A DNA stretch of 64,000 nt from Sialis fuliginosa (taxonomy: Eukaryota > Arthropoda > Insecta > Megaloptera > Sialidae), in NCBI GenBank assembly GCA_961205875.1, contig OY540815.1:17483638-17547637 (forward strand), given 5' to 3'. The translations under genes were made by a program, and so were the position numbers. The notes below the pieces were generated by a model. It ran no database searches and was not told the DNA's origin. It worked only from the letters and a program-made list of their open reading frames with translations. Shown piece by piece: positions 1-64,000 of the stretch (the stretch's first letter is position 1; the number at the start of each line of letters is the position of its first letter).

Positions 1-203
1 AAAGTTCAGTAAACATTACAGCAATAGTACCTAGGTACATATTCATTAAAAAGCATTATAAAACTATCTTTTTCCGGGCCACAAAATTTACAATCGACTG
101 TCTCATCTTGTAAAAAAATAAGTCAGTTTCGTAAGAAAAGTATCGGTCTAATGTGAATTTTTTCCAAAAAGTATTCAAATTGTTCGATAATTAACAACCT
201 TTG

Positions 204-268
204 GTGAATTTAGTACGAGGAAGCACTGTGCATTTACTTGGCAAATGTTTTTTTTCTAATTATTCAGT
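204..268. repeat. Dispersed repeat, inverted copy at 46546-46613
   Basis: About 65 bp around TTAGTACGAGGAAGCACTGT recurs almost unchanged in reverse orientation at 46546-46613. The two copies diverge outside this stretch, which suggests ends of a mobile element rather than a segmental duplication. Confidence 0.6.
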
Positions 269-1504
269 GGCGCGTTACACAGTAGACACTTTAGGCCACT
301 GCCTAGCACCCCGACATTATTAAAGAGGCCCCGTTAAGAAATAAAATATAAACATTATTTTTGTGTGAAGACCTTTTTTGCTCTTCAGTCTACTATACAG
401 ACCTAAATAACTTGGCGCTTCATACATTGTCATCCTGTATCTTTTTAATTGGAGCCCCGAATATTCATTTTGTCTACAGCCCCCAACTTTCATAACGTGA
501 AACTGTTCTTATTATTACTTACACTATATATCTTTGGTATAGGTATTTTTGGAATAAATAAATATGTATGTATTTTACTCTATTATTGAGGATAATTAAA
601 AACCGAGATATAACTTCATAATTTAAATTATCGGTATTTATCGATAACTAATGCTTTTTTAATCGTAAATTGTGCGCAACACATCAGTAAATTTACACAG
701 TAAACTGAATAAAATTATTAAAACAAAAACAATTGTCTTCGAATAATAAATTATTTCATATTATATTCTGTACAGGTGTACCATATAAAACTGTGTGGTA
801 ATGCAAGTATTTAAACCTATATGCATAATTCGTGCGCATAGAACAATGATTTATAATAACTACTTGCAAATAATTAAACATTTAATTATGTAACTGTTTC
901 CTTTGAATTTCTTCACGCATTATGGATACGGAATGTAGCTAGCTTCTGGACCTACATTTGGATTAAGATCAAATATTTTGCAACTATAAAATTCACAGTT
1001 TTTTTGACTAACACAATTTAAAATTAAAAATTACTTTAATTTTGCTATCAAATCTACGACAGTAAATGCATTGTCCTAATTTAGTACATTAATAAAAACC
1101 TTGTTAATCCTTCATACATGAAAAGATGAGGTCAAATCGAACCGCGACCTCTGTTAATTCCCCAATCCGTCTACTACTGAATTAACTCGCATTTACTTAC
1201 GTAAGTTAATTATATAAAGCTCGTCCTGAAGGTCAAACCTGTCGCGTGGTTCGGCCAACAGTGACGACAATAAACAATAATAAAGCGGTGAAAAAATCTT
1301 GACTTTTCGTGTTTTATAATTTTGACAGTAGCGTAAATACCTGTTTAAACGCGTAGGTATATATATATTTCTGGTGATGAAGAGGAAAGCATTCCCTTAA
1401 TAGACCTGACGCGTGAATAAAAAGGAAGAAGGACAATAATGACCTTTGTGCAATTTGTAAATGTGACTATAGTTACTATCGTCTGAATAAAAACTGAATT
1501 TGTT

Positions 1505-1765
1505 GTTAATTGGGGAAATAATAGTTCAAAGTAAGCTGATCAAAAGTTTCTAAAAAATGTATTTATATTCATTGACTAATTCGAAGCAATTTTTATTCTT
1601 TGCAATTTTTTCTAAAAGTTAACCCTTTAGGAGATAATATAAACATAAAATCATGTATTAAACATAAAATGTTTGGATGCCCCTTGGAGCAGAAATTATG
1701 GATTTTCGTAGTTTGCGGCCTTCATCACTTTTTTTCGGCACACTTTGAACTATCATTTCCACACA
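1505..1765. mobile_element. Short TIR element, same family as 44165-44808
   Basis: The left end GGGGAAATAATAGTTCAAAG and the right end CACTTTGAACTATCATTTCC are inverted copies. The internal ATTTTCGTAGTTTGCG and CCCCTTGGAGCAG stretches match the terminal repeats of the element at 44165-44808. It is a non-autonomous DNA element or solo end; the superfamily is not identified. Confidence 0.5.
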
Positions 1766-2008
1766 AAATTTCAACCAAAAATCAAAATTCATTACTTTTG
1801 TGCGGAGTCCTTACTTTTGCTCAGATCCTGAAAGTTTGTCGATATGTTTACGGGACACCTTGTATAGTTTCGAATTGATAATGAATTCTGCTATCATTCT
1901 TCTAAACCATTGTTTTCCAAAATTTGACACCCCTTGAAATACAGGGGTACGCGATTGAATTGAACTAATTAAAAATAGTGTGGATCTGCAAAAACTACAT
2001 TCCACGGT

Positions 2009-2454
2009 TTAACCCATTAACGCCCGCCGTACACACTTGAGTACACCTTATTTTATAATTCGTGTTACTTTCTATGGATATTAAATCACAATATTTCCTT
2101 TTAAAAAATCTGTTAACGTTATTAGTTTCATGAGTGTTTAAATGTGTTTTAATTGCTGTGAATTATTTGTATATGAATAGAGGCATGTGATATGCCAATA
2201 TATTTTATCCAACTGAAACAATTTTGTTTAAATCATATGGAATAACTTAAATATACATATAACTTGATTTTTAAATGTAATTTATCTAAAAAAAAATTAT
2301 ATCAGAAAAGCAGTCTTACACTAAATAGGCTACATATCTGCCAAATTTACTCGCACGAATGCACACCGTTATTTTTTTCTAAATAGGTATATTAATTTCA
2401 TTTTTTTTAAATCTTCTGCATGCTTTTGTTTTCTTTTGGGTGTTAATGGGTTAA
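2009..2454. mobile_element. piggyBac-like MITE with TTAA ends
   Basis: The element begins TTAACCCATTAACGCCC and ends GGGTGTTAATGGGTTAA, so it is flanked by TTAA on both sides with 13 bp inverted repeats (one mismatch). TTAA target duplication and CCCNTTAACGCCC-type termini are typical of piggyBac-derived MITEs. It encodes no transposase. Confidence 0.65.
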
Positions 2455-5400
2455 TGTAAATAATATAATAAATGAATCTCCACACACTCAAATGCCCGTA
2501 TACTTGACCCGCCACTGCCAACAGCATATGTATTTTTGTGTGAGAGCATAGAAAGATATCGCGAGAGTGACATAAAGCGGTGGCGGCGGCACACAGGAGA
2601 CACGGTAAGTGAGCACAACATACACACACGGAACAATATGAGACTGATTGATGACAGGTGTGTGAGGATGAAATCACTGTCGGCTTGAGAGAATGATCGG
2701 TATTTCTCTATCAAAACCGCACCGAAAATTAAAACAAAATCTACACGTTTACAGCAGCGGAATTGCTTATCATATCAGGCGGTCAAAACTAAGTTCAAAC
2801 TTTACCTCAAAATGAAAAAAAAAACGAAACCATTATTGGATCACTTAGTTGTCCGTCTGTCTGTCCGTTAAGACCCCTTTTCTCAGGAACGGCTAGAGGT
2901 ATCAAGTTGAAATTATTATCAAATATAAGGTCTACAATCTCATAATTCTGTAAAAAAATCAAGTCTCTAACTTATTGGAATAAAGAATTTCTGATACTGA
3001 CTAAAGGGTATTTCCCGTTGACCTAAAATTTTGAAACAGGAGGGAGGGATAACAGGGATTATTATATTTTAATCTATACCGACCTAAAACTGTTGATAAT
3101 CACCTATGTTCTATACATTATTTATTTCAATCATAATTGTATTATTTACATATATATTAATTAATTCATGTACTTTATTTACCTCAAATTAAAAACGCCT
3201 ACAATTATGTATTTACTATTGGTTTTCAAGCAAAAATACAATGTAATCTTAATCGATATTTGATGAATTAAAAAAAAATTAAACATAATGTACGGATATA
3301 AATGACTACCTACGTATGAAACTATAGACGCATTTAATCTTCCGTGGTGATGTTATTCTTATAATTTCTATATAGGTGCAATATAAATACATTCATTATT
3401 AATATTTACCAATATTTCGTAGTATAACAGTATTATCAGATTAAATAAAATTATTGTCATTATGATTATAGTCAATTCATTTAAAACTCCTATTCTGTAT
3501 TGACTGTACTCTTGGAAAGAAATGATTGAATAGGTACCACAAAAGACTCGGTTATACTCAGAAGTCAAGTAATATATTTTCTACTTAGTGAAAATGTATT
3601 TTTATACCCACTGACATAAACTAATCTTGATTAAATAATATATGTAATTCAAGAAAACCATTACTCTACTTAGCATATGAAGTGTATAGTAGTAAAATTA
3701 AATGATCTAATTTAAAAAAATAATATACTGCAAATGTCTCGTACACTTAATTAAGAAATAAATAGATAAATTAACTCAAACTGTGAAACAATAAAATCTT
3801 AATTAAATGAACCATTAAATAAAAAATAAAAAAAATTTGACACTAACAAAGCTCAACGAAGAATCCTTGAGTAGAAGGTTAAAAAATTATTTGGCAATTT
3901 AGATAAACAATCTCCACATTTAATTACAGTACCTGTCACATGTGAGTAGTTTCATTTTGTTTAATTATCAAGAAATCAACATTTAATTATAATAACATTA
4001 ACACAAATAACAAGAGTACATTTCTAAATACAGTACATATAACTTTCAACTATTATTTTAATGCAAATACAGGAATAAAATTAAAAAAATATCTACAGAA
4101 TACAAACCACCATTAAAATTAACAAATATGTGTTGATAAAATCAATAAAATAAAATAATACTTACTTTTTGAGCCATTTAAACATCCCCATTTTCTCTAT
4201 TGTTCTAAAACACTAGTTAACTAATTAAAATATAAGCCAATTTATAACCAAAAACACATTAAAAGTATATCAATTTTACATAACACATGCATATATTTCA
4301 TATGATCCAGTTAATACGATGATCATTTCAAAACTGTTTAAAACTTGTTGAAGTTCGTGCAACGTGCAATATAAATAAGGTGGGGGGCGTCGAAGGCGTC
4401 ACAAATCCACAGGTACAATATACGGGGGAAATCATACTTTTTCAAATTGTGCATTTGCTATATTTACCTTCATTGTTATATTTTGAAAACTCGTGTGAAT
4501 TAGTATTAAGAAAGATAGATACTTAATATATAAATTAATGTTCACTTACTTATTTGTTTTAAATCCAATGTTGATGTAATTACCGTTAATTATTATTTAT
4601 AGGTTATGTCAACAAACATCTTTGAAATTTATTTTGTATTATTTTCACTGTATATTACAAAGTACACATTTTCCAAGTCTGCTTATATTTATATTTATTA
4701 AATTTATATACACCTGCTTTATAAAGACAACATATACAAAATTACAACAATTACAATTATAGGAAATATGACACCACTTTTTAAATGCACGATTGTTGAC
4801 AAAACAATTGAATATTATGTAAAAAAAAATTAAAAATTGGTTTTACAAAAAAAATATAAATTTTAACAATTCAAAAGGGGTGATAATCTGATAATGTTGA
4901 ATATATCTAATTAATAATATGATATAATTTTAACACCATTTGTGAAATAAAAATAAAGGAATGTAAAAATAAATATCCCCCTTCATTTAATTAATAACTA
5001 TCTATAATTATATTTACACATTATGTATAAACTGAAAATAATTTTCTATTTCAATATTTAAAACATTTATTTTCATACATTAAATATTTCTCGGTGGATA
5101 AATAAAAACACCCCATATTTAGCGACTGCAGGCAAAATGTTTTCAGTTCAAAGAGGAGTAAAAATAAATTTCATTTCAGAGGGGTTGTAAACTAATAGTT
5201 TCTGCTATTTTTATTATACGGTCTGCAAGATGAAAGTGTTGTCCCCTGTAACCACCCTTATAATTTTGCTGCCACTGTTTAGCAATGTAGTATTATGGAA
5301 TTAAATGAATCTTTGGTCAGGCAAAATTGATCTGATAGTATATAATATATATATACCTCCTCCTGTGGAATACCTTGCTCTTTAAGTGGGTGCACATCAG

Positions 5401-6539
5401 TTATAACAATGGCAGAGTGCATCAAAAATCATTATATTCCTGTTTATCTAATACATTGTACCTTAGCAAAAGAAATAAATAATTATACCCTGAGTTACAG
5501 TTCTTCGACTTACGTCACTTTGCTTTTACGTACATTTTCAATTACCAACATCCTCGAAGAATGATATCTATCGATCTTGTATTTATAATATTGTGCCTGA
5601 CCAAAGAAAGTTTAATACTAGAGTATATGTAACCAAAAGATTTTGAAACTTTTCATAAGTTTTAACGATTTATAGTTCCAGAATACTATGTCGCTCAAAA
5701 TAAGCTAATTTTGTTTAACCACTTGGTATGTATATGAATATTCGATCACAGTAATATATACAATAAAATATGCGTTTTAAATATTTAGAATGTAATTATT
5801 TACATCTAAAATATTGACGTTTCATTAAAAATATTTTACACTTTACCTCTATTACATTGTTCCCTTAAAAATAATATGATTTATTAAAATCTCAATCATC
5901 AAGCTAACGTATAAATTGTTTCTTATTTAATCAGTCTATTAAAAACATCATTCTATCTAAATATCAGACAAATTAATTATCAAATAATAGTACAATTACA
6001 CATAGGCACCAAATATTTATATCTTTAGTCTATATTAAATGCCTTTTTTTAACGTTCAAAATATTTTGTATTTTTGATATTTAAAAATGTATTTGAAGCT
6101 TATTTTTTTATATTTTTTAATTTACGGTTGTTTTTCAATAATACACAGTTAAAATTTTTTACAAATTTTATAACCAAGTGATTTTATTTGTAATAGTTAA
6201 TTAATTAAGTAATAATAATAATCACTATCCCATCTCAGATTTATAATCAGTAAGATATTAATTTAAAATTCAACACATATGAGCACGGCCAATCAGACAA
6301 GCTTGTGAGTGGGGGAAGTGTACAATTCATTGATCAACTTCTACTTGTGAGCTTGTTGAATCAATCTCGTTCATGTGAGTTGAACTTATAAGTAGTCTGG
6401 GATATTTTTTTAAACGTTAATATAAAATTGAATGTGTTTTTTTTTTAAACTGTAGTAAAAATATTTAACTACGCTGCCAAGAGAATTAATTAAATCAAAA
6501 CATAATCTTAAAAAGAGTTAAAATATTTACTATTTTCTT

Positions 6540-6570
6540 TTTATTAAAACTACCAAAAGTAATATTTATT
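6540..6570 (-). terminator. Candidate polyadenylation signals after exon D
   Basis: On the minus strand AATAAA occurs at 6565-6570 and 6540-6545, about 140-170 bp after the exon D stop. Another AATAAA at 6697-6702 is only 6 bp past the stop and less likely to be used. Such hexamers are frequent by chance in DNA this AT-rich, so the assignment is weak. Confidence 0.3.
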
Positions 6571-6707
6571 TCTAATCAAATATATCGTACTTATAAAATT
6601 AATAGTTTGTAAGTAAACTAAATAAGAATGAGCAAAAGAATATTAACTACATTTTTGTATTAAAAATATTATCACGAATATATAATTCTAAATATTTTTA
6701 TTAAAAA

Positions 6708-7240
6708 TCAGTCAGTATCACTAGCTGTTTGAAGTGCATTACTAATCTGGTTTTCCATATCTTTTGGAGGATCTAAATCTGATATATTTACACGTGAATA
6801 TATTTTTTTAGAATTTTTTGTTACTCCTTTAATCTTTTTACAAGTCCATTGAACAAAAAGTACCAAACACATAATTAAAAATAAGGCAATTACAATTAGA
6901 AGGACTAAGTAAGTTCTGTAGAACCATTTAACATTATTTAAGTTTGACGCCAAAGACGAGGGGTAACAATACGTATCAGTAGTGGTAACGTTTGTTAAAA
7001 TTGCATCTCCATAACATTTTGTACATTCATAGTCATTTGGACCATTGCATTGCAAACATGAGTAATGGCACTGTTGACATATTTGTTTTTTTGCTGTTTT
7101 TATTTTTTCATCGCGAGGACGAACTCTTGTGTTGTTATTCGATGGTTTTTTCGAGTTAGTTGATAACTGAACAGGATAATATTGTGGTGGACACGATGAT
7201 ACACATTTTCCTTGATGTAAATATGTCCCTTTGGTGCATT
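6708..7240 (-). CDS. Furin alternative terminal exon D: Cys-rich region, transmembrane helix, cytoplasmic tail
   Basis: This exon has 533 bp: two bases of a split codon, 176 codons and a TGA stop. Entered after exon A it reads ECTKGTYLHQGKCVSSCPPQ, then KKQICQQCHYSCLQCNGPND and YECTKCYGDA, which aligns with the Cys-rich region of vertebrate furin (shared LHQ, C-CPP and C-CH-SC-C-GP pattern). A transmembrane helix follows (TYLVLLIVIALFLIMCLVLF, flanked by W/Y and a basic TCKKIK). The tail of about 45 residues contains YSRV, a YXX-hydrophobic motif, followed by acidic SDLD and ASDTD patches like the trans-Golgi sorting tail of furins. There are ten Cys in the Cys-rich part. The acceptor is TTATTTTATAG|AATGC. 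The intron to exon A is 5562 bp and contains exons B and C. Confidence 0.9.
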
Positions 7241-10200
7241 CTATAAAATAAATAATTTATTAATTTCTAAAATGTTAAAAAGCCGCTAACCACGGTGTAG
7301 ACAAAATATATAATTTTTTAATACTGATATTTTATTTTAATACAATTATAGACAAACAGATTAATAATAAATATAAAAACACATAAAACAAAATTTACAG
7401 ACTATAACATAAAATGAAATAACAATATCAGTATTAAAAATTAGTTCATCAAATATATGACATCATGCATTAGGATATCCTGGACTTAAATTACTACAAA
7501 AAATGATTTCAATAAATAATACAATATTAGTACATGCAATATTAATTTTTTATTCAAGTGTCCACTATTGCATTAAGCTTACTATATACATATACGTTAA
7601 TAGCGATAACTACAAAATACCATGCAAGTAGACACGTATTAAAAACAAAAAAGCGAGTAAAGTGAGATTAAAACAAGCACTCACCATGGTGAAGTGAGGC
7701 ACAAGCGAAGTTCAAGACCAAGATATCCTGTATGGTCGCCTGTCAACTTGTAACACTTTGGAAGTAAATTGTATTGAAAGCGTACAGAGATGTACTCAGT
7801 CATTAATGTTTCAGGGTAGTTCGTAGAAAGTTGAACTGAGTTTAAATATATTTTTAATTTGTTCAAGACTCATTACTTCATATTGATTTTGTTTAAACGT
7901 TTTTTATAATTCCTAATAATTGTTAAGAAATTAAACAACAAATGTATAATTTTATAATAATAAGTTTTAACAGTTCATCTTTCTGTTAGCACAGTCCGTC
8001 TTTGTGATTTGTTGCATGTGCAGGAATATTGCATGCAATATTGTCAGAACTAAACTTTGTTGATTTCCTTGTATATGAACCATGCAACACATAGTGAAAA
8101 ATAATAATATCTTAAACAAATTTTAGTTCAAACATATTGTACAAAAAATCTACGATATATTAAAACAATTCACAATTTATTTTTTCAATCAAGTCTTCAT
8201 TTTTATACAAATATTGTGCATACATTTAAGAATTCTATTTATATAACTAGTTTGAATATTTATATTTATATATTTATATATAATTATTTTTTGCACCAGA
8301 AAAATTGGTTACAGTCAATAATTCTGTTTATTGATATTAAAAACATTTAAAATATCTTGCAAATAATGAAAGAGTTTACTCCCTACAATATGTTTAACTC
8401 AATAATAAATAACAGCCTTAAAAGGAAATTTTCAATACTTAAAACTAAATTTATAATTAATAAATTATACAACCTTTCAATGTTAGTAAAGGACATATTA
8501 TATTGAAATGTTAGTAGCAGAACTAAAGCTGTGTTTAATTTAATTGTAAGTTTAATAATAATATACTTTATTATTTAGCAACGGTAAACTTTGAGGAATA
8601 ATTTTAGTTTATAAAGTTTTTTTTTCTAATGTAACTTTGGTTTTAGGAATGTTAAAATAAATTTAAATTAATTAATAAAAGATATAAGGGAGGCAAGTGT
8701 ATAGGTACATTAGGGTGTGTCAAAAAAATTAACATTCGCTCTTGTTATGAAATAAGTTAGTTTAAGATCTAAAATAAATCCTTGCTGAAGGATTACCCTG
8801 TAGTTCAATTTTAAGAGGTGCCGCAAAGGGGGTCCCATTTCCAATTTAAATAACATGGGGAAATTATTCTTTAGTACTAAAGTTGGTATTACTAATTCAT
8901 GATAACTGTTGAAATTTTTTAAGGACATCATTTTGTAGAAGATAAAATTTTCTACAAAGGTGTCTACAAAGTCATGACCATCAATTCAAGTATCAAAAGT
9001 TACAGGTATTCTAAGTGATTTATTTATTAAAATGAACATCTAAAAGACTTTCACAACTAAACTATTGTTTTTATAAAAATAAGTTAAATGTTAATTTTAC
9101 GGGAACTTTAATTCTCTAATAAGATTAATAACATCAAATAAATTTTAAAAATGCAATATAGAATTTAATTGCAATTTACCATACTGCTTGTAACTCGTTG
9201 TAAAGGATACATACACTACTATGTACCCACCAAAAAAAGCCCCCTATCCAATTTTTTTGATTCTAAGATGAACTTTTTTCTCATATAAAGGTCTCTTCAA
9301 AATCAATATACTTATTCATGATTAAAAGCTATAGATTCTTTTTTAATTTAAATATTATTTATATGTAAAAAAATTGCCTCTTAGAATTGAAGAAATACAG
9401 TAGGTATATGCATTTTTACATTTAGAAAGTTTTTAATGTTCTTATTTTAGTTCTGCCACCAAGCATAATGATTTTTTATTGGACTGTAACAAAAATAACA
9501 TTGACACCATGATCTGAATTCATTTGTTAACCCTTAATTATTTAAAAGTTTTTTATGGGTTAAAAAACAAATTTTCAGAAAAAAAAAATGTTAACACATA
9601 AATTTTTATTTACAATGAATTAAGAAAGTTTATTTAAATAAATATCAGAAAATTAAAATTTTTGATAGTTATAATGTGATAAAAAAAAGCTAATTAATTA
9701 TAAGAATTTAGTTCTTAATTCATTATAAATAATTAAATGCACACCACCATGAAATGAATGATGTATTTTAAAATGTGTTTTAAAGTAACTTATAATTAAA
9801 CATTAAATAATTTAACAGTGATGTATAAAGCAAAATATAATATAACGAATTTTGACAATAACATTAAAAAAATAAGAGACAATCAAAGTAAAATTTTGAG
9901 CTTTAACAAATAAGACATGGTTTGAATTCTGAGGGTTGATGCCGTTACATTACAGTGCTGTCTTATTTGCAAGGTTTTACTGATAAAAATGAAAAATTAT
10001 ATTTTTTATTTATGTATTAATTAAATTGTAATAAGCAATTAAATAATTGAATAACAATTAATAATATAATAAAAATAATTTATAAATATGTCCGTATACT
10101 AAATATCGGAAGAAAACTCCTGCATATTTGTTCCCGTATATGTAAATTTTATTCTAATCAGATATACCCTTCCCTATTTGAACACAAAACAACATCGTCG

Positions 10201-11868
10201 TTTTCTAGAACTAATAATAGGTTTTATTGTTTTTACATCATTATAATAAAAGGAACTATGGAAATAAATTTTTCAAAATAAATAATTAGGCAAATTGTTA
10301 ATTAGAAATAGGGTCCTTTAACCTAATACAGACACACCTCGTTTTTACTTTCTCACTTTTTACTGCTATTTGGGTCACCGTGCGTGAGAAAAAAAGTAAA
10401 TCAAATTAAATCTAAAAACTGAAAAAATTGAGAGCTAATTAGATATAAGTAGATCTAAATGTATTTACTATTATGATAGATCTGATCTGTTTTTTCTCCA
10501 GTGTTTCTCAAGTTTTACCAACCAAATGAAATTTTTTGACGTGAATAAAATAAATAAATAAATATGACAGTTATTGGAAATAAATTGAATTTTTTTCCCA
10601 TATTGTTATTATGTAGATAGAAAAATTGTCAGGGCCTGATAGACCCTGGTGTGTCAGTTCAGGGTGAAGTGATATATTGAAATAAGATTTTAAAATATTT
10701 TTTCTCTTTAAATTTCTATGGGTTCTTGGTCATACCTTTACACAATTTTGTTACTCATTGCAATGGACATAAAAAATTAGTTAATGATATAATCAAGAAA
10801 TGGAATTATTTGACCCTATTTTCTAATTAAATAAATAAAAATTAGTTCATAGGAACATTGAAAACAAAAATAATATTCTAATACAAAAATTCGATTCCAG
10901 CTGAAAGCTATTCAACAGAGTTAAGCTATCAACGAAATTATAGTATATTGTAATTTATAGTTGGCTTACAATATATATACACAATCACAGACACCCGTAT
11001 TATCAAAATGTAACTTAAATTATAAACGATATAAATATCCATTGAACATAATATACATCTTGTCCTACCGATTATTTATCAGTCGAGAAAGTTTTGTAAC
11101 ATAATATTCAATTTATAGAAATAAGTAAAAAAGTAAGGAACTATAATACATATATTAAGAATAAAATATAAGTACAGTTTTGATATTATATTTCCTTTAC
11201 TAGGAAATAATGTACTCAAACAAAATTAAAGGTTTAAAAAATTAAAACATATCATTTTATGTTAGATTATTTTTAAATCTTCAAATAGTAAATCACAATT
11301 TTACTTATTTTTTATAAATATTAGCTATCGTTTTTGAGAACAGATGGCAGTGTTTACTCATTACAAATTATATTCGTATAATTTTTATTTATGTTATATT
11401 TAAAATCTCGACTTTTATATTTAATAATTCTAAATCTAAATTCCATTTAACGGTAGGTACATATTCTTGATAATACAAAATTTTGTTTATTTTATGTATA
11501 TATTTATATTTATTATATTATAATATTAGATATATTTAAATGTCAGTATTTATTAAACAACAAAAAACAACATTAATGCAATGTTCAATAACTTTTTATA
11601 ATTACCTACTTAGAAAATGTTTTATTTAAAAACTCAACTAATGAATTAGAATTTAATACACAATTAATTTAGAAAAATAACGTAATAGCTAGAAATGTTA
11701 AGAAAGATTAACTAAACAATTAATATATGACTAGAACAAAACAAATTCTAAAATTTAGATAAAACTGGAATAAAAATGGGAACGTATATGTACTTTTCAT
11801 ACATAAGTGTAAATGATTCAATTCATTTACTGACATTTAATTTATCTTTCACATTAAATTAAAAATTG
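7241..11868. other. Intron between exon D and the exon C/B/A cluster
   Basis: This is intronic for the A-D isoform and 3' flank for the C isoform. It is very AT-rich. The only splice-like signal I noted is a strong donor CATG|GTGAGTGC with its exon-side base at 7684 (treated as a finding). An open stretch on minus at 8710-8931 has no recognisable homology. I see no other exon or clear mobile element. Confidence 0.5.
11621..11626 (-). terminator. Candidate polyadenylation signal after exon C
   Basis: AATAAA on the minus strand lies about 245 bp past the exon C stop. An ATTAAA variant lies closer (11836-11841). If exon C is a true terminal exon, a signal is required before exon D, but base composition alone makes these motifs common. 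Confidence 0.25.
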
Positions 11869-12384
11869 TTACGCTATAAGATTTAATTCCATCGGTACTG
11901 TATAACTGAGAGATTTATAACTAACTACAGAAGAAAAAAGAGTATTTTTCTTAGGATTAGAAGAATTATTAGATATAATATTTTTAGACAAATAAGTACT
12001 ATAATTAATTGAAAAATGGTTATATATGATTAAGTAACAAGCATTACATCTATCTAAACAACAATCTTTACATGATAATTTTATATTTCGTTCATCAAGT
12101 CTTGCTCTGGCTTTATCGTACTTAAGTTTTGGTTTATTCGTAATCCCAATCAAATCACATGCATTTGTATGAGTCAATTTCACGTCACGTTTCTGATTAA
12201 ATTTGTTCTCAAATATTTTAATAATATTGTACAAACTTTCACAAACTGAATGACCATATAAAAAGAAAAGAAAAATTGTTACCAGACCTAAACATGTTTG
12301 GCCGTCATTACGAGAGCACGCTGAATTTGTCATGTCATCTGTGGTTGTTCGATGTACCTCTACATGGTTAGTTTCATCACGCAC
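11869..12384 (-). CDS. Furin alternative terminal exon C: transmembrane C-terminus without Cys-rich repeats
   Basis: This exon has 516 bp, 171 residues plus a TAA stop, entered in phase 0 after CCACAG. It encodes a polar start (VRDETNHVEVHRTTTDDMTN), one hydrophobic segment around CLGLVTIFLFFLYGHSVC suited to span the membrane, and a tail of about 120 residues. The tail has a basic stretch (KLKYDKARARLDERNIKL), a Cys cluster (CKDCCLDRCNAC) and a CYLIIY motif that fits YXX-hydrophobic sorting signals. I recognise no domain in the tail. A true exon is favoured over a chance ORF by the pyrimidine-rich acceptor TTTTAAAACAG|GTGCG, the agreement of phase with exon B, and the membrane segment expected for furins. 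Confidence 0.78.
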   Translation of the reverse strand: MRDETNHVEVHRTTTDDMTNSACSRNDGQTCLGLVTIFLFFLYGHSVCESLYNIIKIFENKFNQKRDVKLTHTNACDLIGITNKPKLKYDKARARLDERNIKLSCKDCCLDRCNACYLIIYNHFSINYSTYLSKNIISNNSSNPKKNTLFSSVVSYKSLSYTVPMELNLIA

Positions 12385-12463
12385 CTGTTTTAAAACAAAA
12401 TAGAATTTAGATTATTTTCTAAGGGGTGTATTTCAAAATGAAAATAACGAAAAATTGTAATAC

Positions 12464-12621
12464 CTGTGGTTCCTCTCGCCACTGGTCGCTGGATGATGCA
12501 TCAATTGAATTATGTTCATAGTCATTTTGTGCTGTAAGTGTAGTTTTACTTTCTATTTCATCTTCTCCAGGAAGAGTTGTTGTGCCATACAGAACCAAAT
12601 TCCATTCGTGTAAATCAGCAT
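12464..12621 (-). CDS. Furin alternative exon B: second version of the P-domain end
   Basis: This exon has 158 bp: two bases then 52 codons, leaving in phase 0. It begins ADLHEWNLVLYGTTTLPGED, a clear parallel to LQNWSLILYGTSEPS at the start of exon A and to the LREWSLIFYGT strand of fly furins. Joined directly to 13637 it gives EGRTLNADLHEWNLVLYG, one residue shorter than the exon A form. The remainder is acidic and polar (DEIESKTTLTAQNDYEHNS, SSSDQWREEPQ). The acceptor is TTGTATAACAG|ATGCTG and the donor is CCACAG|GTATTAC. It feeds exon C 79 bp downstream, also in phase 0. Confidence 0.86.
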
Positions 12622-12802
12622 CTGTTATACAAAAGAAAAGAAATTAAACTGGTGCTTAAGAGTTAAATAAATACACCAATAACTAACAAACAAAAAATAA
12701 AATATTACAAAAATAATATCTGGAAAAAAATAAAACATAAAAATCACTAGCTGAAAAAATAAAGGAAAACGACAGCATGCTATGAGATTTGTTAGTAAGT
12801 AC

Positions 12803-13549
12803 CGTTGATAGTGGTTGCATGTTCAGTTGGTTTTTCTCGTTGAACATTAGCAGCTTTAGTTGAAATAGGAGCAGGTGTTTTAAGGTTATCAGGAGTTATA
12901 TTTAAACTACCACGTATTTCACCAGATTCATGAGTATATTTTTTTCCTTTTCTATTAGGTCCATCAGTGTCTCTACTTGTTTCTGAATTTTTTGGACTTG
13001 CTCTTCCGTTATCCGATATTATTCCATAATCTGGATTAAACTGAGAAACTGGATAGTTTTCATTCATAATGTCTGCACTTTCTGATTTTGGATATAGCGC
13101 AGGATACACATGTTGCGCTTTAGGATACTGCTGGAATATCGTTGGTAGTTTATAACTGGACACAGTTGTAACAAGAACTCCAGTATTTTTAACAGTCTTC
13201 TGATTTCCTTTCTTAGTTTTAGAGTATCGTATAAAGTTTCTTGGATTATCGGTCGTAGGATCTGAACCAGGTTTATATATTTTTGGTTTAGAAGATATAC
13301 CCTTTAGTATAGTTTCTGGACGGACAGTAACTTTATTTTTCTGATTTTTATTCTTTGGATTTTTAGTCTTCTTCGGATTTGCATAAGGTGGTTTACCTAT
13401 CGTTTTATTTTTACCTTTTCCTTGTTTAGACTGTGTTGTGTTAGTACGTGATGGAACGTAAGGATTAGGTAATGAATAATAAATATTTTTATCAGACGGT
13501 TCACTTGTTCCATATAAAATAAGTGACCAGTTTTGAAGAGTTGCTCGAT
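12803..13549 (-). CDS. Furin alternative exon A: end of P domain plus long basic linker
   Basis: This exon has 747 bp: two bases finish the Asn codon, then 248 codons, then one base (G). It is a symmetric 1-1 exon divisible by three, so it can be skipped without a frameshift. It begins NRATLQNWSLILYGTSEPSD, the terminal strand of the P domain, with the same spacing from the EGR motif as in other insect furins. The rest is low-complexity and polar, rich in Lys, Asn, Pro and Thr (for example NPKKTKNPKNKNQKNK and DGPNRKGKKYTHESG), with several possible N-glycosylation sites (NTT, NKT, NIT). I see no recognisable fold in it; it is probably an extended stalk. The donor AACG|GTACTTAC can join exon D (AA TGC, giving Glu-Cys) or exon B (AT GCT, giving Asp-Ala) in frame. 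Confidence 0.88.
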
Positions 13550-13636
13550 CTAATGAAAAAGCAATTAGAATGTTAATAGCTGATGGTTTTAATTTATTGT
13601 TAATGAAATTATACTAAACTTTACATGTATACTTAC

Positions 13637-13929
13637 TCAGTGTTCTTCCTTCATTATGAATTTCTAGTTTCCATTCACCGAAAGGCTGCTCTCCCCATGT
13701 ATGAACAGACATAAAAGGCCATAACATGAAACCTTGTCTGGAAAAATCATGAGACCGATGTGCTAGTAGAGTTGATCTCGTTCCAGCCGGTGAAGTTAAA
13801 TTTATTTCCAAATCACCACGTCTAAACGTAGCAAGACTTATCTTAGCTTGCAAATGTTCTAAGTAATTCACACCAGGACAATCTTTGACAACTAAACTAA
13901 ACTTCTTACGACTTTTTGCTGGAATTGTT
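13637..13929 (-). CDS. Furin P-domain exon (last constitutive exon)
   Basis: This exon has 293 bp: one base completing the Pro codon, 97 codons, and a final A that begins a split codon (phase 1). It encodes most of the P (homo B) domain: KDCPGVNYLEHLQAKISL, FRRGDLEINLTSPAGTRSTL, HRSHDFSRQGFMLWPFMSVH and TWGEQPFGEWKLEIHNEGRT. The conserved RGD tripeptide is present. It stops at EGRTL, so the last strand of the P domain must come from the next exon. Two downstream exons (13549 and 12621) both begin with AT and both restore Asn at the junction, which is the basis for the proposed alternative splicing. The donor is CTGA|GTAAGTA. Confidence 0.95.
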
Positions 13930-13995
13930 CTAAAAATAAATTAAATTTAAGTAGTATATTGTTGATCTGTCGGTATTAATATGATAAATACTTAC

Positions 13996-14135
13996 GGATC
14001 TAAGATTTGAGCTGAGACTTCACACTTATGTTGATCAGGAACGGTTTTCCATGTTCTTGCAAGTCGAACCATAGCTGATGCGTCCATTAAACCATAACCA
14101 AAAGAATGACTGACATTTCTACCAACACCGTTAAC
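13996..14135 (-). CDS. Furin exon, catalytic domain to P-domain junction
   Basis: This exon has 140 bp: 46 codons plus two bases of a split Pro codon. It encodes VNGVGRNVSHSFGYGLMDAS followed by AMVRLARTWKTVPDQHKCEV and SAQILD. The SHSFGYGLMDA motif closes the catalytic domain, and the WKTVP stretch begins the P domain. The acceptor is TTATTATAG|GTTAACGG and the donor is GATCC|GTAAGTA. The introns on either side are only 90 and 66 bp, in strong contrast to the 14.5 kb intron further 5'. Confidence 0.94.
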
Positions 14136-14225
14136 CTATAATAAGGCACTTCATTAGTTAGCAATATGTAATACACTTCATTGAACATTTCTGCAGGAAT
14201 GTATTAACTAGAATGACAATCATAC

Positions 14226-14411
14226 CTGCCAATCGTTGGCATTTAAATTAGCAGGACGTGCCGTTCTGACAACAATATGCTGCATATCTCTCCATGTAAG
14301 ATTAGGATTTGATTCTAAAGCTAAAGCACAAATACCAGCTGCTAAAGGAGCTGATGCGGAAGTTCCTGTATGACTTGAAGTACATGAATGATGCAAATCT
14401 GTTGTTATAAC
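14226..14411 (-). CDS. Furin exon with the catalytic Ser
   Basis: This exon has 186 bp, 62 codons, phase 0 at both ends. It encodes [20 protein letters not shown] with the nucleophile Ser in [11 protein letters not shown] (visible residue 244), 73 residues after the oxyanion Asn as in human furin. It then encodes [20 protein letters not shown] and [13 protein letters not shown], the end of the catalytic domain. NLT is a possible N-glycosylation site. The acceptor is TTTCTAG|GTTATAAC and the donor is TGGCAG|GTATG. The triad is therefore complete, and nothing in the visible sequence suggests an inactive enzyme. Confidence 0.95.
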
Positions 14412-14502
14412 CTAGAAAATGATATTATGTAACATAACCTCATTAAATCTAATCTAACCTAAAACATTTATAAAACTGAAAAGTTATGTATAATTAAAGT
14501 AC

Positions 14503-14712
14503 CTGTTTTTCTCCTAACGAACCACTACTATAGGTTGTGGCTAATGTTGAACTACAGGCTTCAGAGTACCAAGGCACATGACCGCTTTCCGTTGCACTGG
14601 ATATGGATAATGTCCATATAGAATTTGTATATCCATCACAGTTACAATTATCATGGTCACGTCCACCATTTCCAGACGCCCATACAAATATTGACCCTTT
14701 TCCACCACGCCC
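14503..14712 (-). CDS. Furin exon with the oxyanion-hole Asn
   Basis: This exon has 210 bp, exactly 70 codons, phase 0 at both ends. It opens with [20 protein letters not shown]; the Asn of ASGNGGR (visible residue 171) is the oxyanion-hole Asn, 101 residues after the catalytic His as in human furin. It continues with [20 protein letters not shown] and [19 protein letters not shown], which contain the conserved Cys residues of the domain, and ends GSLGEKQ. The acceptor is ATTTCCAG|GGGCG and the donor is AAACAG|GTACTT, which is weaker than its neighbours. Confidence 0.95.
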
Positions 14713-15103
14713 CTGGAAATGTAATAGATGGATATTATCAAATAATAACTACAATAATTTGAAGAAGAGTATGAAAGTTGCTAATTTGTCAGTTACAGTA
14801 GGTTAAAACATACATGATGATGGAGAGAATTGCCTAATTTAATCAAAGTAGCATAGATAGAGTCTGCAAGATCCTGTATTGTAGGAGAGACCAACAACAT
14901 AGGGTTGAATTTAGTTAGATATTTCTTGAAAGAGGGGCTCAAAGATATTTTTCAGGGAGACGTGGGAGGGGGGATTATAGTTATATGCCACTGTCATAGA
15001 ATAATAAACATAGCCACTGTTTGATAGACACAGAGGAGGAAATATTTCTTGCAAGATCTTTCAGATATTGCCTGAATTCACAAAAAAAAGGTGATTGAAA
15101 AAC

Positions 15104-15556
15104 CAGTGGTTCCCAATCTTTTTACCATGACGGACCCATAACAAAACGTGCGAACCCTCTAAGGATAAAACTTTTTTTTTTAATGAAAAAACTTGGTAAA
15201 TAGGGAGAACATGGGTGTCCCAACGTCCCAATTTTCAAAAACCAAGTGTTGATGTGTTAGAATATAGTAGAAAAAAAACAGTTTTTTGCGGCGGAGATTG
15301 AATCCCCGTTTTTATACTATATAACCCCCTTTCGCCGTTTCGCTCCAAAAGATTGTCCTAAGGACAGTTGAAGTGTATGTATATTATTAGAGCATCAACT
15401 CTATTCTGAATAACTACATACGTGTTTTTGACAATTAGGACGTCGGGCTACCCATGTTCTCCGTATTAACCGAATTATACAAAATATAGGTACAATCATT
15501 TAGAAGCGAAAATAGCACACTAGGATCCACCGGAGACCACTGATTGAAAACCACTG
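15104..15556. mobile_element. hAT-like MITE in the intron between exons 15588 and 14712
   Basis: The left end CAGTGGTTCCCAATC and the right end GATTGAAAACCACTG form an inverted pair with the common insect hAT-type terminus. I could not see a convincing 8-bp target duplication. The element fills about half of the 875 bp intron and ends about 30 bp from the donor at 15588. Confidence 0.5.
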
Positions 15557-15587
15557 CTTTAGAAGAATGAATAAAAAGATTGCTCAC

Positions 15588-15760
15588 TTTTGTGACGCCT
15601 TCAATAAAGGCACGTGTTGCAAGTTCTCCTGGTCCATCTACAGTTTTGCCATCGTCGTCTGGTCCCCAGGAGGCACTATATATATCAATGTGTTGTGGAT
15701 TGAGACTCAAGGATCTTGCTTCTACAGCATCAGTCACGTCTCCATCCAACATCCGAACAC
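15588..15760 (-). CDS. Furin exon, catalytic-domain core ([12 protein letters not shown])
   Basis: This exon has 173 bp. It supplies the last two bases of the split Gly codon, then 57 codons, and leaves in phase 0. It encodes [40 protein letters not shown] and [18 protein letters not shown]. The acidic [12 protein letters not shown] loop is a highly conserved part of the substrate pocket and Ca2+-binding region of furins. The acceptor is GATTTCAG|GTGTTCGG and the donor is ACAAAA|GTGAGC. The 875 bp intron downstream carries a hAT-like repeat whose end lies only about 30 bp from this donor. Confidence 0.93.
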
Positions 15761-16601
15761 CTGAAATCATTTTAGGTAGGTATATTAATTTTATAATTGA
15801 ATTTATTTATGTACATACTACAGGGCATTTTCTACATAAAAGATTCACAGGTTTGTTATAAAAGTAAAATAATTTTATGGTAAATACCAGTCATATAAAA
15901 CATACGTAAATTGAAGAAAGCGCTTTAAAAAATCGGTGATATTATAAACAAACCATAAAACCAAATATAATAAAAAAATAAACATTTCAAAGCATTTTTC
16001 GCATCTACAAATTATAAGTGAAAGTCATAAACATATTGAATCAGATGGAAATTTGATGCGTGCTTTTTTTAAAACAGGGTCGTAAATTCAGCACATTTAG
16101 ATAGCAGTACATTAAAAAATATTACACAAATAAAAAACGACATACATATGCACATTTGTACACCGTGTAATGTGCAATTTGATTTTACAAATTTGTACTA
16201 ATATTGATTAAAAAATATACGAGCAAAAGCATTCGTTTTGAAGCGAGTGTCGTGCTCTGAAATATGACCACATTTTTATATTGTGTCGGGAATGAATACT
16301 GTCTAGCCCCTTACTGTATATATGAGGAATAATAAATGAAACAATAAACCAGTCATATTTTTATGTGTGTACATACATTTTATGCGTTTAGAGGATATTT
16401 GCGCGCAAATTTACTAGGTTTACATTTGAGATAAGGATGTGTAGTCATTTGTCCTTGCAACAGACATACATACTGCGTTTTTTCGTTCTTTTTTGTTCAA
16501 AATTCGTGTAAATGACAAATAATCCAATTTACAATTAACGATTTTTTTAATTTAAATATATTCAAAATGAAATCTATACACGCGGAAAAAAATATACTGT
16601 A

Positions 16602-16924
16602 ATGCCCGGTATTATAAAGAATTAGCTTGAGTGCAAATGCAAATTAGTTTCCAGCTAACGCTATCTGTTAGGTATTAATTATAAATGACAACAATCATGT
16701 AGCGAATGAAATCGTACATATCATAACCTTGACGAATTCGCGATAAGTACAATCAGTGCTGCCAAGTGTACCTAATAAAATGCATAGCATTTACATTATT
16801 ATATATTTATTACCACTAGTTTAAAATATCGAGCAATTTCATAACAATTTGACACCTAGCAGATAGCGTTGGCTGGAAAATAATTTGCATTTGCACTCAA
16901 GAAATTCTTAATAATATCGGGCAT
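16602..16924. mobile_element. MITE with ~70 bp inverted repeats in the intron 15761-17147
   Basis: The arms 16602-16672 and 16854-16924 are inverted copies at roughly 85-90% identity. They begin ATGCCCGGTATTATAAAGAA and run through CAAATGCAAATTA and GCTATCTG. The outer 15 bases match the termini of the elements at 48274 and 63022, so all belong to one superfamily. Confidence 0.7.
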
Positions 16925-16961
16925 AAGAAGTTTACAATCATCACAGAGAAAATTGTTTTAT

Positions 16962-17008
16962 TTCGGGTATTATAAAGAAGCTAGCTAATTTACTAGCTAG
17001 CAAGCACA
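16962..17008. repeat. Solo terminus of the GGTATTATAAAG MITE family
   Basis: This is a single end (GGGTATTATAAAGAAGCTAG and GCTAGCAAGCACATTCAAAT) matching the left ends at 48274 and 63022. It lies 37 bp beyond the element at 16602-16924 and has no visible partner. Confidence 0.5.
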
Positions 17009-17147
17009 TTCAAATGGGATAAAATGGGATTAAAAAATGACTGATATATGAGTACTTATAAAGGCTTAGTTTATAAGTACAAAAATATATCGACAAAAAT
17101 CAATTTATTCGGATAAAGTTCGGCTATTTATACGTCGATATACTTAC

Positions 17148-17313
17148 CGCCCACATTAGCACCGAACGCGACGCCCACAGCGCATATCGTATTGTTGGCG
17201 GTAGCAGCGACTTCCCCGGCACATCTGGTGCCGTGTCGATTAGAGTCGATGATGTCGTATCTCGGCATAGGATCTTCGTCGTGGTTGTTGACGTCGTAAG
17301 ACGCTAAAGGATC
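17148..17313 (-). CDS. Furin exon with the catalytic His
   Basis: This exon has 166 bp, entering in phase 0 and leaving one base (G) of a split Gly codon. It encodes [20 protein letters not shown], then the catalytic His in [18 protein letters not shown] (visible residue 70), and ends at GANVG. The acceptor is TTCCAG|GATCC and the donor is GGCG|GTAAGTA. Spacing from the catalytic Asp is 41 residues, equal to human furin Asp153-His194. The exon is very CpG-rich: I count about 20 CpG in 166 bp, compared with about 7 in 293 bp in the P-domain exon. A C11 tract (G11 on plus, 17371-17381) lies 58 bases before the acceptor. Confidence 0.94.
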
Positions 17314-17370
17314 CTGGAACAGATAAATAACACTGTCACCCACAAAAGAGTTTTCTTAGAGAGTAAAATT

Positions 17371-17381
17371 GGGGGGGGGGG
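17371..17381. repeat. G11 homopolymer just 5' of a furin exon
   Basis: A run of 11 G on plus (C11 on the transcribed sense), 58 bp upstream of the acceptor of the catalytic-His exon. It is likely to be length-polymorphic. Confidence 0.8.
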
Positions 17382-17442
17382 TATATTATCAAAATAATAA
17401 TAATAATTGTAAAGGTACACGGTCATAATTAAATAATTGTTA

Positions 17443-17558
17443 GGATTCACGGTATAAAGGATTAATTATCGGTTAGTTTTGATTAGCTAATTTATGGAAT
17501 TTGTGGTACATCCCACCAGAAATTCCCTAAATCAGCCAATTAATATTGCCGTGAATCC
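17443..17558. mobile_element. Short MITE (~116 bp)
   Basis: GGATTCACGG at 17443-17452 and CCGTGAATCC at 17549-17558 are perfect 10 bp inverted ends. The internal CCCACCAGAAATTCCCTAAA resembles the arm of the foldback element at 45541-45908, suggesting a common family. Confidence 0.5.
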
Positions 17559-19419
17559 AAACATTCTGTAGGGAAGTTGCTAATTGGTCACATATAGCAG
17601 ATTAGCATAAATAAAATGGATAAATTCGTGAAATATCATACTAGGACCTTAGGTAGAAATAAGTTTTCGAAAGAAATGGTTTTGAGAATAATTAAATGGC
17701 TTTTTGTTAGGCATTTAAAATCATGATATGTTTTTAGTGGTAGGCAGCGCCGCTGATAAAATTTTCTCTGCCTTTGGTGAAATATTTTTTGCGTCCTCTC
17801 TTCTTACGAAAATGTGAAAATAAATACAAAATACGCATACGGCGGTCCTGGTAGTAATCTGAATTTTAAGTATATTTGAAACAAAAAAAATTATTACCAC
17901 ATAATGTTAACTAATTAGTATGTAAAAAAAACTCTCTAAATTTCATGATATTCAAGTATTTGAGTACATAATAACACCTATTGTCTCAAGTGTAGTCAGT
18001 AATTAACCACTACAAAAGTAACTACTTATTAATTATTAAATTTAAGAAAGATAAAGACTACTAAATCACGTATCTTTTACACCAAAATACTTGTGAATTG
18101 TTAATGAATAAGTTTAGTATGAAATTGTTACATTTTATGTACAAGCAGAGCTGTACTTCATTTATTTGTTATATTTAACTTCTTTTAAAAAACTGGGTTT
18201 CGTAAATATAGTGAAATATGTCAAACTGAAAATGTATATTAAATTATAACAGATAATGCCATTTTGTCCAGTTGGTAAGTGAAGTGTTTAATGCAAAAAG
18301 AGACTAGATTAATACAAAATGACAGAGTGACATGCATTTTGATTATTCAAAAACATATGATGTTTTATATCAAATAAGGGTGTACATTTTTCTTTTAATT
18401 AACAGTGTATGACAACGTTATTTTTCATTTATAATTAATTAATATATGTAAATGAATTTTGGTTTTGAATCAATTAATAACCATTATTAAAATAAAATGT
18501 TCGTTGATACGAAGAAAATATGTTTTTAATTTTCTTCAAAAATATTATGAAATCTTAAGAATTTTATATAATTCAATTTAATTACTACCATATTTTTTTT
18601 AGATATAAAAGAATTCTAATTTTGCACGTGCGGAAAAACTTTATTAAAAAATCTTGAAATATTTAAATTTTTTAAAAGAAGGTAGTGTAAATTTGAGGAA
18701 TTTTTCTCTATACCTACATACATACTTATGTAAAAATTTACATACAATCAAATAAAAATACATTTACGTCAACCTATCAAAAAATTCATTTATAAAAAAC
18801 AACAAATCCGTGAAATTTTATACACGAAAGGGTAGAGGGGACTTAAAACCATTAAGCTATTTCGTCATCCAATTTCCTGAAAGAGGGGCTTAAAAAAGAA
18901 CCCATCAACTTATAAACAATATCATAGATAAAAGATAAGCATTTTCTTTTCTCTATTATTTGTTTAAATTGTTTTTTCTTATCTCTTGTACCAATACCGT
19001 CTCTGTCAGATCTACAGCCCCATCTTTCGTTGCTCTACTCTAATCATCTTTCGGGCTCCGTAAATAACAACTTTTAAAGTTTGCATGACGTTATCAAATT
19101 TTCATTTGGCTGTTGTACCGCACAGTGATTGTACTAGAGATAACTCATAAGTGGCTCGTTGAAGATGTGCTTTAAATATCGAATTGTGAAAAAGTTTACT
19201 TATGATTCTTGTTTGTTGAAAATATCTAATCCAGTTGCATTCTTTTAAATTAGGGTCGAGCGGGGTAAATATGAAACACCAAAAAATGGGGTAAAAGTGA
19301 AACAAGCTTGCAACTAAAAAACTAATTTGTTTATAGAAGAATTATAAAAACTGACATCATCATTGAAGGTTTGTTAAAGTGACCTGAAAATATGAATCGC
19401 CTAAGAAGTGATGTGTCAC

Positions 19420-20260
19420 CATGGGCGTAGCCAGGGTGGGGCAGGGGGGGGCGCTTGCCCCCCCCTAGCTTGTCGACAAAAAGTGATAAGTAAATCAGTA
19501 TTATTGTCCAATATGAAAATTGAAGGAAATTTTATCATCTTTTCGAATTTAGGGGTATTTTTGTATTATTAAACTTATTTTTGTGACCAAATCGCGGTTT
19601 AATAAAAAATAAAAAAATTGATTTTTTTACAATTTTGAAAGATGCCCACGGGGATGTTAAATATTTTTTCTAAAATTTCAAGATAACCGTTTTGTAGGAA
19701 ATTTTTTCAGCTTTAAAACGCTTTTTCAAATTTGTTTTACAATTTTTTGGTGTCGCGATATTCGAGTTTGAATGAAAAAAGTACCAAAAAGTTTTAAACG
19801 ACCATAAAAGGCCTAATGTTGGTCGCACAGAAAATAAAAAAAAAGAATATTAAAGCTTAAATAATCGCCTATTGTCTAGTAGTATTTAAAAAATGTTAGA
19901 CCCTTTTATGGTCGTTTAAAACTTTTTGGTACTTTTTTCATTCAAACTCGAATATCGCGACACCAAAAAATTATAAAACAAAATTGAAAAGTTAATGAAA
20001 ATCACGGATTTTCACGAGCCAAAGTTCCAAGTTACACATTTCGAGGTCCCAGACGCCAAAAATTTGAGGCCCATTGAAAATATTTTTATTAAATAAATTT
20101 TTTATAAAACTTTTTAGGTAAGGTTACCATAATAATGTGAGAGCTTTTTTTGCTCACCCCTTTCTCATTACCTCGGGGTCCTAGGCAAAACACGCCGACC
20201 AATCGGTTTCCAAAAAAATTTTTTTGCCCCCCCCTGAACAAAATCCTGGCTACGCTCATG
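19420..20260. mobile_element. 841 bp DNA transposon-like element with perfect 8-bp TSD
   Basis: The element is flanked by TGTGTCAC at 19412-19419 and 20261-20268. Its ends are CATGGGCGTAGCCAGG and, on the other strand, CATGAGCGTAGCCAGG, followed by G-rich and C-rich blocks. An 8-bp duplication fits hAT or P superfamilies; the CATG start is nearer P, but this is not decisive. It has no open frame for a transposase and contains the hairpin at 19726-19988. Confidence 0.75.
19726..19988. repeat. Near-perfect long hairpin inside the 19420-20260 element
   Basis: The arms 19741-19811 and 19902-19972 are inverted copies with essentially no mismatch over about 70 bp (around GTGTCGCGATATTCGAGTTT). They extend with mismatches to 19726 and 19988. 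The loop is about 90 bp. Confidence 0.8.
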
Positions 20261-23200
20261 TGTGTCACCCCTACAGATTTCTCTGTTAGTCGATGTCAAA
20301 ACGTGTGAATTAAATTTTAATTCTTTGCACATAACTTTCTGTATAGCTCAGATATTAATTTCACATTGATATGCCACAAAGAAGATAAATCAAAGTTGCC
20401 TTTGTAGCTTTTCTTTTAGTTTTTCAAAAAAATATTTTCCATTAGAGGCCTGTTTCACTTTTTCCCTTACCTGTTTCACTTTTTCCCAAATTAAAGGTTA
20501 AAAATCAAACACACTTTTTTCATTTTTAAAGTCCGTGTTGTATCGTACAGTTCAATAAATGACGTATCGTTAACTGTCAAAAAACATGAAAGATTTGTAT
20601 TTTGTTTCACTTTTACCCCAGTTGACCCTACTTGAATATTTTTATGGCTTGTTTATATCAAAACAGCAACACGGTGCTTTATTTTCGTTTTTTTGATTTT
20701 TTGGGGGTCGTTTATGTACTTTACTTCTTGTGTAACCTTGTTATCTGTAAAACAGTGGCTCTCAAACTGTTTTAGACGATGAATAAGAAATGTGATTTTT
20801 ATTAGTGTTTTCTTCATTCGTTAACTTAAAACTTCACGGTACAATCACTGCTTCAAACTAAGATAACAGAAATAGCTATATCGAAATTGGTTAAAAGAAT
20901 ACTTACTTTTATAGATAGATTATTAGTATCATATTTTCAAAACGTACCGATCTTTGTGGGAAGTATACGACCACCCCATAAGCATAATTCTTCTCGTTTT
21001 TGTTTCGCATTTTTCTTTGCTGTCGTCGTTCCTTTATGCATTGCTTGCTTCTCAAATAAGTTTTCGGCTGACGCGAATACGCTAGGCTTGTTCTTTATGT
21101 CGTACTTTCTTTAATTAATTTAAAATTATAAGGTTTATTACTAAGTTTTATTACCGCTGTTCTGTTACAGTTAATGTATAGCATAAAAGCGAGTTGTTGT
21201 ACATTAAACCTTATTTGATTTCCGTGGTAAAGGGAATAAATTAAAGATAATTCAGTAGCAGCGGATGCTGAATTGTCGATATAATGATTACTGCCTTTCC
21301 ATAGGTACATTATCTGTGAGAATAAATGATCAGAGTTTGACCAAATATCAGAAGTTTCTTAACCCCTTGACTGCCACGATAATTTCTTTAAATGTACCCA
21401 GATTAATTAATGAAAATAATTTGCTATTTGGACCAAACATTTCATTTTCGACGTATTTTGGCGCGTTTTACTCGTCGTGCTAGTAAATTATACTTTTAAC
21501 ATTCACTCATAGATTTATGGAAAATGTATTTACCCAGAATGCATCCCCCACTAAACTGTCAGCTGTTAGGTGGGTTCAAGAAGGTCAATAGGATTCAATA
21601 TTTCACCTTTTTTTTATGTACCTATTTATTATTATATTTTTTTCTGGTTAAACAAATTTGAAAGTGGATAATGGGATCTTTTTTTGGTCTCGAATTACTT
21701 TTTTAAGCTCTAGAATGTAAAATCATGTCAAAGATTTACGAAAAATCGCAAAAATGGCATATTTGGAGCGGCCATATTCAGCATACCAAAACATATAAAG
21801 ATATAACTTAATTAGGTCTAATTACACTAAATAATTATTTGTTGATACTGAAAACCAATAAGACTTATTAATACTAAACCGATTATCAAATTTCAATAAC
21901 CCACAATGAGTTCCCTAGATATTAAATAAACATAGGTCTGTAATTCCCTCAGGAAGAATTTCAAGACTCATATTTTTAGATTAAAATAACATCCTCAATC
22001 CACCGTTGAAGTTTTTTTACATTCATTGTAAGATTTTAGGTCATAACATGATAACTGTCATTTTCCGATAAAAAACTTATTCTGATTTTCTTTTGATCTA
22101 TTTATGTATTCACTGGAAAAATACGTTAAAATTAATGTTAATTTAATGATATTTGAACTATTCAGATATATTTCAAATATTCAAATCATCCTTTTGATAA
22201 ATTGAATTTTTACAATTACTATATTATGATCTAAAATATTCTAAAACCACAGATATTATAATATACATATCGTCGGTGCACAAGAAAAGTGACACATCTC
22301 AATAATATTCATTTTTCAGGAGAACGATTTAAAAATATTGTGCATTTTGAAGTTATAAGTGATACAAGATCTCTCTATCGAGTATTTTATGAATTATCTT
22401 ATGTCGTTTTTTCTGATAAAAGTCGATCTTTTTATGAAAATTTTATATTATTTAACTCAAAAAGGAGGATGAATCACCCAGTTGTGCAGTTAAGAAATCT
22501 AACAGCAAACAAAAAATTAAAATGAATAATAACATAATATGTATTTGTCAAATAATTTATGTGACTGTTTTCTTATTTATAACATCCGCCACTGGATAAT
22601 GTAATTTCGTGAACTTGCAATAAAAAAACTTCTTGGGGTTTGTTTAATTTTTATTTGAGATAAGAATGATGAATTAATTTAAAACACTTAAAAGAACTGT
22701 AATTTTTATTGTAACGTCACAAATTTTAATTAATTTTTTAATTATATTATAATTTAAGAAATGGTATTATATTTTATTATCCTCGTGAATAAATTTAAAA
22801 CAATGAAAAGCAGAAAAGAAAGGATAACATTTGATAAATATTTATTTTTATCATTTTTAAATTTTAAACTTTTATTTGTACAGTCCAGTAAACACACCTA
22901 CATTTTTAACCACAATTTAAAAGCATCCTTATTTTTGCTATTTTTAGTAAATGTATACAATACGAGCGAAACGAGGAAAATAATACAAAAAGATATTTGT
23001 TCTGATTGAGCTTTTCAGAAAAAAGTCCATTAATTGGTTTTGGTCATCTTTATGAAAACCGAATGTGTTTACTTTATTTTGTTTACACTATTTTTATTAC
23101 TCTCTATACTTACTTTTATAAACATTAAAAAATTTACTCGAAAATTCCTTTTAATAACGAAGTTATAACGATAAATGTAGCCGTGCAACGGATTAAAACA

Positions 23201-23390
23201 TTTTAGGATTCGCGTGCGACGAAAGAAGAGCTCGAACAGTCCGCAGATTAAAAAAAAAATAAAAAAATCAGGAGAAGGAAGGTATACAGTATATGAACTC
23301 ATAATGACAGATTAAACGTAAGTTAACCACAACAATTTTATATACACAAAATTCACTGCAATTTATAAGATTTTTCCGTTAAAAACTTTA

Positions 23391-23594
23391 AGGGTCGATC
23401 CACACTGTCATGCCGATCCCGGTCCGGTCTCGCTCCAGTCAAATATTCAGTATAGTTAATACCGTATCGAAGCGTAACTGGATCGAGACCAGCACGATAT
23501 TTATAGTGTGAATGATTTCATTGTTTATTGTATATTTAAATTTTGATTGGAGTGAGATCAAACCGGGACTGGCACGATAGACTGGATCGACCCT
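23391..23594. mobile_element. MITE with GGGTCGATC termini (~204 bp)
   Basis: The left arm AGGGTCGATCCACACTGTCA with GATCCCGGTCCGGTC pairs with the right arm ACCGGGACTGGCACGATAG and CTGGATCGACCCT. The arms are about 50 bp and imperfect. Flanking T/A runs (TTTA and AAAA) give no clear duplication. Confidence 0.65.
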
Positions 23595-25411
23595 AAAATT
23601 TTTTATATGCCTTTTTTTAAATCATCTAAAATAAATTCTCCTTCATACATTTTTTATGAACCATAAAAAAACAAAATTTTTGATGAAAATAATTTTATAA
23701 TCTTCAAAATGTCATAAGATGCTTATTTTTCGAAATTAAAAAATTTGGCTCGACAGACTATAATATGACTTAAACAATCACAATTGACACATATAATTTA
23801 TGATAACAAAATTGTTAATAATTTTTTCCTTACTTTTAAATTACCAATAAATAATGTATAATTAATATTTTATCTAATTTTTAACAATATAATCCCTAAA
23901 ATACTACCTTATACATAAGTATTAATTTTCACCAGCTCTGATTGTGAATATTCTACGTATATTTTTCAGTGGATAAAAGCAGTATAGTTTATAATTCAGG
24001 AAAAAATGATTTTCTATTGAAATAACATTCTTAATGATTAATTTTATGAGTAATATATGTGGAAAATCGTCTGAACACCTTAATATCATTAAAATTACTT
24101 ATTTACTTAAGCCTTTTACTTAAGCACGGCAGTCTACAATTTTTATATAAAAAATACCATTTTATATATAAACATAATTTAAAAATACAATAACAGAAAT
24201 TGAATTTAATTACTTTTACTACGAATGAGCAAGTAAAAATAGAAAAAAGAGTCGAGTTAATTAAAGAGATTATGTTTGTATATAAATTCTGCAGGTGTCC
24301 GTTTGATTGTGTTAAAAAACTCGTTAATTTCCAATGAACGTGCCGGTTAAGCGGCTTAACGCCTACATCCTACCAAAATACAGTTTTTTTGGGTCTGGTG
24401 TGTATTCCTTGCTAATCCATCCACTTTTATGAAAGTTTTTTTTTATCTATGGTTGCAAATACAACGAGATTTCACTTTGTGTATTTCTTTGGGAAAACTC
24501 CGAACGTTTTCAGCAAATGGATTATTTTTAGTTTTTGTTTCAGTGCTTATCGTGCATAACTTATAGAAGTTATAAATAGAATTGATCGTTTATTGAATTT
24601 GATGATTTCGTTAAAGTTATATAAAATATTATTCTTGAAATTTTGTTTGTAATATATAAAACATTTTTGCTTAACAAATACTTCACTGTATCTAGAATAT
24701 CTACGTATACAATTTTCATACATAACACCAGAAGAAATATAAAAAAATTGGTTATATAACTTTAAAATTTATAAATCAATTTTTAAATTTAATTTAAATA
24801 AATACAAGGCTCATAAAATTTTTCGTAATTCAGATAATATTGAAATTTTTTCTATGGTACATTGTAAAAATTACTATATTACAATGATCACCGCGGAAGC
24901 TTCAAGACTTGTATACTACAATATATTACACTTTTAACTATATTTTCGTACAAAAATGACAATACACATTACACATTTTCCCATAATATTAATCTGTCCT
25001 TCGATTACCTAAACTAACATGATAATTATTATTTTACATTTTTTTCGTGTACCTACTGTTTTTAAGTAAATTTTTGACTTTAAATTATTCTGTAAAGCAT
25101 GTATTTGATTGTGAAAACATAAAATAAATTGTGATCTTTGTAATAAATTCAAATGAGACATGAAAATGAAATTTTGAGCTAAAATAATCTCAAGTAAGCC
25201 AAGCAAATTGACTTTCGATCTTGTAGGATTATAGTGGATAGCAATGTTATTATGTGAAATCTTAGCTGACATACCACTTATTAATTTTCGTAGTTGCAAA
25301 TAGTAAAAAGTTTTTGTTTTAATTAATTATATTACAGTGGTATCATCATAGATCGACCGCGACGTATAGACGATAACCAAAAAGATTAAACTTTAGAATT
25401 TTACATTTTTA

Positions 25412-25643
25412 CCTTGGGTTGCATAAAGAAAAATTAATCATGATTAGTTAATCGACTATTTCAAAACCATAATTATGCTAATTAACGTTAATTATGGTTA
25501 TGGTAAATCTCTACAGTAAAAAATAATCGCAATTAATGAATCGTCCATAAACTAACCGTGGTTAAATTTAGGATTAACGTTAAATCATGGATTGAAAACG
25601 AACGATTTACTAATCGTAATTATTTTTGCTTTATGCAAACCAC
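25412..25643. mobile_element. MITE, family of 59769-60004
   Basis: Inverted ends CCTTGGGTTGCATAAAG and CTTTATGCAAACCACC are followed by matching TTAATCATGATTAGTTAATC-type sequence. The same termini and internal motifs occur at 59769-60004. It is mostly A/T-rich and non-coding. Confidence 0.65.
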
Positions 25644-25650
25644 CATTATA

Positions 25651-26150
25651 TTAGTGTTCCATGCCAAACGGGATATTTATGTAATCACTTCGGTGTCCGT
25701 CCGTCTGTCACAGTCGATTTTCTCTGAAACTATTCGACGTAAAAATTTGAAAATTTTGCAGAGATAGAATGTGGTGGTCTAATTAAAGACGTAAAGTTGA
25801 ATTTTGATTTTGGGGATTAATTTCAGGGGGTAAGTTCGAAAATGGAAAAAAATTATAGGGTGTCAACTTAAAACTTTAAGCACAAATTCAACAATGATGT
25901 ATTTTTAAAAATTGCTGTCCTCCACCCTTTTCACCAAAACATTGCTCAGAAATATCTGAAAAAAATCTTTAACATTGAAGATTAGGTGCAGATTGAGCCG
26001 AAGTTATCAAGATTGAAAAATTTTAGCGCTATCAATTGTTATAAACAATTTAATTGTTTATTTCAACCATTGGTTTTAGAGAAAAAGACCTTACACATTT
26101 TTAAAAATTTTTAATAATTTATGTGGGGGGCTGATGGCACGGAACACTAA
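25651..26150. mobile_element. 500 bp element with TTAGTGTTCC ends
   Basis: TTAGTGTTCCATGCC at 25651 and GGCACGGAACACTAA ending at 26150 form imperfect 15 bp inverted ends. The interior has a TCCGTCCGTCTGTC motif common in insect repeats and also seen near 2845. It abuts the MITE ending at 25643. A related end (TTAGTGTTCCGT) is present near 54532. Confidence 0.5.
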
Positions 26151-28735
26151 TTGTGCAAGTATAGCTTGCACTTGTCTTCTTTTTCTTCTCCAAATTTCTT
26201 ATAATAAACTATGCAATATCATACATATCTGTACAAGTGTACAGGCCATTTTCCGATAATTAAATATTAATTCCACTTATATTAAATTAATAGCTCTGCT
26301 CTATTTACTGAAACCATTTAACACGTAATTGCATTCTTGCAAAAATACATTTAATATCCTTAAGCATATTATATAAATCAACTAGTTATAATTAAATAAT
26401 TAATTAAGAATAATTACTGAAGTACCAAATAAAAAAAATTATTATTAATCAGAAACAATTATCCAAAATAATTAAAATGATTGTTGATTGCAGTTTTTGA
26501 TCAGAGTTAATGATTTTATATGAATTAAGTTTCCATTAATTTCCACACTTTGAATTCTGAAGATTGACTCGGTGACGTTCAACGCTGTGTTATTTACCAA
26601 GGCTTTAATCTGAATCAATCTCATTTATTACAAAAGTTATGGGATTATTATAAATTATTTTTTAATAAGTTAAAAGAAGAATTGGAAGTTCATTTCGATC
26701 GTTAGACAATTGTTTAAGTTTCCAAGGTAAGGGAAAAATATACGATGACTTTTGTTTGTTTTAGAAACAATTTTAGTGAATATCTTTTAAAAATAATTTA
26801 GGTGTCGGCCTTTTTTTGGAAAATAAAAATATACTAAAATAAACTGAGTTAGTACAAATTTTCAAATTTCTATTACATTTTTCCCCCATAGCCTGAAAGG
26901 GCGCCACTGGTTTAATTGTTATCTACAATAGGTTTATTTGATAATAAATAACTGTTTATTAGTGGAACATCGTTCCAGAAAATGAATTTCACTTATTATG
27001 AAGGTGTATAGTGGCAATAGAGTAGGTAATTGAAAAAGCAATGTTCTTTAGATTAAAAGACAACAGCCTTAAGGATGGTGTTTCGAACATAAAATGTTAT
27101 GAGGTCAATGGAGACATTTAATGGCGTCTCTAAAATCTTTGTTCGTATTAATATTTTAAAATTTAAACTGATAAACATTACAATAGACCATTAGATATTA
27201 AGAAGTCTTAAAAATTAACTCGAATTTTGAAGCTTAGAATCATTAATTATTTTTTATAAAATCGAAGTTTTATAAATTTCTAAAACAGAGTTTAGTATTG
27301 GAAAAGGATTTAATATTGATATAGTAAAATTACAATTCATTAATAAAGGATTGATTCGTAAAATTTAAAGAAAATAACGAAGAAAGTTTAAAAGAGGTTT
27401 ACGTGCTTAGAAAAAGATTTTTGTATCGAAAGAAGGTTTATTGAATTTTCTTTGTTGTTTTGAAAATTTTAACGATATCATTAATCAAAATTAATTGATA
27501 CAAAAGAGTTTTACTGGAACAAATAGATGGTTTAATGATTTATTGCATTCTACATCATGAAACACATATCATATTATAATTTTTTAAAATATATTTTAAG
27601 TGATATATATGATCGGGACTCTAGGCCGAAAATAATTTGGGGCTCCCTTGTTGAGAGACCCTTAAAAAGGAAAAAAGAATGTCCAAAATTGAATATTTTT
27701 TTTGATAACCCAATTGCTCAGGTCTATTATTGGTCAACTATTTACTGTAATTGTTTTAAAACTCAGGTCTAACGATAGCTACAAAAACAAAAAAGGCCAT
27801 TCAATTGCATCTAGAATTTTTTTTAGCTATCACTCATATTGCGTAGTTCTAAAATTTCCTTAAAATAACCCCACTTCTAAATTCGAAACCTCAAGATTGC
27901 ACCATCATTTTAAGTACATAATTTGAGTTATCGAACGTAGGTTAAAAGGACATTTTAACAACCACTGAAGATGATTACTCAGATGCCAATACTTTTTTTC
28001 CCTCTGACACGATATTACACGAGAGAGACCAGCAGTCTTGTCGACAGTTTTATTAAAAACTAATCAGGCGGCAACGCTATTGGGTTTTTGTAACTTTGCT
28101 AAAGAAACTAAGTTCTAATACCTACAGAGACTTCACTCCTTCGTCGGTAATGCAGTGGCTGGTCATATCAACTGTCCGGCACGTCCTACTCGCGCGTCAA
28201 ATTGGCTCTTGGATTAAATATCTATTTAAACTTTTATTTCTTTATCTGTCGATTTAGTTTCCAGGATTCGCAAAGTCGTATGGTCTAAATGAAAATTATT
28301 TCATTCTTATATCTTTTCCGTACATACCTACTGCATAAAATTTTATTTATGTACTTAAATTTCAATATTTAGATTAAGTTTCTTGGTTTTCAAATAATAT
28401 TTTATACGGAAAAATGTTTGTTTTTATCAATTATAAACTCTTATATTTAGGATTAACAGATTGATACCCGATTTTTTCTATTTATGTTACAAGTTTGTTT
28501 GTGTTGACAGTTTGGTATATATTTGTTAAATCGCAAATGTTGTTAGACATAAAGACATGGACTGCGCATTATATATTACCGTAATGCGTAAAATTTGGTT
28601 CATATAAGTGATATACATAACCCAACCAATACTTTATCATTTTTACACTTATGTTTAAATAAAGATAAACATAGAACCAATATTCCATTTATCTTTTTTT
28701 TTTGAAGACTCGATGTTCGAATCAAATGTATATGT

Positions 28736-28945
28736 AAATGCTGGGTTCTGATTGATCAATTTGTAGATTTAATTGGCTGTTAGATATTTCTAACAGCCAA
28801 TTAAATCTTATTACAGAATTATAAAACTGAGGGTGAATGTATCAAACGATTTGTTAAGCAAGAGACATACCCTAGTTTCCTTCAAAATCTGTTATTTCTA
28901 ACAGTCTTGTAAATCTCAAAATGGGTCAATCCGAACCCAGCATTT
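28736..28945. mobile_element. MITE (~210 bp) with internal perfect hairpin
   Basis: The outer ends are AAATGCTGGGTTCTGATTGA and TCAATCCGAACCCAGCATTT. Inside, AGATTTAATTGGCTGTTAGA (28765-28784) and its exact reverse complement (28789-28808) are separated by four bases, and a third diverged copy occurs near 28900. Confidence 0.65.
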
Positions 28946-31817
28946 GCTGTTTAACACATAGGAAAATGGGCAATAGTATGTGTACAACGTAAGCATGAAA
29001 CCGATTTATTATAAGTCTATATTTGAGAATGTTTTTCCTCAAATGGTTGAGCTTGCAAATTTGCAATCCGATGAATGTGAAAAGTATATCAAAGCGTCAA
29101 AAAACTTTATCAATTTATAGCAATTAGGGATTTTTGAGATAAATTCCTAATCGAATAGAAATTTTATGTCAAATACTTTATGTGTAATGAGCTATTAAAA
29201 TTATATATAGTTGCTAAGTGACTTTGAAAACTAATGAAAATCAGGCTACACAATTTACTTTTGCCCACACAAAGTTTTCTAAACATACAATGGCTGTCTA
29301 AAGGAACCATATGGGTCCAGGGACATAAACTTTTTTATAAAAAAAAATACTTTTACCCACGACTGATTTAGATGATAAAACTACAGTAGTAAAATTCAAA
29401 AAAAAAATCTGTGAATGTAATTTGATTATTCAATCAAAAGATATCGAAAAAGTAAAAAAATATCTCGTCGTAAAAATTATATATGTCACTTCTTCAAACA
29501 TAAAACTCTATAAATATTTCATACGGCCGATATCCTTCTAAAAGTGAAAAAGATAAAACGAATTCAACGCTGGGACCGGTTATAAATTATTAAACAAAAT
29601 AATGAACGCCGGCATCCCAACTTGGCGGATTCCTCAGGCAACTTGATACTTTGTAGTCGAAGGACGAAAAAGGAATAATGGCGGACGTGTGGTGTAGCGC
29701 AAGTTACTTTTCAGGACTTTTCTATACTTTTTCATAAGCTGTATTTGATGACCATCGTAGTTTCAAAGTGTTAAATCATTCTCTGAACACTATAAAACTT
29801 TTTTATGGTGATTTTTTCACTTGTGAATCAAAAGGAGGTCACCATTTATACATGTAGGACTTAGTTTAGAGTAGTCACTTTATTTGGAGTACACCGCATA
29901 TACTTCTGTCACACAAGTACCAAATTAAATTTTAAAGCTCATTCAAAAATACGATCATTACTTTAAGTTCTGTAAAACCTCTATATAATGAACCCCGATG
30001 TAAGTTAATTATTTTTATTAAACCGAAGGAAATTTAAAATATTTCCGATAAAGTAAAAACATTTTATGTGAAATTAAACTTTTAAGTAGACTTCACGAAC
30101 GAACTAGTTAAAAAGAGCGCTACCACACGAGAACTAGAAGAACTAGTTCGTATGCGCTCCGCTTTTTTAGTTAAATAATTCCCGATACACTTCATTGATT
30201 GTACGATTTTTATGTTTAATAATCTACGTTTGCAATACTTTATTATCAATTTTGAATTTATTTTACGAAAGATATAATATTACTTTTTTTGTATATAGTT
30301 TCATGTTTATACAATGACATATACTTTAAATTTAAATTGTCGTTCACAAGTAACTCAAAAGCTTATAATTTTTGTCAACAAAAAGATTTTTTCAAATTGA
30401 GTTCGTTTATATAAACCAAACTTCCAGCTATAGTATATCTATTCTACTAATTCTCCTGTAATTTATTATTTATATTACCTACAAGCCCTGAGAGAGCTTC
30501 AACAGCATTTCGGGGGGCCCATACCTACATATCTGTTTCGCGAGCTTAAGGAAATTTATAACAAATTCTCTATTATCCTTAAATTTAGTTTGAACTCGTA
30601 AGCTTCTTATAATTTTCCAATATTATTTTAGTATTAGAAATTATATAAGTACCTATTAAATAAATGTGTAAAATATAAATGATTTTCGGGGAGCCGGGCC
30701 TCCTGAGACCACAGGAGCCCGGGCCATATGGCCCTCCTAGCCACCATACATAATATGTACCTATATTTATATGTTTGAAGAAACGAAATAATAGTTTTGG
30801 TTTGGACGTTGGGGCAGTTCAAAAATTTTGTTTTCAATTATTATCAATCTAATAAATAAGATTTTATAGTTATATTTAATGTTATTTTAAATTATTTAAA
30901 TATGACTTGAATTCAATTAAAACTATATTTGTTTAAATTGAAATGAAAGACAAAAAATGTATACCTATACGATTAATAAAAGAAAACTTTTCAATAACGT
31001 TTAGTACTTCACTTTCAAGTAAATTCTAGCTAAAGTTAATAAGTAAATAAAGTAAAACAAAACGTTCGCAATTACTTTATGCACTGTTTTTCTTTAGATG
31101 CAAAAAGAAAATTAAGTTTTCAAAGAGAATCGTATCAAGTCATGTGAAAAGTTCTAAAGTGCTAGTTGTGGATTTTCCCCGGGAGTAAGAAAAATCATTG
31201 AAAAAAATGCTGTGAGTAAAAAGTGTGAAAATCTTTGATACAACTTGTTTATCTAAAAGTTATGAAAAGCGATACACACAGAACTAACATGCGCGATAAA
31301 AAATATTGACGGGCGAAAGTTTAACGCTAATAGATTTTTATCTTGTTCCACTGGGAGATTTTACTTTTGTATAGTATGTACTTACATATGTATGTAATTT
31401 TTTGGGAATGTTACTACTAGTTAGTAGATTTATCAGACATTGTATAGTTTATTGTTCATTGAATTATTCATTTTTTAAACATTATTTTTTGTATTTTCCT
31501 AAAAATATGATTTATTGTATGATATTATTCTAGAAACAATAAAGATGTGGTGTATATTCTCAAACTCTGATTAATCAATGCATTTTTATACAGAGCTATG
31601 AAAAATAATTTAAATACAAAATTGTTACTACTCAACTAAAAAAAAATCATACCTATTTTAGACTCTAAGCAATCGAGCCTTTTAGAAACCAAAAAGACAA
31701 GGTATACTCTTAAAATAATAAATTTGCTAAACATATGTACTTAGGAAATAAAATTAGTTTATCAATTTATTTGCTTGGCAGTAAATAAAACATCGAACAA
31801 TTTTTATTAAAACTTAC

Positions 31818-31946
31818 GTAGTTTTTGACGAGATCTGGATGATCCTTTTCCAAACCGTCATCCAGAATGGTAACTACGACACCTTTACCCGTAACTCCTT
31901 CTTTCCAAGCTGGTACCACGTTCATATCCAATCCCGAACCACGATT
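31818..31946 (-). CDS. Furin exon with the catalytic Asp (first visible exon)
   Basis: This 129 bp exon (43 codons, phase 0 at both ends) encodes the start of the subtilisin-like domain: [15 protein letters not shown], then the helix and strand [20 protein letters not shown]. The first Asp of the LDDG motif (visible residue 29) is the catalytic Asp. The acceptor is a pyrimidine-rich tract ending in TTGCAG at 31947-31952 (read on minus), and the donor is CTAC|GTAAGTTT at 31818/31817. In family members the preceding residues are the prodomain cleavage site and a W-Y-L stretch; none is encoded immediately upstream, where the frame meets a stop inside the intron. The next exon is 14.5 kb away, and residue Tyr43 is followed directly by DPLASYD, as expected for furins. 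Confidence 0.93.
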
Positions 31947-32539
31947 CTGCAATTAAAATAACACAAATTAAAAAACTGTTCTTTAGGATTTACCTACTTG
32001 AAGTTCTCCTAAACTAACACGAATGAATTGATTTGATTGCCATTCTGAATTTCATTAAACTAATGAAATGATGATAAAGAAATGTGGTAAAAGCTGTAAG
32101 AGAATGACACTCATGAGTAGCGTTAGGTTAGCATTTGTGCTAAATGGTGTTACACTTTCGAATGCGTTTTCTAACCTTAAAACGCCTTGGTAATGTTTTT
32201 CAATGTACTACGTGTGTGCAAAATTTCAAGAATATCGGCGAATGGCATTTGAGTAGTGTTACTTGTTAGTCACTATTAAAAATGTTTCTTTTCCACGCGA
32301 ATTGTTAAAAATACTATTGTTTAAAATTAGAAAATATTGATTCAATAAATTGAATTGAATGTACGTAAAACATAAATTCTACAGTCTTAATTTTATTCAA
32401 ATAAAAAACGCAATATTAAGATAAATATCGAGTTCCATGTAATTCGCAAAGGTACATATTTGAATCTAATAAAGCTATATGTATGTCCAACTACTATGAG
32501 GATGTGTACACTCAGCATAGCCGATAATCAACGGTTTAT

Positions 32540-32705
32540 GGGCCAGAGGGTATGTTGACGAGGGGACAGAAGGGCGTACAAGTGTCCCTGATCCCGGGTC
32601 CAGAGTTCGTATCCCTGAGGAACGACCGTGCGGTAGCAAATACGATGTTTTCTTTCACTCCCTGGGGTTTATGATTTAATTTCGCAATCCCGCCGCATCG
32701 TACAA
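32540..32705 (+). mobile_element. Possible tRNA-derived SINE
   Basis: A GC-richer block contains an A-box-like TTGACGAGGGG (32555-32565) and a B-box-like AGTTCGTATCC (32604-32614) at tRNA-like spacing. No cloverleaf or poly-A tail is obvious, so this is only a candidate. Confidence 0.3.
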
Positions 32706-33762
32706 AAATCCTTCATGTACTAACAAAAAAAACTATACTTTATGCTGCGCTGTCTCAACTTAATATTAGAAAGTTTCTCAAAAAAATCGACGATTTCTTT
32801 TCTGTCGAAATAAAAAAGTTAAACTTTTTTGTTTTCAATATAAGATATGTTTTTAAACATTTGATGATATAGATAGTGCCAACTTTAACTTTTTTTTATT
32901 ATTATTTTATATACAGTAGAATTACATTTATTCCATAGTTTCAGATATAAATTATTACATAGCTATTGGTTTAAGAATATTTAAAATCTGTGTTTAGAAA
33001 TCAGAGCTGTGGAGTTTAAGCAATTTTGTTATTGTAATTTTTTTAATATAGAATATATTTTGAAGATTTTACAAATTCTCTTTTTTTAAATGAATACATA
33101 GAACAACCATGAAAATTCATGATTTTAGGTAAAAGACATGAAGGGCATTGGCCATTGCATGTAACATACTTTAAAATACAAAAATATAGAATGTCCTATA
33201 TAAAAAAATGAGTTTTGTAACTTTGAATGTATAATACAAAGACCAAAATGTTTTTTAATAATGTCTAAAAACATCAATTAAAAAAAAATATATATTATAA
33301 AATATATAAATAAGGGTCGTAGATTTTTGTCCCGACTTCACAGCCCTGTTAGAAATTCAAAATTTCAATGGGGGTAAAAGCTTGTGATATTTCATTAACA
33401 TTCAAAATTATTATTTCACTTTAACAAAGCACTAAATAATATTCCATTATAAAACTATCACTGTAACAAAATAGTTTCTCATTTAACATTATAGTGGCAG
33501 AGTTGTCATTTGATATTACTGTGTGAAACAAATTATATAATAATTTATTTATGGAAATAGGCTTACAGTAGAGTCTAATGCATCCGCCGGGAAAATAGAT
33601 TACTAACAGGATTCAGCGACAAAGCGCTACTGCAACCTAGGATTACTTCCTTAGTTTGTGAAAGAAGATATAGCTACATACATATATACAGTATAGTAGC
33701 GTGTATGTATCACCTATTTATATAGTAACTAAATGATTCTACGTCTTATTCTCTTATATTTT

Positions 33763-34459
33763 TGTCGATATTTGTATGACGAGTTGAAGTTGACTGCAGG
33801 AAATTTCACTAAAAAATTTCGATTTTTTGATTTCATTAAAAGTATGTTTATTATATAGAAAATGACGTGAAAAGTTGTTTGTTTCAAACCGCAGGTCTGT
33901 ATCTCAAACCGTTCTCGAGATATAGCCTCTCAAAGTTTTAGTTTTTTCAAATTTTTTGAGAAAAAAGGCCATAACTTTTGAACGCGTGGTCGGAATTGAT
34001 TTTAGTTGACGGATTTGGAATCAGCGTGTCAAAATCTATATAATGACATGTATAATACCTTAAAACTCGGAAAAAAAAATTTTCGCGAAAAATCGAAAAA
34101 ATTTAAAGGGGTATACCTTAAAAAAATGTCGATTTTTGACCAATTTTTTTTTGTCGTATTTTAAAGTATTACACATGTCATTATATAGATTTTGACACGC
34201 TGATTTCAAATCCGTCAACTAAAATCAATTCCGACCACGCGTTCAAAAGTTATGGCCTTTTTTCTCCAAAAATTTGAAAAAACTAAAACTTTGAGAGGCT
34301 ATATCTCGAGAACGGTTTGAGATACTGGCCTGCGGTTTGAAACAAACAACTTTTCACGCCATTTTCTATACAATAAACATACTTTTAATGAAATCAATAA
34401 TCGAAATTTTTTAGTGAAATTTCCTGCAGTGAACTTCAACTCGTCATACAAATATCGAC
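33763..34459. mobile_element. ~700 bp foldback element with ~300 bp arms
   Basis: The sequence starts GTCGATATTTGTATGACGAG and ends with its reverse complement. The arms 33763-34063 and 34158-34459 match at about 95% by eye across motifs such as GAACGCGTGGTCGGAATTGA and CTCGAGATATAGCCTCTCAA. The loop is about 95 bp of A/T-rich sequence. Transcription through it would give a long double-stranded RNA. Confidence 0.8.
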
Positions 34460-34492
34460 CAGGGCGAATTATTTCTTCATCTAGTGATCATC

Positions 34493-34573
34493 ATGTCCAG
34501 CAGTTCGTCTGACGAAGAAGGAGTACTTCTTTTTTTAGCTGCGAGTTCAGTAGCAAGACGAAAAAGGATATAG
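34493..34573 (+). pseudogene. Possible remnant of a PIF/Harbinger transposase N-terminus
   Basis: Beginning 33 bp after the foldback, ATG opens a 26-codon frame MSSSSSDEEGVLLFLAASSV then ARRKRI and a stop. A Ser/acidic start, a Leu/Ala-rich helix and an Arg/Lys cluster are the usual opening of Harbinger-type DDE nucleases as I recall them. ATAG|GTATGCC after the basic cluster could be a splice donor. No DDE domain follows, so if the reading is right this is a truncated copy; the match is short and could be chance. Confidence 0.35.
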
Positions 34574-37500
34574 GTATGCCAAAGTCAATGTGCATAATGC
34601 AGGCCGAAAAACGTTAGAAATCAAAATTTGACCGAAACATGTAAATCGAAATCGAACCTTACTTACTATTAATATGTATTTATAAAAGATTGATTTGGGC
34701 TCCCCTGTTAGTGCGAGAGCCCTTTTTGTCCATATGATAACGCATCAATGTCTATCTGTATAAATTATGTCACGGTACGCCACTGAAATTTCTCTCACAC
34801 ACGTATACGTGAATATAAAATATATGTTTGCTAGAAGCGCGACACACTACGTATTAACTGTTTCCGATTAAAATGCACGTCACCGTCATAGGTTTTATAA
34901 AATGGCGATGTGCACACATTGTGTGACACATAAAGAAAATTATGTTATTTATGAACAGGATGCTGTTGCCACGAATATCAGCTTTTAAATGCAATATCGT
35001 ACGTGAAAATTTATTTTTATAGGACGTACGTACATACATACAAAAGCTTTTCAAATGTTTCAACAAAAAGTTATTAGTTTTTGAATATGTGCAACTAATG
35101 TTTTGTAGAGCTCATGGCTCCTACATGGGGGGACGTTATAGGACTCTAGCCCTGGGGACCAGGGCTAATGGCTAAGGGAGATATGGCGCAGTGAATAAAA
35201 AATCATTGATTGGTATTTACGAAATAAAATTTTGAATTGAAAGACCTAAAAAAGATCATTCAAATATTCCTATGAATTTTTTTTTTAAACTTTTCCAGTC
35301 CGGGAGCCCGCGATAGAATGCGGGTGCCATGATAGAGCTATACGTATGTAATACATATTATTATGTGATGAACTGATGATCTATTACGCCATAAATAATA
35401 TACAGGTCAACAACTCTGAAATTTGTAGTTATTTGTTTTGTGAATACGTTATCATTTATTTCCAATATTCCCAACATACCTGTTAAAATTTTGATTTAAA
35501 TGCATTATTTAAAATATTGACATAAAGATGAACGTTTATTTTTAATTACTTTTCAGAGAAAATAATACATTAAATTTGTGTTGTGTACAGCTCTATGTTT
35601 ACATAGTAAGAAATTGACACATTTTAATATAGGTAATAATATAAACTGCCTTCATCAAAATAAATAAGTAATTAAAATACTTCTATAGAGAAAAAATGAG
35701 AATCATTTCAAAGATTGCAATCTCTACTTTCCAGTAATTTTTGAAAATTTAATTTTTAATTATTTCGAGAGTAAAAGTCAAATAAAATTACAGATTCTTC
35801 ACTTTTCACCGTAATTTTTGTTTTTTTCAATAACTAGGTACACCCACTTGAAAATAATAGCTGTGATTAGTTAAAAACTTTTCCGTGGGACACCCTATAC
35901 ATAGACTACTAATAAAATAAATATATTTACGTACAACGTATTCAAAAGGAAATTCAAAATTATTTAAATGACTTGCCTACCGATGAAAACAAATTAAATT
36001 AAATTTAAAAAATCAGGACAGTACCTTACGTATAATATTTACAAATTGAAACATCACATCTGATGAATATACATAAAGTTTGCATAAAACGCATGCATAA
36101 TAAATATATATTTCCAAAAATGTATTCACAAACATAAATAAATATTATCTTTGAATAAATACATTTATCGTTCTATAAAATTATATCAAGAGAAACGATG
36201 GTAGATACCGTATACGTCTTAAGGTTGGCTCAGTTAATTTAAAATGGAAATTAGTATTTTGAAAGCAAAATGCAAATGCTATAAGTTACTTCTACCGGTA
36301 AGATATCCTGCTGCTTTCTAACAGTGTCGGTTTTACGTGCGTGTCTCATTCAGGCCCTGGAATATATGGAGCTTACCTTGCCAAAATTAGTGAGTCCATT
36401 TTGTTGAACCACCTATTTATTTGAGTACACTTAAGTATTTGATTTTTAGAAAACATAATAAACCCAGGGCTGTAATTACTACCGGGGCAGCCAACCGTAT
36501 GGGGCCCCCACAGCAGCGTAAAAGAGGGGTGAGCATTGATTGATTGAGATTGAGGAAAAAAAAGTAATAAAAAGAAAAATTAGTTAGCTCAGCCGCCATG
36601 CGGAAAACAACTTTTCTTTAAGTTTTGAAGTTAGTACAGTCAGAATTTTTCTCTTATCTCGGACACGATTTTTCGACGGTATTACAATACTTCCATTTCT
36701 TTCAGTACATGGAAGTAAAATTACTTTTGTAAAATTAAATTGTAGTGGAAATTTGAGGTAAATTAATCCGGGTATATGTCAATAATTTTTTCCATAGTTG
36801 TAAAAAATCTGTCTGAGAAATGATAGCGCCGGCACTGGCAGTTGATATTGCCATCTCCTAGCTAGCAACACAATGATGTTCTCAAAACAATATGTAGCAG
36901 CTGATTTATAAATACAGAATCGTCGTATGCAAATTTAAATAATGAACAGTTATCAAATTATGTTGGATCAGTTCGAATACACGAGCTTCACTTATGTAAC
37001 CAATATTATGTAGATGTGTACACAGTGGCAACAAAAATTGTTTCTATTGTCAACATTCGTTAATATTTTTGCAAGTGAAATTTAACATTAAGTAATTTTC
37101 TTTTTTTGTACACCGATAGAATTTTAAATAAAAAAAAATTGTTAGGGTCTCTACGTGATGTTTTCCTATCTTATTATTATTAATGTATGTAAAATAGTTC
37201 TCAGTACGTCGACCCTTTTGTTAATTTATTACCATATTTCTGAAACTTCGTGAGTGACTTCTTTTTGACGAGTCTAACAACTTTTTTATTTGCGAAAATT
37301 ATTAAAAATGGAACATTTTCGAACGTGCAGCCCCGGAATTTTCCGGACGGCAGACTGGAAAAATGGCCCAAGATATTTGTCGGACAAAATGACCAATGGA
37401 TTGTAAAAATAATTATTTAATAATCTTATTCGAAATTATACCTATACGATATGAAACAAAATATGTATACTACCTATAAAATAATCTTCTAAATTACTAT

Positions 37501-38534
37501 ACATACTTTTAATACATAATTATTTTTATAAATAAAATGATTGTTAAATGTATTATTTTTGATATAAAAAACAAAACAAGACAACGTATATTTTATTTTG
37601 ATGAACACTGTTTATTATTATTTTTCCTCGTTATATTTTCATAAAAATACGACAGATATTTGAGTAGACAGCACTTCAACAAAAAAAGCTCCCGTTGCAG
37701 TAATTACAAATCTTTGATGTCTGATTGATTTAAATTATTTGTATTTATGTTTCATTTTGTCAAACAAAAATAATCATGAATGTTATTTTGAAATAAAAAA
37801 GTATAAAGTGAGTTTTATTTCATATTGAGAATTTTTGATATGTAATCACAAAAGTCAATAACACATCGATCGAGCGAGCGACTACCGCGAAAGCTACGAA
37901 AGAACTCTCATTATAAATTCCATTATTAGATTAAGCCCATCTCTTTTATAACGCCAACGAGATGACAAAGGTCATCATCACGGGAACACTGTTTATAACA
38001 TTTTTCCACCATGCAAAGTGTGTACTTTTAATTTGTTCACAACGGGGATACACGTAGCTCCCTTGCCCTCTTCCCCCTACGCAGTATCGGTTCTTGTTCA
38101 TGCCGTACACCACAATTCATCTGGGGGCTCAAATTACCATTTGCAGCGTAAACAGCAGCGGGAAAAACATAAATCAATTATTTTTTGGGGGCTCCCCGTT
38201 ATAAATAAAAGGATGGGAGAGACAGAGAACGCGTGTTGTGTAAACAGATATTTTCCCAACGAGGAAATACTGTTTTTACTTACCTAATTACAATTAGAGT
38301 CATCTGTAAGTTATAAGGCAAATTTATTACAATATCCACGGATATCCGTGTTCTTGTTATTCTGTTTTTCTTTTAATGCAACATTTTAATTGGCTGTTGA
38401 ATGTATTTTTGTTTCGTTTTGTATTCGCAATATTTAAGCCGTTCAGAAAATGATCAATAAAGTAATATTGTAATACTTGCAGATAGTAAATAAGATTATA
38501 AGATAAAAATGTAATTATCTGTAGGTATACAGGT

Positions 38535-38837
38535 TGAGTCATATCAGGTGATCGAGAAAAATATTTTAAGCAAAAAAGTTCATATGAACATGTGTCGTGA
38601 AAATTTTCATGAGGGAGTTTTTGCCTAAAACTATTTAATATCTGGTGAACCCATTCTGATAGTTATAAAATTTAATACCCGGTTATATTATTTAGACCAG
38701 TGGTGTATTGGGTCAGTGGGTCCTTTAATTTTTATCTAATATTTTGTTGTTCTTAAATTTTTACCTTCATATGAACTTTTTGTTCAAAATATTTTCCTCG
38801 ATCAACAGTTCAAGTTTGTTCCACCTGATATGAATCA
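38535..38837. mobile_element. MITE with TGANTCATATCAGGTG ends (~303 bp)
   Basis: TGAGTCATATCAGGTGATCG at the left pairs with CCACCTGATATGAATCA at the right. The match continues inward through AAATATTTT and TTCATATGAA (arms about 60 bp with gaps). The centre has no coding potential. Confidence 0.6.
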
Positions 38838-39701
38838 GCATGTATGAGTTCAGAAAAAAGTTAAATAAAAAAAAATATTAATAAGTTAAGACCCCTAACG
38901 CCTGAATTTGATAAACACTACGCGGTAATATGGGAAAAATCTCTCTAAAGCCGTAATCATTTTAGTTTTTGAGCTTGGTGGCACGAGTTAATTTTAGTTT
39001 TATGGGTTACGGTTGAACACTCCTAATTTTATCACTAAAATCAACATAACGTATAAATTAAAAAATGAGATTTCGCTCTATCCTAATGTACTGCATATTT
39101 AAAATTTGTCAAAACAATAATTACAAGTTTGTTAATTATTTATGCATCTGAAGTTATTTTTCTCTACATATATATGTATATTGTATATGGTATGCTACGA
39201 ACATATTCCTAACAAACTATACATTTTACTTAAAATATGTCTACAAGTTGAATTTCCGAGATAAACGTACCTCTGAAATAATTTGTTTAAAATTCCTTAG
39301 CACGGTGGTGGAAAATTTTAATTTATGAATAGCAAGGACTATTTCTACATTTCTGTTTATATTGTACACAAATTTTATTATTATTACATAACATTCTTAC
39401 GTATAATTTTTCCAACAAATTAAGCTCAACACATGTTAGAAAAAAATATGATCTTGTACTTCAGTAATTAGTTTTAATTTGTGATATGACAATCGGGCCC
39501 CCTATAATTTACAACTACCCAAATTAATAAGACATATTTAATGCATCAGAATTAGCAACAATAATTATCGTGATATTTTTTCGTTAAATATTTTTTAGCC
39601 GTTGTAATCGAAACTCAGTTTGAGTCATATTTACTGTCTTCACCACTGGATAAATATGTGGTATTTCAATTTCAAAATCAATTTTAACACTGGATTTTAA
39701 A

Positions 39702-39792
39702 CTTAACCAATTTAAAATTGATATTGATTGGTCCCAATTTGAAATTGATTATTTCCAATTTGACATTGATAAGTATCAATTTGAACATGAAA
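39702..39792. repeat. Degenerate tandem CAATTTGAAATTGAT motif
   Basis: Four to five imperfect copies of CAATTTNAAATTGAT occur in succession with short A/T spacers. Each unit is itself partly palindromic. Confidence 0.5.
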
Positions 39793-40881
39793 AGGTATAG
39801 TACTTCCTACTAATACCACGTCGAAAACCATCAAATGAAATAAAAAAATATAATATATATTGACCATATAATTTTTCTATTATTGCATTCATCAAAAACA
39901 AAAAGTTTTAGAAGTATCTAACTAACGAAAGTAGAAGAGGAAGCGCATGAAACATTAAGATGACAAGCGGCTAAAATGATTAGGGCAGTTGTTAATAGAT
40001 GGCGACTTTATTGTTCTTTCCATGCTCACTAGGATCGTACGTTTTTATGACAATTCGCTGTCAGAGTTTGTCTAATAAATGACCACCGTGAGTCACTTTT
40101 AGCTTAGGAGAGTTGGTGAAATATGAAGTTCTAGTTGTCTGACATGTGTTTGAAGACCTCTTCACACAGAATATGTGTTGACATGTCTCAACATATTCTT
40201 TGCAGCGATATTGTTAAGAAATTATGATAGATTTGATGATATGTTTTCTAATTTATTTCCTTTATTACGAAGCTGAAGGATGGATGATCCTGTTCATTTT
40301 CCGAGGAAAATATTATTTCTTGTTTATAGTTTCGAAAATCTTCTTCGATGATTTTGATTTTCAACAATGTTGAACTATAAATAAATAAATATAATAACTA
40401 CTTAGTTACCTAGAACTTCTACTAACCTTGTATTCTTTGAATTTTAAACTATCGTACCCAATGAAGACCGATTTTCACCCGAGTCCCCTCCCCATAAAAC
40501 ATCTAGATATAGGTATATCTACTTAAACTTTGTTTTTATAAAATATAAAAAAAAAATCAAGAAAAAATATTATAAAATTGTTCAGTATTTTTTATTAATT
40601 TTTTATACGAATATACCTTCTATAAGAAAAATTCGCTTGATAATATTTGAAATTGTAAAGTTGGTTTATTATTTGACATATATTTAGAGCCCCATATAAG
40701 TTGTTAATATCTAAATCCGACTCTGAATCCATTAGTTCAAATTCAATTCAATTAGCTACACATGGTCTACCTATTACGTAGACTAGACACTAGAACTCTA
40801 GCTCGACATATCAACATTGAACTTTAAACTAAATAAAAACAATACACCATCATATAGCCAGCCATTTTGTACATTGACAAT

Positions 40882-40907
40882 GGCGGGTGGTGTAATACAC
40901 CACCGCC
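40882..40907. repeat. GC-rich short hairpin
   Basis: GGCGGGTGGTGT and ACACCACCGCC nearly touch, giving a tight stem in an otherwise A/T-rich stretch. No tail of T residues or other context reveals a role. Confidence 0.5.
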
Positions 40908-41266
40908 TTAATCAACATTTATACGAAACTGGAGAAGTTGTAAGCACTGGTTTGTATAGTGACCTGAAGCCGCAATAACGGCACGCCCCAGAGGACGTTA
41001 TTAACGCTTTACGACATGGATCTAACGTTGCCTTCGAGAGTAATACATATTTACGTACTTATAAACGGCGCCGTCAAACGTGTGAAAAAAAAACGGTGTT
41101 TTAATGGACAGCAAAATAGATTGAAAAAAATTGTCTGTTATTATATTATGGTTACTTTGAACTTTAAATTGTACGTAAAGTTTTAGATTTACGATTGGTA
41201 TTATAAAAAAACAATTGACAAAGGAATAAGAATATATTTATAATACATACTTTTTTTGGATGAATG

Positions 41267-41720
41267 AGCTTTTTTTGTAATTCTCATGAACTCATGTTAC
41301 TAATAAAACAAGTAACTCTTTATTTGATCAATTTAATTACGAAAGTCCGCAAATATAGTTTTTTTTTTTTTAATTATAGTCTTTTTTTTGTTCATGTTTT
41401 TTCTCCAGTAATGACAAAGATGAGCACGCAGTGATGGACATTTGCTAATGATTACAACATGATAACTACTATGACACAAATGATATAAAAGAAAGAATCG
41501 TTACATTTGAAACAATGTAAAGCAGTTGCTATGATAATATAATAATAAATAAATAAATTAGACTAATAATTAGTTTAAATGTCCACCATTTTGACACCTA
41601 ATCACGCTGTAAGACAGTTAAATGTTTGTAGATTAATATTCAGAAATGGTAGTAATCAAATATCAACACATATTTATAATTCAGTACATTTAATTAAAAT
41701 TTTGCCATTACTGGGGTGCT
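41267..41720. mobile_element. Copy of the 59300-60550 repeat family
   Basis: This stretch aligns with about 59308-59745 across TTCTCATGAACTCATGTTAC, TTTTCTCCAGTAATG, CACGCTGTAAGACAGTTAAA and CAGAAATGGTAGTAATCAAA. Point differences and small indels show two diverged copies of one mobile element. An inverted fragment occurs at 48530-48700. Confidence 0.7.
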
Positions 41721-44164
41721 TGCCAAGATTTATCAAATTTTTCTATTATTTTATCGAAAATAAAATTTGATCAATGAAGCATTAAAATATCAAGAAGGTT
41801 TCTTTATAACACCAAAACACATCTAAACGATGTTCTCTTGTTAAAAAGCCAACACACTAAACTTTGTCCAAAGACTACTAAATTAATTACACATTTAACT
41901 TGTAACAAATGATACAACTGTAGGAACACATTTAATTCGAGGGATACTTAAAAACTACACCAATGTATCACTTAAAGACGTGACAACTTAAATCTTATGC
42001 AGAAATTGTAAACAGGAGAACAAATCCGAACTGACAGCCAATAATTTAACACTAACAAATGATTCACGCGTTAATCTTACGACTAATTGGGTTAGACAAA
42101 TAAGGTTTTTTCTTCGTGATCCGGAAGGGACATGACCTTTATGTGTCCTCAATGCCCATTAAAATGACGTCGCAAGATTTGCATATATTTGATAGGATAA
42201 TGTGTGAGAATGAAGATGTCCTATTATAAATACATTGGGATTGCAATTTGGTTTAGTTAATCTGTAATTCAAGCATTTGTCCCTAATGGATTTAGTGTTA
42301 TTTGATTTAATTAAAAATATGTTTACTATAGTTGTGTTATCGAGAATTAGCATAATTGATTGTGGTTTGAATTTAATAACATACGCATGAATAGTTTTAA
42401 ATATTTTATATAGAAATACGAGACCAAATTAAATACGAATAAGAGAGACAAAGGCTGGTAGCCTGGTATTGTAGTTTTTTTAGCATTTGATTAAAAATAA
42501 GACCTATGATTGGGGTTAGTAGAATTATTATAAAGAGAAAATTAGGTGTAATCAATAGCACAGTATACTAGGAACGTTGTTTTGGTATAAAGTATTAATT
42601 ATTTTATTGACACAAATCATATTTTAAAATGAAATGTCACTTATACGTATATAAATAAATGAAAAGATAATCCCATATAACATGCCCCAATACGTCTGAA
42701 CCTGCTGTGGTAAGCCCATCAGCAACCTCCCACTCTTGTATCCCTATAATAAGCCTATCACAAAAGAAAAACAAGTGCATAAGTGATAAACAAACACTAA
42801 TGTACTGTCGAAAAAGGAGAAATTCAACCGACAAGAACTGCATTTTACCATCATCATAAATTTTCGATTAGAAAAAATACAAAACTATCTTCTATTAAAA
42901 TACTATAAGGTAATCAACGCTAATTTTTATTTCAAACTTTTAAATGTTGATGAATCTCAACAAAAACGGTTCTAAAAGCTTGTAAAAACTTTGTAATAAA
43001 CAAATTATAAAATAGTGTTGTACAATTGATTGTTTTAGAACTACAAAAAGTATGAAATAAAAAATACAAAAAAAATTAGTAATGTATATGTAGTCATTTT
43101 TATAAACTTCTGGTGGCTTTACACCAAAAAAACAAACCACAAACACAGTATAGTTTTAAAACAATTCGTATTATAAAATGATAGGTTTTATGGCCATTTT
43201 CTAAAAAAGCAAAACAAACAAATACCGTATTAGTGTTTTATCTTTTTGATGTAAAACCATAACGACGTGAACTATGGCAACGCGTCTGGTGTAATTGAAC
43301 CGGGAGCAATGCTTGCTTCTATAGTGAATTTTGACGCCCTCAGGCGCGTATACGTTTTTCGCGATTAATCTACTTTTTACTGTGGATAAATTTCGATCTT
43401 CCCTATATTGATAAACAAATTACACAAAAATAGTTTTATAAATTGTAGGTAGGTATTCTCTTTAGCTTTTTACCTCGGAACTAAACTAAGTATAGTGAAT
43501 GGATTTTCATGCAACTTTTTTTTCTTAAACAAAATTGTTCGGAATACAATAATGTATCTACATATTACAGAAATAACGTAAATATAAATTTTACAAAAAT
43601 ACGAGACATTTTAGCGCCACAATAAGGATTGTCGGAACAGCGGGTAAAAATTTTGAAAAATGGGAAAATTTCCAGGACGATTTTATAGTTATAGTAAATA
43701 ATCATATTATAAGAATCACCAGAAAACCGGAAATGATATCTCAAACATTCCTCATTCCAGCACAGAATACTATTGTAATACCTATAATATGGCACAATTT
43801 CAATTGTAAATAATTTGATTCCTGTCTTCATATGTATTATACAATGTACATAAAGAATTTTATTATACAAGTATTCTATGACATTTCTGGTTACAATTCT
43901 ACAGATATCTTACATGTATATACGTAATATCTTTTGATGTCGTTTTGCTTCGAATCTTCTCTTTATATACAAAAGTAATAGTGTATTAATATAAACTTCA
44001 AATTTTCTTTTGAAACGAGCTCGCGTACACATGTATCAAATATAAAAGAACAGACTGATTTTATGAAACGCTGGAAAGTATTTTTTAATTATGTATGTCA
44101 GAATAGTTTTTCAAATATGTATAAAAGACCTCGCACAAAAGCAAGATTTTATTTTTGTATCGAA

Positions 44165-44808
44165 TTTTTTTGTAATTTGGGGAAATGATAGGTCAAAGTG
44201 TGCTGACTGAAAATTGTAATAGGCGCAACTTACGAAAACCCCATAATTTCCACTCCAGGGGGCACCGAAGCATTTAATTTTTATTTTTATTTTTATCTCC
44301 TAAAGCTGCGGTTTTTAAACTTATATGGTCTAGGGACCCCCTTTTTTCAGGGAACCCACCGGATAGAAAAACAAAGAAGGTCGTTAAATACTATACTAAT
44401 TAATCACTGGTAAATAGAAATGTAAAAGTACTCCCGGCAAAAGTTCAGCGGAAATCCGGGGGTCCACAGACCCTAGTTTAAGAGCCACTGTCCTTTTAGA
44501 ATAAATTCTTTTTAGAACTTTTCGTTACATTTTTTTTTTGGTTCGGCAGTTTTTTTTTATAAAATTTATTTTAAAAAGTTATGAATTATTCTGAAAATAA
44601 TTTCTTTGTATTATTTGACTTATTCTAATTACCTACTTAAATTTTTTTTAAATTTGATGCTTTATATAGAGTTTAGTATATAAAAAAATAAAGAAAGAAA
44701 ATGTTTCGGTGCTCCACAGAGCGGAAAATATGGGTTTTCGTAGCTTGCGTCTATTAAAACTTTTGATCAGCACAATTTGAAATATCATTTCCCTAAAGTT
44801 ACAAAAAT
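44165..44808. mobile_element. TIR element with ~110 bp imperfect arms
   Basis: The left arm runs from TTTTTTTGTAATTTGGGGAA to about 44280 and includes GCACCGAAGCAT. The right arm, from about 44700 to 44808, is its inverted copy (TTTCGGTGCTCC, GGGTTTTCGTAGCTTGCG, AAATATCATTTCCC). It is related to 1505-1765 and has another repeat inserted inside (44305-44490). Confidence 0.65.
44305..44490. mobile_element. hAT-like MITE nested in the 44165-44808 element
   Basis: GCTGCGGTTTTTAAACTTAT and AGGGACCCCC at the left pair with GGGGGTCCACAGACCCTAG and TTTAAGAGCCACTG at the right. The CAGTGGCTCTTAAACT-type end is a common hAT terminus. The flanks TCCTAAAG and TCCTTTTA could be a diverged 8-bp duplication. 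Confidence 0.55.
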
Positions 44809-45540
44809 GAATTCTTTGTAAAATACATTTCATATTTTATATAAAGTATATAGTATATGAAACATTCTATAATTTACAAGTAAGAAAATGACTTACATAG
44901 CTTAATATTTATAACAATTTCTATTTTCAGTTTTTATCTCATACCACTGCGTTATGACAATAATGTAAAAAACAAAGCCAAGCTTCTATTATACCCTTTA
45001 AAGCTCCTCCTACACACAGGACATGCACATAATATACATTTTCAATTTGCATTACGGCAATATGGTTGTAACAAGTCATACAGATGATAGATGGCAGCAC
45101 ATGTTGCGGACATGCGACAATGATAATGCAGATGGCCACATTATCGATACAGTTGCACCAGCAATGATTGGGATTTGTATTTAATGCACCCATTGTTTAT
45201 GTTCTGTATCGAATAGAATAGGTGTAAAGCTTATTGCTAGGTAAATCGATTGTCGAATAATATATTAGATGGAAATTAGGCTTGAATTGCGAACTTAAAA
45301 ATATGTTCTTTATGTAACATATACAATATACATGGTATTAAACGAAGTCCCTTGCCGCATCTCTCTATCTGTGCACGATTTTCTCAGTAACTACGAACAG
45401 ATTTTATTCTAGTTTTCACTAATGGATATAGTGTTTCACGAGGAAGGTTTAGATGTATAATTTTTGGATATTTTCAATTTTGTATAAATTTGTGGACATT
45501 TTGAGAGCTGCGTAAATAGTTAAAGATTAGTGAAAACAAT

Positions 45541-45908
45541 GGGAGCGTTCACGTCTGACCAAAAAACGGAACAACAAGCTTTGATTGGTTGATTCATGGA
45601 ATTTCTGGTGGAATGTACAAGAAATTAAAAGAATGTCATTTTTTAAGCGTGTAAGGAAGTGAGAAAGAAGTAACCAGAAAGAGATAGAAACTAGTGACAA
45701 GGCTAATCAAAGAACTTTTATGTTCACATCATGTTGAGCGTTTCTGCCAGAACTCTAGTTTCTATCTCTTTCTGGTTACTTCTTTCTCACTTCCTTACAC
45801 GTTTAAAAAATGACATTCTTTTAATTTCTGGTACATTCCACCAGAAATTCCATGAATCAACCAATCAAAGCTCGTTGTTCTGTTTTTTGGTCAGACGTGA
45901 ACGCTCCC
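45541..45908. mobile_element. 368 bp foldback MITE
   Basis: It starts GGGAGCGTTCACGTCTGACC and ends with the reverse complement. The arms are about 150 bp and highly similar (GATTGGTTGATTCATGGAAT, GAGAAAGAAGTAACCAGAAA and their inverted copies). The centre is about 65 bp. Confidence 0.8.
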
Positions 45909-46545
45909 AATGTTCAATAGGTTTATTACGGATTTTTATATCCCCGGGTAACACAGGGTCCAATGCGCTAGTGTTGATATAAAAATATAAACTATATTTT
46001 CATTAAATGATATATCTATTTTATAATGGTACTATTTAACTTCGAAAATATTATATTTAAGAAAGAAAATATGTATCAGCTTTAATAGCTCTATATATTT
46101 ATTGAGATTGCTGAGATGAAGAATGTTCATTTTTACCAAGAGCAATTATTTTTATCTTAGAATTTATTGTATACAATATAATTTAAGTAAGACAATACCA
46201 AACTAAAACAGGGGGTAGGCGGCCATTTATAACGTAGATGTTTTACTTCAGGATAAATGTGACAGGTCAAGGATGAAGAAAGTGATATACTGTGCAATAA
46301 TATAGAGAAAACATATAACATTTTTTCCAATAAACAGTTTAATATTTTTCAATTTCGAAAGCAGACGTAATATATGAAAAATTCTGACACTTCGCATGCT
46401 TGAATCGAGTGTGTAGCGCTACTGCAATAGAATTTTATTTGTATATTATATTGGTTGTTATTTCAGATGACTGCTTATGTACGAAATAAAAATAGAATTT
46501 GTATGTTTATAAAAAACATGTATATAATTTTTTTTGCGTTTTTTT

Positions 46546-46613
46546 AATATTCGAGTAATTTACAAAAAACATCTGCTAAGTAAATGCACAGTGCTTCCTC
46601 GTACTAAATTCAC
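46546..46613. repeat. Inverted partner of the 204-268 repeat
   Basis: Contains the reverse complement of the stretch at 204-268 (TAAATGCACAGTGCTTCCTC and GTACTAAATTCAC). Confidence 0.6.
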
Positions 46614-47991
46614 ACTAAAAAACACCGGGTTCTATCAGCTAGATAAACAATAAAGGTAACATTAGACTATAAGAGATTGTTTTTCTAATACATACAATAT
46701 TATCGATTATTATCTACCTAAATAATATTTATCTAATTGTAAGCAATAACATACAGAAAATCCTTGGTGTGCTTCACAAGTCCACAACCCACATGGCTAG
46801 ACACTGGATTGTGTTGCAATGACAGTTATTGTGTGATGTATAGATGCCGTCATACAATAGTACATACATACATAGGCGGTATTGGTCGAACGCAATTCAC
46901 TTGGGTTTCAATTAAGAACTGAATTATTATTGCTTCAGCGGTTACGGGACAATGGAAATTAGTGCACGGATAATACAATAGGATAAACACGAGGAGATTA
47001 TCTGTGTTATTGTTTTGTTGATGCATTTCAGATTGATACCTTTTAGTAAGTATATTAATCTATATCTAAGATGCGCAAAAGTTGTAAAAATTAATTGTAG
47101 AAATAAAAACGGAATTTTCAATTATCAACAAATATTTTACATTTATTAGTTTTATGATGTGGATCTTGTCTTTTAGGTGTAAGTCGCGTCGGTTTGGTCG
47201 TGTTATCGGCCAACGTTTCGTGACACAAGAGCCTTGAAGATGTCCACTGCAATGTGACTCTTTTTTATTAAAACCAGTTATGCAAAATAAACCAAATAAA
47301 ATACAATAAAATATGTAAAATGTTTCATATACAATTTTAAATATAAATCAAAATTCAAATAAAAGTAAGTATTTAAAAAAAGCAAGTTTTTATCATCATG
47401 CAATTTTACATTTATTTGAATTTAAAAGAGCGAACTCGTACGTTTAAAAAAATAATATTAAAATTTAAACTGTATAATGTGATATAGTATATGGAAAAAC
47501 ACTTACGAGAATGAGAGAGAGCAAACACATAAATCGAAAGAACTGCACTTACAAAGAATATAAATCAGATGAAATATTAAAAATATAAAAATGAATTGCA
47601 TGTGCAGCATTTGGTATGTATAGACAAATTGCAAGTTTTATCTCTAATACTTTGAGTGTTTGTTATTTAAATCAGTTAGTATTTTACAGTGGAAATCGTT
47701 TAACACGAAAGCGTTTAACATGACAAATACGTTAGCCACTTAACTCCAGAGTATACATACTTGGATCAACTGGAGTTACTTTCTCGATAAAAATACTATA
47801 AATAAATTAAAACTTTCATATAATTAATTTTAACAGCATTTAAATCAGATTTTAATTTAATACAATCGTTTGTACAAGTATGACCCGTTGAGTGAAAAGC
47901 ACTCAAACGTCTAGTTCTAGGATGACAGCTTAAGGGAAAATTAAAAATAGGTAATAAGTCTAGAATTAAAAAAAAAGATCTATTTTTCATT

Positions 47992-48236
47992 GGCGCACTC
48001 GAAGATGTTCGGGCATTAGATAGTCTTAAAGATAATGGTGTAAGCTATATTTAAAAAAAACTGGAGTCTCCTCGATCGCGCCAAGCTGACATATTAACTA
48101 TTCAACTTATTTGTTAAATTTTCAATTTAAATTTCTTAATAAAGCCCGAAGGCGCACTCGAAGGTCTTCGGGCATTAGATAGTCTTAAAGGTAATGGTGT
48201 AAGCTATATTTAAAAAAAAACTCGAGTCTCCTCCTC
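47992..48236. repeat. Two direct copies of an ~84 bp unit
   Basis: The segments at 47992-48075 and 48151-48236 share GGCGCACTCGAAG, TTCGGGCATTAGATAGTCTT and AATGGTGTAAGCTATATTTA with few differences, offset by 159 bp. The second copy overlaps a small GCCCGAAG/CTTCGGGC hairpin (48144-48173). Confidence 0.7.
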
Positions 48237-48273
48237 GAACTATTACAATTTTAAAATTTTCAAAATTCACTAC

Positions 48274-48500
48274 TGCCCGTATTATAAAAGAGCTAGCAAA
48301 TTTGCTAGCTAGCAAGCACTTTAAAATGATAGTATCTATAGATTAGATATGGAATTTTGAGTAGTGATACTTCACCTTATTGTAACACAGTTGGCGGCTC
48401 TGATCGTACAAAATAATTTTCATAATATCGCCACTGTTTTAATACTGTTGGTGTTTACATACCACACGTGCGCGAAAATTGTCAAACACTTCATTAATAT
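48274..48500. mobile_element. MITE of the GGTATTATAAAG family, one end missing
   Basis: The left terminus TGCCCGTATTATAAAAGAGC is followed by an interior that is the reverse complement of about 63115-63270 (for example AAAATAATTTTCATAATATC). It is therefore an opposite-orientation copy of the element at 63022-63341. I do not see its right terminus. Confidence 0.65.
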
Positions 48501-48529
48501 AATGATTCTTTATTTTATAAGTTTTGTGT

Positions 48530-48700
48530 CGTAGTACTTATCACTTTGTAATCATTAGCATGTGTCCATCACTGGATGCCCATTACACAAAAAAACTAAA
48601 AGGCTATAATTAAAAAAAAAAACTATTTTTGCAGACTTTGGTAATTAAATAAAGAGATACTTGTTTTATTACTAATATAAGTTCATAAGAACTACAAAAA
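48530..48700. repeat. Inverted fragment of the 41267/59300 repeat family
   Basis: Contains, in reverse orientation, AAGGCTATAATTAAAAAAAA, GCAGACTTTGGTAATTAA and the Thr-codon-like ACTTGTTTTATTACTAATAT stretch of the copies at 41300 and 59320. Confidence 0.55.
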
Positions 48701-48939
48701 AGTAGTCCGTCAATCCAAAAAAACAGTATACTTTGCTCTTAAAGGGGCCAAGACTGGTTCTAGTACCTTATCTATTTTTTTAGCATATAGCGAACCTTTT
48801 TGCTCCCCAAGAAATACCTTAAATTCGATAAAACAATTACAAAATTTAAAATCATGTCAATAGTACAATGTTGTGGTTTACTGCCCAATTCACCAAGTGC
48901 AAATATAATGAATACATACGGTATTAAATAGCTCGTGTA

Positions 48940-49150
48940 TGTGCGGCAGTCATTAATGTCTACCGCCGCGCCGCCAAGCTAAGAGAGCTTACAACGAACA
49001 TGTACTACATCTACACAGTGTCGCCAAGGCCGTCCATTAGCTTCGAGCATGAATAAATTACACAGGACTGCACGCGGCTGCACTAATCCCGGAGCGGGAG
49101 CGACCCCGGATTACTCCGGAGAAAACAAAACTACGCTCACGCAACACTAG
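48940..49150. other. CpG-rich stretch in AT-rich surroundings
   Basis: About 200 bp with blocks such as TACCGCCGCGCCGCCAAG and GGAGCGGGAGCGACCCCGGA stand out from the A/T-rich background. On minus a donor-like CGTT|GTAAGCTC lies within it. It could be a promoter or 5' noncoding exon of the furin gene, or part of a repeat; there is no direct evidence for either. Confidence 0.35.
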
Positions 49151-49470
49151 TAATTGAATTTCGGTCTTGAGTGTTATTCGATGTACATTTTGTACATAAG
49201 ATATTGGGTTATTAGCTTCTTAGTTTAACCCCTTTGTTAATAACCTGGCCACATTTATATAAAATGTATACCTTCTTTATGTAGACTGGTATACAACAGT
49301 CCTAAATTTTTTCATAATTTTTTTATACTCAGAAATTAGAATAGCATAAACATAAACGTAACGCGAAAAAAATACATATTTTTAACTATCCACGTAAACG
49401 AATTTTCGTGAAAAATCTGCCTTTATTAGCGGTTAAAAGTTAAAACAAATTACACAGGTAGAAAAGTAGC

Positions 49471-49661
49471 CAAGAAAATCTTATTTTATATATAACGAAA
49501 ACAATATTTTCTTAATATAAGAATATATTCTTAGTCCAAGTATTTTATTGTTTTCATCCGAAATTATTGCTTTAAAGAGAAACAATAATTATCGGGATTT
49601 AGAGTATATTCTTATATTAAGAAAATCTTGTTTTCGTTATATATAAAACAAGAATTTCTTG
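49471..49661. mobile_element. 191 bp palindromic MITE
   Basis: CAAGAAAATCTTATTTTATA through AACGAAAACAATATTTTCTT is repeated in reverse at 49601-49661. The arms are about 60 bp and nearly identical. Confidence 0.7.
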
Positions 49662-52600
49662 ACCAAAGTCAATTTTTCTGACCCCAAAATTACAATATAA
49701 AAATTAAAAGAAACTAGTTTTAAATTTGTTAATTATAAATTTATATTCTTCTAGTATTTCAAAATAATACCTTCAGATCTAATCTTAATAATTGGGTATA
49801 AAACCTTAAAATCTATGTTGTCTATATACACCATTTATTTTAAGATATCTCACGCCTAGAAAACAATTTACAAAATTCTTATATGATATAAAAAGCACCT
49901 ATTTTAAATGTTATAAATAATTCATTTACTCAACTAATTCAAACTACTTTTTTAATTAAAATTGTAGAATATTAATTAATTTTATACAAGTGGACATATA
50001 TATGTATGAATGAAAATCAACAAAAAGAATTCGTTATTGATCGAATCACTTTTAAAGTAAATATTGTTCAACAGAGCAAGCGATATATTTCAATTCTAAA
50101 TCAAAACTTATTCACTTGCGAGAATGTACGATAGAGAGAGAGGAAAAATGTTATTTATATTTATTTGAATAACGCCCTTGCTAGCATACAAAGATTTATA
50201 TTGATAACCCTGGATCCGAAAAAGCTTGAAATATGATATTATTTGTTTTTTAAATTTATTGATTTTCAATACGAATGAATATTATGGAAAATTCAACTAC
50301 TATACAGATATATTTTTTGTTTTTAGTTGGAAAGATCAATATTATCTTTATTAAATTATTACATTTGATCCAGAATATAGATAATAATTTGTATCTATAT
50401 ATTTTTGTGCCAGGTTACATAGGCGCCGACTACGATGAGTAGGCTAGGGAGCGATTGCCCCCAAGTGTAATTTAACGGGGGATTTACCCTCCCCCCTCTC
50501 CCAGTGAATATACACTCTCTAGTTACTATTAAATTAAATCACTCCAGAAAAATGTACATCTTAAAAAGTTACAAACCAAGTATGCGCCGAATTAAAAAAA
50601 AATATTTTTACAACTTTGACAGCATGTAAAAATAGTTGCAATTAATTTACAGTGTAAAAATAATAGCAGCTAAATTTAAAAACATACCATTTGAAAGTGT
50701 AGATCCTCAATCTCAAATTTTTTAGCCCCAGTCATATGTTCTGTCTACAATCACTGTATGAATATGATTAGGTGAATGACTGTAGGAGATATAATTTCAT
50801 AACTAACGTAACCATATTAGTTTAACATGAAGATAATCATAGTGGTCTGCAAACCACAGAATAATTATGAAACATTGAATGAATAAATTATATGATAGGT
50901 TATATTATTTAAAATTTTATTAACATTCGTTAGAAACATTCTAGCAAAAAGCTAAACAAAAAAAGCTACTTACTTGTGAATACTTCAATGTATTCATGAA
51001 ATTTCCACTCTTTTAGTTTATTTACGATAAAATCATCCATAACTTTATAACTTTAATTAATAAAAGATTGTTAGACAACTTTAACTTCAAGGACACTGTG
51101 AACACAAATACAGCTACAGCAGAGATATAATGATATGTATCTCAAAGCTATATGAAAATATTATAATAATAATATTTACTGATTATCAGAAACAATCATT
51201 ATTCCTAGATGTACTTTTTATGAAAAAATTATTGACCAATCTACGTATTTTATTTTTAAGTTTCAACTACTTATCTTGATTATACGATATATGTATGTAT
51301 CGTTAATCTACCAACGTTTCAATAAATATTACAAGTATTACACACACGTATTCAAATAATCCAAGCAAAACATGATTATACAAATTTAAAAATTCACGCT
51401 ACCTATAGGTGGTAGCAAATTGTATCAAAACGCATTATATACCGTCCCCCTTATTCCGCAGTATCCAATATTGGCAATAAATATTCTCCAGCTCGTTGCA
51501 TACTGTCAATACCAAATGCTCTTTTTACGCGCAAATGAATTTTTTATATCACAGTCATATGAATCGTGGATTAGATCATTGCGCTGAGATGACAGTTAGA
51601 ATGTGACGTGCTTTTATTGTTCAAAGCAGTTTGTGCGATTTGTTGAAAGTGACGTGTTATTTTCAATCTATTTTAATTGCAAATCATTTAAATGTTATAT
51701 GTTTTTATTTTATAATCGTTATTTTGCATTCGCAATGAAAAATATTCATGTTAAAAGTAGGTATTTTATTATTTGCAATATAGAAAAGGTAATTAATGTA
51801 TTAATTATAATTTTTATATAGTTTTATATTATAGTTACATTACATTTAATACAACAGTAGCGGACCAGTCCCGGCTTCGCACGGGAGTTAATATTTTACC
51901 CCCTGTATGAAGGGTTGTAGTTGTTGTTTTAGCTAACCCATCAAACGTTATTCTGACCAAAAATAATTTGTTAAAAATCGGACCATAAATACACATTCTC
52001 GACCTATCGGGTCTAAAAAATCTATAAATTTTTCGGAGCACCAAACGAACATTGCAGTATCAAGTACTTAAGGTTATTTTTAAATGTTAAATACTTCAAA
52101 TACCTACTTTACTTGTTAAAAATAAGTATTCAATTCAAAAAGTATCTACTTGAAATTTAAAGTTGCTTCAATCAAAAAGTACTTTTTTAATATATTAATT
52201 AAAGTATTGACAATTCTAATGCTCAATTACTTTATTTGAAAACTTACCCAGAACAGATGGACCATAATATTTAAAGAAGAAAATGGTATAAGAACGTTAA
52301 ACTTACAGTAAAATATATAGAAAAACATTCAGTACAACCGGCAAAGCTATTTCGATAGGAGGGAAAGAGTGACAACTACCCCCTCGTGTTAGGGTGAATT
52401 AGGAACTGTTATTACATCACCTCAACCCCATCCACATCTTGACACAAACACCCCACAAATGTACAGCGATATCTGCTTATTAATCGATATAACGCGAAAT
52501 TGAATTTCGTTTGTGCCGTATTGAAAAGATAATGTTATGAATATTATATTATTCAGGATTCAATCTGTGGAAAGTTGAAATGTGTTATTAATTATTGTTA

Positions 52601-52734
52601 ATACTCTGGAATTGTAATTGTGATATATATGTTTCGTTAGTATCAATTATTACATATATGTAGTTGTTTAATGAGTTTTGGTACGGATTATATTTCAATG
52701 AATGGAATTTGTATTAAAAGGATGGGAGACCAGT

Positions 52735-52748
52735 GGGGGGGGGGGGGG
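52735..52748. repeat. G14 homopolymer
   Basis: A run of 14 G in an A/T-rich region, likely length-variable and error-prone in sequencing. Confidence 0.85.
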
Positions 52749-55458
52749 ATTTTTTAAAGAACAGTTTAACTTAGGGATCTAAAATAAAATAAAATTTTCA
52801 TATTGTTGTTTTTGTCCTGATTTTGAATATGAATATGATGTCAAATACTCATATCCATAGACATAGAGCATGGACCGCGCATTTGATTCGAAAACAGAGC
52901 CGTGTCCAAAGAAAGAGAGAAACTGATTTGGGATATAGTTGTCCTTTTTTAAACAGGATTATCTATTTCATTCTTATTAGAGAAAGAGATATATATATCC
53001 AAAACGCCACCGTATCTCTCTCACTGTCTTGGAGAAATGTTACACCATTATGTTAATACAGAATGCGCGATCCATTCTCTATATCTATGCTCATATCTGT
53101 AGTAAAAAGCAGCGTGAAAACCTATGAAAAGTGATTTTTTTTAACATAATTATTTATTTTTTCTCTACACCAAAGGCTACTGACAATGAGCTAAAAATCT
53201 GAAAAAATCAGATGTAGATTTTAATAAGTACTTTCAATGAAAATTATAACGAACACTGTAGCAAGAATAATTTCTGAAAAATTTTGAAATAAGTATTTTT
53301 TATAAATCGTAGTGAGAATGACTACGGAACCCTATCATGTACGTGGCCGTTTTATTATATGTATTCTATGCACTTTAGCATGCGAGGGAAAAAAACTCGG
53401 AGTGGGGAAAAATTTAAGCGGACAATAATGCTGTTCTATTGTAATTATAATTTTCTTTAATACTAAATTCAAACTTCATATGATATCTATAATGTTTGAA
53501 TTATGTTAATTTTAATAGAAATACAGAAAAAATTCAAGAAATACATATTTTCGCGATGTTTCTGACATCTGTCACTGAAGTAACGGGTTTAATTTATAAA
53601 AAGAAAATTCTGATCCTTCGTAGTAATATTTATTCAAATAAGTTAATTAAATGTTACATTTAAAGAACGGACTATTTCCATCTTTGTCTCCATTGTTTTC
53701 GTCTTAGATATTTATATTAATTTTACTAACTCAGACAAATTTCCAAGTTTAATAACTAATTTGTTTTAATATTTATCTTGTGGTAAATTTAAAATTCTGA
53801 ATTGAATTCTGTATTATATTTAATATATTTATTACACTTCACATTATTAATTGTGTAGAAGATATTGTAAACGTTTGATGAATATTTTCTATCTCTATTT
53901 GTTACGCAAAAGCCTCATGATATTACAATAGATCCCTAAGGGACTGGCAATATTAAGAAAATTGTTTCCAAAATAAACACATCAAAGAATACTTGTGCTT
54001 TCATATGTTACATAATATAAATAATACACAGCCCGTAACATGTTATGAGTCTATAAAAGTCTCGCATATTGCTTTCGAGAGGTTTCCACACAAAATTCTC
54101 AGACTGCGATAAGTGTTTCAGTAGAGGGGAGGGGGATGTGTTATATGGTTATGATTATTTAATTAATAATTAACTTAATGTAAAGGATATTGCTCGCTGT
54201 TATATAATTGAAGGCGATATTTATTTGGGACTTAGAAAATGAATATTATATGTTTATATGGCCGTATATAGCTTGGGTTAATGTAACTTTTTGGGTTTTT
54301 ATGGTTGGTATTGGTAATAGAGAATCCATGATTGAGAAGGTGGTTTTATATATTTATTTAATGTGTTTCATGATACCAACATATTAAATCTAGTTGTAAA
54401 TGATATATGGTATTAAAACAATTTTTTTTGAGATATGAAATTTCGTATTTAATCGTTTTTTTGTGTTGAAACTTGAAACTGTATAGTTTATAAAGAAAAA
54501 AAATTGTCAAGTGCGAGTCAAGCCTCGCATATTAGTGTTCCGTTCTGTAGAGTTTTTCAATTCATTCGATTATATTAATTTAAATTTAGCAAAGTTAAGA
54601 ACAACTACCTTAGCTTTCTTTTTTAGAAGGTTGTGACAGATAGACAGATGGATTATACTGTTGATTCCATAAGTGTTCCTTTTTTCGATTTCGGTACGAA
54701 CTACGAAACACTAAATAATATTAAAATGTTATATCATATTTTTAATAGTGATATTATTCAAATAAAAGTTTATGGAAAAATTTATAAAATTTAAAGTGCA
54801 AAAAAATTTGAAATACTTTTTTATTATTACTTGTAAAGGATAGTAAAAGTTAAATGTGAATATATAACCATAGGTAAAGTCAGGTTTACGTGGAATGTTT
54901 CATATTATTTCAATAAATAATGATTAATTTTATTTTTAACACGTTTGATTTCAAAAAATGTTATTTCTCAAATTAACGACCAGTTTCATCTTTATAACAG
55001 CGAGGATTGAAAATATATCATATGAACTAAAAACTCCAGACAAATAAAATTGAATTTTATCTCTTCAACAGTGAAAGCAAGTTAAATATAGGTACCCTAA
55101 AGCCAAAAAGAAAATACATATTTGATAAAAATACATAAGAGTAAAATAAAAGTAACAGTAATATAACTGAGAACATAAAAATAGTTTTAGTTTTATATCT
55201 TATTTACTCCAACACATATACACATAAAAGTTACAACAAAAACATAACAAACAAATACACTAGCAATCTCATAGCGTAGAGCACACTACATATTCCTGGA
55301 ATAAAATATGCAGCAAGAAATTCTCAAAGCTAGAGAGACTCGAAAAGAACCAAACGCAATAAGACATCGAATTTATTTCAATCAATTATGTAAACTCCGT
55401 TTGACATCTGTCAAGTTTGACGCCTTGTAAAATAGACGTCGTACTGTTTATTATAAAT

Positions 55459-55605
55459 CAGGGATGGCCAATAATTACACAGCCTTATAAAATATGAAAC
55501 TCTAAAAACGTAATCAAAAAATTTGTTTTTTTAGACTTACGTTATTTTTTTATCAGGGTTTCAGGAGACGAATGTGGTTTGTTAGTCACGTTTTGGTCAC
55601 CCCTG
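55459..55605. mobile_element. Short hAT-like MITE (~147 bp)
   Basis: CAGGGATGGCCAATAA at the left and TTTTGGTCACCCCTG at the right are imperfect inverted ends of the CAGGG-type hAT class. The flanks TTATAAAT and TTGTATGT could be a worn 8-bp duplication. Confidence 0.5.
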
Positions 55606-57066
55606 TTGTATGTTTTACATCAAGGTGAGTTCGATATGTGTGTACGTGTGTTATGTGACGTCACGATTGAACATCCATCGAGGAAGCAAATTTTATTCGA
55701 GAGTTTCCTACTTTGATTTCCCTAGGTGTGGAACACAGACGTAATATTGTCGTGGATGTGTAGAAACAAGACTATTTGCAGGGTTTCTTAAACCATGTGA
55801 CACGAAGAAAAAGGGGTTCTTGGATTAAAGAACAAACAAAATATCAGTCAACGAAAAACCGAGCAAATAAGTTTAAAGTTGAAGATTTTAATACCCGATA
55901 TTATAAAAATAACAAAGAAATCTCTGAAGAAGTGATATTAGATTTCATTAGAATAAATTAAGTTTCCAAGTTTAAATTTTTAGTTTCAAGAATGAACACT
56001 TAAGTGATATCAAACTCTTGTATAAACATGGGCCATAAAATTTAATCTAAGAGAATCAGCAGCCCTCCTCCCCCTACCAAGTAGAAAAATGTCTATTTGA
56101 AAATAATTCATTTAAATTCTACATTTACATATATATATTTTCAATGAGTTTACACAAATAAAAAAACAGTTTCGGAGAAAATATTTATGTGTTATACTTC
56201 TTTAATTTGCAATTTTTTTAAAATTTAATTATACTATTTTTTAAAGCTAATTGCAACCTTTAGGTCGCGGACCGTATGTTTGACACCACTGATTTACACT
56301 ATACATGCAGCATGATCAAATTTGTTTATGAAAAATGATAGTCAATAAAGAAGTCGGTTGGACATTTTCTTGGAAAAATCTTATAATAAATACAAAATTG
56401 CGATTTTTTTTAAATTATATCACACACAATATATTGCATATCACCACCATGCATTGTATGAGTTTTAACAAAAGTATTTGCTTGCATTGATGTTCAACAC
56501 AGAAGAAAATTGAGAAACACTGAAATACATAGTTGGCTCTGGTTATATTTTTCAGATGAAAGTAGAAAGAATGATCAATACAAATATTACAGCAGCAGTA
56601 TCCGAACACAACACTGCAATGGTAATAACACCACTAGAAAAATAATAACAGTACACGTATGTTTGTGCGTCAGAAACGTGTCACATGTTATGCAATAAAA
56701 TCCTCTGACATACTTTTTAATAAAAAAATTTATCGTTGCCACTTTTTATTATGATCTGTCAAATATACGAGTGTATACAGAGACAATTCTCATGTTATAA
56801 AATTCGAAATTAATATGACATTTTTTTGAAGAACTATAAAAAGCGTATCATCAGGAATATGTGATTGGTTTTAAATAAAAATATATATTGTGTTTGAGAA
56901 AAGAAATATATTTGTCAGTTGACACTCAACAACATGGCCTTATGGCTAGGTGCTTCAGCAATACGAGCTCACCCAAAATTTTTACTGTCGTCAAAGAATT
57001 GTAAAAAAAACACCATCAATTTTTTCGATTAAATCTAATTAATGACTTGTAGATTAGACTTTTCTC

Positions 57067-57165
57067 TTCAATTTGCCTTTTTATATCGCTGTACGACCAT
57101 TTTTGGCCTTTCTTCATAACTTGGTCAAAAATAGTCGTACAGTGATACAAAAAAAGAAAATTGAA
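57067..57165. repeat. ~100 bp imperfect hairpin
   Basis: TTCAATTTGCCTTTTTATAT and CGCTGTACGACCATTTTTGG pair with AAAAATAGTCGTACAGTGAT and AAAAAGAAAATTGAA. The stem is about 40 bp with mismatches and the loop is short. Confidence 0.55.
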
Positions 57166-57978
57166 AAAAATCTACCTACAGTGTTTTTCTATTTTTATTG
57201 TTATTTTTTGTAGTTTTTTTATTGTTTAATTCGTTTTCAGTGCCTCACAATACGTAGGAAAAACACAGTTTCGATTAACATTACAATATTTTTTTTTACA
57301 AAGGAAAGCAAGAGTGAATTGGAATAAAATGTATAGTGTTAGTATTCATACAATTTATTTCAATATAAACGAAAAAAAGTTATTGAAAATCTTTTAATTA
57401 TTTCTCAATGAATTATAAATGTAAAAGCACTAATAAAAATTAAATTCCAATCAGACAAAACCCAAAAGAGAAGCTGAAACAATTTTCTTTTAAATACAGA
57501 CAGCACAAAAACACTAAATTATACACAACCAAAGTTAAAATAAAGCAACATGAATGGTTCTGACATCTTCACGAGAAAGATAATGTATTCATAAAAGCTC
57601 GGTGCATGTGGGGGCGAAAATCCGATTATCTGAGCCTACATTTGTTGACAGACTTGACGGCGGTGGTTCATATTTTCGCGCTCATTGTATGCCGAGGCTT
57701 AAGAAAATTTAGCGATACCATGACTTGGAGGTTAACTTTCAAATTATTCAAGAGTTATCAAGCTAAATGTAAATGTGACAGGCCTGGATCTAACCGAAAT
57801 CCAATCTCAAATTATTTTTTTGCTAGGTATTTTTTTAATGCATTGTTTTTACTTTCTTATACTGCCATATTTATAAAATACATAAATATAGTAAAAGTAA
57901 TATCAATTTTGACTTTCCTTGAATCAATTCTGACTATTTTCGCTAATATGTACGTGTGTCTATCTGTCTGCAGATTAA

Positions 57979-58463
57979 AGGTGGCCGCACACGTACGGTT
58001 GATTGCATTAGATTTTAATTTGCCTAGTTCAGTAGTGTTATTGTCGCAAGTGAAAAAAATTATTAAAAACGTTAGGTCGCACAGAGAATATATTTTAATA
58101 TATCTCTGAAATTTGATTATCAATCCCGAATAAAATACTGATACATTGTTCATATTACCGATCTTCTTTCCAATAATAACTAATAAAAGTGATAACAATA
58201 GTTAGGTATATTTCGTTTGGAAATAATGAAAAAAAAAACGTACGTGTGGGGAGACGCACATGCAAAAGCATGTAAAGTTCGCTTTCAGAGTTTTTAACAA
58301 GTCAACTCGATGAATTTCGCCCGCGTCAGGTTCATATGCACGGTTTCAAACAGTACGTGTGTGATACGCCATATGTTACAATGCTATTTCGACCTTCAGG
58401 TTTCCTCATCCGGTAACCGCGTCAGGGAACCTGATACGTTAACCGGACGTGTGCAGTCATCCT
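57979..58463. mobile_element. MITE with GGCCGCACACGTACGGTT-type ends (~485 bp)
   Basis: AGGTGGCCGCACACGTACGG at the left pairs with AACCGGACGTGTGCAGTCAT followed by CCT at the right, about 22 bp with a few mismatches. A plus-strand open frame of 167 codons (57606-58109) runs into it and is best explained as chance plus repeat sequence. Confidence 0.6.
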
Positions 58464-59299
58464 AAACGAAAACGATTTTATTATCGGAACTGAATGTTTA
58501 CTTTTGTCAATATTTGAATTTTTCGACTTATTTTTGAATATTTATTTATGGTATATTCATTAAAAAAATTAACAATATAATTGCTTTTTTAGAATTATAT
58601 TTCAAACGGATCGCAACAAGAAAATGCTTAGAATATAAATAGGGATTTTTTAATGAGGTCCCCATATTAGAGTTTTGTGATTTTGATTGAAACTACATAT
58701 ATAGCATTAATTCATTTTTTATGTACCTACATAATTTTCTAAAATATTTTTTTAATTTTGAAAATTGAAATAAATATAAGACAATATTAGCCTAAATGAT
58801 GATAAATTTGATCTAAAAGTAGCACTAGTTTTAAGAATATCCTAAAAATGTGTCTTTTATATTGAAAATATAAACATCATATTTATATATAAAGGTTGGT
58901 TTGAAATTACTAGCAGGTTATTTACTTTAGCTCTACCACTGCTCCTAAATCAATACATAACAAAAACAAACATACGAAAACATACAAGACAAAACTAATC
59001 TATAAAACTAAATAAATACGTTTCAGCAGTATTTTCTATCAAAAAATTGCCTCTCTCATAATGTTTTTTTTAAGAATTGTATAACTGATTTTTGTTAAGG
59101 ACATTTATGTTCTCTTATATGTGGATAATGGAAGGAGAGGTAAAAAAACTGAAATTATTTTTTACAATATTTAAGTGTTATTGATATTCAATATTAACAT
59201 ACGACGCGTGTGGAATCGGATGGAGATAAAAACCAAACAATTTTAATTTCAGTTTAAATGACAAAAAAGGTTTTTGTTACTCAATTAGCGTTTTATTTT

Positions 59300-60550
59300 A
59301 ATTTTTTTTTTATAATTCTCATGAACTCATGTTACGAATAAAACAAGTAAATCTTTTTTTAATTAATTTAATTATCAAAGTCCGCACACATTGTATATAT
59401 TTTTTTAAATTATAGCCTTTTATTTTGTTTATGTTTTTTCTCCAGTAATGGATAAAGTAAAATCAGTAATGAGTACGCAGTGATGGATTACAAAATGATA
59501 AGTATTACGACACAAAATATATAAAAGAAAGAATCGTCAAATTTGAAACAATATAAATCAGTTGCTATGATAATATAATAATTCATAATTAGTTTAAATA
59601 TCCATCATTTTGACACCTATTGGCCGATTGTCATCAAATCACGCTGTAAGACAGTTAAATTTATACAGATTAATATTCAGAAATGGTAGTAATCAAATAT
59701 CAACAAATATTTCTAATTCAGTACATTTAATTAAAAAATAGCCATTACTGGTGTCAGTACCTTATTCACCTTGGTTTGCATAAAGCAAAATTAACCACGA
59801 TTAGTTAATTGGTTGTTTTCAAACCATAATTAATGTTAATTCTTAACTTAAACTCAATTTGTAAATGAACAATTCATTAAATATGATATTTTTTTACCTT
59901 ATAAAATTTATCATAACCGATGTTGATTTTTAGAATTGACGTAAAATGGTTTGAAAACAACTGATTAACTAATCATGATTAATTTTGCTTTATGCAACCC
60001 AAGGTTAATGTTAAATTTAATTACATTTAAATTCGAGATTCCACTTGGAAATGTATCGAACCCGTTCCTGTGCATTCTGTTTGTTCTGTAACGTAATTAA
60101 AAGCGTGTATTATGAAAATTGTATATTTTGAAAAGGTGTCGGTTGGTAGTAAGTATTTGATGAGGAAGAACATATATTTTGAATAAGGATTATTCTGAGC
60201 CACTGAGCTCATTCTTGGTTATGTACTTGTTAGAGATAATTAGGAAATAAGCCTATTAAGTCATTTACGTAGAATGGCTCTTATTGGTGAATTTAAATTA
60301 AACTTGATCTTGAAAATTTGTTTGCTTTTAGTATGTGTTGTGAATTGTTACTAAACCTAGTGATTAATATTAATTAATACTCTACCTGAACAATTAGTCT
60401 ATACGTCGTACTATTGCTGGTTTTACTTTATCAATTACTGGAGAATACAAAATAAAGGGCTATAATTTGAAAACAAACTATATTTGAGGAATTTGGTAAT
60501 CAAATTGAGTTATTAAAGAGAATAACAAAAAAGAAAATCATCAATCCCAA
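59300..60550. mobile_element. ~1.25 kb element with ~120 bp inverted arms
   Basis: The left arm (about 59308-59450: AATCTTTTTTTAATTAATTT, ATTATCAAAGTCCGC, AATTATAGCC, TCTCCAGTAATGG) recurs inverted at about 60435-60540 (ATTACTGGAGAATACAAAAT, GGGCTATAATTTG, TTTGGTAATCAAATTGAG). It has relatives at 41267 and 48530 and contains the nested MITE 59769-60004. No transposase was seen. Confidence 0.55.
59769..60004. mobile_element. MITE nested in the 59300-60550 element
   Basis: CCTTGGTTTGCATAAAGCAA at the left and TTGCTTTATGCAACCCAAGG at the right form long inverted ends that continue through TAGTTAATTGGTTGTTTTCA. It belongs to the same family as 25412-25643 and is 236 bp long. Confidence 0.7.
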
Positions 60551-63021
60551 TAAACCAGTATACCTTGGTCTTAATAGGGCAAAGACTGGTGCCAGTACCT
60601 TATATAATAATGTACTGTTGATGTAATTTAACTTATATGAAATAATTAGGTCAGGCACATGTTAAGAAAAGTTGAACTTTCTATTAACATACTTGTAAAA
60701 TGATACTTGACATATTGATATCACTGAACCAACACTTTATATTGAATAATGAATAATTAGGTCAGACATGTAATAAACAAAAGAGTTTGGTAGATCTTCA
60801 TAGTGAGTTTGATGCAGAAAACGAATAGAAATTAATCTGAAGGTGTTGTTCTTACAATATAAATATTTTGGGTTTTTAAATTTGTGAATTATTTTACAGG
60901 AAATAAATTTGAATAATACTGATTTTGATAAAATTTTCACTATTAGAAAAAGCTTAACCCTGTAGAATTTGTTAAAAATTTTAAATTACAAATATAATTT
61001 TTAAAACTTTTAATTTACGATTTTTAATAATTTTTATCAAAATATTACCTATTCTATGCTAAAAATTACATATATGGGTGCCATAGTTCGTGTATAAGAA
61101 AAATTAATGACTATTGATAAAATAAACGCGTCGCGTCGATGTGAACAGTCTTGCGTATTCCATTGCAGCAACGAAAGCGTTTTTTTCCGAATATTCACTT
61201 CTGTTTGTGAGAGCCTTAATTTTCAAAGTTATTAAAATATTTGATTATCAAGAAAATATTATATTGATATTACCAAAAAAAATGTATAGTGTGTGTGTTT
61301 GTACGAACGATTGATAATTTACAAACATAATTAATCGCGTCAATCGAAACTGACAATAAATTTAAAAAATCATAATTTTTCGTATCGTCCTATTGGAATT
61401 TATATTCATCACCACAATTCAAAATTACAAAACACGAAATGTTTAATGCAATGTTCGGAGATAAAATTTTTATTTTCGTATTCATTCATGCCGTCAAAAC
61501 AAGACAAAAAACGACCGCTATGCCACAACGCATGCAAATAAATCAATTCTGTAGATTTTTATGTTAATAAGACATCTAGTATACATATATACATGTATGC
61601 GTACAACACATGGAGTGTGTGGTAGGAGGGTGAATTGAGAATATATACAGAAATACAAAAGTTGCGTTAAATTTTGTGTTGCACCATTAAAAAATGACAA
61701 GAGTAAACATCCGTTTTCAGTTCAGTTCAGCGATTATCTTCAAAAATAGGAGGTGCAAAACAGTATACAAGAACTAAATGTTTGTTAGTTTCACCACTTT
61801 GGCTTGGTAGAGCATTCACAGACAGACACACAGACGTCATTGAGATAATGGTCATACTCGATTCAAAGACATTCAAAACGTGTAATTATGAAAAAATTAA
61901 GTTCGATTTTTTTATAATTAAGTACTAATTACGGTACTTAGAGATAGTAATATTATTTTTTCGAAATTTTTATTTTTAGTACCGTTCGAAAAAAGCAATA
62001 AAATATGGGTTACCAACGAGACTTTTCAAAATATAAAGGCAGTAAAGGTTATAATTTTGGCATTTAATGAAACAGTAGCATTAAATCATCTTTAAAATAT
62101 TTATACAGTTGAGTGGGACTTAAAAAATCACATGAAGTTAAAACTTCCCATTTTTCTCAATTTTTACATTTTGTTACTTACTACCTTTTACGCAGGCTTT
62201 TCTTGGTTACATTTTGAAAAAAATAAGCCAAACTCGTTTAGGTTTCGTCTTCAATTTATTCTTACGTAATAAACCATGAAATTTTGAAAAATAACGAATC
62301 TTATATATTTCACTTAAATATTTAATATCTCATAGTTAATTTTTTATCAATCTCATCTTATTTCGAGACCGAGAACGAGAAAAGTCTCGTCTCGGCGTGC
62401 AGACTAATTATACAGTACATTTCATGTATGTAAAAACAAATGAAAAGTTCTACTCCACTTTTTAATCTCCAGGTATTAAATTTTCCATCGCATATTCAAA
62501 TTTCATCATTCTCAAATTAGAATTAATTAATATCTGTTGTTAGTTTGAACATTCATATACAATCAGTGTTCATATAGGTAGAGAAATTACACAATTAAAC
62601 GGACATTTGAGATTGAAACTACAAACATTATAAAAAAAATCAACTACGTTGATTAATTGATTAATTTACGACAAAAATAATAGAAAATAATTTATTGGCA
62701 TGTTTTAAAATGCCATTTTTGTCCGTTTCTTTGACTGGAGTTAGTGGTACCTATCAAATATAATTTAATTAGATATATTTTGAGACTTATATGTTATAAT
62801 CATTTTTAATCTGGTATTAATATTAATTCTCTAATTTTGTTTCATCGAAGTTCCACAGTTATTTAACATGAGCCTCTTTATTGCATTTAGGGCTTTTTAG
62901 CCAATCAAAATTACTATTTAAATAAACGTCCATTTCAATTCACGAACATCTGTCCGATTCAATGTGTAAGTAACCTTCAAAATTATTTGACAAACATCAT
63001 CTACACAGAAATAAGATTTTA

Positions 63022-63341
63022 ATGTCCGGTATTATAAAGGAGCTAGCAAATTTTCTAGCTAGCAAGCACTTTCAAATGAGATATCAAACTTATATGACAG
63101 TTCTTTTGGAGTTTGTTGAAGACTTTGACAAGTTTCGCGCGCGCGTTGTAGGTAAATATCAACGGTATTAAAACAGTGGTGATATTATGAAAATTATTTT
63201 GTACGGTGAAAGATGTCAACTGTGTTCAATTAGTTGAAGTGTCACTGCTCTAAATTCCATAATTAATCCATAGATATTAGTACAGAATTAATACTCCATT
63301 TGAAAGTAATTGCCAGCTAGCTCCTTTATAATACCGGACAT
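63022..63341. mobile_element. Complete 320 bp MITE of the GGTATTATAAAG family
   Basis: ATGTCCGGTATTATAAAGGA followed by GCTAGC at the left has an exact inverted copy at the right (GCTAGCTCCTTTATAATACC then GGACAT). The interior includes a GCGCGCGCG run. It is the best-preserved member; others are at 48274 and, more distantly, 16602. Confidence 0.75.
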
Positions 63342-64000
63342 AAAAGTAACTAACCATTAATGTTAGACTCAAATATATGCAATATTATGCCGTATTTAGA
63401 AGAAGAAAAACGGCAAGACGGTGTTTTTTCGGTGTAAACACGGCATTACACAAAACATCAATAATACAATTAGTGTAATATCACCTTACCATTGGAATCT
63501 TTTTCAAAAAATTATAAATTTATTTTGTCAATATAAACAAAACTCATGGAACTAGAAAAATATAATCTTTATGATATAAGTATAGTCTATGGAGCTTAAT
63601 GATACTAATAACAAAATTTGAATTAATTCGTTTGAATAGTTTCGATGTAACATACATTATCCGTTTAATTGCGGATCTCTCCTACCTATATAATTATCAG
63701 CGATATTTGAAGAGTGTTAAACTATCCAATTATTTTTACAAATAGCATCACAACACCTGCTACACCCCCACAACGGAAATGTAAATTAAAACCAAACCAA
63801 ACAAACTAATATAATAACAATAACAGAAGCGAACACATGCGACTGATACAACAAATTATAGCGAAGATAACTGCTATAGATCCGATAAGTTAATCATATT
63901 TCCAGATTAATGAACGTTTAATAAAATTTAATTATTGACGGTTGTGTTTGTGTTACCGTTTAGGTTGCTCAGTTTCGAGTATTTGCCGCTGTAACAATCC

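Follow-up and report, generated by a model that had tools for sequence, protein, structure and literature searches.

The sequence supports two alternative exons, A and B, that each carry the last P-domain strand in a furin-type protease gene on the minus strand of the window (the whole stretch of 64,000 nucleotides analysed here, from the 392 Mb genome of Sialis fuliginosa). We suggest, as the probable reading, that this furin-1-type gene can end in either of two C-terminal modules: exon A would lead to a cysteine-rich membrane tail and exon B to the tail of exon C. The furin-1-type label and the convertase names of the other loci are presumed from resemblance.

Exons at the end of the P domain

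The P domain of the gene (PF01483 match at 13644-13862) adjoins the S8 catalytic domain, as is the case in furin-type proprotein convertases. The P-domain exon alone, scanned as 13637-13928, covered positions 1-72 of the Pfam P_proprotein profile (72/86, 85.5 bits), and its donor reads TGA|GTAAGT. Joined to exon A it covered 86/86 positions with 96.6 bits (a gain of 11.1 bits) and joined to exon B 85/86 positions with 95.9 bits (a gain of 10.4 bits), the P domain being completed with its last strand in both cases. A join skipping both exons covered 74/86 positions with 85.1 bits. Both completed chains aligned to human furin PDB chains through LYGT.

AG acceptors precede exons A and B, and both exons yield EGRTL-N at the phase-1 junction, after which exon A starts with NRATLQNWSLILYGT and exon B with NADLHEWNLVLYGT. 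The original prediction that both exons encode the last P-domain strand was borne out by the completion of P_proprotein and by the strand scan described below; the common phase-1 junction after EGRTL, the Asn restored by both exons and their positions were likewise recovered. It had also been proposed that the last strand is one residue shorter in B. B does have one residue fewer than A in this part, but the residue is missing from the loop preceding the strand (EGRTLNRATLQNW in B versus EGRTLNADLHEW in A).

Table 1. Features of the furin-type gene in the window (phases refer to the proposed splice junctions).
Feature	Position	Strand	Phase	Content
Peptidase S8, further stretch of the same gene	17146-17316	-		PF00082 match
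Peptidase S8 catalytic stretch	14091..14411	-		PF00082 match
P-domain exon	13637..13929	-	1 out, after EGRTL	P domain without its last strand
Exon A	12803..13549	-	1 in	Strand LQNWSLILYGT and a Lys/Thr/Pro/Asn-rich linker
Exon A, out-phase	12803	-	1 out, if GT at 12802-12801 serves as donor	
Exon B	12464..12621	-	1 in, 0 out	Strand LHEWNLVLYGT and a short linker
Exon C	11869..12384	-	0 in	Membrane segment, cysteine-containing tail, stop TAA
Cysteine-rich exon (CRR)	6708..7240	-	1 in	Cysteine-rich part, transmembrane segment, stop TGA

For the strand scan, AG sites with 20 or more open phase-1 codons downstream were taken from both strands of the window (n = 1,465). The last strand from human furin and from two further convertases of this genome served as templates, with A and B excluded. 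Exon B scored 34.7 and exon A 34.0, against a mean of 0.6 (SD 4.8) over all 1,465 sites; the best plus-strand site scored 15.3 (n = 731). The third high-ranking AG on the minus strand lay six bases inside exon A. The next distinct minus-strand site scored 16.7 (n = 734), and a third strand copy in the window was rejected on this difference.

Given the base composition, the 251 open codons of exon A, ending at the TAA at 12794-12792, would arise by chance with a probability of ~2e-10, and the 171 open codons of exon C with ~2e-7. Exon B is open for just 52 codons (~0.01), and its case therefore rests on the strand match and on exon C. A search for further copies in the genome, in which the best three candidates for A and the best two for B with C were scored, listed only their own gene at E<=10. 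No relatives were found in viral_contigs; in genome_contigs there was one bacterial match (L012), which was left unused.

In a second furin-like gene of the same genome (L009), the P domain was modelled with eight strands, the last of which comprises residues 129-141 (ILKKWQLIFYGTA). This model represents a gene other than that of the window and was built from a two-sequence alignment, with a mean pLDDT of 65.1. By alignment to it, the junction of the window gene would fall in the loop that leads into the last strand.

Tails and reading frames

The two strand-carrying exons differ in the tails that go with them. A brings a long Lys/Thr/Pro/Asn-rich linker and would be followed by a cysteine-rich part with a strong transmembrane segment; the linker of B is short, and the tail beyond it would be a different one, with a weaker hydrophobic segment. 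The best 19-residue hydropathy was 3.62 in CRR, 1.79 in exon C (171 residues) and 0.52 in exon A, which is without a transmembrane segment. Exon C had no Pfam match at E<=1. CRR combines a cysteine-rich frame with its hydrophobic segment, and its Furin-like_2 matches of 14.1 and 20.2 bits were below the 28-bit cut-off. The cysteine-rich region seems to be without its first part, for which no convincing exon was found between exon A and 7240. The long intron before CRR also holds an open stretch of 62 codons (7869-7684, minus strand) ending at a donor-like GTGAGT. Poly(A)-like hexamers follow the stop of exon C, and AATAAA follows the stop of CRR.

Eight combinations of these exons were tested for frame, P denoting the P-domain exon. 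P-A-CRR, P-B-C, P-A-B-C and P-CRR, the last without the strand, were in frame, and P-C, P-A-C, P-B-CRR and P-A-B-CRR were out of frame. Of the eight, P-A-CRR and P-B-C alone combine a single strand with a proper end. The exon that supplies the strand would thus also fix the tail.

The arrangement can be understood from the position of the donor at 13637, which would lie within the loop preceding the last P-domain strand. With a donor inside the P domain, each module must bring its own copy of the strand. From exon A the chain would then continue at 7240 into the cysteine-rich tail with its membrane anchor, and from exon B into exon C and the other membrane tail. The strands of A and B would be structurally equivalent, and the enzyme could accept one tail or the other and stay intact. 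We infer this equivalence, and that the switch serves to exchange the tail, because the P-domain scores were near-equal, the tails were linked to the choice of strand and the residue missing from B lay in the loop. Such a switch would alter the linker, the cysteine-rich region and the tail rather than the catalytic core, and would therefore probably affect location and trafficking. On this reading both splice forms are presumably made, with the donor of A at 12803.

Alternative readings and the end of exon A

It had originally been suggested that the strand swap could tune the enzyme itself, for instance its stability or its response to Ca2+ or pH. The strands differ at positions 2, 3, 5 and 7 of 11, the other seven being identical, and the preceding loop differs by one residue; the P domain is moreover described as essential for activity in the available part of PMC3014772. 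However, the profile scores of the two joins were near-equal, and the choice of exon is tied to different tails, which are the larger difference. Four other convertase strands likewise vary at all four differing positions, but this argues little against tuning because four of the remaining seven positions vary as well (8/11 in all). The loop in which B lacks a residue also differs in length at L009, as judged by eye. Tuning by the strand is thus unlikely, although it is compatible with a choice of tail; the odds of the two overlap because both can coexist.

A rather improbable case is that only one module is used, the second being a relic in decay or in rare use. Against it stand the small chances calculated above for the open frames of A and C, and the P-domain pattern that both strands retain.

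Where exon A ends bears on the next two alternatives. Donor sites were scored with an approximate matrix. The GT at 12802-12801, which would place the donor of A at 12803, scored a modest 0.56, compared with 1.07 for the donor of the P-domain exon, 0.48 for that of exon B and a 90th percentile of 0.11 (3,381 GT sites). Three other phase-1 GTs in A scored higher, at 13415 (1.98), 12923 (1.76) and 13397 (1.33). If A ended solely at 13415, 207 further open codons would follow (chance ~1e-8), and if it ended at 12923, 43 would follow (chance 0.02), which argues that most of A is coding. Judged from its sequence, the exon may end at 12923, at 12803 or at the stop at 12794-12792. Right after the proposed donor, 12802-12751 on the minus strand contains TACTAAC, followed by a T-rich tract with TTTTTTCAG at its end. 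The segment looks like a 52-base intron with its branch site and acceptor, beyond which a frame reads into a hydrophobic stretch; it is possibly a chance product of T-rich DNA.

Were A a terminal exon ending NGTY-stop, the product would be a soluble enzyme without a membrane anchor. The open frame does continue beyond the proposed donor (GGT ACT TAC) to the TAA, but none of 13 types of poly(A)-like hexamer was found between the A stop and exon B. This absence is mild evidence for an internal A and weak by itself: all 13 types were also absent from 247/500 shuffles of the T-rich stretch between the A stop and B, and from 34/374 tiles of the window. A stronger reason to regard A as internal is that a terminal A would leave CRR without an in-frame, strand-carrying partner among the exons found and tested. 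We consider a soluble form of this kind quite improbable.

A single chain including both A and B (P-A-B-C), with a second, spare strand, is very improbable. The original prediction that A is 1-1 symmetric and can join B held in that P-A-B-C is in frame, with 570 residues from the P-domain exon on and two LYGT strands, and A sits directly upstream of B; the symmetry itself hinges on the modest GT at 12802-12801. A spare strand would have no evident place in the eight-strand fold modelled for L009. That such a chain is made and that its second strand competes for the place in the P domain, strand exchange switching fold or activity, is the most improbable reading of all.

Relation to other convertases and known furin isoforms

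The other convertase genes were read around three loci, in a scan to which A, B and the strands of L009 and L010 also contributed as templates, and no duplicated strand was found there: each stretch held a single strong copy. The best and next strand scores were 40.2 and 13.8 in the 5.5 kb read at L009, 34.0 and 20.4 in the 8 kb at L010, and 34.8 and 18.2 in the 29 kb covering L011, L013 and L014. The P domain of L009 lies in one exon. In L010 and L011/L013 an intron appears to lie a short way upstream of the last strand; neither position matches that of the window gene.

Exons A and B resemble mutually exclusive exon pairs, of which a transcript contains one or the other but neither both nor none, in being neighbours with a homologous start and open to the same donor. 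Their likeness covers only the 11-residue strand (19/33 nucleotides identical, and 26/90 in the stretch that follows), and, as a difference from such pairs, each exon would lead to its own 3′ end. Their exclusivity is not forced by frame, since A and B together stay in frame. A search at 11800-13700 for pairing arms that might favour exclusive splicing gave a raw count of four pairs (14-23 nt, 75-93% complementary), and Rfam gave no match at gathering score in 6000-15000.

Elsewhere in the window, two inverted repeats were observed. The first (33812-34091 / 34133-34412) has arms of 280 nt that are 92% complementary and 41 nt apart, and is perhaps a fold-back element. The second (45535-45694 / 45755-45914) has 160 nt arms, 97% complementary and 60 nt apart.

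Alternative splicing of Dfur1 in Drosophila reportedly gives rise to Dfurin1, Dfurin1-CRR and Dfurin1-X. One of these fly proteins is named for a cysteine-rich region, and the window gene would resemble Dfur1 as a single furin gene with several splice products. It would also resemble bli-4 of C. elegans, whose isoforms, according to the available parts of PMC10538796 and PMC12266778, have the peptidase part in common, differ in their 3′ exons and in some cases include a cysteine-rich domain; in the window gene, too, alternative 3′ exons with and without such a domain would follow a common peptidase part. As far as their available text goes, the two sources disagree on whether the cysteine-rich isoforms of bli-4 are c and d or d alone. 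The worm gene has up to 10 isoforms with 11 exons in common (PMC12266778, available part), compared with two modules in the window gene. By these likenesses the window gene fits the kind of furin tail-swapping reported for fly and worm. In the available parts of the literature surveyed, no mention was found of a furin gene that carries a P-domain strand in duplicate.

Among such furins, a splice point within the P domain may be a general feature. We suggest that a protease could swap its tail despite a splice point inside a folded domain if each tail supplies the missing strand. The arrangement would allow the effects of the P-domain strand to be separated from those of the tail, and it gives reason to ask whether the P domain, and not the tail alone, differs among the furin isoforms of fly and worm.
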